NCBI RefSeq assembly: GCF_012044895.1
Contig: NZ_CP050695.1
Location: forward strand, 2,200,501-2,264,500
Reading direction: 5' to 3'
Source: Aquisalimonas sp. 2447
GTDB taxonomy: Bacteria > Pseudomonadota > Gammaproteobacteria > Nitrococcales > Aquisalimonadaceae
Length of the DNA: 64,000 nucleotides
Shown here: positions 1 to 64,000 of the stretch, one piece after another
How the letters are laid out: each line of letters begins with the position of its first letter
Numbering within the stretch: the stretch's first letter is position 1
Program-made: the position numbers and the translations under genes
Notes under the pieces: model-generated
Databases searched by the model: none
What the model saw: only the letters and a program-made list of their open reading frames with translations
Told to the model about the DNA's origin: nothing

Positions 1-808
1 CCTGCCGGTCCAGGGCCAGGAGCGTTGTAAGCAGCTCCTCCATGCGCCCCAGCGGCCAGGCGTTGGGCCCGTCGGAAAGGGCCTTGTCCGGGTCGGGATG
101 AGTCTCCATGAACAGTCCGGCCACGCCGGCGGCCACCGCCGAGCGGGCCAGCACCGGCACGAACTCCCGCTGACCGCCGGAGGCGTGCCCCTGGCCACCG
201 GGCAACTGCACCGAGTGGGTGGCGTCGAAAACCACGGGCGCCCCGGTGTCGCGCATGACAGCCAGGGCCCGCATGTCCGAGACCAGGTTGTTGTAACCGA
301 AGGAGACGCCGCGCTCGCAGACCATCACGGCGTCATTACCGGCCGCCCGCGCCTTGTCCACAACGTTGCCCATGTCCCAGGGCGCCAGGAACTGGCCCTT
401 CTTGATATTCACCGGCAGACCCTGCGCGGCCACGTTCTGGATGAAGTTGGTCTGGCGACAGAGGAAGGCAGGCGTTTGCAGCACATCCACGACACTGGCC
501 ACTTCGCCCAGCGGGGTGTCCTCGTGCACGTCGGTAATCACCGGCACGCCGAGCTGACGCTTCACCGTCTCCAGCACCCGCAGGCCCTCGGCCATGCCCG
601 GCCCGCGAAAGCTGCCGTGGGACGAGCGGTTCGCCTTGTCGAAGGACGACTTGTAGATGAACGGCACGCCAAGCCGCTCCGTGAGCTCCTTCAGCGTCCC
701 GGCGGTATCCAGCGCCAGCTGCTCCGATTCCACCACGCAGGGGCCGGCGATCAGGAACAGCGGATGCTCCAGGCCGGCACGAAAACCGCACAGATTGATG
801 CCGCTCAT
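1..808 (-). CDS. kdsA: 3-deoxy-8-phosphooctulonate (Kdo-8-P) synthase, C-terminus cut by the window edge
   Basis: The product condenses arabinose 5-phosphate with phosphoenolpyruvate to give Kdo-8-phosphate, the precursor of the Kdo sugars of LPS, in the cytoplasm. The reading frame starts MSGINLCGF and contains the typical blocks [39 protein letters not shown] and DATHSVQLP. The ATG at 806-808 is preceded by a strong GGGAGGAAA ribosome site. About 269 codons are present against roughly 280 in the family, so only the last few residues lie outside. It follows pyrG by 16 nt on the same strand, the usual pyrG-kdsA pairing. Confidence 0.95.
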
Positions 809-824
809 GTTTCCTCCCGGCGCG

Positions 825-2609
<1,785 letters not shown>

Positions 2610-2612
2610 CTA

Positions 2613-2641
2613 AAAGTAACAGAACACCCCCCCGCGCACAA
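2613..2641 (-). promoter_or_regulatory. possible sigma-70 promoter for pyrG-kdsA
   Basis: On the minus strand TTGTGC (2636-2641) and TACTTT (2613-2618) are 17 nt apart in the 234-nt spacer between tilS and pyrG. The -35 matches the consensus well and the -10 only at three positions, so this is weak. Nothing else recognisable lies in the spacer. Confidence 0.3.
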
Positions 2642-2687
2642 CGCGCGCCGCAGACCCCGGAGCCCGCTCAGCAGCCTCCACGCGGCG

Positions 2688-4031
2688 TCACCCGGGCCCT
2701 TCCCACGCCCTCAGGTCGGGTTCCCACCAGAGCTGCAGGCCGGGCGTCGGGGGCGCGCTCTGAAAGCCCTCGCAAACACAAACGCCGGGGACGGCAACAA
2801 TGGCGTCACCGGCCATCAGCAAAGGCCAACGCCCGCGCTGCCAGGGGGGGATTCCGGCCTCCTGGAACAGCTTTTTCACCGGGCGCCGGGGGCGGCCCGC
2901 CGGGCGGCAGCGCTCGCCGCCGCAGCGAAACGCGATGGTGACCTGCCCCTCCGGCAAACGCCCGACATCGAGCCCCTCCGCTGCCGGGGTCCGGCGCAGC
3001 CAGCCCCCGGGCAGGCGCAGGTCTTCCGTCAGCGACCACGCAGTACCGGGAAACGGGGCATCACTCACCGATGGCCCAGGCTCATCGCTCTGGGGCTCGG
3101 CGTAAAGGAACCCACGGTAGCGCCGCACGCGTCCACCAGGCCAGGCAAACTCGGGCTGACGGTCGGCTCCGGCCTGCAGCAGCATCCGTCGGCCGGCCTC
3201 CAGTTGCCGGGCCTCCGGGGCGGGCAGGCCGGCCCGACGCAGCCACCTGTGCAGCACGATTCTCTGGACGTTCTCGCCCTGGGACAGGAGCGCGGGCCAG
3301 TGCAGCGGTCCGTCCGGATTCCGGGGCAGGAACGGTGCAGCATGCGCCACCATCACCTGCTGTTCCTGCCGCAGCAGCTCCGCGGCACGCGCCACGGTGG
3401 CATCGGCGGAGGGCCAGCGTTGGTGCAGCAGCGGCATGATGTGGTGGCGCAGAAAGTTCCGGTCCGCAGCAGGATCGGCATTGCCGGGGTCCTGGATGCT
3501 GGTCAGGCCGTGGATGCGCGCGTACGCCGCCAGCGCGCTGCGGGGCAGGTCCAGCAGCGGTCGCCCCACCTGCCCCGGGCCGAGCCTGCGCAACGGCGGA
3601 ATACCCGTCAGCCCGTCCACGCCGCTCCCCCGCAGGAGCCGCAGCAGCACCGTCTCGGCCTGATCGTCCCGGTGGTGAGCCGTCAGCAGCATTTCCCCGG
3701 GCTGCAGCAGCTCGGCAAACAGCGCATAGCGCTGCTCCCGGGCCCAGGTCTCCCCGGCACCGGCATCGGGGCGCGCCGCTGCATGAACGGCAAACGGAAT
3801 GCTCAGGGAACGGCAGACGCGTTCACAGTGCGTCGCCCAGGACGCCGCCTGCGGATGCAGACGATGATTGACATGGACAGCACGGAGGCCTCCCGGCAGT
3901 TCGCCGCGCAGCGCGGCCAACGCGTGCAGCAGGACGTGGGAGTCAGGGCCACCGCTGAAGGCAACACAATGACCGCTGGCGGGCCCCAGCTCCAGGACCC
4001 GGCGCAGGATGTCCTCCGCCGACACGGTCAT
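2688..4031 (-). CDS. tilS: tRNA(Ile)-lysidine synthetase
   Basis: TilS attaches lysine to C34 of the minor isoleucine tRNA so that it reads AUA. The 447-residue protein has the N-terminal PP-loop ATPase domain with the SGGPDS loop near residue 26, the HVNHRL block and the AHHRDDQAET motif, followed by the TilS substrate-binding and C-terminal domains (RRPVKKLFQEAGIPPW is typical). It starts 24 nt after accA ends, on the same strand, as in many gammaproteobacteria (accA-tilS). The length is usual for the family. Confidence 0.95.
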   Translation of the reverse strand: MTVSAEDILRRVLELGPASGHCVAFSGGPDSHVLLHALAALRGELPGGLRAVHVNHRLHPQAASWATHCERVCRSLSIPFAVHAAARPDAGAGETWAREQRYALFAELLQPGEMLLTAHHRDDQAETVLLRLLRGSGVDGLTGIPPLRRLGPGQVGRPLLDLPRSALAAYARIHGLTSIQDPGNADPAADRNFLRHHIMPLLHQRWPSADATVARAAELLRQEQQVMVAHAAPFLPRNPDGPLHWPALLSQGENVQRIVLHRWLRRAGLPAPEARQLEAGRRMLLQAGADRQPEFAWPGGRVRRYRGFLYAEPQSDEPGPSVSDAPFPGTAWSLTEDLRLPGGWLRRTPAAEGLDVGRLPEGQVTIAFRCGGERCRPAGRPRRPVKKLFQEAGIPPWQRGRWPLLMAGDAIVAVPGVCVCEGFQSAPPTPGLQLWWEPDLRAWEGPG

Positions 4032-4055
4032 GGGCCGCCTCCCCGTTGAGAAGGA

Positions 4056-5015
4056 TCAGGAGGTGCGGAAATTGCCGTAGCCCTGGACCTTGTGCAGGCG
4101 CTCGTCCAGCAGCGTCTCGAAGTCCTTGCCTTCCAGGAAATCGAGCTTCTCCAGCAACACCGCCTTGAGCTGTTCCGCCATGGCGTCATAATCGCGGTGG
4201 GCGCCACCGAGGGGTTCCGGTACCACCTGGTCGATCAGCCCCAGGTCGTGGAGGCGCGGCGCAGTAATGCCCATGGCCTCGGCGGCATCCTGGGCCCGCT
4301 CCGCGCTCTTCCAGAGAATCGACGCGCAGCCCTCCGGCGAGATCACGGAATAGGTGCTGTATCCCAGCATCAGCACCTGATCGCCGACACCGATGCCCAG
4401 GGCGCCGCCGGAGCCGCCCTCGCCCACCACGGTGGCGACAATGGGCGTGCGCAGCCGCGCCATGGCCATCAGGTTGCGGGCAATGGCCTCACTCTGGCCG
4501 CGCTCTTCGGCACCGACCCCGGGATAGGCGCCGGGGGTGTCGATGAAGGTAAGCAGCGGCAGATCGAACCGCTCGGCCATTTCCATGAGTCGCAGTGCCT
4601 TGCGATAGCCTTCCGGTCGCGGCATGCCGAAATTGCGCTTCACCTTGTCGCGGGTGTCACGACCTTTCTCGTGGCCGATCACCATTACCGGCCGTCCGTC
4701 CAGGCGACCGACGCCTCCGATGATCGCCGGGTCGTCGGCAAAGCCCCGGTCACCGTGGAGTTCCTCGAACTCGGTGAACATGCGCTCAATGTAGTCGGCC
4801 GTATGGGGGCGCTGCGGATGCCGGGCCAACTGCGCGACCTGCCAGGAGGTCAGGTTGCTGAAGATCTGCTCGGTGAGCGTGACGCTCTTGTCCTGCAGAC
4901 GCCGGATCTCCTCGTTGATATTGAGGTCGTTGTCGTCGCCCACATAGCGAAGCTCGTCGATCTTTGCCTCGAGCTCGGCGATGGGGCGTTCGAAATCGAG
5001 AAAATTCAGGTTCAT
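4056..5015 (-). CDS. accA: acetyl-CoA carboxylase carboxyltransferase subunit alpha
   Basis: AccA with AccD transfers the carboxyl group from biotin-BCCP to acetyl-CoA, giving malonyl-CoA for fatty acid synthesis. The 319-residue protein matches the family length and shows MNLNFLDFE at the start, the [16 protein letters not shown] block, the [10 protein letters not shown] motif and the [11 protein letters not shown] oxyanion region. The ATG is preceded by GGAAGGG. It lies 84 nt downstream of dnaE, the conserved dnaE-accA order. Confidence 0.97.
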
Positions 5016-5099
5016 CGGTTCCCTTCCGGGTTGATGGAGCGCATACCCTAGCCAGTGGCGGTGCCCGTGGCAACCGTAGGCGGCTCATCACGGTTTACA

Positions 5100-8000
5100 T
5101 CAGTACTCCACCCGCACGGCCCCGTTGCCGCCCGCGAGCCCGTCCAGGCGCTTGATCAGTTCATCCGTGGGCCGCACGCGCCAGTCGTCCCCGAAGCGTA
5201 GCATCGCCCGGGCATCGGGGCGGCAGTACTCCAGCCACACCGGGCACTGCCCTTCCCGGAACGGCGCCAGCGCCTCCTGCAGGTGATCGACGGCACCGTT
5301 GCCGAGCTGACCGCTGTCCATGCGCAGCACCAGGCGGCGGGCGTAGACATCACGGATATCGCCAATCTCGTAGACCTTGTCGGCGTTGATTCGCCAGGCG
5401 TCGCTGAAGTCGTCGTAGCCCAGCCCCCCTTCCACCACCAGCAGCTTGTCCTTACCCAGCATGGAGCCGTACTTGCTGTAGGCCTCGGTGAACAGGTTCA
5501 CCTCGATGCGTCCGGTGCGGTCATCCAGCACCAGAAACCCCATCTTGTTGCCGCTCTGGGTGTTGCGCACCCGCAGGGACATGACCAGGCCGGCGGTGAC
5601 CACGCTCTTCTCGCGACGCCCGCCGTTCCCCCCGTCGCCACCGCTGGCCAGATCGCTGATCCGACCGCTGACAATCTTTTCCAGCTCATGCTCGTAGCGG
5701 GCGATGGGGTGGCCGGTGAGAAACAGCCCCAGGGTCTCCTTCTCCCCGGCCAGCCGCTCTTCCTCGTCCCACTCCGGCCACTCCGGCAGTGCCTCGCTGG
5801 CCTCTTCTTCCTCCGCCGGCGCCGCCAGCGCCAGCCCGAACATGTCCGTCTGCCCGGCCTCGGCGTTGCGCACGCTCTGTTCCGCCGCCTTCAGAGCCGG
5901 CGGGATGCGCGCCACCAGAGTGGCGCGATTGGGCCCGATGCTGTCCAGGCAACCCGCCCGCACCAGCGCCTCCAGCACCCGGCGGTTGACCCGCCGCAGG
6001 TCCACCCGCCGGCAGAGATCGAACAGGTCGGCGTAGGGCCCGCCGGTCTCGCGCTCCTGCACCAGGGCCTCAATGGCGGACTGTCCCACGCCCTTGATGG
6101 CACCGATGCCGTAGACCACGGTGCGCTCGTCGGCGGCGCGGAACTGGTAGTCCGAGCGGTTGATATCCGGCGGCAGCACCGTCAGGCCCATGGCCCGGCA
6201 GTCGTCGATGAGGGTCACCACCTTGTCGGTGTGGTCCATATCCGAGGACAGCACGGCGGCCATGAACGGCGCCGGGTAATGCGCCTTGAGCCAGGCGGTC
6301 TGGTAGGAGAGCAGCGCGTAGGCCGCCGAGTGGGACTTGTTGAAGCCGTACCCGGCAAACTTCTCCATGAGGTCGAAGATGCCTTCGGCGTGGGCCTCGC
6401 TGAGTCCGTTCTCGGTGGCCCCCTTGAGAAAGATCTCCCGCTGCTTGGCCATCTCCTCCGGCTTTTTCTTGCCCATGGCCCGGCGCAGCAGGTCGGCGCC
6501 ACCCAGGCTGTAGCCCGCCAGGACCTGGGCGATCCGCTGTACCTGCTCCTGATAGAGGATCACGCCGTAGGTGGGCTTGAGCACCTCTTCCAGATCCGGG
6601 TGCTGCAGTTCCGGAGTCGGGTACGCCACCTGGGAATGGCCGTGCTTGCGGCTGATAAAATCGTCCACCATGCCCGACTGCAGCGGGCCGGGCCGGAACA
6701 GTGCCACCAGCGCGATGATGTCCTCGAAGGAATCCGGCTGCAGGCGCTTGATCAGATCCTTCATGCCCCGGGATTCCAGCTGGAATACCGCGGTGGTGGC
6801 GCAGCGCTTGAGCAGGTCAAAGGTGGCGCGATCCTCCAGGGGCACGGTGGCGATATCCAGATCCACCTCGCCCCGTTCCCGGCGAATGGCATTCACCGCC
6901 TTCACGGTCCAGTCGATGATGGTGAGGGTGCGCAGGCCCAGAAAGTCGAACTTCACCAGGCCCACCGCCTCCACGTCGTCCTTGTCGTAGTGGGTGGCCA
7001 GGCCCTGGCCGTTGGGTTCGCAGTACAGCGGCGTGAAATCCGTAAGCGGCGTGGGAGCGATCACCACGCCGCCGGCGTGCTTGCCGACGTTGCGGGCCAC
7101 GCCCTCGAGCTTCATCCCCAGGTTCACCAGCGCCGCGACTTCCTCGTCCTCTTCGTAGCGATCCTTGAAGTCCGGTTCCTGCTCCAGGGCCTTGTCCAGG
7201 GTCATGCCCGGCTCGAAGGGGATCATCTTGGCAATGCGATCCACGAAGCCGTAGCCATGGCCGAGCACACGGCCCACGTCCCGCACCACGGCGCGGGCCG
7301 CCATGGTGCCGTGGGTGGCGATCTGGGAGACCTTTTCACGGCCGTACTTGTCGGCCACGTAGTCGATGACCTGGTCGCGCTTCTCCATGCAGAAATCGAC
7401 GTCGAAATCCGGCATGGAGACACGCTCCGGATTTAGAAACCGCTCGAAGAGTAGGTCGTAACGCAATGGATCCAGGTCAGTTATTTCCAGCGCATAGGCT
7501 ACCAGAGAGCCTGCACCGGAACCGCGCCCCGGACCCACCGGAATATCCTGCGCCTTGGCCCAGCGGATGAAGTCGGCAACAATCAGAAAGTAGCCGGGAA
7601 ACCCCATCTGGTTGATGACACCCAGCTCCCGCTCCAGGCGCTCGTCGTACTCGCGCCGCCGCTCGGCGGCATCGGGTGCGTTCAGATCAATGAGCCGCGG
7701 TAGCCGCTGCTCCAGCCCACGGCGGGATTCCTGGGCCAGATACTCGTCCACGGTAAGGCCTTCCGGTATGGGGAAGTCCGGCAGGTAGTCCTTGTCCAGG
7801 GTAAGTTCCAGGTTGCAGCGCCGGGCAATCTCCATGGTGTTGGCAACCGCTTCCGGAACATCCTGGAACAGTTCGATCATCTCCTCCGGCGTCCGCAGAT
7901 ACTGCTCCTGGGTAAAAAGGCGCGGGCGCCGGCTGTCGTCCAGAGTCCGGCTTTCGTGGATACAGACCCGCGCTTCATGGGCGTCGAAATCCGCCGCGTT

Positions 8001-8612
8001 GATGAACCGGACGGCATTGGTGGCGACCACCGGTGCGTCCGCATCCGCGGCCAGGGCCACCGCAGCATGCAGGTGGTCCTCGTCGCCGGGCCGTCCGCAG
8101 CGCTGCAGCTCCAGGTAGTAGTCGTCACCGAACAGCCCCTGCCAGAACTCCAGTCTGCGCCGCGCCAGGGCCATGTCACCAGCCACAAGAGCCCGCCCCA
8201 CATCACCGTCACGCCCCCCGGAGAGGACGATCAGGCCGTCGTTGTCCTCCTCGATCCACTGGCGGCGCACCACCGGCCGGTCGGCATGCTGCCCCTCCAG
8301 GTAACTGCGGCTGATCAGGCGGGTGAGACAGGTGTAGCCAGTGCTGTTGCGGCACAGGACCGACAGGCGGGACCGCCCCTCCGGCGCATCCGGATCCTCC
8401 AGCCAGAGATCGGCGCCAACGATGGGCTTCACGCCGGCATCCAGCGCCGCCTTGTAGAACTTGACCATGCCGAACAGATTGCCCTGGTCGGTGATGGCCA
8501 CCGCGGGCATGCCGGTAGCCGCCGCCGCCTTCACCAGGGGTTTGATACGGACAATGCCGTCAACCAGCGAAAACTCGGTATGGACATTCAGGTGGACGAA
8601 CTGTTGCGTCAT
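5100..8612 (-). CDS. dnaE: DNA polymerase III subunit alpha
   Basis: DnaE is the catalytic subunit of the replicative polymerase. The 1170-residue protein opens with the PHP domain (HTEFSLVDG, 11-19), then the palm with PGRGSGAGS at 361-369 and PDFDVDF at 401-407, which supplies two catalytic aspartates (D402, D404). The fingers, the beta-clamp-binding region and the C-terminal OB-fold follow (KMGFLVLDDRTG around residue 1010). The length agrees with the E. coli type (1160). In most relatives rnhB lies directly upstream; here lpxA2-gnnA-gnnB separates them. Confidence 0.98.
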   Translation of the reverse strand: MTQQFVHLNVHTEFSLVDGIVRIKPLVKAAAATGMPAVAITDQGNLFGMVKFYKAALDAGVKPIVGADLWLEDPDAPEGRSRLSVLCRNSTGYTCLTRLISRSYLEGQHADRPVVRRQWIEEDNDGLIVLSGGRDGDVGRALVAGDMALARRRLEFWQGLFGDDYYLELQRCGRPGDEDHLHAAVALAADADAPVVATNAVRFINAADFDAHEARVCIHESRTLDDSRRPRLFTQEQYLRTPEEMIELFQDVPEAVANTMEIARRCNLELTLDKDYLPDFPIPEGLTVDEYLAQESRRGLEQRLPRLIDLNAPDAAERRREYDERLERELGVINQMGFPGYFLIVADFIRWAKAQDIPVGPGRGSGAGSLVAYALEITDLDPLRYDLLFERFLNPERVSMPDFDVDFCMEKRDQVIDYVADKYGREKVSQIATHGTMAARAVVRDVGRVLGHGYGFVDRIAKMIPFEPGMTLDKALEQEPDFKDRYEEDEEVAALVNLGMKLEGVARNVGKHAGGVVIAPTPLTDFTPLYCEPNGQGLATHYDKDDVEAVGLVKFDFLGLRTLTIIDWTVKAVNAIRRERGEVDLDIATVPLEDRATFDLLKRCATTAVFQLESRGMKDLIKRLQPDSFEDIIALVALFRPGPLQSGMVDDFISRKHGHSQVAYPTPELQHPDLEEVLKPTYGVILYQEQVQRIAQVLAGYSLGGADLLRRAMGKKKPEEMAKQREIFLKGATENGLSEAHAEGIFDLMEKFAGYGFNKSHSAAYALLSYQTAWLKAHYPAPFMAAVLSSDMDHTDKVVTLIDDCRAMGLTVLPPDINRSDYQFRAADERTVVYGIGAIKGVGQSAIEALVQERETGGPYADLFDLCRRVDLRRVNRRVLEALVRAGCLDSIGPNRATLVARIPPALKAAEQSVRNAEAGQTDMFGLALAAPAEEEEASEALPEWPEWDEEERLAGEKETLGLFLTGHPIARYEHELEKIVSGRISDLASGGDGGNGGRREKSVVTAGLVMSLRVRNTQSGNKMGFLVLDDRTGRIEVNLFTEAYSKYGSMLGKDKLLVVEGGLGYDDFSDAWRINADKVYEIGDIRDVYARRLVLRMDSGQLGNGAVDHLQEALAPFREGQCPVWLEYCRPDARAMLRFGDDWRVRPTDELIKRLDGLAGGNGAVRVEY

Positions 8613-8789
8613 GCTGTGGCAATCCCTGTGCGGCCGAGGCGGGAAAAGGCTCTATTATGGATGAGCGGATCGGGATGGAAAACGCTGGGCTCCACAATCA
8701 GCCGCCGATCCCTCACACTACGCGGCGTTGGCGCCGTTCAGCAGCGTCCTGAACGATGCGCGCCCCGTTCAAGGCCCGGGTAGAACCGT
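8613..8789. promoter_or_regulatory. divergent dnaE / lpxA2 promoter region
   Basis: This 177-nt spacer separates dnaE (minus) from the lpxA2 cassette (plus). On the minus strand TTTCCA (8676-8681) and CATAAT (8654-8659) stand 16 nt apart and could drive dnaE. On the plus strand TATTAT (8653-8658) overlaps the same site and may be a -10 for lpxA2, but no good -35 is visible. No coding potential is apparent. Confidence 0.35.
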
Positions 8790-9563
8790 ATGATTCACAG
8801 CACCGCCGTCATCGACGACGACGCCCGCATCGGCAACGACGTGGAAATCGGCCCCTACGCCTGCATTGGCACCGGCGTTACCCTGGGTGACGGTTGCCGG
8901 GTCGGTGCCCACGCCATCCTCGAGGGGCCGACGGAGATCGGCCCGGAGAACGACATTGGCCCCCATGCCGTCCTTGGTCGGCCGCCCCAGGACCTTGGCT
9001 ACCGGGGTGAGCCAACGCGCCTGGAAATGGGTGCCGGCAACATCGTGCGGGAGTTCGTGACCATCCACCGAGGCACCCCCAAGGACCGGGGGCTGACTTC
9101 CGTGGGCAACCACAACATGTTCATGGCTTACTCCCATGTTGGCCACGACTGCATTGTCGGCAACCACGTGGTGCTGGCCAACGGTGCCACCCTGGCCGGT
9201 CACGTGACCGTCGAGGATCGGGTCAACATTGCCGGCCTGTGTGCCATCCACCAGTTCGCACGCATCGGCGAATACGCCATGCTGGGCGGGGGCACCATGG
9301 CGCCCATGGACATTCCGCCCTACACCATGGCCTCCGGCAATCACGCGCGGCTGTTCGGCCTCAACCGGCGCGGCCTCAAACGGGCCGGGCTTGGCAGTGA
9401 GGAGCAACAGGCTCTGCGCAGTGCCTACCGCATCCTGTTCAAGTCCGGCCTGCGCCTGGAACAGGCGCTGGCGCAACTACAAGAAGAGAGTGCCCTGCAG
9501 ACGCCGCATGTCCGGCATCTGATCGGGTTCATCCAATCATCGAAGCGGGGAATTACACGATGA
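8790..9563 (+). CDS. lpxA: second LpxA-type acyl-ACP--UDP-sugar O/N-acyltransferase (GnnAB-associated)
   Basis: This 257-residue left-handed beta-helix protein belongs to the LpxA family, which puts the first 3-hydroxyacyl chain on the lipid A precursor. Catalytic His119 lies in HVGHDC (E. coli His125), the QDLGYRGEPTR block is present, and the C-terminal helical part (YRILFKSG) is complete. The acyl-chain ruler position (E. coli Gly173) is Gly167. The position of E. coli Lys76 is Gly70, whereas the other LpxA here keeps Lys. It overlaps gnnA by ATGA. Because it sits with GnnA and GnnB it probably acylates UDP-GlcNAc3N on the 3-amino group; that is inference from the Acidithiobacillus ferrooxidans system. 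A UDP-sugar N-acetyltransferase role is less likely given the full LpxA architecture. Confidence 0.85.
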   Translation: MIHSTAVIDDDARIGNDVEIGPYACIGTGVTLGDGCRVGAHAILEGPTEIGPENDIGPHAVLGRPPQDLGYRGEPTRLEMGAGNIVREFVTIHRGTPKDRGLTSVGNHNMFMAYSHVGHDCIVGNHVVLANGATLAGHVTVEDRVNIAGLCAIHQFARIGEYAMLGGGTMAPMDIPPYTMASGNHARLFGLNRRGLKRAGLGSEEQQALRSAYRILFKSGLRLEQALAQLQEESALQTPHVRHLIGFIQSSKRGITR

Positions 9564-10525
9564 GCACGCTGCGCGCCGGCGTCATCGGAGTCGGCTACCT
9601 GGGACGCTTTCACGCCCAGAAATATGCGGCCATGGAGGACGTTGACCTGGTTGGGGTGGTGGACACGGACCCGGACCGCGCCGGGGCCGTGGCCGACGAG
9701 GTGGGCACCCGGGCGTTCACCGACTATCTCGAGCTGCTGGATGGGGTGGATGCCGTGAGCATTGTCGTCCCCACCCGATTCCACCACCAGGTGGCAGCGG
9801 AGTCCCTGCGCCGCGGCATTCACGTACTGGTGGAGAAACCCGTCACCACGACCCTGGAAGAAGCGGACGACCTCGTCCGCCTGGCCGCCCAGGGAAATCT
9901 GGTGCTCCAGGTGGGGCACCTGGAACGGTTCAACGCCGCGGTGCGCGCGGTGGCCGACATGGTGGGCACACCCATGTTCATCGAGTCCCAGCGTCTGGCC
10001 TCGTTCAATCCCCGGGGGGCGGACGTGAGCGTGGTCCTGGACCTGATGATCCACGACATCGACATCATCCTGAAGCTGGTGGATCAGCCCGTTGCGCGGA
10101 TCGACGCCAATGGTGCCCCCGTTATCTCCTCGGACATCGACATCGCCAACGCCCGCATCCAGTTCGCCAATGGCTGTGTGGCCAACGTCACCGCCAGCCG
10201 GGTGAGCCTCAAGGCCGAGCGCAAGATGCGACTGTTCCAGCGCAACAGCTACATTTCCCTGGATTTCCAGCAGCGCACCCTGGACGTCCGCTCGCGGGTG
10301 AATACCAAACGCGACGTTCCCGCCATGGAGGACATCCGCAGCGAGCAGCACAGCTACGAGGACGGTGACGCGCTGCGCGCCGAAATCACCTCCTTCGTCG
10401 CCTGCGTCCGCAACGGCCGTACACCACTTGTCACTGGCGCTGATGGCCGGCAGGCGCTGGCCACCGCCATCGAAATCACCCGGCAGTTGCGCGACAATCC
10501 CCTGCCGGATCAGCCACTCCAGTAG
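9560..10525 (+). CDS. gnnA: Gfo/Idh/MocA oxidoreductase, probable UDP-GlcNAc 3-dehydrogenase GnnA
   Basis: GnnA oxidises the 3-hydroxyl of UDP-GlcNAc to a ketone with NAD+. The 321-residue protein has the Rossmann fingerprint GVIGVGYLGRFH (7-18) and the family motif EKPVTTTLEEA with the conserved Lys near residue 93, followed by the alpha/beta substrate domain. It starts inside the lpxA2 stop (ATGA) and is followed by the GnnB-like transaminase, so the three are one transcription unit. The family is broad; the specific substrate is inferred from the lpxA-gnnA-gnnB arrangement known from A. ferrooxidans. WlbA-type dehydrogenases are the main alternative. Confidence 0.8.
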   Translation: MSTLRAGVIGVGYLGRFHAQKYAAMEDVDLVGVVDTDPDRAGAVADEVGTRAFTDYLELLDGVDAVSIVVPTRFHHQVAAESLRRGIHVLVEKPVTTTLEEADDLVRLAAQGNLVLQVGHLERFNAAVRAVADMVGTPMFIESQRLASFNPRGADVSVVLDLMIHDIDIILKLVDQPVARIDANGAPVISSDIDIANARIQFANGCVANVTASRVSLKAERKMRLFQRNSYISLDFQQRTLDVRSRVNTKRDVPAMEDIRSEQHSYEDGDALRAEITSFVACVRNGRTPLVTGADGRQALATAIEITRQLRDNPLPDQPLQ

Positions 10526-10565
10526 CCCCTTACCCAGCCACCCAGTTCAGAGGAAGCGAGCGCCG

Positions 10566-11666
10566 ATGATTCCGATGGTCGACCTCAAGGCCCAGTACGC
10601 AGATCTGCGCGAGGAGATCGAGCAGGGCTTCAGTCAGGTGCTGGACAGCGCCCAGTTCATCCTCGGCCCCAACGTGCAGAGTCTCGAGGAGGAAGTGGCC
10701 CGCTATCTGGGTGCCGGGCACGCGGTGGCCTGCAATTCCGGAACCGACGCGCTGCACCTGGCGCTGGCCGCGCTGGACGTGGGCCCCGGCGACGAAGTCA
10801 TCACCTCGCCGTTCACCTTCATCGCCACAGCCGAAGCCATCCGCTACGTGGGCGCCACCCCGGTATTCGTCGATATCGACAGCCGCACCTTCAACCTGGA
10901 CCTCAATCAGGTGGAAGACGCCATCGGCCCCGGGACACGCGCCATTCTCCCGGTTCACCTGTTCGGGCAACCCGTGGACATGCCGGCGCTGATGGCCCTG
11001 GCGGAACGCCACGATGTTCTGGTGGTGGAGGACTGCGCCCAATCCTTCGGCGCCGTCGTGGACGAGCGCAGCACCGGCACCTTCGGTGCCGCGGGGGCAT
11101 TCAGCTTCTTCCCCAGCAAGAACCTTGGCGCCTACGGCGATGCCGGCATGGTGACCACCAATGACGCCAACGTGGCAGAGGAACTGCGGGTGTTGCGCAA
11201 CCACGGAAGTCGCGAGCGGTATCACCACAACGTGATCGGCTACAACAGCCGCCTGGACGAGGTGCAGGCGATGATCCTGCGGGCCAAGCTGAAGCGCATC
11301 GGTCAGTACAACGCCTGTCGGCGTCGGGTAGCCGAGAGCTATAACGAGCGCCTTGGCGGTGTGCCCGGGATCACCACCCCTTATGTGGACGGCCGCGGCC
11401 GCCACGTCTACCACCAGTACACGGTGCTGGCGGATCCCCGCGAGCAGATCATGAGCGCGCTGCGGAGTGCCGACATTGGCTGCGCGGTGTACTACCCGGT
11501 TCCGCTGCACCGTCAGCCCGTGTTTCGTGACGCCTATGCGGACGTGCAGCTGCCGATCAGCGAGCGGATCGCCGAGTACTGCCTGTCGCTGCCCATCTAT
11601 CCGGAACTCACGGACCAGCAGATTCTGCGGGTTACTGAGACGATCCGACACGCCGTCGACGCTTGA
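10566..11666 (+). CDS. gnnB: DegT/DnrJ/EryC1 aminotransferase, probable GnnB
   Basis: GnnB would transfer the amino group of glutamate to 3-keto-UDP-GlcNAc, giving UDP-GlcNAc3N. The 366-residue protein has the sugar-aminotransferase blocks DLKAQYADLR, CNSGTDALHLAL, SPFTFIATAE, EDCAQSFGA, and SFFPSKNLGAYGDAG with the PLP lysine at Lys185. The frame is open far upstream into gnnA, but ATG 10566 has a GAGGAAG ribosome site and matches the family N-terminus. It lies 40 nt after gnnA and converges on rnhB with a 30-nt gap. Confidence 0.83.
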   Translation: MIPMVDLKAQYADLREEIEQGFSQVLDSAQFILGPNVQSLEEEVARYLGAGHAVACNSGTDALHLALAALDVGPGDEVITSPFTFIATAEAIRYVGATPVFVDIDSRTFNLDLNQVEDAIGPGTRAILPVHLFGQPVDMPALMALAERHDVLVVEDCAQSFGAVVDERSTGTFGAAGAFSFFPSKNLGAYGDAGMVTTNDANVAEELRVLRNHGSRERYHHNVIGYNSRLDEVQAMILRAKLKRIGQYNACRRRVAESYNERLGGVPGITTPYVDGRGRHVYHQYTVLADPREQIMSALRSADIGCAVYYPVPLHRQPVFRDAYADVQLPISERIAEYCLSLPIYPELTDQQILRVTETIRHAVDA

Positions 11667-11696
11667 GGGGACAGCAGCGCCGCAGCGGCGAACGGC

Positions 11697-12332
11697 TCAG
11701 AACGGCAGTTCGCCGGTTTCGCCCGGATCGTGCAGTGCCTGTTTCACCGGAGCGAATGAGCGACGGTGAACGGCCGTGGCACCCAGCCGCTTCAGTGCTT
11801 CCATGTGCTCCGCGGTGGGATAGCCCTTGTGGCGGGCGAAACCGTATCCTGGCCAACGGGCATCGAGCTCCACCATGATCCTGTCCCGGTCCACTTTGGC
11901 AAGAATCGACGCCGCGCCGATGGTGGGCTCCAGGCCGTCCCCCCCCACCAGGGCCTCGGCCGCGCAGGGCATGGCGGGGCAGTGATTGCCGTCCACCAAC
12001 ACCCGCTGAGGCGGCAGTGGCAGACATGCCACCGCCCGCTGCATGGCCTGCAGGGTGGCCTGAAAGATGTTGAGAGCGTCGATCTCCGCAGGCTCCACGT
12101 GAATGATCGCCCAGGCGGCTGCCTGCTCGCGGATCGCCGCCGCCAGTGCTTCGCGGCGACGCGCCGTCAATCGCTTGGAGTCGTTGATGCCGGGCACCGG
12201 CCGCTTCGGGTCGAGGATCACCGCGGCCACCACCACGGGGCCGGCAAGCGGGCCGCGACCGGCCTCGTCGACACCGGCAACCAGGGTTCCCGTGGCAGCG
12301 CCGTGACCGCCGGTCCCGCCCGTCTCCTGCAT
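11697..12332 (-). CDS. rnhB: ribonuclease HII
   Basis: RNase HII cuts the RNA strand of RNA-DNA hybrids and removes misincorporated ribonucleotides. The 211-residue frame shows the [15 protein letters not shown] motif with the acidic pair, DSKRL, LVDGN, and AKVDRD with another catalytic Asp, and ends with the usual HRRSFAPV. The start is the ATG at 12330-12332, which shares one base with the lpxB stop (TGATG); longer open frame upstream is lpxB in another frame. Order lpxB-rnhB is conserved. Confidence 0.95.
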
Positions 12333-13504
12333 CACCCCGCGACCTCGTTGTTGTTCGCCGGCCGGTGCCCGGCTTCCTGAAGCAGTTCCGCAACGGCAGC
12401 CGCTGCCTGAAGACTGGCGTCCTGCCGCAGTTCCCGGTGCAGTTGCTCGAACTCTGCCACCAGGGCCGTGCGCTGGTCCGGATTGTCCAGCAGATCCAGC
12501 ACGGCAGGACCGAGATTGCCCGGGATCGCGGCTTCCTGGGCGAACTCCGCCACCAGTCGACGCTGGGCAATGAGATTCGGCATGGCGAAATGCGGCACTC
12601 TGATCAGACGGCGCGCCAGCCACCCGGTCACGGTGGAGACCTTGTAGGCAACGACCATGGGGCACTTATGCAGCATCGCCTCCAGGCTTGCCGTCCCGGA
12701 TGCCAGCAGGGCCGCGTTCGCCGCCGCCAGACAGTCCCGGGCGCGGCCGTCCACCAGGGTCACATGCATGCCTTCGTTATACGCCGCCACCAGATCCCGC
12801 AGGTGTGCCGCAATTCGATCCGTGGCGCAGGGCACCACGAAGTGGGCATCCGGGCGATGCCGATGGAGCCAGGCCACTGTCTCCAGGAACGCCGGCCCGA
12901 GGTGGCGTACCTCGCTCATGCGGCTACCGGGGAGGACTGCCACCAGTGGCACCTCCTCCGGCAGGCCCAGTTCCGCCCTTGCGGCCCGCTGATCCGGCAC
13001 CATGGACACTTCGTCCGCCAGCGGATGGCCGACAAACCGGGCAGGTACCTGATGGTCGCGGAAGAATTCCCGTTCGAAGGGGAAGATGCAGAGCATGCGA
13101 TCCACGGCCCGGGCGATCTGCCGAATCCGTCCCTGCCGCCACGCCCAGACCGTCGGGCTGACGTAATGCACCGTGGGGACGCCCGCTTCCCGCAGACGCT
13201 GCTCGAGACGCAGATTGAAATCGGGGGCATCAATGCCGATGAAGACGTCCGGCGGGTTCCGGCGGAAACGCCGAACCAGATCACGCCGGATGAGCAGCAG
13301 CTTGGGGAGATGACGCAGAACCTCGACCAGGCCCATGACCGACAGGGCCTCCAGCGGGTAGAGGCTGGCCATGCCCTCTGCCTCCATGCGCCGTCCGCCG
13401 ATGCCCTCGAACCGGGCCTCCGGGTACAGCCGGCGCAGCTCGCGCATCAGGCCGGCACCCAGATAATCCCCGGACATCTCGCCGGCAACGATCCCGACTC
13501 GCAT
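12332..13504 (-). CDS. lpxB: lipid A disaccharide synthase
   Basis: LpxB (glycosyltransferase family 19) joins lipid X to UDP-2,3-diacylglucosamine to make the lipid A disaccharide at the inner membrane. The 390-residue protein begins [14 protein letters not shown], with the typical GExSGD motif, and has [19 protein letters not shown] and the nucleotide-binding LLPGSR-like block [10 protein letters not shown]. It follows lpxA by 15 nt and overlaps rnhB by one base. If the GnnAB cassette is active, its substrates would carry amide-linked chains. Confidence 0.96.
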
Positions 13505-13519
13505 GGCCCTGCTCCGCTG

Positions 13520-14290
13520 TTAGCGCACGATGCCGCGGCGACTGTCGCGAATGAAAGCGACAAGCCGGGCCACTGGCGGATGATTCGCGGCCAGTTCGTC
13601 GATCTGTTCCAGCGCCGGTTCCAGACGCAGCCCGGACTTGTAGAGCATGCGGTAGGCCCGCCGCAGGGCATGCACATCTTCCCGGGCGAAGCCCTGTCGT
13701 CGCAGGCCCTCGCTGTTGACGCCATGGGGCGTGGCGGGGTTCCCGGCAACGGTCACGAAGGGCGGCACATCCTGCTTGATGCAGCTCCCCATGGACGAGA
13801 AGCAATATGCGCCGATACTGCAGAACTGATGGACCAGGCTGAATCCGCCGAGGATGGCGTCATCCCCCACGTCGACATGCCCGGCCAGCGAGGCGCCATT
13901 GGCGAACACGATCCGGTGGCCCACCCGGCAGTCATGGGCAATGTGGACGTAGGCCATGATCCAGTTGTCATTACCGATCCGCGTCACGCCCTGATCCTGG
14001 ACGGTTCCCCGGTTGATGGTGACGAACTCGCGGATGGTGTTGCCGTCGCCGATCTCCAGCAACGTCTCTTCGCCGGCGAACTTCTTGTCCTGAGGTTCCG
14101 CCCCGACCGAGGCGAACTGGAAAATCCGATTGCCCCTGCCGATGCGGGTGGGGCCGAAAATGGTGGCGTGCGGGCCCACTTCGCAGTCATCCCCGAGTTC
14201 CACGTGGGGCCCGATGATGGCGTATGGTCCAATGCGGACGTTGTGCCCCAGCGTCGCCGCCGGATCAACTTGCGCCGTGGGGTCGATCAA
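13520..14290 (-). CDS. lpxA: UDP-N-acetylglucosamine acyltransferase LpxA (canonical locus copy)
   Basis: This LpxA lies in its conserved place between fabZ and lpxB. Catalytic His119 is in HIAHDC; Lys70 matches E. coli Lys76; and the acyl-length ruler position (E. coli Gly173) is Met167, as in Pseudomonas aeruginosa LpxA which prefers 10-carbon chains. There is no ATG. I place the start at TTG 14288-14290, which overlaps the fabZ stop as TTGA and gives 256 residues aligned with the E. coli N-terminus; a GTG at 14312-14314 would add eight residues and overlap fabZ more. It differs from the lpxA copy at 8790-9563 at both key positions, so the two probably use different chains or sugars. Confidence 0.92.
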
Positions 14291-14727
14291 GATTCCACAT
14301 CCCGCATGGTGCACATGATGTCTGCCTCGGCGGCAAGCTCCCCGTCGACGGTGGCTTTCCCGGAAAACATCCAGATCCCGCGCCGCACCTTCGCCAGGGT
14401 GACCTCGATACGCACCTGGTCACCCGGCTCCACCGGATGCTTGAACCGCGCCTTGTCGAACCCCACCAGATAAAAAAGAGTGTCACTCCCGGGGTGGCGC
14501 CCTTCGGTCTCGAAGGCCAGCAGACCGCAGGCCTGGGCAATGGCCTCCAGGACCAGCACCCCCGGCATCACCGGTTTGACCGGGAAGTGCCCCTGAAAGA
14601 ACGGCTCATTGATGGTGACGTTCTTGATCCCCACCAGCCGCTCCCCCGGTTCTACGTCGACCACCTTGTCAACCAGCAGAAACGGATAGCGATGGGGCAG
14701 CAGATTCTTGATTCGATTGATGTCCAT
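14287..14727 (-). CDS. fabZ: 3-hydroxyacyl-ACP dehydratase FabZ
   Basis: FabZ dehydrates 3-hydroxyacyl-ACP in fatty acid elongation and competes with LpxA and LpxD for the same pool. The 146-residue hot-dog-fold protein has [10 protein letters not shown] near the start and the catalytic His47 ([11 protein letters not shown]) and Glu61 (LEAIAQA). It is 18 nt after lpxD and overlaps the lpxA start. Placement among the lpx genes is conserved. Confidence 0.97.
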
Positions 14728-14745
14728 AACGTCTTCGTGCCTTAT

Positions 14746-15810
14746 TCACTGTTGTTCGGTGGCGGGTCCATCCTGCGACGCCGCCGGGTCATCGCCGTTG
14801 TCCGGCGCCAGCCGCCGCTCCAGGGCGCGCAACCGGCGCGCCATGTCGTCGAGCTGATGGAAGCGTGCGGCATTCCGGCGCCAACTCCGGTTCGGCTCCA
14901 CACCCGTCCCGGACGAATACACTCCGGGTTCACGCAGACTCTTGGTCACCTGCGTCAGTCCGGTGATGTGCACATTGTCGGCGATCTCCAGATGACCGGC
15001 GATGCCGACCATACCCGCAATCGTGCAATAGCTGCCAATGTAGGTGCTACCCGACACCCCCACGGCGGCCGCCATGGCAGTATGCGCGCCGATGTGGACG
15101 TTGTGCGCGATCTGCACCAGGTTGTCGATCTTGACGCCGTCGCCGATCACCGTGTCGCCGATGGCACCGCGGTCGATGGTGGTGTTGGCGCCGACATCCA
15201 CGTCGTCACCGATGACCACGCCACCCACCTGCGGTACGCGCTCCCAGCGGCGACCGTCGCGGGCAAAGCCGAAGCCATCGGAACCGATGACGGCACCAGA
15301 CTGGATACGGCAGTTGCGACCCAGCTGACAGTCCGCTGCAATCACTGCTCCGGCGCGGATGACGCAATCGTCGCCAATCCGCACACCAGCGCCGATGACC
15401 ACACCAGCATCCACCACCACGCGGTGACCGATCACCGCGCCGTCCTCGATGACGGCACGCGGGCCAATGGTGGCATCCGTCGCAACGCTTGCCGATGCCG
15501 CAATGATGGCGGCTGGATCCCGGCCGGGCTCGCGGGGTTCCGGGTAAAGCAGCTGTGCGGCCCGGGCAAAGGTCAGGTGGGGGTTCTCGGACACCAGGGC
15601 ATTGCCAGTCACGGCGTCGGCGTCATCCGCCGTCACAATGACTGCACCGGCCGCTGTCTGCTGCAGGTGCTTGCGATAGCGCCGGTCCACCAGAAACGAG
15701 ACCGCGTCGGCGCCAGCTTCCGCCAGCGACGCCACCCGTCGGACCTGGTGCTCCGGATCCCCGACGAGCTGCGCGCCCAGGGCCTCTGCCAGCTCACCCA
15801 ACGCTTTCAT
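14746..15810 (-). CDS. lpxD: UDP-3-O-(3-hydroxyacyl)glucosamine N-acyltransferase
   Basis: LpxD adds the second 3-hydroxyacyl chain, to the 2-amino group. The 354-residue protein has the N-terminal uridine-binding domain ([17 protein letters not shown]), a long run of hexapeptide repeats ([17 protein letters not shown] and following), the active-site region [14 protein letters not shown], and a C-terminal helix. Length is a little over the usual 340 because of an acidic, Gln-rich tail. It lies between skp and fabZ as in E. coli. Confidence 0.96.
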
Positions 15811-15863
15811 GATCCCCTACTCCCCCGCTCTCCTAGCCCGGCTATCCCTGTCGCCCGATGGCA

Positions 15864-15908
15864 CCGGGGCCGATCCCGCGCCTTCACTGGCGCATGGATC
15901 GGCCCCGG
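15864..15908. repeat. strong hairpin in the skp-lpxD spacer
   Basis: Bases 15864-15876 pair with 15896-15908 (13 bp, CCGGGGCCGATCC against its complement), and inside this 15878-15882 (GCGCC) pairs with 15889-15893 (GGCGC) around a TTCACT loop. The hairpin lies in the 117-nt gap between skp and lpxD. No T-run follows on either strand, so it is not a normal intrinsic terminator; it may be an mRNA-stability or attenuation structure. Confidence 0.6.
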
Positions 15909-15927
15909 GGATTACCGTCCGCAGGCG

Positions 15928-16440
15928 TCAGTTGCCTTCGAAGTCCTGCTGCAGGCGCTCCAGCACGCGATCCGTCACGTCCACCCGATCGCTGGCGAAA
16001 ATCACGCCCTCACTGACGATCAGGTCGAATCCCTCCGCTTCGGCGAGATCGTTGATGGTGTCCACGATACGCCGTTGCAATCGACCCAGTTCTTCGTTGC
16101 GCCGCATGTTGAAGTCTTCCCGGAACTCCTCTTCGGCACGCCGCAGCTCCCTCTGGCGCGCCACAAGATCCCTCTGCAGCCGCTGCTGTTCATCCTCGCT
16201 CATTACCGCACCATCACGGTTGAGCTGCGTTTCCAGCTCACGCAGGGCGTCACGCTCTTCGGAGATGGCCCGGTCCCGGGGTCCGAACTCCTCCTCCAGG
16301 TTGGCGCGGGCGGCATCGGCCTGGGGTGCCTCGGAGGTCACCCGACCGGCGTTGACGAAACCGATCTTGCTCTCGGCCACGGCCACGCCGGTCACCGCCG
16401 CGAGCACCACCGCCACCAGCAAGGAATGCAATTTGTTCAT
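15928..16440 (-). CDS. skp: periplasmic chaperone Skp (OmpH)
   Basis: Skp holds unfolded outer membrane proteins in the periplasm on their way to BamA. The 170-residue protein has a signal peptide (MNKLHSLLVAVVLAAVTGVAVA, cleaved near residue 22), the conserved SKIGFVNAGRV strand, a long charged coiled-coil arm (about 45-130), and the C-terminal segment GFDLIVSEGVIFASDRVDVTD. It lies between bamA and lpxD, as usual. Confidence 0.94.
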   Translation of the reverse strand: MNKLHSLLVAVVLAAVTGVAVAESKIGFVNAGRVTSEAPQADAARANLEEEFGPRDRAISEERDALRELETQLNRDGAVMSEDEQQRLQRDLVARQRELRRAEEEFREDFNMRRNEELGRLQRRIVDTINDLAEAEGFDLIVSEGVIFASDRVDVTDRVLERLQQDFEGN

Positions 16441-16496
16441 CAGAACTCTCTATCCTGGCGATGCCGGCACGAGATCGGGCGTCAGCCGGCGGGCGC

Positions 16497-18779
16497 CTAG
16501 AAGAACTGGCCGAGTGAGAACTGGAACCGGTCCAGGTCGTCTTCGGGCCCGTCATTAAACGGTTCGGCCAGGCTCATTGTCAATGCGCCCAGGGGCGACA
16601 TCCAGGTAAAGGCCACGCCCGCGGAATAGCGCCAGTCATCCAGCCGGATGGACTCATCCCGGCGGGTGTCGTAGACCTGACCACCGTCCACGAAGGTGGA
16701 GAACCGAACCGCGTCCGAGTCCACGAACGGCATCGGGAAAAACAGTTCGGCGTTGGCCACGGTTCTCAGGTTACCACCGGTGGGACGGTCATCCGCCCCG
16801 CGCCGGCCCAGGGAACTGGCCCGGTAACCCCGCACGGAGTTGATACCGCCGGCAAAGAAGTTCTCGAAGAACGGCAGCCGGCTGGTATCCCCGTAGCCTT
16901 CACCAAAGCCGACCCGCCCATGGAGAGAGAGTGACCAGTCCTCGGCCAGCGGGAAGTAGCGCTGCTGGCTGTAACGGGCCTTGTAGTACTCCAGATCGCT
17001 TTCCGGCAGGGCCAGTTCCAGACCCACGGACTGGCGTGCCCCGCTGGTGGGGAACACGCGACGATCGAAGGTGTTCCGCGTCCAGCTCAGCTCGGTCTTG
17101 TAGTTGATGTAGTGGTCGCCGAACTCGTCGACGAAATCCTGTTGGTCCTCGGTGGCCTGGGACCCCAGGTTAAGCCGCAGGTCCTCGTAACCCACGTCGA
17201 TGCGGACCTCATCCTGCTCGTTCAGCGGGATACCGAAGCCGACATCCAGGTTCCCCTGCCGCACGCCGTAGTCGGACAACCGCGCCCGGCGGGCGTCCGT
17301 CTCCCGCAGACTGGCATTGAAGTAGCGGGTCACGCCGTCGACATTGTAATAACGGTCGGTGTAGGTCAGACGGTACAGCGAGCTCACGCGGCTGTTGTTC
17401 AGCGCCAGCATCATGCGGTCCCCGGTGCCCAGGACGTTATCCTGGGCCACCGAGAAGTTCAGCAGCATGCCCTGGCCGCTGCCGTAGCCGATGCCGGCCT
17501 GCAGGCTGCCGGACAGGCCTTCGGTGACGTCCACGTTGACGTCGATCTGGTCCTGTTCGCCGGGCACCTGCGGCGTCTCGATATCCACGCGCTCGAAGAA
17601 GCCGAGCTGGTTCAGGCGCCGCCGCGACGTTGCAATGTTCTCCGATGAATACCAGCCCCCCTCCATTTGCCGCATTTCCCGCCGGATGACTTCGTCATCG
17701 GTGCGGAAATTGCCACTGATGTTCAGCCGACGGACGTATGCCCGGTTGCCCGGATCCACGTAATAGGTCAGATCCACGGTCTGGTTATCACGATCAATAT
17801 CCGGCACCGGATTGACGTTGGCGAAGGCGTAGCCCTCGACACCCAGCCGCTCGCGGATATTGCTGGCGCCGGCGGTGATCTCTTGCTGGGAGAAGCGATC
17901 CCCCTCCTCCACCCCCAGGAGCTCCTGCATTTCCTCGCGTTCGACAATGGTGTCACCGACGATGCGCACCTCGCCCAGGCGGTATTCCTCGCCTTCGTCC
18001 AGGTTGACCGTGACATAAATGCCGCTGCGGTCCGGGGTCAGGGAGACCTGGCTGGAGGTCAGACTGAAGTCGGCATAACCGCGATTCATGTAATGCGAGC
18101 GCAGGTTCTCCAGGTCACCGCCCAGCGCCTCGCGGGAGTACCGGTCGCGGCGGGAGAACGGCAGGTACCAGGGGCGCGGTCCCAGGTTGAACACACCCGC
18201 CAGTTCCCGGTCGCTGAACGCCTCATTGCCGACAAAATGGACATCGCGGATCCGCGCCGTCCGCCCTTCGTCGATATCGATCCGGATGGCCACCCGGTTG
18301 CGCTGCAGGGGCGAGACGGTGCTCTCGACTTCCACGTCATAGCGACCCTGGCCGAAATACTGACGCCGCAGTTCCCGTTCAATGCCCTCCAGTAGCGCCC
18401 GGTTGAATGTTTCGCCCTCGGCAAGCCCGGAGTCCCGCATGGCCTGGATCAACGCATCCGTGGGAATGGCGCTGTTGCCGGTGATCTCGATTTCCGCCAC
18501 CGACGGCCGCTCCACGACGTTGACCACAAGGACGTTGCCGTCCCGCTGCAGTTCCACATCCTGGAAAAAGCCGGTGTCATACAGCGCGCGCACACCTTCG
18601 GCCGCCAACTGCCGGTCGACGTTATCGTTGGTGGAAATGGGAAAATAATTGAACACCGTGCCGGGCGCGATGCGACGCAGCCCTTCGACCCGGATGTCTT
18701 CCACGGTGAACGCTTCGAAGGCCTGCACCGGAGCGACCACGGCGACACACAGGGCAACGGCAACTACGAGTCTGCGCAT
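16497..18779 (-). CDS. bamA: outer membrane assembly factor BamA
   Basis: BamA is the core of the beta-barrel assembly machine. The 760-residue protein starts with a signal peptide ending VQAFEAF (cleavage near residue 20), then five POTRA domains (about 22-420; the first is FTVEDIRVEGLRRI), then a 16-strand barrel. The loop-6 type motif VRGYRASSLG is present and the last residue is Phe (SLGQFF), the outer-membrane beta-signal. Order rseP-bamA-skp is conserved. Confidence 0.97.
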   Translation of the reverse strand: MRRLVVAVALCVAVVAPVQAFEAFTVEDIRVEGLRRIAPGTVFNYFPISTNDNVDRQLAAEGVRALYDTGFFQDVELQRDGNVLVVNVVERPSVAEIEITGNSAIPTDALIQAMRDSGLAEGETFNRALLEGIERELRRQYFGQGRYDVEVESTVSPLQRNRVAIRIDIDEGRTARIRDVHFVGNEAFSDRELAGVFNLGPRPWYLPFSRRDRYSREALGGDLENLRSHYMNRGYADFSLTSSQVSLTPDRSGIYVTVNLDEGEEYRLGEVRIVGDTIVEREEMQELLGVEEGDRFSQQEITAGASNIRERLGVEGYAFANVNPVPDIDRDNQTVDLTYYVDPGNRAYVRRLNISGNFRTDDEVIRREMRQMEGGWYSSENIATSRRRLNQLGFFERVDIETPQVPGEQDQIDVNVDVTEGLSGSLQAGIGYGSGQGMLLNFSVAQDNVLGTGDRMMLALNNSRVSSLYRLTYTDRYYNVDGVTRYFNASLRETDARRARLSDYGVRQGNLDVGFGIPLNEQDEVRIDVGYEDLRLNLGSQATEDQQDFVDEFGDHYINYKTELSWTRNTFDRRVFPTSGARQSVGLELALPESDLEYYKARYSQQRYFPLAEDWSLSLHGRVGFGEGYGDTSRLPFFENFFAGGINSVRGYRASSLGRRGADDRPTGGNLRTVANAELFFPMPFVDSDAVRFSTFVDGGQVYDTRRDESIRLDDWRYSAGVAFTWMSPLGALTMSLAEPFNDGPEDDLDRFQFSLGQFF

Positions 18780-18817
18780 AAGTCAGTCTTTTTCAGTGTT
18801 GTCGAATCAGGAACCGG

Positions 18818-20173
18818 TCAACCGAGAAGCCGGGCGATATCGTTGTAAAACGCTAATCCCATGAGCAGGATCAGCATAAGTATCCCGATCTGCTGACCGA
18901 TGGCCTGGGCCTGCTCGGAGACCGGGCTGCCCTTGATCGCCTCGGCGGCGAAGTACATAAGGTGGCCGCCGTCCAGGATGGGGATCGGAAGCAGATTAAT
19001 GACGCCGAGACTGATGCTGATCAGCGCCAGGAATTTCAGGAACGGAACCAGGCCGGTGGATGCGGTATCCCCGGCATACTGCGCAATGTTGATGGGGCCA
19101 CTGAGATTCTTCAATGACGCTTCCCCGATGAGCATCTTGCCCAGCACCTGCACGGTGAGCACACCGGTCTGCCAGGTGTTCTGGACGGCCTCGCTCACGG
19201 ATTCCACCGGGCCGTAGCGCACCGTATGGAACATGTGCGCGAAGGCGTCGGGCTCGATGTCCGGTCGCACACCGAGGACTCCGCGATCGGAGCCCGCCGG
19301 GTTCAGCTCGACATCCACCTCGCGACTCGCACCATCGCGTTCTACGGCAAGCGTGACGCTCTCGCCGGCACGATCGTTCAGGGCTGCGACCAGATCCCGC
19401 CACTGCTCCACGGGTTCCCCGGAAACAGCCGTAACCGTATCACCCGGCTGCAACCCCGCGCGAGCGGCAGCCCCCCCGTCGATGAGTTCACCCACACGCG
19501 CGTCGATACGCGGCTGCCAGGGCTGCAGACCGATCACCCGCAACAGGTCCGGATCATCGCCAAGCCGGGGCAGACCGCCGAGATCCATTTCCCGCACCGT
19601 CTCACGGCCGTCCTCGGTGCGTACCTGCACGTCGACCACCTGGCCACGCAGCCCGCCCTCCATGAATTCCATGAGCACGCGATCCCAGGCCGGTGTGCGG
19701 CGCCCCTCCAGGGCCAGGATCTCGTCGCCCTCCTGAAGACCGGCTTCCGCAGCCGGCGTTTCCGGCTCCACCGGACCGATCACCGGCCGCAGCTCCTGCG
19801 TTCCGACGACGAACAGCAACCAGTAGACGGCGATGGCAAGCAGGAAGTTGGCCGCCGGCCCCGCCAGAACAATCAGGGTTCGGCGCCACAGCGGCTGCAC
19901 GTTGAAGGCACGGTGTCGCTCGTCATCTGCCACCGGGGCTTCACGCTCGTCCAGCATCTTGACGTAACCACCCAGAGGGATGGCGGCGATGACGTATTCC
20001 GTCTGGTCGGTACCACGCCGCCAGCTAAGCAACGGCGTGCCGAAGCCGATGGAGTAGCGCAGTACCTTCACGCCCAGGCGCCGGGCGGTCCAGTAGTGGC
20101 CGAATTCGTGGAAGGCCACGAGGATGGCGATGGCAACCAGGAAGGCAAGTACGCTGACGCCGACTCCGCTCAC
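18818..20173 (-). CDS. rseP: RIP metalloprotease RseP
   Basis: RseP is the site-2 inner-membrane protease that cuts anti-sigma-E in the envelope stress response. I take the GTG at 20171-20173 as start; it overlaps the dxr stop as GTGA and gives 451 residues, like E. coli (450). The zinc motif HEFGH is at 22-26, two PDZ domains fill the middle ([19 protein letters not shown]), and the second membrane motif [10 protein letters not shown] lies near residue 400. The longer frame upstream is a shadow of dxr. Confidence 0.94.
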
Positions 20174-21366
20174 TGCACGCCTCCGGCGCACTGCGCGATC
20201 ATGGCCCGCGCCCGACTGCGCACGTCCCGATCCAGGGCAAGGAGAGCATCCAGGTCCGCCGCGTCGGTCCCGCCGAATTCGTCCAGGGCAGCGGCGATGA
20301 TGTCCGCGATCCGGGTAAAGGGCATGCGATGTTGCAGAAACGCCTCCACGGCAGCTTCGTTGGCTGCATTCAGTATCGCTCCGCTGGCGCCGCCCTCCCG
20401 CAGGGCGCGGAAGGCAAAATCCAGACAACGGAAGCGCGTCGTATCCGGTGCGCGAAACTCAAGCTGCCCGAGCCGCACCAGGTCCAGCGGCGGCACACCG
20501 GCCGGGATACGTCGCGGCCAGGCCAGCGCGTGGGCAATGGGCGTTCTCATGTCCGGATTTCCCAGTTGGGCCAGCATGGAACCGTCAGCATACTCCACGA
20601 ATGAATGCACGATGCTCTGGGGGTGAATGACCACGTCCAGATGCGCCGGTTCGACACCGAACAGCCACGCGGCCTCGATCACCTCCAGCCCCTTGTTCAT
20701 CAGGGTTGCCGAATCCACCGAGATCTTCCGACCCATGCTCCAGTTGGGGTGCGCACAGGCCTGCTCCGGCGTGACTCCCTCCAGCGCATCGGCTGCCCAG
20801 TCCCGGAATGGCCCTCCGGATGCCGTGAGCACGACGCGGCTTACTCCGCTATCGACGAGCCGCCCACGGGAAAAGTTCCCCGGCAGGCACTGGAAAATGG
20901 CATTGTGCTCGCTATCCACCGGCAGCAGCTCGGCGCCGCTACGCTCCACCGCGGCCATGAACAATGCCCCGCCCATGACCAGTGATTCCTTGTTGGCCAG
21001 CAGGATACGCCGCCCCCTGGCCACGGCAGTGAGCGTGGGGCGAAGCCCTGCGGCACCGACGATGGCCGCCACGGTAATCTGCGCGTCGGCGCCGGCGGCT
21101 GCATCCAGGCCCTGCGCTCCGTAATCCACCTCCGTGGGAAGTCCGGCGCCGGCAAGGCGCTGACGCAGGTCCGCGGCACGCTCGGCATCGGCGACCACGG
21201 CGAGTTCCGGCGCGAATTCCCGACACTGCGACTCCAGCAGGTCCACATTGCCGTGCCCGGTGAGGGCGACCACCCTAAAGGCATAGGGGTTCCGCCGCAG
21301 TACGTCCAGCGTACTGGTGCCAATGGACCCCGTGGCACCGAGAACCGAGACGGTGGTTACAGCCAT
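20170..21366 (-). CDS. dxr: 1-deoxy-D-xylulose-5-phosphate reductoisomerase
   Basis: Dxr makes 2-C-methyl-D-erythritol 4-phosphate, the committed step of the MEP isoprenoid pathway. The 398-residue protein has the NADPH motif [14 protein letters not shown], the [11 protein letters not shown] block, the metal-binding [11 protein letters not shown], and the [10 protein letters not shown] and [23 protein letters not shown]-type regions (short parts quoted). It overlaps cdsA by 10 nt and rseP by 4 nt, so translation of the three is probably coupled. Confidence 0.97.
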
Positions 21367-22172
21367 ACCAGCCCCGCTGCGAACACCGGCGCGGTGGCGG
21401 TCAGGGAATCAATCCGGTCCAGCACGCCGCCATGGCCCGGCAGCAGCGTACCGCTATCCTTCACGCCACGCAGGCGTTTGATCATGCTCTCGAACAGGTC
21501 ACCGAGGATCGAGGCGGCCACGGTCACCAGGGCCAGCACGGCCAACGCCCCGAAACCGGGCAGGTACACCGGCAACACTACGCTCATGCCCCAGACCAGC
21601 ACGACCGCCAGCACCAGGCCGCCCATGGCGCCCTCCTGGGTCTTGCCGGGGCTCGTCCTTGGCGCCAGCCGGCGCCGCCCGAACCAGCGCCCGGCAAAGA
21701 AAGCGCCGACGTCGGCTGCCCAGGTCAGCACCAGCACCACGACCACCACCCAGGGGCCGTCAGGACGGTCGTGCATCCACACCAGCGCGAACCAGGCCGG
21801 AACCAGCAGAAGCACGCCCAGACCCATGCCGGAGAGCCCGGACACCGCGTCCGCACGCGCCCGGCCGAGCTCGAAACGCACCTGCCACACCGCCAGCACG
21901 CACCACACCAGGGCGCCCAGCGAGAGCACCGTGGCGGTCAGGAGGGGAAACGGAAACAGTAGCCAGGTGCCTGCGGCGATCGCCACCACCGCGGTCACGT
22001 AACCCGCCCGGCGGCCCGGCTCCTGCAGGCCTGCCAATGCGGCCCACTCCCAGGCCCCCAGGGCCACAACCAGCAGCATGACCAGGGCAAAACCGGCGTT
22101 GGGGAGCAGGAACACCGCCCCCAGAACCAGAGGCAAAAGGACAAGGGCGGTGATCCACCGCCACTTAAGCAC
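21357..22172 (-). CDS. cdsA: phosphatidate cytidylyltransferase
   Basis: CdsA makes CDP-diacylglycerol from phosphatidate and CTP at the inner membrane. The 271-residue protein is mostly membrane segments and ends with the family signature [20 protein letters not shown] and DRIDSL. The overlap of 8 nt with uppS and 10 nt with dxr places it in the same operon. Confidence 0.95.
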
Positions 22173-22929
22173 GGCCGACTCGCTCCACTTGCTCGGCGGT
22201 CATGCCGAAGCGCCGCTCACGACCGGCAAACGCATCCACGGCGGCGTGCAGCTCGTCGGTACCGAAGTCGGGCCAGAGAGTGTCCACGAACAGGAGTTCT
22301 GCGTAGGCCAGGTGCCAGAGAAGGAAATTACTGATGCGCTTCTCGCCCCCGGTACGAATCAGCAGATCCGGTTCCGGCAGGCCATCCAGGCTCAGGTAGG
22401 ACGTCATGCATTGTTCGTTGATTTCATTCGGATCCAGCTGCCCGTCACGGGCGTCCTGAGCCATGCGCCTCGCGGCCCTCGCCAGATCCCAGCGACCGCC
22501 GTAGCTTGCGGCAATGACCAGGGTCAGGCCGGTGTTGTCGGCGGTGAGTGCCTCCGCGGAGGCCATCTGCTCCTGCAGACGCCGCGACAGTCGAGCCCGG
22601 TCCCCGATCATGCGGATGCGGACGTTGTGTTCGTGCAGGCGCACGGATTCTTTCTCCAGCGTGCGGAGAAACAGATCCATGAGCACGGACACCTCTTCCT
22701 GCGGGCGAGACCAGTTCTCGCTGCTGAAGGCGAACAGGGTCAGGACCTCCACGCCCATCTTGCCGGCAGCTTCAACGACCTGGCGCACGGATTCCGCGCC
22801 AGCACGGTGACCCGCCTGGCGCGGCATCATCCGTGCCTTGGCCCAGCGCCCGTTGCCATCCATGACGATGGCTATATGGCGCGGGACATGCCGCCGGCGA
22901 TCATTCCTTTCCGCTGATACGTCGCTCAT
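22165..22929 (-). CDS. uppS: undecaprenyl diphosphate synthase
   Basis: UppS builds the C55 lipid carrier used for peptidoglycan and O-antigen. The 254-residue cis-prenyltransferase has MDGNGRWAKAR with catalytic Asp24, the FAFSSENWSRP block, and the C-terminal RTGGEKRISNFLLWHLAYAE and DTLWPDF motifs. It lies between frr and cdsA as in E. coli. Confidence 0.97.
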   Translation of the reverse strand: MSDVSAERNDRRRHVPRHIAIVMDGNGRWAKARMMPRQAGHRAGAESVRQVVEAAGKMGVEVLTLFAFSSENWSRPQEEVSVLMDLFLRTLEKESVRLHEHNVRIRMIGDRARLSRRLQEQMASAEALTADNTGLTLVIAASYGGRWDLARAARRMAQDARDGQLDPNEINEQCMTSYLSLDGLPEPDLLIRTGGEKRISNFLLWHLAYAELLFVDTLWPDFGTDELHAAVDAFAGRERRFGMTAEQVERVGRA

Positions 22930-23016
22930 CGTTCCCGCCGCGCTTTGGGCCTTCCAGGCTGCATTGCGGGCCCGGAACCCCGGCCGAGTTGCTCGCCCCG
23001 GGCCAACTCCCGAGGA

Positions 23017-25205
<2,189 letters not shown>

Positions 25206-25288
25206 GTTCCCGTCCTCTTGCTCTGTTCGCTGTAACCACGCGGCCCGGGCTGCGCCGGGGGCGCGCTCCGGACCCGTCAATCCACACA

Positions 25289-25319
25289 GCGGGCGGCCGG
25301 TACTCCGTTGGCCGCCCGC
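25289..25319 (-). promoter_or_regulatory. hairpin in the rpsB-tsf spacer, possible attenuator
   Basis: GCGGGCGGCC (25289-25298) pairs perfectly with GGCCGCCCGC (25310-25319) over an 11-nt loop. It lies just after the rpsB stop. No U-run follows in the tsf direction, so it is probably a leaky attenuator or stability element that sets the ratio of S2 to EF-Ts rather than a full terminator. Confidence 0.55.
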
Positions 25320-25328
25320 CAGGCCCTG

Positions 25329-26111
25329 CTACTGCGCCGCGGCGCCTTCGTCCGCACCGGATTCCTGGGAATCCTGGCTCTCCTGCACTTCGACGAAATC
25401 ATCCTTCTCGCTGGCACCGGGCTTCACCGAGGAGGCCTTGGCGTCCTGGATGGCGTCCGCCGCCCCGCGGGTGTAGAGCTGAATGGCGCGGATGGCGTCA
25501 TCGTTGCCGGGAATGACGTAGTCAACGCCCTGCAGGGGGTTGTTGGTATCAACCACGCCCACCACCGGGATGTTGAGCTTCCGCGCTTCCTTGATGGCGA
25601 TGTTCTCGTAGCCCACGTCGATCACGAACATGGCGTCGGGCAGGCGCTCCATGTCCTTGATACCGGACAGTGAGCGGTCGAGCTTGTCTTTCTCCCGGGT
25701 CAGCTCCAGGGCTTCTTTCTTGACCAGCTTGCGGAAGGTGCCGTCCTCTTCCTGCTGCTCGAGATCCTTCAGCCGCCGGATGGACTGCTTGACGGTGCGG
25801 AAGTTGGTCATCATGCCGCCGAGCCAGCGATGGTCGACATACGGCATGTTGCAGCGCTTCGCCTCGGCACGCACGGCATCCCGGGCAGCACGCTTGGTGC
25901 CGACAAACAGGATCTTGCCGCCGTTGGCCGCCAGCTTGCCCATGAAATTCAGGGCATCCTGGTACAGCGGCAGCGTCTTCTCCAGGTTGATGATGTGAAT
26001 CTTGTTGCGTTCACCGAAGATGTACGGCGCCATCTTGGGGTTCCAGAAGCGGGTCTGGTGACCAAAGTGGACACCCGCCTCCAGCATTTCTCGCATGGAC
26101 ACGTTGGCCAT
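25329..26111 (-). CDS. rpsB: 30S ribosomal protein S2
   Basis: S2 is a late-joining small-subunit protein. The 260-residue frame starts [25 protein letters not shown] (short part quoted from a conserved N-terminus) and has the two S2 signatures around [10 protein letters not shown] and PDAMFVIDV. The C-terminus is an acidic, Ser/Gln-rich tail of about 30 residues. The much longer open frame upstream runs antisense to map and is not real. Confidence 0.97.
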
Positions 26112-26420
26112 GATGGGATTCTCCTTTTCGGGTTTGGGCCTCCCCGCACCCCGGCCAGGAACCCGTAAGGGCAACCCCCTGGACCGGTTTTGACGATGCG
26201 GGTGTGTAGTCGGCCGCACGCTGGCGGCCATGGTTTTTACTTCCGGCATTTGCCTGTGAAGCGCGCGCTTTATACCATACCTCGCTTGCCGCGACAATTT
26301 CGCACCCCACCACAGAGCGCTTTCGTAGCAGCCGGAAAGGCGCCGGTTCCGGGTCGTCGGACGTCCCGGAGGACGCCGGGAAAACCTACGATTCTGACAA
26401 CGGGAGATCACCTCGCACCC
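26112..26420. promoter_or_regulatory. divergent rpsB / map control region with a sigma-70 promoter for rpsB
   Basis: This 309-nt region has no gene. On the minus strand TTGTCG (26292-26297) and TATAAA (26269-26274) are exactly 17 nt apart, followed by a GC-only stretch (GCGCGCGC) where the start site should lie, the kind of discriminator linked to stringent control of ribosomal genes. It leaves a leader of about 150 nt, where S2 autoregulation is known in E. coli. For map, TTGCCT (26250-26255) with TACCAT (26273-26278) is a weaker overlapping candidate on the plus strand. Confidence 0.65.
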
Positions 26421-27194
26421 ATGACGGTCACCATCAAGTCCGCCGATGAAATCGAGAAAATGCGCGCTGCCGGCAAGCTGGCGGCGGACGTCCTGAGCCT
26501 GCTCGGGGAGCATGTGCGCCCGGGGGTCACCACCGAGGAGCTGGACCGGATCGCCCACGATTACATCGTGAACAAGCACGATGCGGTGCCCGCTCCTCTG
26601 AACTACCGCGGCTTTCCGAAGTCCATCTGCACCTCGGTGAACCACGTGGTCTGCCACGGGATCCCCGGACCGAAGAAGCTCAAGAAGGGGGACATCCTCA
26701 ACATCGACGTCACCGTCATCAAGGACGGCTATCACGGCGACACCAGCCGCATGTACCATGTGGGTGAAGCGACGATCCTCGGCCGCCGGCTCTGCGACGT
26801 GACCCATGCAGCCATGTGGGAAGGCATCCGCGCAGTGCGCCCCGGCGCACGCCTGGGTGACATCGGCGCTGCCATACAGACCTGTGCCGAGAGCTACAAC
26901 TACTCTGTGGTCCGCGAGTACTGTGGCCACGGGATCGGCAGCGAATTCCACGAGGAACCCCAGGTCCTTCACTACGGCACTGCCGGCACGGGCATGCCGC
27001 TGGAAGCGGGCATGACCTTCACCATCGAACCGATGATCAACGCCGGCCGCAAGGAAACCCGCCTGCTCAAGGACGACTGGACCGTGATCACCAAGGACCG
27101 CAGCCTGTCGGCTCAGTGGGAGCACACCATCCTGGTTACCAATGACGGCCACGAAGTGTTGACTCTGCGCCACGACGAAGTCATCCCGGAGTAA
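26421..27194 (+). CDS. map: type I methionine aminopeptidase
   Basis: Map removes the N-terminal methionine from new proteins. The 257-residue protein carries the five metal ligands in the expected places, Asp96, Asp107, His170, Glu203 and Glu234, and the substrate His79 in VCHG. The start ATG 26421 ([14 protein letters not shown]) matches the family; upstream in-frame codons do not. It is divergent from rpsB, the classic map/rpsB arrangement, and 8 nt before glnD. Confidence 0.97.
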
Positions 27195-27202
27195 TCATCC
27201 CG

Positions 27203-29905
27203 ATGGACTCGGCCTCCGCCTACCCCAGTGAAGCAGACGCCGTCCTGTTCGACGGCGACGACCTCGAGCGCCGGCTGGCCAACGGCGAGGCCGTGGTGCG
27301 CGTCTTCCGGGATGCCCGGGAGCACGGCGACGCCATTCTCATGGGGCGGTTCCGGGAAGGCACACCGGCACGCATCCTCGTCGGGCTGCGTGCCTGGCTG
27401 ATCGACCAGCTGCTCCAGCGCGCCTGGGACCGCATCATGGACGCGGCCTGTGACGGGCTCGCGCTGGTCGCCGTGGGCGGCTACGGCCGCGGCGAGCTGC
27501 ATCCAGGCTCAGACATCGATCTGATGCTGCTGGTGGATGACCATGGGCTGGATGGTCGTGACCGCTGCATTGAAGCGTTCCTGACCTTCCTCTGGGACAT
27601 CGGCCTGGAGGTGGGTCACAGCGTCCGCAGCCTGGATGACTGCATCACCGAGTCGGAGCGCGACATCACTGTTACCACCAATCTCATGGAGTCGCGCCTG
27701 CTCCGGGGCCCGGAGGCGCTCTACGAGGCCATGCGCACCGCCACGGGGCCGCAACAGGTCTGGCCAAGCCGCACGTTCTTCGAGGCCAAGTGGAACGAGC
27801 AGCTGCAGCGCCACGCCAAGTATCACGACACCGCCTACAATCTGGAGCCCAACATCAAGGAGAGCCCCGGCGGCCTCCGGGACATCCACATGGTGGGCTG
27901 GGTGGCCAAGCGCCACTTCGGTGCCGAGACGCTCTACGACCTGGTGGACCAGGGTTTCCTTACCGAACAGGAACACGAAGATCTCATCAGCGGCCAGAAC
28001 CTGCTGTGGGACATCCGCTTCGCCCTGCACACGGTCGCCGGCCGGCGGGAGGATCGCCTGCTGTTCGACCACCAGGCCACGCTGGCGCGCCAGTTCGGCT
28101 ACACCGACCAGGACCACACCCTGGGCGTCGAGCAGTTCATGCAGCGCTACTTCCGCACGGTGATGGAGCTCTCGCGGCTCAACGAGATGCTGCTGCAGCT
28201 CTACCAGGAAGTCATCCTCTACGCCGAGGATCGCGAGCCGCCACAGCTGATCAACAAGCGCTTCCAGTCGCGCAAGGGCTTCATCGAGGTCACTCACCCC
28301 AACGTGTTCCGGCGCTATCCCTTCGCCCTACTGGAAGTGTTCCTGCTGCTGCAGCAGCACCAGGGACTCAAGGGCGTGCGTGCGTCCACCATCCGGCTGA
28401 TCCGCGCCCACCGCCACCTGATCGATGACCGTTTCCGCGGGGATCTGCGCTGTCGCAGCCTGTTCATGGAAATCCTGCGCCAGCCCCGGGGGATCACCCA
28501 CGAGCTGCGGCGCATGCACCGCTATGGCCTGCTCGGTCGCTATATCCCGGCGTTCGGGGCCATCACCGGGCGCATGCAGTACGATCTCTTCCACGTTTAC
28601 ACGGTGGATTCCCACACCATGTTCGTGGTGCGCAACCTGCGCCGCTTCGCCCTGCCGGAGCACGCTGCCGAACTGCCCTTCTGCCACACCATCATGCAAC
28701 GTCTGCCCAAACCGGACCTGCTGTACCTGGCAGCACTGTTCCACGACATCGCCAAGGGCCGTGGCGGCGACCATTCCGAGCTCGGTGCCGAGGACGCCTA
28801 CGCGTTCTGCCAGAAGCATGGGCTCAGTGAATACGATGCGCGGCTGGTGGCCTGGCTGGTCCGCCACCACCTGCTGCTGTCCATGACCGCCCAGCGCAAG
28901 GACATCTCGGACCCGGACGTGATCAACGAGTTCGCCGACCAGGTGGGTGATCGCACACGGCTGGATTACCTGTACCTGCTCACCGTGGCCGACATCCGGG
29001 CCACCAACCCGGACATGTGGAACTCCTGGAAGGATGCCCTGCTGCTGGAGCTGTACACCCTGGCGAAGCGGGCGCTGCGTCGCGGGCTGGAGCACCCCAT
29101 CGACAACGACGAACTGGTGCGCGAAACCCAGACCCAGGCGCGCCGGCGCCTGAAGGTCAAGGGGCTGCACCACATGACGGTGAAATCCGTCTGGCGGCAT
29201 TTCACCGACGACTATTTTCTGCGCTACTCCGCGGAGGAGATCGCCTGGCATACCGCGGCCATTGCCAACACCCGGGACAGTGATCTGCCCCTGGTGCTGC
29301 TGGACGGGCATGGCCCCCGGGGCGGCACCGAGGCCTTCGTCTACAGCCAGGACAAGGATCACGTGTTCGCGTTGACGGTGTACGCCATGGATCAGCTGAA
29401 CCTGAACATCCAGGACGCCCGCATCATCACCACCCGCAACGGCTACACGCTGGACAGCTATCTGGTCCTGGATGATGACGGCAATCCGATTCAGGACGCA
29501 CGGCGCAAGGAGGAGATCGTCGCCCGGCTGCGCGAGGTCCTGAGCCAGGACGATCTCACCGCACCGTCGCGGCGGCCGGTGCCCCGCAAGGTGCAGCACT
29601 TCAACATCGCCACCCGGATCAGCTTCGTCGAGGATCCGGGCAACGATCGCACGGTGCTGGAATTGATCACCGCCGACCGGCCCGGACTGCTGGCCCGGGT
29701 CGGCTACACCTTCGCCCGCTGCGGCGTGCGCCTGCAGAATGCCAAGATCGCCACCATCGGCGCCAAGGCCGAGGACGTGTTCTTCATCACCGACCAGAAC
29801 AACGAACCCCTGCAGCGCCAGGAGCAGTTCGACGCCATCCGCGAGACCCTGCTCCAGCTGTTGGGCGAGGACGAGAACCTGGCCGAGCAGGCCACCGGCC
29901 TGTAA
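27203..29905 (+). CDS. glnD: PII uridylyltransferase / uridylyl-removing enzyme
   Basis: GlnD senses glutamine and adds or removes UMP on PII proteins, so it heads the nitrogen-regulation cascade. The 900-residue protein has the nucleotidyltransferase motif GGYGRGELHPGSDID at 92-106, an HD phosphohydrolase domain with HDIAKGRGGDHSELG near residue 512, and two C-terminal ACT domains (about 706-770 and 812-885) that bind glutamine. It lies between map and the dap genes as in many gammaproteobacteria. Confidence 0.97.
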   Translation: MDSASAYPSEADAVLFDGDDLERRLANGEAVVRVFRDAREHGDAILMGRFREGTPARILVGLRAWLIDQLLQRAWDRIMDAACDGLALVAVGGYGRGELHPGSDIDLMLLVDDHGLDGRDRCIEAFLTFLWDIGLEVGHSVRSLDDCITESERDITVTTNLMESRLLRGPEALYEAMRTATGPQQVWPSRTFFEAKWNEQLQRHAKYHDTAYNLEPNIKESPGGLRDIHMVGWVAKRHFGAETLYDLVDQGFLTEQEHEDLISGQNLLWDIRFALHTVAGRREDRLLFDHQATLARQFGYTDQDHTLGVEQFMQRYFRTVMELSRLNEMLLQLYQEVILYAEDREPPQLINKRFQSRKGFIEVTHPNVFRRYPFALLEVFLLLQQHQGLKGVRASTIRLIRAHRHLIDDRFRGDLRCRSLFMEILRQPRGITHELRRMHRYGLLGRYIPAFGAITGRMQYDLFHVYTVDSHTMFVVRNLRRFALPEHAAELPFCHTIMQRLPKPDLLYLAALFHDIAKGRGGDHSELGAEDAYAFCQKHGLSEYDARLVAWLVRHHLLLSMTAQRKDISDPDVINEFADQVGDRTRLDYLYLLTVADIRATNPDMWNSWKDALLLELYTLAKRALRRGLEHPIDNDELVRETQTQARRRLKVKGLHHMTVKSVWRHFTDDYFLRYSAEEIAWHTAAIANTRDSDLPLVLLDGHGPRGGTEAFVYSQDKDHVFALTVYAMDQLNLNIQDARIITTRNGYTLDSYLVLDDDGNPIQDARRKEEIVARLREVLSQDDLTAPSRRPVPRKVQHFNIATRISFVEDPGNDRTVLELITADRPGLLARVGYTFARCGVRLQNAKIATIGAKAEDVFFITDQNNEPLQRQEQFDAIRETLLQLLGEDENLAEQATGL

Positions 29906-29919
29906 CGACGGAAGCCGCA

Positions 29920-31119
29920 ATGAATCCGCGACTGCGTGCCCTTCAGCCCTATCCCTTTGAGCGTCTCAATGCCCTGCTGAGCGACTGTGCGCCGGCGGAT
30001 CTGCCCCCCATCAACCTCGGCATCGGCGAACCCCGCCATGCCACTCCGCGGGTGATCCGCGACACCCTGGCCGACAACCTGGACGGCCTGGGCGGTTATG
30101 CCGCCACCGGTGGCACTCCGGCCCTGCGGCAGACCATCTGCGCCTGGCTCCGGCAACGGTTCGGCATCGCCGACGGGGTCCTGGACCCCGACCAGCACGT
30201 CCTGCCGGTGGCCGGCACCCGTGAAGCCCTGTTCGCCATTGCGCAGACGGTGCTCTCCGGGGCCCCGGGCGCCCGCGTGCTGATGCCCAACCCCTGCTAC
30301 CAGATCTACGAAGGCGCGGCACTGATCGCCGGCGCTGAGCCGTACTACCTGGCGACCCGTGCTGCCGACGGCTATCTTCCGGATCTCGCCGCCGTACCGG
30401 AGGAGACCTGGCAGGCGTGCGAACTGATCTATATCTGCTCCCCCGGCAACCCCACCGGCGCGGTCCTGCCGGCCGCCTGGCAGCGACAGCTTATCGAGCT
30501 GGCCGACCGCTTCGACTTCGTCATTGCCAGCGACGAATGCTACAGCGAACTGTACCCCGACGAAGAGCAGGCTCCCACGGGGCTGCTGGAGGTCTGCGCG
30601 GCCATGGGCCGCCGCGACTTCCGCCGCTGCCTGGTGTTCCACAGCCTGTCCAAGCGCTCCAATGCCCCCGGCCTGCGCTCCGGCTTCGTCGCCGGTGATG
30701 CGGGGCTGCTGCGCGCCTTCCTGCAGTACCGGACTTACCAGGGCTGCGCCATGCCCCTGCAGACCCAGGCAGCCAGTCGCGCCGCCTGGGACGACGAGGC
30801 ACATGTGGTGCATAATCGCAGCCGCTATAGCGACAAGTTCGACCGCGCCCTGGCGGCGCTGCAACCCGTACTGGACGTCAACCGCCCCGATGCCGGCTTT
30901 TACCTGTGGCCGCGGACGCCCATCGACGATGTCACCTTCGCGCGGGCGCTCTACGAACAGGAAAACGTGCGGGTCCTCCCGGGCAGCTATCTTTCCCGGG
31001 AGGTTGACGGGGTCAACCCCGGCGCCGGACACGTCCGCATGGCACTGGTGGCGGAAGAGGCCGAATGCGAAGAGGCCATGCAGCGTATCCGCCGCTTCGT
31101 CGAGACCCTGACCCCGTAG
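29920..31119 (+). CDS. dapC: succinyldiaminopimelate transaminase
   Basis: DapC converts N-succinyl-2-amino-6-ketopimelate to N-succinyl-LL-diaminopimelate in the lysine and peptidoglycan pathway. The 399-residue class I/II aminotransferase starts [16 protein letters not shown], typical of the proteobacterial DapC group, and has the PLP lysine at Lys245 ([16 protein letters not shown]). It is followed by dapD and dapE, which supports the assignment. Its TAG stop lies inside the GTAG head of a REP-type repeat. Confidence 0.93.
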
Positions 31120-31139
31120 GGTGGACGTTTACGTCCACC
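31116..31139 (+). repeat. GTAG-headed REP-type palindrome between dapC and dapD
   Basis: The element is GTAG (31116-31119) followed by a stem of nine bases (31120-31128) pairing with 31131-31139 over a TT centre. It has the same layout as the two arms of the inverted repeat at 52818-52909. The head overlaps the stop codon of dapC. Confidence 0.65.
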
Positions 31140-31207
31140 ATGGTGCCGTTGCCGCGTCGCCGGGCACCACAATCGAAAATCCAGACAATCCGAGAGGACC
31201 GCGACCC

Positions 31208-32026
31208 ATGGACCAGATCCGCTCCATCATCGAGAACGCCTTCGAACAGCGCGCCGAAATCAGCCCGCGCACCGCATCCCCGGAGGTGGTGGACGCCGTG
31301 GAACGCGCCGTCATGATGCTGGACCGGGGCGAGGCCCGGGTGGCAGAGAAACGCGACGGCGACTGGGTGGTCAACGAGTGGCTGAAAAAGGCCGTGCTGC
31401 TGTCGTTCCGCCTGCACGACAACGAAGTCATGCGCACCGGTGCCGTGAACTTCTACGACAAGGTGCCGCTCAAGTACACCGACTACAACAGCCAGGATTT
31501 CCAGGCCGGCGGTGTCCGCGTGGTACCGCCGGCGGTGGCCCGGCGGGGCTCCTACATCGCCTCCGGGGCGGTGCTGATGCCCTCCTACGTGAACATCGGC
31601 GCCTACGTCGACCAGGGCACCATGGTGGACACCTGGGCCACCGTGGGTTCCTGCGCCCAGATCGGCAAGGGCGTTCATCTCTCCGGCGGTGCCGGCATCG
31701 GCGGCGTGCTGGAGCCGCTGCAGGCCAACCCGGTGATCATCGAGGACAACTGCTTCATCGGTGCCCGCTCCGAGATCGTCGAGGGGGTGATCGTGGAGGA
31801 AGGCGCCGTGATCTCCATGGGCGTGTTCATCGGCCAGAGCACCAAGATCTACAACCGTGAAACCGGTGAGGTCACCAGCGGCCGGGTGCCCAGGGGCGCC
31901 GTGGTGGTTCCGGGCAACCTGCCATCCAGCGATGGCACCCATTCGCTGTACTGCGCCGTCATCATCAAGCAGGTGGACGAGAAGACCCGCGCCAAGGTGA
32001 GTATCAACGAACTGCTGAGGCCCTGA
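31208..32026 (+). CDS. dapD: 2,3,4,5-tetrahydropyridine-2,6-dicarboxylate N-succinyltransferase
   Basis: DapD succinylates tetrahydrodipicolinate, the step before DapC. The start [12 protein letters not shown] (ATG 31208, after GAGAGGA) gives 272 residues, as in E. coli (274); the 29 codons of open frame upstream lie over the REP-type repeat. The protein has the N-terminal helical domain, a hexapeptide beta-helix ([20 protein letters not shown] in part), and the conserved [16 protein letters not shown] segment. Confidence 0.97.
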
Positions 32027-32029
32027 ACC

Positions 32030-33513
<1,484 letters not shown>

Positions 33514-33535
33514 AGACGTTCTCCGGACCGCGCTG

Positions 33536-34678
33536 ATGCCCCTGCTGCTGCTGGTTACGGTCCTGGTCTTCTGTGCCCTGTACGCGCCTCAGCCGCTGCT
33601 GCCTCTGCTGGCCACCCTGCACGACATCGGCGAGAGCCGCGCCGCGCTGTTGATCACGGCGACGCTGCTGCCCCTGAGCATCGCCCCGATCCTCTACGGG
33701 CTGGTCCTCGAGCGGCTCAGCGCCCGCCGGGTTCTGGCGGTGGCCACCGCCCTGCTGGGGCTGAGCCAGATCGCATTCGCCGTGGCGCCCGACTTCAATC
33801 TGCAACTGGCGGCCCGCATCGGCCAGGGGCTGCTGATCCCGGCTGCCATGACGGCCCTGATGACGTTCATCGCCGGCCGCGTTCCGGCCCGGGACCTGGC
33901 CCGCACCATGGCGACCTATGTTGCGGCGACGGTTCTGGGCGGGTTCCTGGGCCGCTTGCTGGCCGGGGTGATCGCCGCCCACTGGCAGTGGCAGGCGTCG
34001 TTCTGGCTGCTGGGCCTGGCACTGCTTCTGGCCGCACCCCTGATTCTGCGGCTGGGGAGTGATCCGCCGGCAAGCAGTACCCGCATTGGCTGGCGGGACT
34101 GCCGTGCGGTGCTGATCCGCCCCGGCGTGGCCAGCACCTGTTTCATGGGCTTCAGCGTGTTCTTCGTGTTCGCGGCACTGCTCACCTACCTGCCTTTCCG
34201 GACCGTGGCGCTGGCGCCAGGGACCGGGGAGGACACCATCGCCCTGCTCTACGCGGGTTATCTCATGGGCATTGTCGTGGCGCTGGCCTCCGGCCGCATC
34301 ACCGTGTGGACCGGCAGTCAGCGCCGCAGCATCCAGCTCGGCCTGGGCGTTTTCCTGGCCGGAACCCTGCTGTTCCTGCTGCCGGCTCTGTGGCTGGTCT
34401 TCGCCGCCATGTTCCTGTTCTGTGCCGGCATGTTCCTGGTGCACGGCACCGCGCCAGGGGTGGTGAACGCCCTGGCGCCGGACCGGCGCGGCGTGGTCAA
34501 CGGGCTCTACATCGCCTCCTACTACGCCGGGGGCACCCTGGGAGCCTGGCTGCCTGGTATCCTGTATGCCGGCTACGGCTGGACAGTCATGGTGCTGTCC
34601 ACCAGCATCATCATCGCCGTCGCCGCGGTGGCGACGCGCTACCTGCCATCCCCGCACGCTGGAGCAACACCGCAATGA
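33536..34678 (+). CDS. MFS transporter (YnfM-like)
   Basis: The 380-residue protein is nearly all hydrophobic helices, about 12, with the MFS intrahelical pattern ([14 protein letters not shown] between helices 2 and 3). It resembles the YnfM-type drug-exporter-like branch of the major facilitator superfamily. The substrate cannot be told. It starts 22 nt after dapE and overlaps the next gene, a flavin-dependent monooxygenase, as ATGA, so the two may act together. Confidence 0.8.
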
Positions 34679-35703
34679 GTCGACTCGGTGACATCCCGGT
34701 TTCCATCCTCGACCTGGCATCCATTGTTGAAGGCGGTTCGCCGGCGGACGCCTTTGCCCGCACCGTCGACCTCGCGCAGGAGGCGGACCGACTCGGTTTT
34801 CACCGGCTCTGGCTGGCAGAGCACCACAATCTGGATGGCATCGCCAGTGCCGCCACGGTGGTGCTCATCGGCCATGTCGCAGGGAAGACCACCCGCCTCC
34901 GCGTCGGCTCCGGCGGCATCATGCTGCCCAACCATGCGCCGCTGGTGGTGGCGGAACAGTTCGGCACCCTGGAGACACTCTACCCGGGGCGTATCGATCT
35001 GGGGCTCGGGCGGGCACCCGGCACCGACGGCGTCACGGCCCGCGCCCTGCGCGGCGCCAATGCCAGCCTGGAACCGGATTTCGCCGAACTGCTGGCGGAG
35101 TTGCACGGCTATCTGGCGCCGGCACGGGATGGCCAGCGGGTCCGCGCCATTCCGGGCCAGGGCCTGGATCACATCCCCGTCTGGCTGCTGGGCTCCAGTG
35201 GCTACAGCGCCCAGCTGGCCGGTCAGCTGGGTCTGCCCTTCGCCTTTGCCAGCCATTTCGCACCCCGGCATGTCCATGAGGCGCTGGCCCTTTACCGGGA
35301 GGTCTTCCGGCCCTCGGAGGTGCTGGAACGGCCGCACGCCATGGTGGCCATGAATGTCATCGTGGCTGACACGAACGCTGAAGCGGAGCATCTCGCCACG
35401 TCCATCCGCCAGCGTTTCCTGCGCATGGTGCGCAACCAGCGCGGCCGACTGCAGCCGCCGGTGCCGGACATGGAGGCGCTTTGGTCACGCCAGGAGAAGG
35501 CGATGGTGGAAGCCACGCTCAGCGCCAGCGCCTTCGGGGCCGCCGGGACGGTCACGGACCAGGTCGACGCGTTTCTCGCCAGCACCGGCGCCGACGAGCT
35601 CATCATCACCACCGATGTCCACGACCCGGCGGCACGCCTGGACTCACTGCGCCGGTTCGCGGAACTCGCCATGCCGGACGGCGCGGTCGCGGCGGGCGGC
35701 TGA
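34675..35703 (+). CDS. luciferase-like monooxygenase (LLM class, YhbW-like)
   Basis: This 342-residue TIM-barrel protein belongs to the single-component luciferase-like family: it starts with [20 protein letters not shown], and has [33 protein letters not shown], and [14 protein letters not shown]. Such proteins bind reduced FMN and oxidise unknown organic substrates. ATG 34675 overlaps the MFS gene stop. The long open frame further upstream is antisense noise across the MFS gene. Confidence 0.85.
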
Positions 35704-35741
35704 CCGGGGCGCGGGACACCGGGCCGGTGCCATAACGGCGT

Positions 35742-35793
35742 TCTAAACATATGCGGAAACACTCTTTCCCGCGCCCGCAGGCCATTGTTTAGA
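35742..35793. promoter_or_regulatory. short inverted repeat upstream of the YedE-like gene
   Basis: TCTAAAC (35742-35748) and GTTTAGA (35787-35793) are exact complements 38 nt apart in the AT-richer part of a 133-nt spacer. They may be an operator pair or chance; no clear -35/-10 pair is visible. Confidence 0.25.
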
Positions 35794-35836
35794 CTCTTCG
35801 CCGCTGGTTCCCCATTTTCCAGGAGCACTTGAAGAC

Positions 35837-37057
35837 ATGGCAGCACTGTCCGCATCCATCGCTGGTCGCCCGGGGGGCATGAATCTTGCCGGCTGGATTG
35901 CTGCGGCCCTGGTGATCGTCGGGCTGCTCTATTTCGGCCAGAGCATCGGCGTCAACCAGGCGGCGCTGTTCCTGGTGGGTGGGCTGCTCGGTGTGGCGCT
36001 TTATCACGCGGCATTCGGCTTCACCTCGGCCTGGCGCGTGTTCATCACTGACCGGCGCGGTCGCGGGCTGCGTGCCCAGATGATCATGCTGGCAATTGCC
36101 GTGGCGTTGTTCTTCCCGGTTCTGGAAGCGGGGTCCATCTTCGGCAACAACGTCTACGGTTTTGTCGCGCCCATCGGCGTGGCCGTCGTCGTCGGCTCGT
36201 TCCTGTTCGGTGTTGGTATGCAGCTGGGCGGCGGCTGCGCGTCAGGCACGCTATTCACCGCCGGCGGCGGCAACATGCGCATGGTGGTGACTCTCATCGG
36301 CTTCATTCTCGGCTCGGTGGTCGCCACACACCACGTGCACTGGTGGTGGGACCAGCCCGCCTTCGATGCCGTCTCCGTGGTCAACAGTCTGGGGCTGAGC
36401 GGCGGGCTGGCGCTGAGTTTCGCGCTGTTCGCCGCCATCTACGGCCTGACGGTGCTGCTGGAGAAGCGCCGCCACGGGGGTCTCGAACAGCCTGCTGCCG
36501 CGGAGCGTGCCGGCTGGACCCGGTTCCTGCGTGGCCCGTGGCCGCTGATCTGGGGGGCCGTGGCCCTGGCCGTGCTCAATTTCATCACGCTGATTCTGGC
36601 CGGCAGACCATGGGGCATTACCGCGGCCTTCGCACTCTGGGGTGCCAATGCCTTCGAGGCAGTGGGAATCCAGGTGGGCCACTGGGAGTACTGGCAACTG
36701 CCCCACAACGCCCAGGCCCTGCAGGCCAGCGTCTTCCAGGACGTGACGTCGGTGATGAACTTCGGCCTGATCCTGGGCGCGCTGATCGCTGCATCCCTGG
36801 CCGGACGCTTCGCTCCGAGTCTGCGCATCCCTTTCCGGCCGCTACTGGCCGCCATAATTGGCGGGATTCTGCTGGGTTACGGCGCGCGGCTGGCATTCGG
36901 CTGCAACATCGGCGCCTATTTCAGCGGCATTGCCTCCGGCAGCCTGCACGGCTGGGTGTGGATGATATTCGGCTTCCTCGGCAACATGGCGGGGGTGAAG
37001 CTGCGGCCCTGGTTCTTCGGTGACGAGGCTCCGCGGACCCAGCCCTCCGGCTGCTAA
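35837..37057 (+). CDS. YeeE/YedE family transporter (thiosulfate-type)
   Basis: This 406-residue inner membrane protein has about ten hydrophobic helices and the two half-repeats of the YeeE/YedE family, each with a conserved cysteine: GGGCASGT (Cys134) and AFGCNIGAYFSGI (Cys356). TsuA of this family takes up thiosulfate by relaying it along such cysteines; other members are linked to selenium or sulfite. The ATG at 35837 or one 14 codons later could be the start. Neighbours do not fix the substrate. Confidence 0.85.
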   Translation: MAALSASIAGRPGGMNLAGWIAAALVIVGLLYFGQSIGVNQAALFLVGGLLGVALYHAAFGFTSAWRVFITDRRGRGLRAQMIMLAIAVALFFPVLEAGSIFGNNVYGFVAPIGVAVVVGSFLFGVGMQLGGGCASGTLFTAGGGNMRMVVTLIGFILGSVVATHHVHWWWDQPAFDAVSVVNSLGLSGGLALSFALFAAIYGLTVLLEKRRHGGLEQPAAAERAGWTRFLRGPWPLIWGAVALAVLNFITLILAGRPWGITAAFALWGANAFEAVGIQVGHWEYWQLPHNAQALQASVFQDVTSVMNFGLILGALIAASLAGRFAPSLRIPFRPLLAAIIGGILLGYGARLAFGCNIGAYFSGIASGSLHGWVWMIFGFLGNMAGVKLRPWFFGDEAPRTQPSGC

Positions 37058-37089
37058 GCGGCGTCGACCGGGCACTCGATGCCGCGGAA

Positions 37090-38232
37090 TCAGTCACGCC
37101 GCGTGGCGGGGAACCGGGCAATGACTTCGGTTTCCTCGCCGTCACGCAGGCGCGTCAACGGCATCCAGGTTCCGGGATTCTGCTGATGCACCAGCCGGCG
37201 TAGCTGGTCCGCGGATTGCAACTCCCGCCCCGCGGCCCGGACAATGACGTCGCCGTCCCGAAGTTCCGCGGCTGCAGCGACGGAATCCTCGGCCACATGA
37301 GACAGATACACCCCGTCGTCCCCGTCCTCGGGCACCACACCCAGGCGCACGACCTGCAGCTCATGGCGCTGGTCTCCGCTCAGCAGGAAGGCTGCTCGCG
37401 CCAGGTCCGGTTCCAGGGACGCACACGCCGCACCGGAATCCCGTGGCAACAGCACCGCAACGTCATCGATGCCGAGATCCCGTAGTTGCTCCGGCACGCC
37501 GTGGCCGTATTCCATGTGCCCACTGCCGGCCAGCAGCACCACCAGCGGCGGTTCATCACCGGCATCCAGAGCGGACACGACACCCTCCGCCATGGCGCGA
37601 TCGCGGGCCAGCTGCGCCCGCACGAAGGCCTCCGCTGATCCTCCCATGCCGCGTTGGGCGTGCCCTTCGAAGGATGCCTGCAGGCGTTCACGGTACTCAT
37701 CCGCCGGTGCTGACGCCGGTCCCACGTCGTAGCGCTCATCGGTGGGAACGGCCTCCCAGCCCTCGGCACCGATGCGCTGCACCAGTGATCGGTCCAGATT
37801 CACGGCCCGCAACGGGATACCGTGCAGTCTCGCGAAATGGAGGATGGGCAGGTACAGGTCCGGGTGGTAGCCCCAGTGGGTGTACCAGTCGCTGGCCGCC
37901 AGAAACGCATCCTCGTCCAACTCACCGTCCAGCCAGCCATCCAGCGCCGGCTGCGCCTGGCGCGGCAGCATCTCCAGGGCAATGACCAGGTCATTTCGAT
38001 GTGCGCGCAACTGCGCAATGGTGGACAACTGCCAGCGGTGGTGCTCCATGCGGTCGTGACGCTCCCCCAGCAGAATCACGTCCTGCCGGGCCAGATCGCG
38101 GTACAGGGCGGCATCCTGCACGCGCTCACCGCCAGGTTCACACCAGGTTCCGGCCCGGTCACCGCCAGCCATCGCCGGAGTCACGGTCATGGCCACCAGC
38201 ATGCACACAAGGTATCTCGCCAGCTGACGCAT
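37090..38232 (-). CDS. ChaN-family (haem-binding, Tiki-like) protein with C-terminal PDZ domain
   Basis: The 380-residue protein has a signal peptide ending near TPAMAGGD (no lipobox at the cut), then a ChaN/DUF399 domain (about 40-285) with ILLGERHDRMEHHRWQ, LVIALEMLPR, LRAVNLD and VVLLAGSGHMEYG. The C-terminal part (about 290-375) is PDZ-like (VYLSHVAEDSVAAAAELRDGDVIV). ChaN of Campylobacter binds haem at the outer membrane; the related Tiki fold includes metallopeptidases. It is probably periplasmic; substrate unknown. Confidence 0.8.
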   Translation of the reverse strand: MRQLARYLVCMLVAMTVTPAMAGGDRAGTWCEPGGERVQDAALYRDLARQDVILLGERHDRMEHHRWQLSTIAQLRAHRNDLVIALEMLPRQAQPALDGWLDGELDEDAFLAASDWYTHWGYHPDLYLPILHFARLHGIPLRAVNLDRSLVQRIGAEGWEAVPTDERYDVGPASAPADEYRERLQASFEGHAQRGMGGSAEAFVRAQLARDRAMAEGVVSALDAGDEPPLVVLLAGSGHMEYGHGVPEQLRDLGIDDVAVLLPRDSGAACASLEPDLARAAFLLSGDQRHELQVVRLGVVPEDGDDGVYLSHVAEDSVAAAAELRDGDVIVRAAGRELQSADQLRRLVHQQNPGTWMPLTRLRDGEETEVIARFPATRRD

Positions 38233-38333
38233 CCAACGCTCCAGTCAAACGGGGGTATGGCACTCAGGTCATCCAGTGGCGGGCCTGATACCATGACGCC
38301 ACATCACTATGTCCAATAACGCAGGGGGAGTCC

Positions 38334-39008
38334 ATGAGCCGCATCATCGCCTTCGATGTCAACGAAACACTTCTCGATCTCGCCGCCCTGGATCCCCTGT
38401 TCGAGGATATTTTCGGTGCGGCTTCGGTGCGCCGCGACTGGTTTTCGCAGGTCCTGCAGTCGGCCATGGTGACCACGATTTTCGGGCAATACCACGATTT
38501 CAGCACCATCGCCGGGCACGCCCTCAGCCAGATGGCCGACCGCCACGCAGTGCGCCTGACCCAGAAGAACCGGGACGCCATCAGCGGCGGACTCCGTAGT
38601 CTGCCACCCCATGATGACGTCAAACCGGCTCTTCAACGTCTGACCGACAGCGGGTTGCGCCTGATCGCACTCACCAACTCGCCGCCCCAAGTCGCGCGGG
38701 CACAGTTGGACAATGCCGGGTTAGCCGATCTCTTCGAGGACATCTTCAGTGTCGATGCCGCGCAAACCCTGAAGCCGGCCCCGGAGGTTTACAACACCGC
38801 CGCCCGCAGCCTCCTGGCCAGCGCCCAGGACATGCGCCTGGTTGCCGCCCACGCCTGGGACGTTGCAGGTGCCATGAACGCCGGGTGGGACGCGGCCTTC
38901 GTGGCCCGCCCCGGTCAGGTGCTCGACCCGCTGTTTACTGCACCGGACATCGTGGGCGGGGACCTGGACGACGTCGCCGATCAGATCCTGGCCAAAGACA
39001 CGGCGTAG
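38334..39008 (+). CDS. HAD-superfamily hydrolase, 2-haloacid dehalogenase type
   Basis: The 224-residue protein opens with IIAFDVNETLLDL, the HAD motif I with nucleophile Asp8, followed by a helical cap, motif II LTNSP near residue 115, a conserved Lys in TLKPAPEVY and the acidic motif AHAWDVAGAMNAGW. This pattern is that of L-2-haloacid dehalogenases and related phosphatases. Sequence alone does not separate the two; no dehalogenation genes are nearby. Confidence 0.8.
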   Translation: MSRIIAFDVNETLLDLAALDPLFEDIFGAASVRRDWFSQVLQSAMVTTIFGQYHDFSTIAGHALSQMADRHAVRLTQKNRDAISGGLRSLPPHDDVKPALQRLTDSGLRLIALTNSPPQVARAQLDNAGLADLFEDIFSVDAAQTLKPAPEVYNTAARSLLASAQDMRLVAAHAWDVAGAMNAGWDAAFVARPGQVLDPLFTAPDIVGGDLDDVADQILAKDTA

Positions 39009-39095
39009 ACGATACAACCTGATTCGGCTGCTGGCACTCCCGTGCGCGACTCGCCGCGGGGCAGCCGCGGTTATACAACACGAGGACAACATCCC

Positions 39096-40082
39096 ATGCG
39101 CGCAGCCTGTTACGAACGAGTCGGTCCGGCATCCGAGGTACTGCAGCTGGTGGACATTCCCACGCCGACGCCCGGGGTCGGTGAAGTCCGGGTGCGTCTG
39201 CAGTGCAGCGGCGTGAACCCGTCCGATGTCAAGACGAGGGCCGGCGCCCGCAGCCGCGACCTGCCGTTCCCGCGCATCATTCCCCACAGTGACGGCGCCG
39301 GCGTCATCGATGCCGTCGGTGACGGCGTCACACAGCTTGAACCCGGCGATCGGGTCTGGGTCTGGAACGCGGCCTGGGGCCGGCCCGACGGCACTGCCGC
39401 CGAATTCGTCGTATTGCCGGCGGAGCAGGCGGTGCCGCTGCCGGCCAATACTGGCCCCGAGGCCGGGGCCTGCCTCGGTATTCCCGCCCTGACGGCATGG
39501 CATGCGGTGCACTGCCACGGCGGCGTGCGCGGTCAGACCGTGTTGATTCCCGGTGGCGCGGGGGCGGTGGCCTACTATGCCATTCAGATGGCACGGGATG
39601 CCGGCGCGGCACGGGTCCTGAGCACGGTGAGTTCGGAGGCCAAGGCAGAGATTGCCCGTGAGGCGGGTGCGGAGGCCGTGTTCAACTACCGGGAGCAAGA
39701 CGTGGCGGCAGAGGTCATGGAGGTCACGGGAGGCGTCGGCGCGGACCGGATCATCGAACTGGAATTCGCAGCCAACGCCGCTACGGACGTGGCCGCGGTG
39801 CGCGCGAACGGCCTGATTGTTGCCTTTGGCGCCAACGCCGGCGAGGTTCACATCCCGTTCTTCCCGTCCATTCTCAAGAACGTGCTGCTGCAGTTCTTCA
39901 TTGTCTACAATCTGCCTCCGGAGGACCGGGCGGCGGCCACCGCCGGCGTCACCGACCTGCTGGAGCGCGGGGTGCTGCGTCACCGCATCGCGGAACGGCT
40001 GCCGCTGGCAGAGATCGCCACCGCCCACGACCATGTGGAATCCGGTGCGGTCGCGGGCAACGTGATCATCGATCTGGAATAA
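39096..40082 (+). CDS. zinc-free NADPH:quinone reductase (MDR family)
   Basis: This 328-residue medium-chain dehydrogenase/reductase lacks the zinc ligands of alcohol dehydrogenases. It has SGVNPSDVKTRAG, PHSDGAGVIDAVGDGV, GDRVWVWN, and the NADPH-binding GGAGAVAYYAIQMA. Start MRAACYERVG (ATG 39096, after CGAGGAC) is preferred to an ATG 18 codons upstream. Its 3' end overlaps the convergent tmcA by 17 nt. Quinone or alkenal reduction is the likely activity. Confidence 0.85.
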   Translation: MRAACYERVGPASEVLQLVDIPTPTPGVGEVRVRLQCSGVNPSDVKTRAGARSRDLPFPRIIPHSDGAGVIDAVGDGVTQLEPGDRVWVWNAAWGRPDGTAAEFVVLPAEQAVPLPANTGPEAGACLGIPALTAWHAVHCHGGVRGQTVLIPGGAGAVAYYAIQMARDAGAARVLSTVSSEAKAEIAREAGAEAVFNYREQDVAAEVMEVTGGVGADRIIELEFAANAATDVAAVRANGLIVAFGANAGEVHIPFFPSILKNVLLQFFIVYNLPPEDRAAATAGVTDLLERGVLRHRIAERLPLAEIATAHDHVESGAVAGNVIIDLE

Positions 40083-42264
40083 CGCCGCGGGCGGCGGCGG
40101 GGGCATGGACCGGAATCAATCGCGCCAGCCCCCGGCGCATCACCTGGACCAGCCCCGGCCGGCCAAACTCGCCGGCCAGCCGGGCGGCCTCCGCCCAGGG
40201 GCGGCGCTGGAGCACACGAGCCACCAGGGCCGTCTGCTCATGGCGCTCCAGGTGGGTGCGGACCTCGCTACGGCTCAACGCCCGGAGCACCACCCGGTGG
40301 AGCCCGGTGAGAGAGACTTCGAAGGCACGCTGTCCCGTGGCAAAACCCACTACATCCAGCCAGTCCTCGGCGTCGGGCTCCGGCACATCGAGAGTCGCCA
40401 GCAGCGGCAATACCAGGTCCGGCTCGACCACTGCGAGGGCATCCGCCAGCTGGCCCGGTAGATCCCTTGCCATGCGGGCCCGCCCCTGCTCCAGCAGCTG
40501 ATCACCGCCGTCACCGAGGCTTCGCGCCACGACTGCCGAGTGGGTGCCGCTGGCCGCGTCACGACGCACGCCCAGGCGCAGGGGGCGGCATCCGCAGCGC
40601 TCCCAGAAGCGCAGCAAGTCCGGGGTGGCGCCGAAACTGGCGCCGACCATGTCCAGGCCCGCCGTGGCCGCGTCCCTGGCCACAACGTCGACCAACGCGC
40701 TGCCCAGACCACGACCCTGGCGCCGGGGATGAACGGCGATCCGCATGATCCGGGCGACACGGGCACGGGCGCCATTCGGAAGCCCGACATGGGCCGCCAG
40801 GGACTGCGGCAGCAGATGCCCCTGCGGCCGGCGCTCTCCGGCCCAGATGGCGCGACTGGTGATTGCGTCGAAACCACCCTCGGCGGCCACCAGGGCCGTA
40901 CCCACCAGGTCCTGCGCCTGCCACAGGAGATAGAGGTTCAGATTGGGACCATCCAGCAGGTTGCGCAGATCCAGCGGCCGCGTGCGGTAGTGGGCGTGGA
41001 CCAGCAGACCGAACAGTGCCCGCAGCAACTCCGGCTCAGTCAGCAATCGATCGCGCTCAACGCGCTCGACCCGTGGCACCTCCGTCGCCGTTTCCTCTCC
41101 CAGCGCCGGCAGATCGGCATCCAGCACCAGGGCGCGGAACACCAACGCCTCCACCGGATCGCGGGATTGCCAGCGCACCGGCGCATTCAGCGTGACGTAC
41201 TGCCTCCGCGGACTGCTCGCGTCCAGCACATCCTGGAAGCGCAATGCGAAGCCACGCCCACTGCCCTCGTAACCGTGCACGGTGGTGGCAAAGACAATGC
41301 GGCTGTGCTGCTGCAGCAGCCGCCCAAGCGTGTCCGCCGGCAGTGCTGCTGCCTCGTCCACGAGCACCAGAGCGGGCGTTTCCTCGCTGGCGGCAATCTC
41401 CCCGGGCAGCAGGAACCGCAGCCGTGCCCCGTCCGGCGCGACCACCTCGGTGCGTCCCGACGCCACCCCCAGAACCCGGGCGGCGTGGCTCAGCACCGGC
41501 TCCACCGCGCCCCGACGCGGGCCGGTGACTACGATCAGTCCCCCACGGTCACGCAGCAGGCGACCGGCAGCGATGCCCAGGGCGGCCGATTTGCCGCGAC
41601 CTCGATCCGCGGTGAGGACCGTGGGGCGACGGCGATGCCCCGTCGCCGTGCGCAACACGGCGGCGACCGCGGTGGCCTGGTCTGCCGTGATACAGTCGGG
41701 ATCGTCGGGCGTCGATGGTTCAGCGGAGAACCCGGGCAGCGGCTGCACTTCCGGACAGGTGTGTCCCTGTTCCAGCACGACGGTCCAGGGGTCGGCCCTG
41801 AAGGTGGCCGCCAGCCAGGCCAGGAATCGCCCCGTCAGCGCCTCTGCGCCATAGCCGTCCACCACAAGTCGGTCCGCCTGAGGGTCGGCATACGCAGGCC
41901 ACTCCTCCAGCGGCGGCGTCAGTAACATCACCAGGCCGCCGCCCCGTACCGTGCCAACGCCGGCGCCCAGACCGTCCGGATCCAGCCCGGCGTGGGCATC
42001 CACAACCAGGGCATCGGACTCCGTTCCAAGATGCGCGAGCAGCCCGTCCGGCGCGCAGGCAATGCTGCCCTCGGGCGCCGCCTCGCCCGCCCAGAGCACC
42101 TGACCCCGCTCGAGCCCTGCTGCATCCAGCATGGCGACGGCCTGCTGGCGCCCCCACTCCGCCGCACCGGCGAGAATGACGGCACGCCGCTGCCCGACGC
42201 CCCGGGCCTCCTCCCGCAGCTGTCGCGCCAGGGTGCCGAGCTCCGCGGGTCCGCCGGTGATCAT
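40066..42264 (-). CDS. tmcA: tRNA(Met) cytidine acetyltransferase
   Basis: TmcA forms N4-acetylcytidine at the wobble base of elongator tRNA-Met, using acetyl-CoA and ATP. The 732-residue protein has an N-terminal DUF1726 domain, the helicase-like module with Walker A ADRGRGKS (219-226) and Walker B VDEAAA (302-307), a GNAT domain with the acetyl-CoA loop QGRGLGS (516-522), and the C-terminal tRNA-binding part. ATG 42262-42264 overlaps the stop of the upstream cysteine-rich gene as ATGA. Confidence 0.95.
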   Translation of the reverse strand: MITGGPAELGTLARQLREEARGVGQRRAVILAGAAEWGRQQAVAMLDAAGLERGQVLWAGEAAPEGSIACAPDGLLAHLGTESDALVVDAHAGLDPDGLGAGVGTVRGGGLVMLLTPPLEEWPAYADPQADRLVVDGYGAEALTGRFLAWLAATFRADPWTVVLEQGHTCPEVQPLPGFSAEPSTPDDPDCITADQATAVAAVLRTATGHRRRPTVLTADRGRGKSAALGIAAGRLLRDRGGLIVVTGPRRGAVEPVLSHAARVLGVASGRTEVVAPDGARLRFLLPGEIAASEETPALVLVDEAAALPADTLGRLLQQHSRIVFATTVHGYEGSGRGFALRFQDVLDASSPRRQYVTLNAPVRWQSRDPVEALVFRALVLDADLPALGEETATEVPRVERVERDRLLTEPELLRALFGLLVHAHYRTRPLDLRNLLDGPNLNLYLLWQAQDLVGTALVAAEGGFDAITSRAIWAGERRPQGHLLPQSLAAHVGLPNGARARVARIMRIAVHPRRQGRGLGSALVDVVARDAATAGLDMVGASFGATPDLLRFWERCGCRPLRLGVRRDAASGTHSAVVARSLGDGGDQLLEQGRARMARDLPGQLADALAVVEPDLVLPLLATLDVPEPDAEDWLDVVGFATGQRAFEVSLTGLHRVVLRALSRSEVRTHLERHEQTALVARVLQRRPWAEAARLAGEFGRPGLVQVMRRGLARLIPVHAPAAARGVIPDR

Positions 42265-42512
42265 GCCGTCTCGGCCTCCAAGGCAGCCAGGCGCGCGAAG
42301 GCATCGTCGCTGCTGCTGCCACACAGGGCGGGGGTCGCCTGGAACGCCTCGCAGACGGCCGGCCGTTCAGGTCGCCCGAACAGCCCGCAGCAACCGTCCG
42401 CGGTGAGATGAATGCATGGCACCCCGGCGGGTTTGCCGTCGGGCATCCCGGGGAGTGGCGATGAGATGGAAGGGGCAACGCAACAGGCGCCGCAGCCGAT
42501 ACGGCAGTCCAT
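42261..42512 (-). CDS. YkgJ-family cysteine-cluster protein
   Basis: The 83-residue protein begins MDCRIGCGACCVAPS and has further cysteines in PCIHLTADGCCGLFGRPERPAVC, the pattern of the YkgJ/UPF0153 zinc- or iron-sulfur-binding family. It overlaps tmcA by 4 nt, so the two are translated together. Function of the family is not known; a metal site is inferred from the cysteines only. Confidence 0.8.
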   Translation of the reverse strand: MDCRIGCGACCVAPSISSPLPGMPDGKPAGVPCIHLTADGCCGLFGRPERPAVCEAFQATPALCGSSSDDAFARLAALEAETA

Positions 42513-42515
42513 GGA

Positions 42516-43217
42516 TCAGTCTCGCTGGTGGTCGTTGTCCAGGAAGCGGCCGCAGCCCTCCAGGAGCCGATCATCCACGATCAAGCGCACCGCCTCCAGT
42601 CCGGAACCGGGCTCACCGCACTGGTCGCCGATGGGCTCCAGGCGAAGGTCCACCCGGTTTTCGCTGACCTCAAGTGCCTCCTCCCCCGACCAGCGGACGT
42701 CCTCTGCGCGGACGGGCTCGGCACGCTCCCGGTGGCGAAAGGCCAGCGTGCGGTCACGCAGTTCCAGCTCCCAGGATTGATCAAGGCCTTCGGCTCGATA
42801 GGTGACCCCGCGCAACCGAGCCTCCTCCCACACCGCCGCCCGCGGTGTCTCTCCGCAGCGCACCCGCTCCTCGTCCGGCAGGATAAGCGCGGCATCGGAC
42901 CCGCGAACGGTCCAGTGGAAACCGTCGCCTGCATAGGCGTATTCGGCATCAGTGTCGACTCGACCAAGCGTGGCGCGCTCCCCCGCCCGGTGCAGCCGCA
43001 CGGCCTCCCGCCCCAGGCCCTCGAGGACGATGCGCTCGCCATCGGCGCAGTCATAGACATTCACGACCACACCGGGCGCCGGTGGTGATGGTTCCCGGGG
43101 CCGCTCCTCATCCGGAATCACTTCGCGGTCGACGTCCCGGGCGCAGCCCGCAGCGACCAGCAAGACCAGCACCGCTGTGGCGGCGTTCCGAAGGCTGCTT
43201 TCCCTGCTCCAGTACAT
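42516..43217 (-). CDS. lipoprotein with MliC-like and COG3650-like domains
   Basis: The 233-residue protein has a lipoprotein signal with lipobox LLVAAGC (lipid Cys near residue 25). Residues about 50-118 match the MliC pattern (VYDCADGERIVLEG, YAYAGDGFHW, LILPDEERVRC), which in MliC inhibits C-type lysozyme. The C-terminal part (WELELRDRTLAFRH, CGEPGSGLEAVRLIVDDRLLEGCG) resembles the COG3650 heat-shock/META-like domain. Likely an outer-membrane lipoprotein for defence against lysozyme; the second domain's role is unknown. Confidence 0.75.
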   Translation of the reverse strand: MYWSRESSLRNAATAVLVLLVAAGCARDVDREVIPDEERPREPSPPAPGVVVNVYDCADGERIVLEGLGREAVRLHRAGERATLGRVDTDAEYAYAGDGFHWTVRGSDAALILPDEERVRCGETPRAAVWEEARLRGVTYRAEGLDQSWELELRDRTLAFRHRERAEPVRAEDVRWSGEEALEVSENRVDLRLEPIGDQCGEPGSGLEAVRLIVDDRLLEGCGRFLDNDHQRD

Positions 43218-43262
43218 GTGGCACTCCTCTCCTGCTTGCTCAAAGAATTGCTCAGCGTTTCC

Positions 43263-43952
43263 TTACTCGATGGCCAGCACCCGGGCCACCCCGTCTTCCA
43301 CTCGGAAGCGTACGTTCCAGGCGCCGATGCGCACACCGTAACTGTCGCCGTCTCCTCCGTGTCGACGATAGGCCGGCCGTGGATCCAGGGCCAGGGTCTC
43401 CACCGCCAGCGCCCGCCATTGCGGATCCTCCAGCGCCGGAGCGGCCGTCAGGGTCTCATCGAAGACCACTTCGAGCACCGCAGCCGGCCGCTGGAACTCC
43501 GGGTCCCCGGTGGCCCCGGGCAGGCAGTCGCTGTAGGGCAGATACGGCTTGATATCCAGCACCGGGGTGCCGTCCACCAGATCGTGGTTGCTTATCCGCA
43601 GTCCGCGCCAGTGGCCGCTGGTCACCACGGCATCCAGGGTCACCACTGACAGGCCCAGCGGATTCGGACGAAACGGCGAGCGCGTGGCGAACACCCCCAG
43701 GCGCCGGTTGCCCCCCAGCCGCGGTGGCCGCACCGTCGGCGTCCACTGGCGGCGGCCTTTGGCATGAAACGCGTACAGCAACCAGACGTGGGAATACCGC
43801 TCCAGGCCCCGCAACGCCTCCGGATCATCATAGGGCGACTGCAGGCGCACCTCCGCCGTGGCCGCCGGAGCGAGACCCGGCTGTCTGGGCGTGCCGAACC
43901 GCTCGGGGTAACAGCCATGGACTACCGCCACCGTGTGCATGGGGCCGGTCAT
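43263..43952 (-). CDS. trmO: tRNA (N6-threonylcarbamoyladenosine(37)-N6)-methyltransferase TrmO
   Basis: TrmO (TsaA) methylates t6A37 of threonine tRNA. The 229-residue protein has the VirR/TsaA beta-barrel at the start with YERFGTPRQPGLAP-like sequence, LERYSHVWLLYAFH, and the signature ATRSPFRPNPLGLS, then DIKPYLPYSD and the C-terminal domain. It overlaps the UvrD-like helicase by ATGA. Confidence 0.93.
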   Translation of the reverse strand: MTGPMHTVAVVHGCYPERFGTPRQPGLAPAATAEVRLQSPYDDPEALRGLERYSHVWLLYAFHAKGRRQWTPTVRPPRLGGNRRLGVFATRSPFRPNPLGLSVVTLDAVVTSGHWRGLRISNHDLVDGTPVLDIKPYLPYSDCLPGATGDPEFQRPAAVLEVVFDETLTAAPALEDPQWRALAVETLALDPRPAYRRHGGDGDSYGVRIGAWNVRFRVEDGVARVLAIE

Positions 43953-45979
43953 TGCAGCGCCTTGCGCATCTCCGCCAGCCAGTCCCGGGCGGTCTCCCGG
44001 GACGGCTGGGTACGTTCCCGGCCCCGTCGGCGATCGCTGCGTTCGACGGTCTCCTCGGGCCCCAGCTCGGCGAGGAACCGGGACACGGCCATGGACTCGG
44101 CGCCGGAGCCGACGCCCATGTCCAGCTCATCGGCGTGGTGCAGCATCACCCGATCCTGAGCGCGGGTCAGGGCCACGTAGGCCAGCCGTCGCTCCTCGGC
44201 CAGATTCTCCACTTCCCCGTCCCGCTCCATGGGCATGAGCCCCTCGGAGAAGGCGTAGACATGGACCTCGGGCCACTCCAGGCCCTTAGCACCATGCACG
44301 GTACACAGGGTGACCTTGCCCTCCTCGGCATCCGCCTCATCGGTACCCGCAGCCACCACCTCCAGGGCTGCCGCCCACTGGGCTTCCAGGCCGGCATCCT
44401 CAGGCAGTGAGGCCAGCCGCCGCTCCATGGCCCGCTGGATCACGCGCATGCGACCCAGAGCCGGGCGCAGCGCTTCGTCGACGCTGTCGGCGCCGCCGGC
44501 GCGCCCGGCCTTCAGAGCACGCTGCGCACGCTGGGCCAGCCAGTGACGGAACAGCCCGTCCTTCTGGCACCAGTCCAGCAGCCCCGGCGGGCCGGCGCGG
44601 TAGAGCTGATCCAGGCCGGTGGCCAGGCGCTCCACCGCCGCGGCGGCCTTGGGCGCCAGCTGCGCGGCCCGCGCCAGGGGGTCGGCCTTGCTCTCCGCCA
44701 ACCGCGCGACGCTGCGGGCGCCCAGGCCGGGGATGAGCTCGGCCACCCGCGACAGCGCGCGGATGTCCCGCCGGTTGGCGGCCAGTCGTCCCGCGGCCAG
44801 CATCATGCGGACATCGGCGTACCCCAGCAGGTCGGTGCCCGCCTTGATGCGGTAGGGAATGCCCCGGCGCAGTAGTGCCGCCTCCAGTCCGCGGGCGAGG
44901 CGATTCTTGCGGTAGAGCACGGCCAGATCCTCAGCCCGGCGGCGCCCGCGCAATGCGGTCTCCAGCTGTTCCGCGACGCCCTCGGCCATGGCCTCCCCGT
45001 CATCGTACTCGGCGAGCGCCAGCGGCGATGCGCTGCCTTGACGCACGGCGTACGGGTCCTTCTCCAGCCGGGTGGTGTTGTTGCGCACCAGCGTCGCCCC
45101 GCCGGTGACAATGGCGTCGGTGGAGCGGTAGTTGCGCTCAAGCCGGTAGACGGCGGCGTCATAGGTGTCGATGAACTCCCGCATGTTCTCTGGCCGCGCG
45201 TGCCGCCACTCGTAGATGGCCTGGTCATCATCGCCCACCAGGAGCACCGTGCCGCTGGCCGGCATCAGCAGCCGCAGCAGCCGGAACTGGCCGGCGTCCG
45301 TGTCCTGGGCCTCGTCCACGGTGACATCGCGCAACTGGCCACGCAGGCGCTCGCCCAGCCCGTCATCGCTGCGCAACAGCCGCGCCGGCAACAGAATCAG
45401 GTCGGAGAAATCCAGCACACTGGCGCGGCGCTTCTCGTCCTCGTAACGGCGCAGGGTCTCGCGGAAGCGACGCCCCGTATCCCGCCGCAGGCCGTGCTCC
45501 TCACACAGGCGCATGAGTTCCGGCACGTCCGCCTCGTGGGTGACGTCCAGGCCGTTGGCCGTGATCTTCTCGTACAGCCGCACCAGCTCCTGGCGGCCGG
45601 CCTTGTCGGGGAAGGGCCGGGCCAGCATGGCGTCGAGCATGCGCCCGGCATCGTCGGCGTCCATGAGGGTGGCGTTCCGGGGCACGCCGATGGCCTCCCC
45701 GTGCTGACGCAGCAGACGGTTGCCGAAGCTGTGGAAGGTGCTGATCCAGGGCAGCCCGACCTCGGCGGGTAAACGCTCCTGCAGCCGCTCGCGCATCTCG
45801 CCGGCGGCCTTGTTGGTAAAGGTAAGCAGCACCATGGACTCGCCGGCGATGCCGCCCTCCGTCAACCGGCGTGCGGCCCGTTCGGTGGTACACCGGGTCT
45901 TGCCGGAGCCGGCCCCGGCGAGCACCGCTGCCGGGCCATCGTCGTGGGCAACAACCCGTGCCTGGTCGTCATCAAGCAT
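43949..45979 (-). CDS. UvrD/Rep-like superfamily 1 DNA helicase
   Basis: The 676-residue protein begins MLDDDQARVV and has Walker A AGAGSGKTR (21-29), LTFTNKAAGEM, STFHSFGNRLLR, DEAQDTDAGQ, GDDDQAIYEWR, LERNYRST and, at the C-terminal part, TVHGAKGLEW and RLAYVALTRAQ. It therefore unwinds DNA with 3'-5' polarity. It is close to Rep and UvrD in size but probably an additional paralog, as its order of motifs is normal and its neighbours are trmO and the MrfAB-LexA set. Confidence 0.9.
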   Translation of the reverse strand: MLDDDQARVVAHDDGPAAVLAGAGSGKTRCTTERAARRLTEGGIAGESMVLLTFTNKAAGEMRERLQERLPAEVGLPWISTFHSFGNRLLRQHGEAIGVPRNATLMDADDAGRMLDAMLARPFPDKAGRQELVRLYEKITANGLDVTHEADVPELMRLCEEHGLRRDTGRRFRETLRRYEDEKRRASVLDFSDLILLPARLLRSDDGLGERLRGQLRDVTVDEAQDTDAGQFRLLRLLMPASGTVLLVGDDDQAIYEWRHARPENMREFIDTYDAAVYRLERNYRSTDAIVTGGATLVRNNTTRLEKDPYAVRQGSASPLALAEYDDGEAMAEGVAEQLETALRGRRRAEDLAVLYRKNRLARGLEAALLRRGIPYRIKAGTDLLGYADVRMMLAAGRLAANRRDIRALSRVAELIPGLGARSVARLAESKADPLARAAQLAPKAAAAVERLATGLDQLYRAGPPGLLDWCQKDGLFRHWLAQRAQRALKAGRAGGADSVDEALRPALGRMRVIQRAMERRLASLPEDAGLEAQWAAALEVVAAGTDEADAEEGKVTLCTVHGAKGLEWPEVHVYAFSEGLMPMERDGEVENLAEERRLAYVALTRAQDRVMLHHADELDMGVGSGAESMAVSRFLAELGPEETVERSDRRRGRERTQPSRETARDWLAEMRKALQ

Positions 45980-46056
45980 ACGGTTCTAATGAGTGGTGAC
46001 CGGAAAGAGGTGGATTCTACGGGGTGCCGGCCACGGCGACTACATGCCGGCGCAGA

Positions 46057-47304
46057 CTACCTGCGCCGCGCCGGCGTACCGAACTCCAGTGACAGGTTTG
46101 CGCCGCTGGCTCCCCTGCCCCGCAAACGGGCCAGGCGTCGCTCCTTGTCCGGACCGGAGGGCAGGCTGTCGGCCCAGCGCCGGGCCGCCACCGGATCGCG
46201 CTGTACATGTTCGTAGAACTTTGCCAGGTGTTCGGCCCCGCGCGTGTCCCCCTCCCGGGCCAGCGCTTGCCAGATGGCCACGGCCTCGTCCAGGCGCCGC
46301 TGCCGGCGCAGCAAGCGCGCCAGTTCCAGCCGGCCGGCGGCATCGAGATCCCGTCCGCGCTGGAGGCATTCCAGGGCATGCCCCTCATCACCAGCCCGCA
46401 GCCATGCGACAGCCGCGCCGCGGCTGTCGGCGCTCCACTCCCAGGGGCATGCCGCCACATCCCCGATCTGTGGCGCCAGGGCCAGCAGGGAAACGATATC
46501 CAGCCGGTTGTGGCGCAGCACGTCATCCAGGAGATGGCCGTGGCCCCGATGCACCCAGTCGAACCACACACCGGGCACGGCACTTCCCAGCAGGTCGTTG
46601 TCGCGCTGCATGCCGAGAAGCCGGGCCTCGGCGGTGGCCAGACGGCAGTCCGGCCACCGCCGCGCGAACAACCGCCGCACCGGATGCAGCAGGTCCACGT
46701 GGCGCTGGGGCAACGGCGGCGTAGAGACACCGTTGAGCCGGTAACGGTCCCGCAGCAAGGGCAGATCGAAGCTACCGCCGTTGTACGTCACCACCGCCTC
46801 GAGCCCCTGGAGATCCTCAGCCAGGGCATCCAGCATGGGAGCCTCGCCCCGGAAACCAGTGAGCAGGTATTGGCGGGCCTGCCAACGGTCATCTCGCCGG
46901 CGCAGCAGACCGACATTGAAGGCGATGGTGCCGGTGCCGCCGGCCAGCCCGCTGGTTTCCGTGTCCAGAAATCCGGCGGCGGTCAGCGGCAGCTGCGGCA
47001 TCCCCGGAAAGGCAAGGTGTGCCTCCGGGCCGGGCACGCGGGTTGCGCCGTGCCGCTCACCGTGCGCCAGATCGTGATCGACACGAAGCACACCCGGCGC
47101 CACCACCTCCGCACCCAGCGCGTGGGCCAGAGCGATCGGGTCACCACTGCTCGGTGCGGCGGTTGTCTGGTTCCCGTGACCCACCCGCATGCGCGCCAGG
47201 CGTTCCTGCAGCGTGGTCGCGCCGCCATCGCGGGTCGACCCGGGCTCTGCCGTCGCGGCGCCGGCCTGGCGGCGCAGGGTATCCAGCCGATGCCTAAGAA
47301 CCAT
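46057..47304 (-). CDS. mrfB: DEDD-type exonuclease, MrfB (YprB) family
   Basis: This 415-residue protein has a ribonuclease H-like exonuclease domain with Asp114/Glu116 in FLDTETSG, Asp180 in TYNGGSFDLPLL and His265/Asp269 in LRHNRLDIVSL, the full DEDDh set. The C-terminal 120 residues are helical, TPR-like (RLELARLLRRQRRLDEAVAIW). In Bacillus subtilis MrfB works with the helicase MrfA to repair mitomycin-C damage. It overlaps the mrfA gene by 11 nt here, so the pairing is kept in this gammaproteobacterium. Confidence 0.88.
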   Translation of the reverse strand: MVLRHRLDTLRRQAGAATAEPGSTRDGGATTLQERLARMRVGHGNQTTAAPSSGDPIALAHALGAEVVAPGVLRVDHDLAHGERHGATRVPGPEAHLAFPGMPQLPLTAAGFLDTETSGLAGGTGTIAFNVGLLRRRDDRWQARQYLLTGFRGEAPMLDALAEDLQGLEAVVTYNGGSFDLPLLRDRYRLNGVSTPPLPQRHVDLLHPVRRLFARRWPDCRLATAEARLLGMQRDNDLLGSAVPGVWFDWVHRGHGHLLDDVLRHNRLDIVSLLALAPQIGDVAACPWEWSADSRGAAVAWLRAGDEGHALECLQRGRDLDAAGRLELARLLRRQRRLDEAVAIWQALAREGDTRGAEHLAKFYEHVQRDPVAARRWADSLPSGPDKERRLARLRGRGASGANLSLEFGTPARRR

Positions 47305-49696
47305 GATCCGCCAGCAGCTCCATCACCCGCAGCGCCGCCTGTTTGGGCGAGAAACCGCGATCCTCGTCGGAGGCCAGGATGGGGCCGACACAGCCGGGGC
47401 AACCGAACTGGCAGCCACAGGCGGCCACCAGATCACGGGCGTCGTGCACCACGGCGCGGCGCTGATCGAAAAGCGGGGCCGACAGGCCGACACCACCGGG
47501 GTAGTTGTCATACAGAAACACGGCCGGGCGGAATCGCTGTTCCTGCTCCGGATCCAGGGTGCCCTGCTCGAAGCTGCGGATCTGGCCCCGACCACTGGCG
47601 CCCACGGTGGCGAACCAGCGGGCATTGCCGTCGCCCACGGCGCGGCCCAGATCCTGGGGTTCCGACATGGCCAACAGCGCGGCCACGTGGTGCATGGCGT
47701 GGGCGGCGCCCAGGAACCCGTCCAGCGCTTCCTGGCGGCTGTCGAAGGCCGCCTGCAGCTCCTCCGGGTGGATTTCCCACCACACCGCTGTGGTGTGCAT
47801 TTCCTGATCCGGCAGGTTGATGTTGCCGTAGCCGATGTTCTCGTGGGTGTAGTAGCGGATCTTCTTGAATCCGGGGATACGACGGACCAGGTGAACCTCG
47901 CCGTTGGCGCACTCGGAGCGTCCCCCGCGGGCGGCGTCGAAGCTCTCCAGGATCTTCAGCCGGGTGTAGTCGATGGCGTCGGTGTAGTAGTCGGCGCGGG
48001 TCTGGCGGACCCATGCCTTGCGCCCCTCCCAGTCCAGGGTCTCCACCTGGTAGGGGCTGGCCTGGATCAGGTAGATGGCGCCCTCGTAGAGGGTCTCGGC
48101 GGCGCTGGAGTAGTCCACTTCGGCGACAATGCGCTGGCCGCCGTCGGTGACGTCGATGACCACAAAGTTGCCCTCGGCCACGGAGCGCAGACTGACGCTG
48201 TTGGCGGGGTAGCTGTCTTCGGTCCAGTGCCAGCGGTCGTCTTCCCGGTGCACCACACCCTGCTCTTCCAGGTAGTTGAGCAGCTCTTCCAGATCCTCAC
48301 CGCCGAAGTGCTCGCCGTGACGAAACGGCAGTTCGAAGGCGGCGCAGCGCACGTGATCCAGCAGGATCAGGAGCTGGTCAGGATCGATGCGGGCGTGCTC
48401 CGGCGAGGCGCCCAGGAAGAATTCCGGGTTACGGACAATGTACTGGTCCAGCGGCTGGCTGGACGCCACCAGCACGCCCAGGGCCGTGCGGTTGCGCCGC
48501 CCTGCCCGCCCCAGCCGTTGCCAGGTGGCAGCGATGGTGCCGGGATAGCCGTCCAGCACGCAGACATCCAGGGAGCCGATGTCCACGCCGAGTTCCAGGG
48601 CGGAAGTGGCCACCACGCAGTCCACGTTGCCGGCCCGCAGCGCCTTCTCCGTGTCGCGCCGCTCGCCGGGCAGGTAGCCTCCCCGGTAGGCCGCAACCCG
48701 GGTGCCCTTGCGCGGATCGCTATCGAAGACGTCCTTCAGGTACTTGGTGATCACCTCCACCATGAGCCGGCTGCGGGCGAAAACAATGGACTTGAGTCCG
48801 CTGCGCACGGCCATGCGCGTGATGCGCGTGCTCTGGGAACGGCTGGAGGCGCGGATGCCGAGATCGGCATTGATCACCGGCGGGTTCCACAGCAGCAGTT
48901 GCTTCTCGCCGGCGGGGGCGCCGCTCTCCGTGACCGCCCGGACCTCCTCGCCCACCAGGCCCCGGGCCAGTTCCGCAGGGTTGGCGATGGTGGCCGAGGA
49001 CAGGATGAACACCGGGTCAGCACCATAGAAGCGGCAGATGCGCCGCAGCCGCCGCACGACGTTGGCCACGTGGGAGCCGAACACGCCGCGGTAGGTGTGG
49101 GTTTCGTCGATGACCACGTAGCGCAGGCTCTCGAAGAACTGCGCCCACTTGGTGTGATGTGGCAGTACGCCCTTGTGCAGCATGTCCGGATTCGTGACCA
49201 CGATATCGCCGCGGGTACGCACGGCCTTGCGCGCATCCCCCGGCGTATCGCCGTCGAAGGTGTAGGCGCGGATACCCAGCTCACCGGCCTGGTTCAGCTC
49301 CGTGAGCTCGGCGACCTGATCCTGGGACAGGGCCTTGGTGGGGAACAGGTAGAGCGCCTTGCCGCCTTCGGTGAGCGCCGTGTGCAGCACCGGCAGGTTG
49401 TAGCAGAGCGTCTTGCCGGATGCCGTGGGTGTCACCACGACGGTATGCCGGCCCGCGCGGATGTGATCCCAGGCCTCCCGCTGATGGCTGTAAAGCCGGG
49501 CGATGCCGCGTTGCTCCAGCGCCCGGCGCAGCCGCGGTTCCAGGGCATCCGGCAGTTCGCCGAAACGGGCGTCCCGGGCGGGCACCACCAGCTCACCGGT
49601 GATGCGACCGCCGTACTTCCGCTTCAGCCGTCCGGCCAGGCGCCGGACCGGATCGGTGGCCTCGGAAGGGACAGCTTGCTCTGCGGGTACGCCCAT
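47294..49696 (-). CDS. mrfA: DEAH-type helicase MrfA (YprA) with DUF1998 metal-binding domain
   Basis: The 800-residue superfamily 2 helicase has Walker A TPTASGKT (89-96), DETH (197-200), SSATIAN, and the C-terminal helicase motif QRLGRAGRR. At the end is the DUF1998 (MZB) zinc site with Cys760, 762, 766 and 769. This is the MrfA architecture; MrfA is a 3'-5' DNA helicase of mitomycin repair in B. subtilis. It is divergent from lexA over a 67-nt spacer with a candidate operator. Confidence 0.92.
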   Translation of the reverse strand: MGVPAEQAVPSEATDPVRRLAGRLKRKYGGRITGELVVPARDARFGELPDALEPRLRRALEQRGIARLYSHQREAWDHIRAGRHTVVVTPTASGKTLCYNLPVLHTALTEGGKALYLFPTKALSQDQVAELTELNQAGELGIRAYTFDGDTPGDARKAVRTRGDIVVTNPDMLHKGVLPHHTKWAQFFESLRYVVIDETHTYRGVFGSHVANVVRRLRRICRFYGADPVFILSSATIANPAELARGLVGEEVRAVTESGAPAGEKQLLLWNPPVINADLGIRASSRSQSTRITRMAVRSGLKSIVFARSRLMVEVITKYLKDVFDSDPRKGTRVAAYRGGYLPGERRDTEKALRAGNVDCVVATSALELGVDIGSLDVCVLDGYPGTIAATWQRLGRAGRRNRTALGVLVASSQPLDQYIVRNPEFFLGASPEHARIDPDQLLILLDHVRCAAFELPFRHGEHFGGEDLEELLNYLEEQGVVHREDDRWHWTEDSYPANSVSLRSVAEGNFVVIDVTDGGQRIVAEVDYSSAAETLYEGAIYLIQASPYQVETLDWEGRKAWVRQTRADYYTDAIDYTRLKILESFDAARGGRSECANGEVHLVRRIPGFKKIRYYTHENIGYGNINLPDQEMHTTAVWWEIHPEELQAAFDSRQEALDGFLGAAHAMHHVAALLAMSEPQDLGRAVGDGNARWFATVGASGRGQIRSFEQGTLDPEQEQRFRPAVFLYDNYPGGVGLSAPLFDQRRAVVHDARDLVAACGCQFGCPGCVGPILASDEDRGFSPKQAALRVMELLADHGS

Positions 49697-49704
49697 GGTT
49701 CGAT

Positions 49705-49719
49705 GTTCTCCCTTGGTTC
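49705..49719 (+). promoter_or_regulatory. candidate LexA operator, GTTC-N7-GTTC direct repeat
   Basis: GTTC (49705-49708) and GTTC (49716-49719) are spaced by exactly seven bases, the form of the alphaproteobacterial LexA box, not the CTGT-N8-ACAG form of E. coli. It lies just downstream of the likely mrfA start site. A degenerate copy on the other strand, GAAC-N7-AAAC (49737-49751), lies inside the mrfA promoter. Confidence 0.5.
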
Positions 49720-49728
49720 TCCCCTGTT

Positions 49729-49757
49729 AATGTAGAGAACAAACAGAAAACGGACAA
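49729..49757 (-). promoter_or_regulatory. sigma-70 promoter for mrfA-mrfB
   Basis: On the minus strand TTGTCC (49752-49757) and TACATT (49729-49734) are 17 nt apart. The 17-nt spacer carries a GAGAAC half-site and the main GTTC-N7-GTTC repeat lies just past the start site, so a repressor there would block mrfA and probably lexA. Confidence 0.55.
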
Positions 49758-49763
49758 GACCGC

Positions 49764-50363
49764 ATGACCGCGCTCACGCCACGCCAGCAGGACATCCTCG
49801 ACTACCTGCGCCGGCAAAGTCACGAAGGCTTCGCCCCGACCCTGGATACCATCTGCGCTGATCTGGGCCTGCGCTCCCGGGGCTCCCTGCACAAGCACAT
49901 CCAGGCCCTGGTCGATGCAGGGCTTGTGGTCCCCATGGAAGGCCGTCACCGGGGCGTCCACCTGACCGAAGCCGCCGAGCCGGAAGACGATGGCCTACCC
50001 CTGCTCGGCCGCATCGCCGCCGGGCGGCCCATCGAGGCAGTGACGGATGACACCCGCATCCAGGTCCCCGACGCCCTGCGCGGTAAAGGCGCATGCTACG
50101 TGCTGGAAGTCCGCGGCGATTCCATGGCGGACGACGGCATACTCGACGGCGACTGGGTGGTCATCGAACATCGGGAGCACGCCCGTAACGGGGAAGTGGT
50201 GGTGGCCCTGATCGACGACGGGGAGGCCACCCTCAAACGCATCGAGCAGCGCCCCGGGCGCACCCTGCTCCACCCCGCGAACGCCGCCTTCACGCCGCAG
50301 GAGTACCCGCCGGATCGGGTGCGGATCCAGGGCGTGGTGGTTGGGCAGATGCGCAAGTACTGA
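49764..50363 (+). CDS. lexA: LexA-family SOS repressor with an atypical DNA-binding helix
   Basis: LexA represses DNA-damage genes and cleaves itself when RecA is activated. The 199-residue protein has the cleavage site Ala86-Gly87 (LLGRIAAGRPI), the catalytic Ser120 (RGDSM) and Lys158, and the S24 fold. Its recognition helix reads RSRGSLHKHIQAL where E. coli has RSPNAAEEHLKAL, so the bases contacted are probably different; the nearby GTTC-N7-GTTC repeat fits this. It may be the sole LexA or a second one. Confidence 0.93.
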   Translation: MTALTPRQQDILDYLRRQSHEGFAPTLDTICADLGLRSRGSLHKHIQALVDAGLVVPMEGRHRGVHLTEAAEPEDDGLPLLGRIAAGRPIEAVTDDTRIQVPDALRGKGACYVLEVRGDSMADDGILDGDWVVIEHREHARNGEVVVALIDDGEATLKRIEQRPGRTLLHPANAAFTPQEYPPDRVRIQGVVVGQMRKY

Positions 50364-50388
50364 TGTTGGGGCCCGAACGCGACGGCCG

Positions 50389-50411
50389 GTCGCGGCTTGC
50401 GCCGCTCCTAC
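50389..50411 (-). repeat. REP-type palindrome upstream of glcB
   Basis: GCGGC (50392-50396) pairs with GCCGC (50401-50405), and read on the minus strand the element starts with GTAG (50408-50411), the head of RAYT-associated REP elements. It resembles the abundant REP of Pseudomonas and relatives. It lies in the 189-nt gap between lexA and glcB. Confidence 0.55.
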
Positions 50412-50552
50412 AGCGGGGGCATGAATCGGCCCCGACAATCGGTTACCATACGAGCCTTTCCGCGCAGGGAACTCTCAAGCTTCCCAGTCCGTTGCAGTGG
50501 CCATGGCGCCCCGCCGGATCGGGTCCACGACACGCGAACGAGGAGTCACAGC

Positions 50553-52727
50553 ATGACCGAACGAGTTCAGGAGGGAGGCCTTCAGGTCGCGAAGCAGCTG
50601 CACGCGCTGGTCGCCAGCGAGCTGACCGCCGGCACCGGGGTCGCGCCGGCCACCGTCTGGAGCACCCTGGAGTCGCTGGTGAACGACCTGGGCCCACGCA
50701 ACCGCGAACTGCTGGAAAAGCGCGACCGCATTCAGGAACAGCTGGATGACTGGTACAAGCAGCGCAAGGGTCAGCCCCACGATCACGAGGCGTACAAGCA
50801 GTTCCTGAAGGACATCGGCTACCTGCTGCCCGAGGGTGATGATTTTCAGGTCACCACCGCCAACGTGGACCCGGAGATCGGCGAAGTCGCCGGCCCGCAG
50901 CTGGTGGTGCCCATCAGCAACGCCCGCTTCGCCCTGAATGCCGGTAACGCCCGCTGGGGCAGCCTCTACGATGCCCTCTACGGCAGCGACATCATTCCCG
51001 AAGACGGCGGCAAGGAAAAAGGCTCTAGCTACAACCCCGTCCGCGGTGCGGAAGTGGTGCGCCTCGCCGCCAAGGTGCTGGACGATGCCGCCCCGCTGGC
51101 CCAGGGCAGCCATGCCGACGTTACCGCGTACAGGATCGAAGGCGGCAAGCTGGTCATCACCACCGGCGCCGGCGACACCACCCTGAAGCACCCGGAACAG
51201 TTCATTGGGTACCAGGGCGATGCCAACGCGCCCGAGTCCGTCCTGCTGCGCCGCCACGGCATGCACCTGGACATCCGCATCGACGCCAACGATCCGGTGG
51301 GCAAGGACCACGCCGCCGGCGTCAAGGACGTGGTACAGGAATCCGCGATGACCGCGATCATGGACTGTGAGGACTCCGTCGCCGCTGTTGACGGCGAAGA
51401 CAAGACCCTGGTCTACCGCAACTGGCTCGGCCTGATGCGCGGGGACCTGGAAGAGAAGATGGAGAAAGGCGGCAAGACCTTTGTCCGCAAGCTCCATGAT
51501 GACCGCGTCTACACCGGCGCCAACGGTGGTGAAGTCCGGCTGCATGGCCGCGCCCTGATGCTGGTCCGCAACGTCGGCCACCTGATGACCACCCCGGCGG
51601 TACTGGACGCCCAGGGCAACGAGATCCCGGAGGGCATGCTGGACGCGGTGATGACCTCGCTGGGCTTCCTCCACGACCTGAATGGCTCGGGCAAGCACAC
51701 CAACTCCCGCGCCGGCAGCATGTACATCGTCAAGCCGAAGATGCACGGCCCCGAGGAAGTCGCCTTTGCCTGCGAGATTCTCAATCGGGTGGAGGACGCC
51801 TATGGCCTCAAGCGCAGCACCCTGAAGATCGGCGTCATGGACGAGGAGCGCCGCACCACGGTGAACCTCAAGGAGTGCCTGCGCCAGGCCAGCGACCGCA
51901 TCATCTTCATCAACACCGGCTTCCTGGACCGCACCGGTGACGAGATCCACACCTCCATGGAGATGGGGCCCTTCAAGCGCAAGGAAGACATCAAGGGCGA
52001 GCCCTGGATCAAGGCCTACGAGGACTGGAACGTCGACATCGGCCTGGAGTGCGGGCTGAAGGGTCATGCCCAGATCGGCAAGGGTATGTGGCCCAAGCCG
52101 GACATGATGAAGGACATGCTGGAGGCCAAGATCGGCCATCCCAAGGCCGGTGCCAACACCGCCTGGGTGCCCTCGCCCACCGCTGCCACCATTCACGCCA
52201 TCCACTATCACCAGGTGGACGTGCATGCGGTACAGGCGGAAATCGCCAAGCGCTCGCGGGCCAGCCTGGACGATCTGCTCACCGTCCCGGTGGAGACCAA
52301 TCCGTCCTGGTCGGACCAGGAGATCCAGCAGGAACTGGACAACAACGTCCAGGGCATCCTCGGCTATGTGGTGCGCTGGATCGACCACGGTGTCGGCTGT
52401 TCCAAGGTCCCGGATATCAACGACGTGGGTCTGATGGAAGACCGCGCCACCCTGCGCATTGCCAGCCAGTTGCTCGCCAACTGGCTGCACCACGGCATCA
52501 CCACCGAACAGACGCTGATGGACACCATGAAGCGGATGGCCGAGGTGGTGGACCGGCAGAATGCCGATGACCCGAACTACCGCAACATGGCGCCAAACTT
52601 CGAGGACAGCGTTGCCTTCCAGGCGGCGTGTGATCTGGTTTTCAAGGGCCGCGAGCAGCCCAACGGCTACACCGAGCCGGTCCTGCATCGGCGTCGCCAG
52701 GAGGCCAAGGCGAAGTTCGGGGGGTAA
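50553..52727 (+). CDS. glcB: malate synthase G
   Basis: Malate synthase G joins glyoxylate and acetyl-CoA to malate in the glyoxylate/glycolate pathway. The 724-residue length fits the G isoform (E. coli 723), as do [12 protein letters not shown]-like [11 protein letters not shown]-type blocks, here [14 protein letters not shown], the [14 protein letters not shown] motif and the [17 protein letters not shown] region. ATG 50553 after GAGGAG is chosen; earlier in-frame ATGs lie in the REP region. A strong terminator follows. Confidence 0.97.
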
Positions 52728-52760
52728 GCCTCCGGCGCCTGCAGCGCTGACAGGAACAAA

Positions 52761-52786
52761 GCCCGGCCCGGTGCCGGGCTTTTTTG
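52761..52786 (+). terminator. rho-independent terminator of glcB
   Basis: AGCCCGGC (52761-52768) pairs with GCCGGGCT (52774-52781) over a CCGGT loop, followed by a run of six T, 33 nt after the glcB stop. Confidence 0.92.
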
Positions 52787-52817
52787 TGGGCGGAAATGGT
52801 CGTAACGGATAGAAAGG

Positions 52818-52909
52818 CGTAGGGCGGACCTTCAGGTCCGCCGATGGGCTTTGATCGGCCGCCCTGGTTTGCAGATTTCGTGACGGCGGACCTGAAGGTC
52901 CGCCCTACG
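52818..52909. repeat. REPIN-like element: two inverted GTAG REPs
   Basis: Bases 52818-52843 and 52884-52909 are a perfect 26-bp inverted repeat with a 40-nt middle. Each arm is itself a small palindrome, GTAG followed by GGCGGACCT-TC-AGGTCCGCC, so the unit can fold as two small hairpins or one long one. This is the layout of a REPIN. It sits between the glcB terminator and the convergent gene at 53005-53358. Confidence 0.85.
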
Positions 52910-53004
52910 TGAGCTACGCAAGCTGCGCGGCCAAGCGCCTTGAGCGGTGCATCACGATGCACTTTCGGCTGGATCCGGGGTACGGATAAGCCGGCGTGGC
53001 CGGC

Positions 53005-53358
53005 TCAGTCCTCGATGTCGTCGTCTGCCGCGTCGTCGTCCTCCTCTTCCTCGAGGATGTCCTCCACCCAGGTCAACGCCGCCACCGAGGACGGGAAACC
53101 GATGGTGGTCATGCCCAGCAGGGCGACCTGGCGGATCTCGTCGCCGGTGAAGCCCTCATCCAGGGCACGACGGGCGTGGGAGTGAGTCGCCCCCTCGCTG
53201 CCCAGGGCGATGGCCATGGCCAGCTTCACCAGGCGTCGATCGCGTTCATCCAGCGGGCCAGCTTCGGAACATGCCCGGCCGAGACGTCCGTACGCCTCCC
53301 AGATCTCGGGATATTCTTCGGCGATTTCGCCTGCGCCGGAGGGAAGTTCTTCGGCCAT
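53005..53358 (-). CDS. carboxymuconolactone decarboxylase-family (AhpD-like fold) protein
   Basis: The 117-residue protein matches the CMD fold (WEAYGRLGRACSEAGPLDERDRRLVKLAMAIALGSE in part, then SHARRALDEGFTGDEIRQVALLG). It lacks the CxxC pair of AhpD (the place reads GATHSHARRAL), so it is probably not a peroxiredoxin reductase. The tail from about 100 on is almost only Glu, Asp and Ala. ATG 53358 is chosen because the frame further upstream is not conserved. Function unknown. Confidence 0.8.
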   Translation of the reverse strand: MAEELPSGAGEIAEEYPEIWEAYGRLGRACSEAGPLDERDRRLVKLAMAIALGSEGATHSHARRALDEGFTGDEIRQVALLGMTTIGFPSSVAALTWVEDILEEEEDDDAADDDIED

Positions 53359-53479
53359 CACTGTTGTCCTCGTCAAACGCTGCCGCCGGGGCGGTAAACT
53401 CGTACTGTAACGACAGATGCACCGGGACGGAGCATCCGTGTAAGGTATCGCCAACACAGTGTGAGCCAAGCGGACGACC

Positions 53480-54061
53480 ATGACCAGCACGGTTTCGGAA
53501 ACCTGTCAGTATCCCCATCAGGCCCTCTGGCCGGACACCGCGCAACGTCCCCTGCTGGGATTCGCTGCCTGGAGCGGCACCGGCAAGACGACCCTGCTGA
53601 AGGCGGTGATCCCACTGCTGCGCCAGGCCGGGATCCGTTTGGCACTGATCAAGCATGCCCATCACGAGTTCGATGTAGACACCCCGGGCAAGGACAGCCA
53701 TACCCTGCGCAAGGCCGGTGCCGACCAGGTGCTGATCACGTCGGGACGTCGATGGGCATTGATGCAGGAGCGCCCGCAGGGCCGTGACCCGCGTCTGGCG
53801 GAAGAGCTCGCCCGACTGGATCAAAGCAGTGTCGACCTGATTCTCATCGAAGGGTTCCGCCATGAGCGGTTCCCCAAGATTGAACTCATCCGGGATCCGG
53901 GTGGCGATCGACCACCCCTGTTTCTCCAGGACGACTCCATCGTCGCGGTTGCCGCGCCGGATCAACTACCACTGGAGTGTCCCCTGCCCCGGCTCCCTCT
54001 GGATGGCCCGGAGGCCGTCGCCCGCTTCATTCTCGACCGGATCGTGACTCCCGATGACTGA
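53480..54061 (+). CDS. mobB: molybdopterin-guanine dinucleotide biosynthesis protein MobB
   Basis: MobB is a GTP-binding partner of MobA in attaching GMP to the molybdenum cofactor, needed by nitrate reductase and similar enzymes. The 193-residue protein has Walker A AWSGTGKTT (30-38) and the LIKHAHHEFDVDTPGKDSH block and the ILIEGFRHE motif typical of the family. It overlaps the next gene, a Crp/Fnr regulator, by 8 nt, so molybdoenzymes and anaerobic control are linked. Confidence 0.93.
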   Translation: MTSTVSETCQYPHQALWPDTAQRPLLGFAAWSGTGKTTLLKAVIPLLRQAGIRLALIKHAHHEFDVDTPGKDSHTLRKAGADQVLITSGRRWALMQERPQGRDPRLAEELARLDQSSVDLILIEGFRHERFPKIELIRDPGGDRPPLFLQDDSIVAVAAPDQLPLECPLPRLPLDGPEAVARFILDRIVTPDD

Positions 54062-54734
54062 CCAGGATCCTCGAGCAACGCTCAAGAACAACGCGCTTTT
54101 CAGTTCCCTGGAGGAATCGGTGCGGGACAATCTCGCCGAACGCTCCCGCAGGATTACGCTCCGCGCCGGCGAGATCCTTTTCCATGCCGGTGACACCGCC
54201 GAGCAGTTCTTCGTGGTGGAGTCCGGCCTGATCAAGCTTTCGCGGAGCAACCCGGACGGCCAGGAGAAGGTCATCCACCTGGTGCGAGCGGGGGAGTCCT
54301 TCGCCGAGGCAGTCATGTTCATGGATGCCAAGCGCTTCCCGGTCACGGCAGAGGCCCTGGAGGCGAGTCGCCTGGTGGGCATACCCAGCGACGACTATCG
54401 CAGCGTACTCAAGGACAGCCCGGAGACGTGCATGCGACTGTTGGCCGATCTGAGTATGCGGCTGCGCAACCGGCTTGACGACATCGATCAGCTGACGCTG
54501 CAGCAATCCCGGCCCCGGGTGGTCCGTTACCTTCTGGTGCAGGGCTCCGGCCAGCTACAGGCCGGCGAAGAGGTTCAGCTGCCGGCACCCAAACATGTGG
54601 TGGCCTCACGCCTGTCCATGACACCGGAGACCCTTTCACGAATACTTCACGAGTTGAGCGCCAGCGGCCTGATCGGCGTCGAGCGACGCCGTGTCACCCT
54701 CATTGACCCGGAGGGGCTACGCGCGCTGACATGA
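54054..54734 (+). CDS. Crp/Fnr-family regulator without an iron-sulfur site (Dnr-like)
   Basis: The 226-residue protein has a cyclic-nucleotide-binding-type barrel (about 15-130) and a winged helix with the ETLSRIL recognition helix, which keeps the E..SR signature of FNR. No N-terminal cysteine cluster is present. This is the pattern of Dnr/NnrR-type regulators, which sense NO or another signal by haem, but the signal cannot be read here. It overlaps mobB and is followed, after 119 nt, by fnr. Confidence 0.85.
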   Translation: MTDQDPRATLKNNALFSSLEESVRDNLAERSRRITLRAGEILFHAGDTAEQFFVVESGLIKLSRSNPDGQEKVIHLVRAGESFAEAVMFMDAKRFPVTAEALEASRLVGIPSDDYRSVLKDSPETCMRLLADLSMRLRNRLDDIDQLTLQQSRPRVVRYLLVQGSGQLQAGEEVQLPAPKHVVASRLSMTPETLSRILHELSASGLIGVERRRVTLIDPEGLRALT

Positions 54735-54782
54735 TCCATGGCAATGCACCACTCTGGAACACTCGGGTCACTACCGCGTGAC

Positions 54783-54791
54783 TGCTATACT
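54783..54791 (+). promoter_or_regulatory. extended -10 promoter of fnr
   Basis: TGCTATACT has a TGn extension and a TATACT -10 in the spacer before fnr; no good -35 is seen. The untranslated leader would be about 55 nt. Confidence 0.5.
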
Positions 54792-54853
54792 CTCGACCGG
54801 AGTCCTACCCCAACAGTAATAAAATTGTCCGGGGCGGCAAGGAGCAACGCGAG

Positions 54854-55642
54854 ATGGCTCAACAAAAAGCGAACGCGGTTCACCTGCGGCAAATTCGCGA
54901 AGCGTGTCGAACCTGCAGCCTCAGCGACCTGTGTCTGCCGGTGGCCCTGGACAGTCCGGACGTGGACGCTCTGGACAACATCGTCCAGCGACGCCGTCCG
55001 CTCTCCCGGGGTGACGTGCTCTATCGTGCCGGTGGCGACTTTGAAGCACTATACGCCGTGCGCACCGGTGCGCTGAAAAGCATGTCAGTGTCCGAAGACG
55101 GCGAGGAGCAGATCACTGCCTTCCATCTGCCCGGAGAACTGCTGGGCCTGGATGCCATCAGTTTCGGCACCCATCCGTCCACGGCCTGCGCCCTGGAAAC
55201 CACAAGCATCTGCGAGATCCCCTTCCAGGCACTCGAGAGCCTGTCCGAGGACATCCCGGGCCTGCAGCGCCAGCTCCTGCGCATCATGAGCAAGGAGATT
55301 TTCAGCGAACAGGAAATGCTGCACGCCCTCGCTCGACGCACCGCGGAGCAGCGGCTGGCAATCCTGCTGATCAGCCTCTCCGATCGCTTCTCCCAGCGTG
55401 GGCTTTCGGCAACGCGTTTCCGCCTGCCAATGTCCCGTCATGAGCTCAGCAACTACCTCGGCCTGGCCCCCGAGACCATGAGCCGTCTGTTTCGCCGCTT
55501 CGCCGACAACGGCTGGATCACTGCCGCGGGCAAGGAGATCACCCTGGAGGACCCCCAGGGACTGCGCGCGATGACCACCGGCGGCACTGCCACCATGCAG
55601 CGCGAGGTCGGCCGTGCCGGTGACCCCGGTCGGCTGAACTGA
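54854..55642 (+). CDS. fnr: oxygen-sensing regulator FNR (ANR)
   Basis: FNR senses oxygen through a [4Fe-4S] cluster and turns on anaerobic genes. The 262-residue protein has the N-terminal cysteines Cys18, Cys21 and Cys27 and the internal Cys112, spaced as in E. coli FNR. The recognition helix PETMSRLFRRF holds the E..SR signature that reads TTGAT-N4-ATCAA. The first such box downstream lies just after its own stop, before ubiU. Confidence 0.95.
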   Translation: MAQQKANAVHLRQIREACRTCSLSDLCLPVALDSPDVDALDNIVQRRRPLSRGDVLYRAGGDFEALYAVRTGALKSMSVSEDGEEQITAFHLPGELLGLDAISFGTHPSTACALETTSICEIPFQALESLSEDIPGLQRQLLRIMSKEIFSEQEMLHALARRTAEQRLAILLISLSDRFSQRGLSATRFRLPMSRHELSNYLGLAPETMSRLFRRFADNGWITAAGKEITLEDPQGLRAMTTGGTATMQREVGRAGDPGRLN

Positions 55643-55647
55643 GCGCG

Positions 55648-55661
55648 TTGATCTGCATCAA
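55648..55661 (+). promoter_or_regulatory. perfect FNR box upstream of ubiU
   Basis: TTGAT-CTGC-ATCAA matches the FNR/ANR consensus exactly. Its centre is about 66 nt before the ubiU ATG, a fitting place for a class II promoter, so oxygen lack should switch on ubiU-ubiV. Confidence 0.85.
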
Positions 55662-55720
55662 GGCGCACGACCAGTCCGCTGCGCATCCTGCTCCCGCATC
55701 GTGTTGAGGGGGAGCACAAC

Positions 55721-56719
55721 ATGGAACTCGTCTGTCCGGCCGGCAACCCTGCCGCCCTGCGTGCGGCCATCGATAGCGGCGCCGACGCCGTCTACACCGG
55801 CCTCCAGGACGCCACCAACGCGCGCCATTTCCCGGGCCTGAACTTCAGCCCCCGGCAACTGGAGCGCGGCGTCCGCGACGCGCGGCAACGCGGAGTGCGG
55901 GTGTTCATGGCCATCAACACCTTTCCGCAGCCAGCCGGCTGGCGGCAGTGGACGGCAGCCGTGGACCGTGCCGCCGATCTCGACGTCGACGCGGTGATCC
56001 TGGCCGATACCGGCCTGCTGGATTACGCTGCCAGCCACCACCCCGGACTCCCTCGCCACCTCTCCGTCCAGGCCTCGGCGACGAGCCTGGAAGCGTTGCG
56101 CTTCTACCACGAATGTTTCGGCATCCGCCGCGCCGTTCTGCCGCGGGTGCTGTCCCTGGCACAGGTCCAGCAAATGGCGGCCGATTCACCGGTGGAACTG
56201 GAGGTGTTCGGCTTCGGCTCGCTGTGCATCATGGCAGAGGGGCGCTGTCTGCTGTCGTCCTATGCCACCGGCGAGTCCCCCAACTCCGCCGGCGCCTGTT
56301 CCCCGGCCGCCCACGTGCGCTGGGACGAGACCGCCGACGGCGTCCTCAGCTCGCGACTCAACGGTGTGCTCATCGACCGCTTCATGCCCGGTGAAAAGGC
56401 GGGCTACCCCACCCTGTGCAAGGGGCGCTTCAACGTCGAGGGGCAGACCCGGCACGCCCTGGAAGAACCCACCAGCCTCAACACCCTGGACCTTCTGCCG
56501 CAACTGCGTGCCGCCGGCGTCACCGCCATCAAACTGGAAGGCCGCCAGCGCAGCCCGGGGTACATCCGGCAGGTGGCCGCAGTGTGGCGGCGGGAGATCG
56601 ATCGCTGCCTTGCCGGTGACCCAGGGGCGGGCCAGACCACCGACGGACAGCGGACCCTGACCGACCTCTCCGAAGGCAGCCAGACCACTCTCGGCGCCTA
56701 TCACCGCCCCTGGCAGTAA
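55721..56719 (+). CDS. ubiU: oxygen-independent ubiquinone hydroxylation protein UbiU
   Basis: UbiU, with UbiV, carries out hydroxylation of the ubiquinone ring without oxygen. The 332-residue U32-peptidase-family protein has the four [4Fe-4S] cysteines Cys169, Cys176, Cys193 and Cys233, nearly the same positions as in E. coli UbiU (169, 176, 193, 232), and starts MELVCPAGNPAALRAAID. It is 78 nt after fnr, with an FNR box between, and 11 nt before ubiV. Confidence 0.95.
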   Translation: MELVCPAGNPAALRAAIDSGADAVYTGLQDATNARHFPGLNFSPRQLERGVRDARQRGVRVFMAINTFPQPAGWRQWTAAVDRAADLDVDAVILADTGLLDYAASHHPGLPRHLSVQASATSLEALRFYHECFGIRRAVLPRVLSLAQVQQMAADSPVELEVFGFGSLCIMAEGRCLLSSYATGESPNSAGACSPAAHVRWDETADGVLSSRLNGVLIDRFMPGEKAGYPTLCKGRFNVEGQTRHALEEPTSLNTLDLLPQLRAAGVTAIKLEGRQRSPGYIRQVAAVWRREIDRCLAGDPGAGQTTDGQRTLTDLSEGSQTTLGAYHRPWQ

Positions 56720-56730
56720 GGAGCCCCGCC

Positions 56731-57636
56731 ATGCAACCGCGCATCACCCTGGGACCGTGTCAGTACTTCTGGCCACGCGAGAGTGCCGAAGCATTCTACG
56801 CGGACATCGCCGACAGCCCCGTGGACGTGGTGTACCTGGGCGAGAGCGTCTGCCCGAAACGCCGCGAGCTCCGCCCTGACGACTGGATCGCCCTGGGCCG
56901 CGAGCTTGCGATCGCCGGCAAGGAGGTGGTGCTGTCCACGCTGACGTTGATCGAGGCGCGCTCGGAGATCGGCGTGGTACGCCGTGTCTGTGACAATGGG
57001 GAGTTCCTGGTGGAGGCCAACGACATGGCCGCGGTGCAGATCCTGCGCGAGCGCCGCCTGCCCTTCGTTGGTGGCCCGTTCCTGAACATCTACAACAGCC
57101 ACACCCTGGCCCATCTCCAGCGTCAGGGCATGCAACGTTGGGTCATGCCGCTGGAGATGCAGGGACAGACCCTGACGGCCCTGCTGGACCACGCCGGACC
57201 GCAGCGACCGCAAACCGAGGTTTTTGCCTACGGCCGCATGCCCCTGGCCTGGTCCGCCCGCTGCTTCACCGCCCGCCATCACGACCTGCCCAAGGATCAG
57301 TGCGGCCTGCGCTGCATCGACGACCCGGACGGCCGCGCCATGCATACCCGCGAGGGCGAACGGTTTCTGACCATCAACGGCATTCAGACCCAGTCCGGCC
57401 GGGTTCTCAATCTCCTCCCCGCATGGCAGGAGCTGGCCGAGGCCGGTGCGGACCTGCTGCGAATCAGTCCCCGCCTGACGGGGACGCACGAACGCATCAA
57501 TCGCCTGCATGCGGCGATCGGCAACCGCGCAACACCGGAACCCGACGGCGATAACGACGAGGACTGCATCGGTTACTGGTACGGCGAAGCCGGCATGGCG
57601 GCGCCGGGACAGCTCATGCGTGATAGCCCGAGCTGA
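56731..57636 (+). CDS. ubiV: oxygen-independent ubiquinone hydroxylation protein UbiV
   Basis: UbiV is the partner of UbiU. The 301-residue protein starts with ITLGPCQYFWPRE and has the expected four cluster cysteines Cys41, Cys178, Cys191 and Cys195. It follows ubiU by 11 nt in one operon. Its last 23 nt overlap the convergent ubiT. Confidence 0.94.
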   Translation: MQPRITLGPCQYFWPRESAEAFYADIADSPVDVVYLGESVCPKRRELRPDDWIALGRELAIAGKEVVLSTLTLIEARSEIGVVRRVCDNGEFLVEANDMAAVQILRERRLPFVGGPFLNIYNSHTLAHLQRQGMQRWVMPLEMQGQTLTALLDHAGPQRPQTEVFAYGRMPLAWSARCFTARHHDLPKDQCGLRCIDDPDGRAMHTREGERFLTINGIQTQSGRVLNLLPAWQELAEAGADLLRISPRLTGTHERINRLHAAIGNRATPEPDGDNDEDCIGYWYGEAGMAAPGQLMRDSPS

Positions 57637-58108
57637 TGCCGGCGTTGGTGTCGTCGATAATACTCGCCGCCGCGCGGTCCAGGACCCGTTGAACGGGGCC
57701 GGGCAAGGCGGCGGGATCGATGGCATCCAGGAGATTCTTCACCTCCAGGCCCAGCGCAGTGTCCCCTTCCAGGCGCAACCGGCGCTGAAAGAACAACGTA
57801 TCCGGATCCGTGCGCTGCGCCAGCACCAGCACCAGGTCCTCCAGTGCGGCACGCACGATCACCCGCGGCTCGTCCCCGGATGAGGCCGGGCACACCCGGG
57901 CGCCTGCCAAGGTAAAGCGCAATTCAACCTCAGGATCGCTCATCCGGACCACCAGGGCGCCCCCGGTCAGGCCCTCCAGGGCACCGTCCGCCAACGGGTC
58001 CGCCAGCAGGTGACTGGTTACCCGGGCAATGACAACTTCCAGGGGCGCCGACGGCAGATAGCGCAACGGCGCCAGCAGACGTGACGGTCGCGGCATGGGT
58101 AACTGCAT
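57614..58108 (-). CDS. ubiT: SCP2-domain ubiquinone accessory protein UbiT
   Basis: UbiT (YhbT) is the third protein of the oxygen-independent ubiquinone pathway, with an SCP2 lipid-binding fold. The 164-residue protein has PLEVVIARVTSHLLADPLADG, RFTLAGARVCPASSGDEPRV and the HRQDPDTLFFQRRL-like block, here AQRTDPDTLFFQRRLRLEGD. Start MQLPMPRPSR follows GAGGAGAGA. It converges on ubiV. Confidence 0.9.
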   Translation of the reverse strand: MQLPMPRPSRLLAPLRYLPSAPLEVVIARVTSHLLADPLADGALEGLTGGALVVRMSDPEVELRFTLAGARVCPASSGDEPRVIVRAALEDLVLVLAQRTDPDTLFFQRRLRLEGDTALGLEVKNLLDAIDPAALPGPVQRVLDRAAASIIDDTNAGISSGYHA

Positions 58109-58168
58109 GGGGTCTCTCTCCTCGCTGAGTGCTTTACCCGACGGTACCGAACCCCGTGACCGCGCGAC

Positions 58169-58182
58169 TTGTCCTGAATCAA
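58169..58182 (-). promoter_or_regulatory. FNR-like box upstream of ubiT
   Basis: Read on the minus strand this is TTGAT-TCAG-GACAA, eight of ten matches to the FNR consensus. Its centre is about 67 nt before the ubiT start, the same distance as for ubiU, which argues that it is real. Confidence 0.6.
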
Positions 58183-58263
58183 GCGGCACACCGAACCATC
58201 CCCCGGTTCCTGTATGCCGCCGGAGCCGGTACGCTTGGCGTCAGTCACGCCGCGGAGGTGAAC

Positions 58264-58683
58264 GTGGATCTGGACCCCTGGAGCATCTGGCTTCTAATCT
58301 CACTGGTTCTGCTGGCCATCGAGATCATGCTCATGGGCGCCGCCGGTGGGTTGCTGCTGGCCTGGAGCCTCATGGCCTTTGCCGCCATGCTGGCGGCGCT
58401 GGGCGGCGCCGGCCTGACCATGCAGCTGGTCACCGCCGGGGTCGTCGGCCTGGTGGCCATGCCGGCGATGATCTGGATGTTCCGTCGCACCACCGAGGGC
58501 GTGGCGGGAGCCACCACCGTGAAGGCGCGAATCACCCGCCGTCACGGCAAGCTCGGCGTGGTGGTCCGGGGCGACTTCTTCGCCGCGGAGCACGCGGACG
58601 GGCGCGAGCTCCATGAAGGAGAAGAAGTCATTGTCCAGGACTACAAGGGGCTCACCGCCCTGGTCCGTCATGCGGAGCCGTAA
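58264..58683 (+). CDS. NfeD-family membrane protein
   Basis: The 139-residue protein has a short N-terminal stretch, about three hydrophobic segments (roughly 7-80) and a C-terminal OB-fold-like domain (TTVKARITRRHGKLGVVVRGD). This is the short NfeD form. GTG 58264 is chosen because GGAGG lies 5 nt before it; the longer upstream frame has no such site. NfeD proteins usually pair with stomatin-like proteins, but none is next to it here. Confidence 0.8.
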   Translation: MDLDPWSIWLLISLVLLAIEIMLMGAAGGLLLAWSLMAFAAMLAALGGAGLTMQLVTAGVVGLVAMPAMIWMFRRTTEGVAGATTVKARITRRHGKLGVVVRGDFFAAEHADGRELHEGEEVIVQDYKGLTALVRHAEP

Positions 58684-60055
58684 TCCGTTCCGCCTGCGCC
58701 CGGGCTCCATGGCACTGCTGTTACTCATCGCCGCCGCCCTCCTCGCCGTCGCCTGGTGGGCCCCCACAGCCCACGATTTTGCCAGGGTGGCCACCGGCTT
58801 CGGTGCCAAGCAGATGTGCTCCGGGGTGTTCGTCTCCGGGCGAGAGCCCGAGCAGGTGCGATCCTCGGACATGGCCGACCTGCCCGCCATCGTGAGCACC
58901 TCGGTGGACCGGAACGCCGGCAGCGCCACGGCACGGATCGGCCCGGTCCATCGGGAGGCGCGTCACCGGGACGGGCTGGGCTGCAGCCTGGTATTCAATG
59001 GGGAGAATACCGCGGCACTACCGACTCCGCCTGCGCGGGAGGAGGAATCGCCGGAACCACTTGCCGAGGCCAATGCCGACGACCCGCGTCGCCTCGCCCT
59101 CGCGCCGCTGGTGGCCGCCGCCTTCGGCGAACCGGATGCCGACATGCGGCGCGGCACCCGGGCGGTGATCATCCTTCATCGTGGCGAACTGGTGGCCGAA
59201 GAGTACGCCCCCGGCTTCGACGCCGACACGCCACTCCCCGGCTGGTCCATGGCCAAGAGCGTGGTGCACGCCCTCACCGGGATCCTGCTGGCCGAAGACA
59301 CCGTGGCGCTGGACGACGGCATTCCGGGCTGGGACGAGGCCGACGACCAGCGCCGTGACATCACCCTGCGTCACCTGTTGCAGATGACGCCGGGCCTGGC
59401 CTTCGACGAGGATTACACATCGCCGCTGGGCGATCCCATCCGCATGCTCTTCGGCGAGCCCAGCGCCCCCGGATTCGTTCGCGACAAACCCATGACCCAT
59501 GCCCCCGGCCACGGATGGGAGTACACCAGCGGCACCACCAACCTGCTGGTCTGGGTACTCCGCGAGGCGGTCGCCGATGAGGGGCGCTGGGCCACCTTCC
59601 CCCGGGATGCCTTATTCAGGCCCATGGGCATGCGCAGCGCCGTCATGGAGACGGATGCGAAAGGCAATTTCGTCGGTTCGTCATTCATGTACGCTACAGC
59701 GCGGGACTGGGCGCGCTTCGGCCAGCTGTACCTGCAGGACGGCCAGTGGGAGGGCACGCGCCTGCTTCCGGAAGGCTGGGTGGACTTCGCCCGCCAGCCC
59801 GCGCCGCATGCCCCCGAGGGCAGTTACGGTGCGCACTTCTGGCTCAACCGGGGTGATCCGGACAATGGCGACCGTCCCTGGCCGGCGCTGCCCGAAGACA
59901 CCTATGCCGCATCCGGCTACCAGGGGCAGGAGGTGGTGATCGTGCCGTCGGCGGACCTGGTGGTGGTCCGGCTCGGCCTCTCCCGGCCCCGCGAGGCCTG
60001 GGACCGGGAGTGGTTCGTGGCAGGCGCCCTGGAGGTGCTGGACCGGGTCGACTGA
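58670..60055 (+). CDS. serine beta-lactamase-fold protein (EstB-like)
   Basis: The 461-residue protein has an N-terminal membrane anchor (about 14-31 from ATG 58670), then the beta-lactamase-related domain (class C/penicillin-binding type) with SxxK Ser193-Met-Ala-Lys196 and Tyr285 in EYTSGT, and SGYQGQ in place of the KTG. Such proteins are mostly esterases or peptidases, so antibiotic hydrolysis should not be assumed. ATG 58670 overlaps the NfeD gene; ATG 58709 is another option. Confidence 0.85.
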   Translation: MRSRNPFRLRPGSMALLLLIAAALLAVAWWAPTAHDFARVATGFGAKQMCSGVFVSGREPEQVRSSDMADLPAIVSTSVDRNAGSATARIGPVHREARHRDGLGCSLVFNGENTAALPTPPAREEESPEPLAEANADDPRRLALAPLVAAAFGEPDADMRRGTRAVIILHRGELVAEEYAPGFDADTPLPGWSMAKSVVHALTGILLAEDTVALDDGIPGWDEADDQRRDITLRHLLQMTPGLAFDEDYTSPLGDPIRMLFGEPSAPGFVRDKPMTHAPGHGWEYTSGTTNLLVWVLREAVADEGRWATFPRDALFRPMGMRSAVMETDAKGNFVGSSFMYATARDWARFGQLYLQDGQWEGTRLLPEGWVDFARQPAPHAPEGSYGAHFWLNRGDPDNGDRPWPALPEDTYAASGYQGQEVVIVPSADLVVVRLGLSRPREAWDREWFVAGALEVLDRVD

Positions 60056-60086
60056 CCTGTTCCGGAGCAGGCGCCCGCAACCGACC

Positions 60087-60887
60087 TCAGTCGACGGAAA
60101 GGCCGATCAGGGAATCCAGGAACTCGTTGGGCCGTTCCATGGGCACCATATGACCACAGCCGGGCAGCGTCACCCCCGATGTGGCGGCCCCGGTCATGGC
60201 GCCGCGCAGTTTCGCCGCCGCTCTGGGCGGCGTCATCATGTCGGCACTGCCGAGAATGAAGTGCACCGGGCAGCGGATCTCCGCCGCACGCTCCATCCCG
60301 GCCTGATAGGCGTTACAGGCACTGAGGTCGGTGAACAACACGCCGGGGGCGGCCTGCTCCAACAGCCGCTCGCCCTGGCCGTAGAGCCACAACCCGGGCG
60401 CCTGGTTGCCGCCCAGATGCGACCGGGGACTCAGACTCCAGTTCATGATCATTTCCACGGCGCTGCGGTCATCGGTCCGGGCCGCCTCCAGCAGCGGCTC
60501 TGCCACCGGCATGGGAAAGCCGGAGCCGGTGAGCACCAGGGCATCGATGCTCCGTGGATGCCGCGCGGCCAGATCCAGCGCCGCCAGGGAACCCATGCTG
60601 TGCCCGACCACGCGCGCTGACCCCACGCCGAGGCTGTCCAGCAGCGCCGCCAGCCAGTCCGCCTGCCCCTCGATGGAATCAATGGCCTCACCACCCGAGC
60701 GACCGTGCCCGGGGAGGTCCACCGCCAGGGCGTTCTGCCCGTGAAAGGCAAAGTACCGGCTCTGCAGAATCCACACGGAGTGATCCATGCCGGCACCGTG
60801 GACGAACAGCCAGGTGCTCCGATCCGGGTCGACGGGATGGGTTCCGGTATAGACGTAGGCGGTTTCACCATGCACGCGGGTTTCCAT
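60087..60887 (-). CDS. alpha/beta hydrolase
   Basis: This 266-residue hydrolase has the oxyanion region LFVHGAGMDHSVW, the nucleophile elbow GHSMG with Ser97, a late Asp in ILGSADMMTPP and a His in LPGCGHMVP. The substrate is not clear. It shares one base with the stop of metY (TGATG), so they are coupled, but a role in methionine metabolism is not implied by the sequence. Confidence 0.82.
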   Translation of the reverse strand: METRVHGETAYVYTGTHPVDPDRSTWLFVHGAGMDHSVWILQSRYFAFHGQNALAVDLPGHGRSGGEAIDSIEGQADWLAALLDSLGVGSARVVGHSMGSLAALDLAARHPRSIDALVLTGSGFPMPVAEPLLEAARTDDRSAVEMIMNWSLSPRSHLGGNQAPGLWLYGQGERLLEQAAPGVLFTDLSACNAYQAGMERAAEIRCPVHFILGSADMMTPPRAAAKLRGAMTGAATSGVTLPGCGHMVPMERPNEFLDSLIGLSVD

Positions 60888-62191
60888 CAGCGGGCCTCCT
60901 TCTGACTGGCGCGCAGGGCGCGCTTGAGGTCGTTGATCAGGTCCTCCGGATCCTCGATCCCCACGGACAGTCGAATCATGCCCTCGGAAATCCCCGCGGC
61001 CTCCAGGGCCTCCCGGCTCATGCGGTGATGGGTAGTGCTGGCCGGGTGGATCACCAGGGATTTGGCATCCCCGACGTTGGCCAGGTGAGAGAACAGATTC
61101 AGGCTTTCGGTGAAGCGCCGGCCGGCGGCCCGCCCGCCCTTGATGGTAAAACTGAACACCGCGCCGGCGCCCTTGGGCAGCAGGCGACTGGCCAGAGCGT
61201 GATCCGGATGATCTTCCTGCTCCGGGTAGCCCACCTCCTCCACCGCCTCGTGGTCGGCAAGGAACGCCACCAGCATGCGGGTGTTGTCCACGTGGCGCTG
61301 CATGCGCAGCGGCAGTGTCTCCAGCCCCTGCAGAAAATGGAAGGCGGTGGTGGGGCTCATGCAGGCACCGAAGTCGCGCAGACCCTCCTTGCGCGCCCGT
61401 AACAGAAACGCACTGGGCCCGTACTCCTCGGTGAAGTCCATATTGTGGAAGCCGGCGTAGGGCTCGGTGAGTTCCGGAAACAACCCGGAGGCATCCCAGT
61501 CGAAACCGCCGCTGTCCACCAGCAGCCCGCCCACCGCCACACCGTGGCCACCGAGAAACTTGGTGGCCGAGTGGTAGACCAGGTCCGCGCCGTGGTCAAA
61601 GGGCCGACACAGGTACGGCGTGGTGAAGGTGGAGTCGATCAACAGCGGCAGACCGTGGGCATGGGCTACATCCGCCACGGCACCGATATCCAGCACATCC
61701 AGGCCCGGATTACCCAGCACCTCGCCGAACACCAGGCGGGTCTCGGGCCGGATCGCCGCCCGGAACGCCTCCGGGTCCCGCGGGTTCACGAACGTCGTGG
61801 TGATGCCGAAGCGCGGCAGCGTGTAGGTCAGCAGGTTGTGACTGCCGCCGTACAGGGAATGCGAGGCGACGATATGGCCACCCGCCCCCATCAGCGTGGC
61901 AATGGCCAGGTGCAGCGCCGCCTGGCCGCTGGCGGTGGCGATGGCACCGACCCCTCCCTCCAGCGCGGCAATGCGCTCTTCCAGCACCGCGTTGGTGGGG
62001 TTGGAGATGCGCGAATACACGTGACCGCCCCGCTCGCCATTGAACAGCGACGCGGCCTGATCACTGTCGCGGAACACGAAAGACGTGGTCTGGTAGATGG
62101 GAGTGGCCCGCGCTCCGGTGGCCGGATCGGGCTGCTGGCCGGCATGCAGGCTCAGGGTATCGAACTGGAACGGTCCCGATGGACGGTTCAT
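60887..62191 (-). CDS. metY: O-acetylhomoserine sulfhydrylase
   Basis: This 434-residue Cys/Met-metabolism PLP enzyme makes homocysteine from O-acetylhomoserine and sulfide. It has QTTSFVFRDSDQAASLF, YSRISNPTNAVLEERIAALEGG (family blocks, given in part), and the PLP lysine Lys211 (SATKFLGGHG), with the length of MetY rather than MetB. ATG 62189-62191 is taken since the upstream codons are not conserved. Confidence 0.92.
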   Translation of the reverse strand: MNRPSGPFQFDTLSLHAGQQPDPATGARATPIYQTTSFVFRDSDQAASLFNGERGGHVYSRISNPTNAVLEERIAALEGGVGAIATASGQAALHLAIATLMGAGGHIVASHSLYGGSHNLLTYTLPRFGITTTFVNPRDPEAFRAAIRPETRLVFGEVLGNPGLDVLDIGAVADVAHAHGLPLLIDSTFTTPYLCRPFDHGADLVYHSATKFLGGHGVAVGGLLVDSGGFDWDASGLFPELTEPYAGFHNMDFTEEYGPSAFLLRARKEGLRDFGACMSPTTAFHFLQGLETLPLRMQRHVDNTRMLVAFLADHEAVEEVGYPEQEDHPDHALASRLLPKGAGAVFSFTIKGGRAAGRRFTESLNLFSHLANVGDAKSLVIHPASTTHHRMSREALEAAGISEGMIRLSVGIEDPEDLINDLKRALRASQKEAR

Positions 62192-62252
62192 GGCTTCTCC
62201 TCGCGACGGTCGCACTGATCTTGTTCGGAAACGGCGTTACGCAACCGGGAAG

Positions 62253-63980
62253 TTACCGCGTTCTGCCCGTCAGGGAAACGGCGTCCTCGGGACGGGCCAG
62301 CACCTCGAAGGCCTCGTTGGCGGAGAGAAACACCTCCCCACTGAGCCGGCCCAACAGCGGCCCGTTACGGAGACGGTCCATCACCGGCCCCTTCACCTCC
62401 GCGAGATGGAGTCTGATACCGCGGTCGGCCAGGCTGTCGTTGAGTTCCTCCAGCATATCCAGGGCGGTGGCGTCTACGTGACTCACCGACAGCATGACCA
62501 GCACCAGATGCTGCGGCGGCGGATCGCACTCCAGCTGATGCTCCAGCGCATGATGCACCCCTTCCGCGTTACCGAAGAACAGGATCTCGTCCACGCGCAC
62601 GAACACCACCGCCGGGTGGGTCTCCACCCGATAGCGCAACACATTGCGGAAATGCTCGGTGCCGGGCACACGCCCCAGCACCGCCAGGTGGGGATGGCTG
62701 ACCCGCCAGACCAGTGGCATCAGGGAAAGGGCGACACCCGTGATCACGCCCCATTCCACGCCCAGGACCAGCACCCCCACCGCCGTCCCGGCAAAGGCCA
62801 GCCCCTCGGCACGATCATGGCGCCAGACCCGCCGCAGTCCGGACCAGTCCACCAGCCCGATGGCCGCGACAATGATCACCGCGGCCAGCACTGTCATCGG
62901 CAGGGCCCGGAACAAGCCGGTGGCGAAGAGCAGCACCAGCGCGATCATGAATGCGGCGAACACGCCGGCAAGGGGCGTCCGTGCGCCGGCCTCGGCGTTC
63001 ACCGCGGTGCGCGAGAAGCCGCCCGTGACAGGAAAGGCGCCGGAGAAAGCACTGACCACGTTGGCGGCCCCGAGCCCCCGGAGTTCGGCGTCCGGGTCGA
63101 TGCGCTGACCGCGCTGCCGGGCGAAGGCCTGGGCAATCGCCACGCTCTCGACGAAGCCGATCAGCCCGATCACCAGCGCCGGCAACAGCAGTTGCCGGAT
63201 CATGCCCGGGTCCAGCGCGGGCCAGACCAGGGATGGCAGCCCACTGGGAAAGGAACCCACGACCTCCAGCCTCTGATCCAGGCCCAGCCCGGTGACCAGC
63301 CCGGCTGCAGCGAGAACGGCCACCATGGGTGTCAGCCGGGCCAGCAGATCCGCGGTTTGCGTTCCGGCACCGAGCCTGCGCAACAGCGCGGGCAGATGAA
63401 TTCGGGCCAGCACCAGCAATACCAGCACGCTGACGCCGATGGCCGTGGCCCAGAGGTTGATCTCCCCGAGGGATCCGGCCAGGCCGACGAGCAATGTCAG
63501 CGCGGTCTGCCCATCGGCCTGCACACCCAGAAGCGGCCGCAGCTGGCCGATGACGATCAGCAGCGCGGCGCCGGAAATGAAGCCGCTGACCACCGGATGA
63601 CTGAGCAGACGGGCCAGGTTGCCCAGTCGCAGCAGTCCGAAAACGAACAGCATCAACCCCGACAATAGCGCCAGCAGGATGGCACCGGCGATGTACTCGG
63701 GGCTCCCCGGAGTCGCCAGCGGTGTCAGCGCCGAGGCGGTCATCAGCGCCGCCACCGCCACCGGCCCCACGGACATGACCATGGAGGAGCCCAGTGCCGC
63801 GTAGGCCACCATGGGGGCGAGACTGGCGTACAGGCCCAGTTGGGGCGGAAGGCCGGCCAGGGCCGCATAGGCAAGCCCCTGGGGCACCAGCAGCATGGTC
63901 ACCACCAGGGCAGCCACCAGGTCCCCGGGGAGCTGGCTGCGACTGTAACCGCGCAGCCAACCGGGGATCAGCGGCGTCAT
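62253..63980 (-). CDS. SulP-family anion transporter with STAS domain
   Basis: The 575-residue inner membrane protein begins IPGWLRGYSRSQLPGDLVAALVV, has PQGLAYAALAGLPPQLGLY and about ten to twelve helices, and a C-terminal STAS domain (about 450-555, with VMLSVSHVDATALDML). SulP carriers move sulfate, bicarbonate or other anions, some dicarboxylates; sequence does not decide. It is followed by metY after a 61-nt gap, which hints at sulfate but does not prove it. Confidence 0.88.
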   Translation of the reverse strand: MTPLIPGWLRGYSRSQLPGDLVAALVVTMLLVPQGLAYAALAGLPPQLGLYASLAPMVAYAALGSSMVMSVGPVAVAALMTASALTPLATPGSPEYIAGAILLALLSGLMLFVFGLLRLGNLARLLSHPVVSGFISGAALLIVIGQLRPLLGVQADGQTALTLLVGLAGSLGEINLWATAIGVSVLVLLVLARIHLPALLRRLGAGTQTADLLARLTPMVAVLAAAGLVTGLGLDQRLEVVGSFPSGLPSLVWPALDPGMIRQLLLPALVIGLIGFVESVAIAQAFARQRGQRIDPDAELRGLGAANVVSAFSGAFPVTGGFSRTAVNAEAGARTPLAGVFAAFMIALVLLFATGLFRALPMTVLAAVIIVAAIGLVDWSGLRRVWRHDRAEGLAFAGTAVGVLVLGVEWGVITGVALSLMPLVWRVSHPHLAVLGRVPGTEHFRNVLRYRVETHPAVVFVRVDEILFFGNAEGVHHALEHQLECDPPPQHLVLVMLSVSHVDATALDMLEELNDSLADRGIRLHLAEVKGPVMDRLRNGPLLGRLSGEVFLSANEAFEVLARPEDAVSLTGRTR

Positions 63981-64000
63981 GCCTGCCGCGCCCGCTCGAT
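63977..64000 (-). CDS. possible C-terminal end of a gene upstream of the SulP transporter
   Basis: In one minus-strand frame the last 24 bases read IERARQA followed by TGA, the stop overlapping the SulP start as ATGA, as seen at many other junctions here. Too short for any other statement. Confidence 0.25.
   Translation of the reverse strand: MERARQA

Follow-up and report, generated by a model that had tools for sequence, protein, structure and literature searches.

A gnnA-linked second lpxA in Aquisalimonas sp. 2447 and a predicted amine-type entry route to lipid A

The window, by which we mean the whole 64,000-nucleotide stretch of Aquisalimonas sp. 2447 DNA that was analysed, contains two genes for LpxA, one in a canonical setting and the other followed directly by gnnA and gnnB. 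This raises the question of what the second copy acylates, and whether it forms with its neighbors a separate way into lipid A. From sequence comparisons we estimate a probability of roughly 0.8 that lpxA2-gnnA-gnnB is a self-contained entry route, in which GnnA and GnnB would make UDP-GlcNAc3N, LpxA2 would be the dedicated acyltransferase and the outcome would be a hybrid or mixed lipid A.

The cassette and its surroundings

Three intact genes lie on the plus strand, inverted between rnhB and dnaE. The first, lpxA2 (8790-9563), encodes a gnnA-linked LpxA of 257 aa and overlaps by 4 bp with gnnA (9560-10525), which specifies a UDP-GlcNAc 3-dehydrogenase-like oxidoreductase of the Gfo/Idh/MocA type (321 aa). 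The third, gnnB, encodes a DegT-family aminotransferase of 366 aa. Its plus-strand frame is open from 10365 to 11666, but homology begins at the ATG at 10566; we therefore place the gene at 10566-11666, and counted from this codon the gap between gnnA and gnnB is 40 bp. All of the flanking genes are on the minus strand. To one side are dnaE (5100-8612) and accA (4056-5015). To the other are rnhB (11697-12332), convergent with gnnB, and then lpxB (12332-13504), lpxA1 (13520-14314), fabZ (14287-14727) and lpxD (14746-15810). lpxA1 is the canonical copy, within an lpxD-fabZ-lpxA-lpxB run, and a TTG start would give it a product of 257 aa. fabZ was named from its position and a match to the gene annotated as fabZ next to lpxA in E. 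coli, and lpxD from its position and a weak match to LpxA only. When the one-contig genome was searched with LpxA2, the matches at E<=0.001 apart from the query were LpxA1, to which it is 51% identical, and a single LpxD, and a search with LpxB returned the one LpxB encoded here. Thus these homology searches of the genome found no second LpxB or LpxD as a partner for LpxA2.

Identity and ancestry of LpxA2, GnnA and GnnB

LpxA2 exceeds both NCBIfam equivalog cut-offs for LpxA, with 339.3 bits against 231.05 and 354.6 against 226. It retains H122, H125, D126, H144, H160 and N198 in E. coli numbering, its catalytic H119 being the counterpart of E. coli H125, and its pN/pS against five relatives is 0.26-0.42. 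The best PDB relative of GnnA by sequence is 7bvj (3.5e-66), labelled in its own record as Oxidoreductase, NAD-binding, which we take to be the GnnA of Acidithiobacillus ferrooxidans. The two are 42% identical with homology over nearly the full length, and have the stretches GxGxLGRFH, EKP and DLMIHD in common. GnnA falls below the cut-off of the NCBIfam model UDP-GlcNAcDh_Arch (225.2 bits against 450), but the name of this model points to archaea and we do not count the miss against the assignment. A GnnA/GnnB pathway was reportedly described in A. ferrooxidans by Sweet et al. in 2004, and the window cassette has the same GnnA and GnnB families.

For GnnB the best PDB relatives by sequence are 7b0d (1.3e-105) and the aminotransferase WbpE (3nyu, 1.1e-94). 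Over its full length it is 52-55% identical to three aminotransferases encoded beside an Acidithiobacillus-like gnnA, and it is 64% identical over 187 aa to one more. The closeness of WbpE could be taken to mean that the cassette supplies GlcNAc3NAc, or its uronic acid, to an O-antigen or capsule, with LpxA2 acting like WbpD or WlbB; the Wbp route described in PMC10622841 combines a 3-dehydrogenase and a 3-aminotransferase with an N-acetyltransferase. We regard this as scarcely credible. LpxA2 is a full-length LpxA by its scores, not a short hexapeptide protein like WlbB, and it clusters with LpxAs. The earlier note had named a grouping with WlbB-type acetyltransferases as what would speak against its proposal, and the role of such an acetyltransferase can be rejected: the match of LpxA2 to 3mqg, presumably WlbB, spans 50 residues. 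Here lpx genes adjoin the cassette, and where it is found elsewhere, at three unlinked sites, none of the six neighbors scanned is a sugar gene.

Trees were built from LpxAs of at least 240 aa that contained no unknown residues. These filters reduced 196 rows to 191 sequences, to which two PDB chains were added for a total of 193; FastTree was run on 126 rows and IQ-TREE on 57 and on 47 of the 193. LpxA2 lies outside the canonical LpxA clade (SH-aLRT 97 for that clade) and adjoins gnnA, two features expected of an amine-type LpxA, which would also be selective for UDP-GlcNAc3N over UDP-GlcNAc, although a few gnnA-linked LpxAs also fall within the canonical clade. A recent duplication of lpxA1 is rejected, since constraining both copies to one clade gave an AU p of 0.0004. 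LpxA2 clusters, weakly supported, with 20 other LpxAs of its order, each directly followed by gnnA, and its nearest relatives outside the order, among those found, are also linked to gnnA. They include one from the Geobacteraceae (56% identical) and the LpxAs of four genomes whose GnnA is nearest 7bvj (55-58% identical). We call the latter Acidithiobacillus-like, a term that refers to the similarity of their GnnA to 7bvj. In these genomes, as in the window, lpxA directly precedes gnnA, but there it encodes the only LpxA, whereas in the window it accompanies a canonical one. For the monophyly of the LpxA2s and their link to the Acidithiobacillus-like LpxAs the support was 0.37 with FastTree and 0 with IQ-TREE (47 LpxAs); the AU p of 0.45 signifies merely that the grouping is not rejected, and the exact sister group lacks firm support.

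Distribution of the cassette and of second LpxAs

We sampled 14 genomes of the host family (Aquisalimonadaceae), 39 of the order (Nitrococcales) and 370 of the class (Gammaproteobacteria). GnnA and LpxA2 are present in all 14 family genomes, that of the window included; in one (G004) lpxA2 is split across two contigs. The inverted cassette between rnhB and dnaE, which the earlier note had reported, is thus borne out by the ORFs, the family scans and the family genomes, and its presence throughout the family, with synteny in the order, rejects a single-genome oddity or an assembly artefact. That note had also described the cassette as interrupting a conserved rnhB-dnaE order. This holds for the family but not across the order, where 20 of the 39 genomes lack GnnA and three carry the cassette away from this junction. 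An empty rnhB-dnaE site was seen in five genomes of one genus, and in the order the cassette has been gained or lost almost as a unit. Incomplete forms are known from G042, with lpxA2-gnnA and no gnnB found at E<=1e-60, and from G017, with gnnA alone.

The number of LpxAs follows GnnA. In the order, at least two LpxAs are encoded by 18 of the 19 GnnA-positive genomes, and exactly one by each of the 20 that are GnnA-negative. In the class, where a GnnA homologue at E<=1e-50 defines 132 of the 370 genomes as positive, the corresponding numbers with at least two LpxAs are 47/132 and 2/238; by family they are 28/70 and 1 of at most 97. A single LpxA suffices in the remaining 85 of the 132. Trees, synteny, this co-occurrence and the residues described below argue for the gene identities and the UDP-GlcNAc3N pathway put forward earlier, and for LpxA2 as the dedicated partner of GnnA and GnnB.

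Residue differences between the two LpxA copies and the predicted lipid A

In E. coli LpxA, the lysine K76 makes contact with the ring oxygen of glucosamine. LpxA1 has K76, F170 and M173 in that numbering. LpxA2 has a glycine, G70 (codon 8997-8999, plus strand), in place of K76, and M164 and G167 (the latter codon at 9288-9290, plus strand) at the positions of M170 and the ruler residue G173. That this acyl ruler also differs between the copies was missed in the earlier note. The substitutions G173M in E. coli LpxA and M169G in P. aeruginosa LpxA exchange C14 and C10 preference. In the dual genomes of the order for which both sequences are available, a canonical copy with K76 and a bulky residue 173 is paired with an LpxA2 that lacks K76 and has G173 in 21 of 21 cases. 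We recognised no description of the cassette or of the K76 split in the literature covered, open-licence PMC.

Among dual GnnA-positive genomes, 53 of 60 combine one K76 and one non-K76 copy (seven of 69 multi-LpxA genomes were dropped for having fewer than two usable sequences). Where there is a single LpxA, K76 is lost in 23 of 50 GnnA-positive and 6 of 76 GnnA-negative genomes; these 126 are the genomes listed in searches with LpxA2, a sample that favors good LpxA2 scorers and is not a random draw. Phylogenetically independent comparisons of K76 with GnnA yielded only six pairs, of which on average 2.5 agreed and 0 opposed (p 0.5). K76 is also missing from L. interrogans LpxA and from the two LpxAs compared from the genomes whose GnnA is nearest 7bvj. 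In Geobacter, Desulfobacterales and comparable groups, 12 of 13 gnnA-linked LpxAs retain it and the remaining one has R. It is likewise retained in two of four Acidithiobacillus-like gnnA-linked LpxAs, in 5/5 of Limnohabitans and similar, in 3/9 other gnnA- or gnnB-adjacent LpxAs and in 6/38 copies without an lpx neighbor. Because so many gnnA-linked LpxAs retain it, loss of K76 is not required.

The columns that best discriminate the copies are 173, 156, 170 and 171, and we assume that such positions mostly line the acyl pocket. These columns, and the contrast of M170/G173 with F170/M173, would also fit a purely chain-length difference, in which both copies acylate UDP-GlcNAc (or LpxA2 either sugar), LpxA1 with ~C10 and LpxA2 with ~C14, while GnnA and GnnB serve elsewhere. 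Two LpxAs have been so interpreted by the authors of work on Segatella copri, and speculatively in Psychrobacter. This explanation appears unlikely to us, given that second LpxAs are nearly restricted to GnnA-positive genomes, that lpxA2 overlaps gnnA and is gained and lost with it, and that K76 loss follows GnnA even in single-LpxA genomes, which have no second copy with which to split chain lengths. Since the residues at 76 and 173 split cleanly, the copies probably differ in chain length as well as sugar, with a ~C10 ester formed by LpxA1 and a ~C14 amide by LpxA2.

In the dedicated amine route that we favor, GnnA would oxidize UDP-GlcNAc at C3, GnnB would transaminate the ketone to yield UDP-GlcNAc3N, and LpxA2 would transfer a 3-hydroxyacyl chain, predicted to be ~C14, to the 3-amine. 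LpxA1 would acylate the 3-hydroxyl of UDP-GlcNAc with a shorter chain, predicted to be ~C10. The two products would then share one LpxD, one LpxB and presumably the other later enzymes, to give hybrid GlcN3N-GlcN or mixed lipid A. As GnnA and GnnB are expected to furnish UDP-GlcNAc3N and LpxA2 to be its dedicated acyltransferase, a partly amide-linked lipid A is anticipated.

Capnocytophaga canimorsus belongs to the Bacteroidota, and Campylobacter jejuni has one LpxA. The former possesses the same gene set as the window organism, two lpxA genes (lpxA and lpxA'), gnnA and gnnB, and its hybrid GlcN3N-GlcN backbone illustrates what such a set can accompany; there the two lpxA genes are grouped with lpxC and lpxD, the remaining genes are scattered and no lpxA-gnnA-gnnB cassette is formed (PMC3342949). 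In C. jejuni, according to PMC8036547, gnnA and gnnB affect lipid A and the backbone is a hybrid of GlcN and GlcN3N. The gene list of L. interrogans in PMC4758666 contains one lpxA. By sequence (PDB 3hsq) its product is 42% identical to LpxA2 and, like LpxA2, has glycine at the places of K76 and G173. The selectivity of this enzyme was reportedly addressed by Robins et al. in 2009.

The earlier note had raised the possibility that the cell switches between lipid A types, the cassette being expressed in one condition and then displacing the canonical route. The opposite strand and a divergent upstream region of its own (8613-8789, no strand assigned) would permit this. However, ORF and family scans of the cassette revealed no regulator gene, and the sole conserved upstream element noticed was a promoter-like TATTATG, spotted by eye in one alignment, which is kept in 10 of 10 aligned family genomes and could be used by either dnaE or lpxA2. 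Switching thus finds no support and is highly improbable; by analogy with C. canimorsus, we consider a hybrid or mixed lipid A the likelier outcome.

A broader proposal, to which we give slightly less than an even chance, is that many Gammaproteobacteria have two LpxAs that obey one residue code and make hybrid lipid A, and that in Nitrococcales the amine branch is portable. K76 with a bulky residue 173 would denote the hydroxyl sugar and a short chain, and non-K76 with a small 173 the amine sugar and a long chain; the hybrid would combine a long chain stable to alkali with a short ester-linked one, and the amine branch would be a three-gene cassette, gained and lost mostly at one junction in Nitrococcales. 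If so, a few LpxA residues could suffice to predict the chemistry of the lipid A backbone, and dual-LpxA organisms would provide natural enzyme pairs for the choices of amine or hydroxyl and of C14 or C10. Amide-containing lipid A might then be widespread in the class, as its gene content, with GnnA in 132 of 370 genomes, suggests. GnnA-positive genomes with at least two LpxAs occur in 28 families of the class sample.

The lpxA2-gnnA-gnnB cassette and its distribution

The three plus-strand genes that the earlier note had placed between rnhB and dnaE were all found as open reading frames at those places. These are lpxA2 (8790-9563, 257 aa), gnnA (9560-10525, 321 aa), which shares four bases with lpxA2, and gnnB (366 aa), for which the ATG at 10566 is preferred as the start over a GTG at 10365. 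The surrounding genes (accA, dnaE, rnhB, lpxB, lpxA1, fabZ and lpxD) lie on the minus strand, opposite to the cassette. The NCBIfam LpxA cut-offs are exceeded by LpxA2 and by LpxA1, the canonical copy, alike. When the genome, a single contig of 3.97 Mb, was searched with LpxA2, the matches were LpxA2, LpxA1 and one LpxD; no second LpxB was found there, the LpxB query having returned only itself. The dnaE-lpxA2 intergenic region (8613-8789) contains a TATTATG element, kept in all 10 family genomes aligned, this one included, which may be the -10 box of either dnaE or lpxA2.

Both GnnA and LpxA2 were present in 14 of 14 genomes searched from the family Aquisalimonadaceae, with lpxA2 of G004 divided over two contigs. 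Among 39 genomes of the order Nitrococcales, each at least 90% complete, GnnA occurs in 19, and 18 of these have at least two LpxAs; all 20 GnnA-negative genomes have one. One genus with small genomes (g14) shows both states: the cassette lies inverted at the rnhB-dnaE junction in four genomes, and in five others, where this junction is empty, the homology matches on its two sides are 69-88 bp apart. The cassette lies elsewhere in G015, G016 and G042, where the junction gap is 9-88 bp, and the cassette-free junctions of G018, G019 and G023 are longer (0.6-1.4 kb). Because cassette-bearing junctions, empty junctions and displaced cassettes are all seen in the order, lpxA2-gnnA acts as one unit that is gained and lost together. 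gnnB travels with this unit except in G042, which has lpxA2-gnnA and yielded no gnnB match at E<=1e-60. The other exception is G017 (L324), with a gnnA homologue (58%) and no gnnB or second lpxA nearby.

Three local peculiarities may be recorded. The neighbours of gnnA in G017 include a CMAS-family methyltransferase (a cyclopropane-fatty-acid-synthase-like gene) and an ArsA-family ATPase. In G008 (L334), unlike its relatives, about 3.4 kb separates lpxB from rnhB. G009 (L335) has a third LpxA, with A76 and G173, encoded in an additional lpxD-fabZ-lpxA-lpxB run that sits on another contig; this copy may be contamination (3% for that genome).

Across the class Gammaproteobacteria (370 genomes, each at least 90% complete, with GnnA counted at E<=1e-50 and LpxA at E<=1e-25), GnnA occurs in 132 genomes; 49 have at least two LpxA matches and 12 have none. 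Two or more LpxAs were found in 47/132 GnnA-positive versus 2/238 GnnA-negative genomes (Fisher 1e-21, the genomes not being independent). By family, 28 of the 70 with a GnnA-positive genome include a dual GnnA-positive genome, and among the others, numbering at most 97 if every family code was sampled, there is one with a GnnA-negative multi-LpxA genome. One of the two GnnA-negative exceptions has 6% contamination, and some extra matches, such as those in G341 and G208, may be fragments or decayed copies. A dedicated copy is thus frequent without being obligatory: 85 of the 132 genomes with GnnA carry only one LpxA.

Ancestry of LpxA2

In a tree of 191 LpxAs, the 21 LpxA2s of the order group with the LpxAs of G363, G288, G195 and G066, the genomes whose GnnAs are nearest (77, 68, 62 and 57% identity) to PDB 7bvj, which we take to be the A. 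ferrooxidans GnnA, the database record saying only oxidoreductase. gnnA directly follows lpxA in all 25 members of this group, at a spacing of 0-45 bp, and in the four genomes this LpxA is the sole one at E<=1e-25. Global identity of LpxA2 is 55-57% to these four Acidithiobacillus-like LpxAs, 52 and 56% to two gnnA-linked LpxAs from Geobacteraceae, 50% to LpxA1, 45% to P. aeruginosa LpxA and 44% to E. coli LpxA. Support for the grouping is weak (0.37 in one tree) and it is absent from two other trees; constraining it gave p 0.45, so that it is simply not rejected. A clade of canonical LpxAs (E. coli, P. aeruginosa, LpxA1) excludes LpxA2 with 97% SH-aLRT support, and does so at 96.3/94 in a second tree, in which root-adjacent labels may have shifted. 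That clade also contains a few gnnA-linked LpxAs, for example from Limnohabitans. A single clade of LpxA2 and LpxA1 was rejected (AU p 0.00045). The sequence comparisons firmly place LpxA2 outside the canonical clade and not in one clade with LpxA1. L. interrogans LpxA groups with another set of second LpxAs in two trees.

Residues 76 and 173

K76 of E. coli LpxA touches the glucosamine ring oxygen, according to a figure legend in PMC6286764. This lysine is missing from 21/21 LpxA2s of the order, from L. interrogans LpxA and from two of the four Acidithiobacillus-like LpxAs. It is retained in 86/100 FabZ-linked LpxAs, in 12/13 gnnA-linked LpxAs from Geobacter, Desulfobacterales and comparable taxa, in 5/5 from Limnohabitans and similar organisms, in 3/9 other gnnA- or gnnB-adjacent LpxAs and in 6/38 copies without an lpx neighbour. 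Among 126 single-LpxA genomes, K76 is lost in 23/50 that possess GnnA (13/30 families) and in 6/76 that do not (1/42 families, all one genus), an association with Fisher values of 1e-6 by genome and 1.7e-5 by family; an independent-pairs test found only 6 pairs on well-supported branches. The GnnA-negative losses are confined to G018-G023 (genus g9), whose canonical LpxAs show QHKG around position 76.

Residue 173 is the acyl ruler. According to PMC6408518, G173M turns the C14 preference of E. coli LpxA into a preference for C10, and M169G has the opposite effect on the P. aeruginosa enzyme. G173 is present in all 25 members of the LpxA2 group, and FabZ-linked LpxAs carry M173 in 72/101 and F170 in 93/101. 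LpxA1 resembles P. aeruginosa LpxA in having both F170 and M173.

The two residues vary together. In 53 of 60 dual GnnA-positive genomes with at least two sequences, a K76 copy is paired with a non-K76 copy; of the other seven, one has one K76 and two non-K76 copies, four have two K76 copies and two have none. Among 128 copies from GnnA-positive multi-LpxA genomes, 64 combine K76 with a bulky residue 173 and 56 combine non-K76 with G or A, leaving 4 and 4 discordant. This rule is obeyed in 21/21 dual genomes of the order with both sequences, a count that excludes G004 and in which G009 carries a third copy. We regard this broad residue and co-occurrence pattern as the more interesting part of the finding.

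Predicted lipid A and gnnA loci elsewhere

A. ferrooxidans GnnA and GnnB are described in two papers (PMC8036547, PMC3342949) as making UDP-GlcNAc3N from UDP-GlcNAc, and the same conversion would be expected here. The 3-amine of UDP-GlcNAc3N would then receive a chain of about C14 from LpxA2, and LpxA1 would add one of about C10 to the 3-hydroxyl of UDP-GlcNAc. Because one LpxD and one LpxB were found, both products would enter a shared pipeline and would probably end in a hybrid or a mixed lipid A. The ester/amide switch suggested in the earlier note is unsupported. C. canimorsus, which has this set of genes too, makes a GlcN3N-GlcN backbone whose chains differ between 3 and 3' (PMC3342949). 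Spiribacter salinus, placed by its authors in the Ectothiorhodospiraceae, is reported in PMC5923411 to have a glucosamine backbone with 3-OH-C10 at 3 and 3', which would fit the chain length predicted for LpxA1. Judged from its genes, the pathway itself is known and its arrangement is less familiar, with a putatively dedicated amine-type LpxA, a portable cassette and the canonical route kept.

In a manual count of 80 named gnnA loci, many of them short records, rnhB stands upstream of gnnA and opposite to it in strand in 17, and 16 of these have an lpxB match on the downstream side of gnnA. Among L099, L110, L154 and others of L075-L154, Ectothiorhodospira and Thioalkalivibrio have an inverted gnnA-gnnB-lpxB run adjoining rnhB, and several Legionella loci have gnnA and then lpxB near rnhB without an intervening gnnB match. 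The LpxBs of these rnhB-side loci are only about 33-39% identical to the LpxB of the window. Two genomes of family f31, G197 (L236/L258) and G068 (L240/L270), have lpxA-gnnA-lpxA on one strand, and Simiduia aestuariiviva (L098) has tandem LpxA matches separated by 14 bp, with an inverted gnnA-gnnB-lpxB run some 3 kb off.
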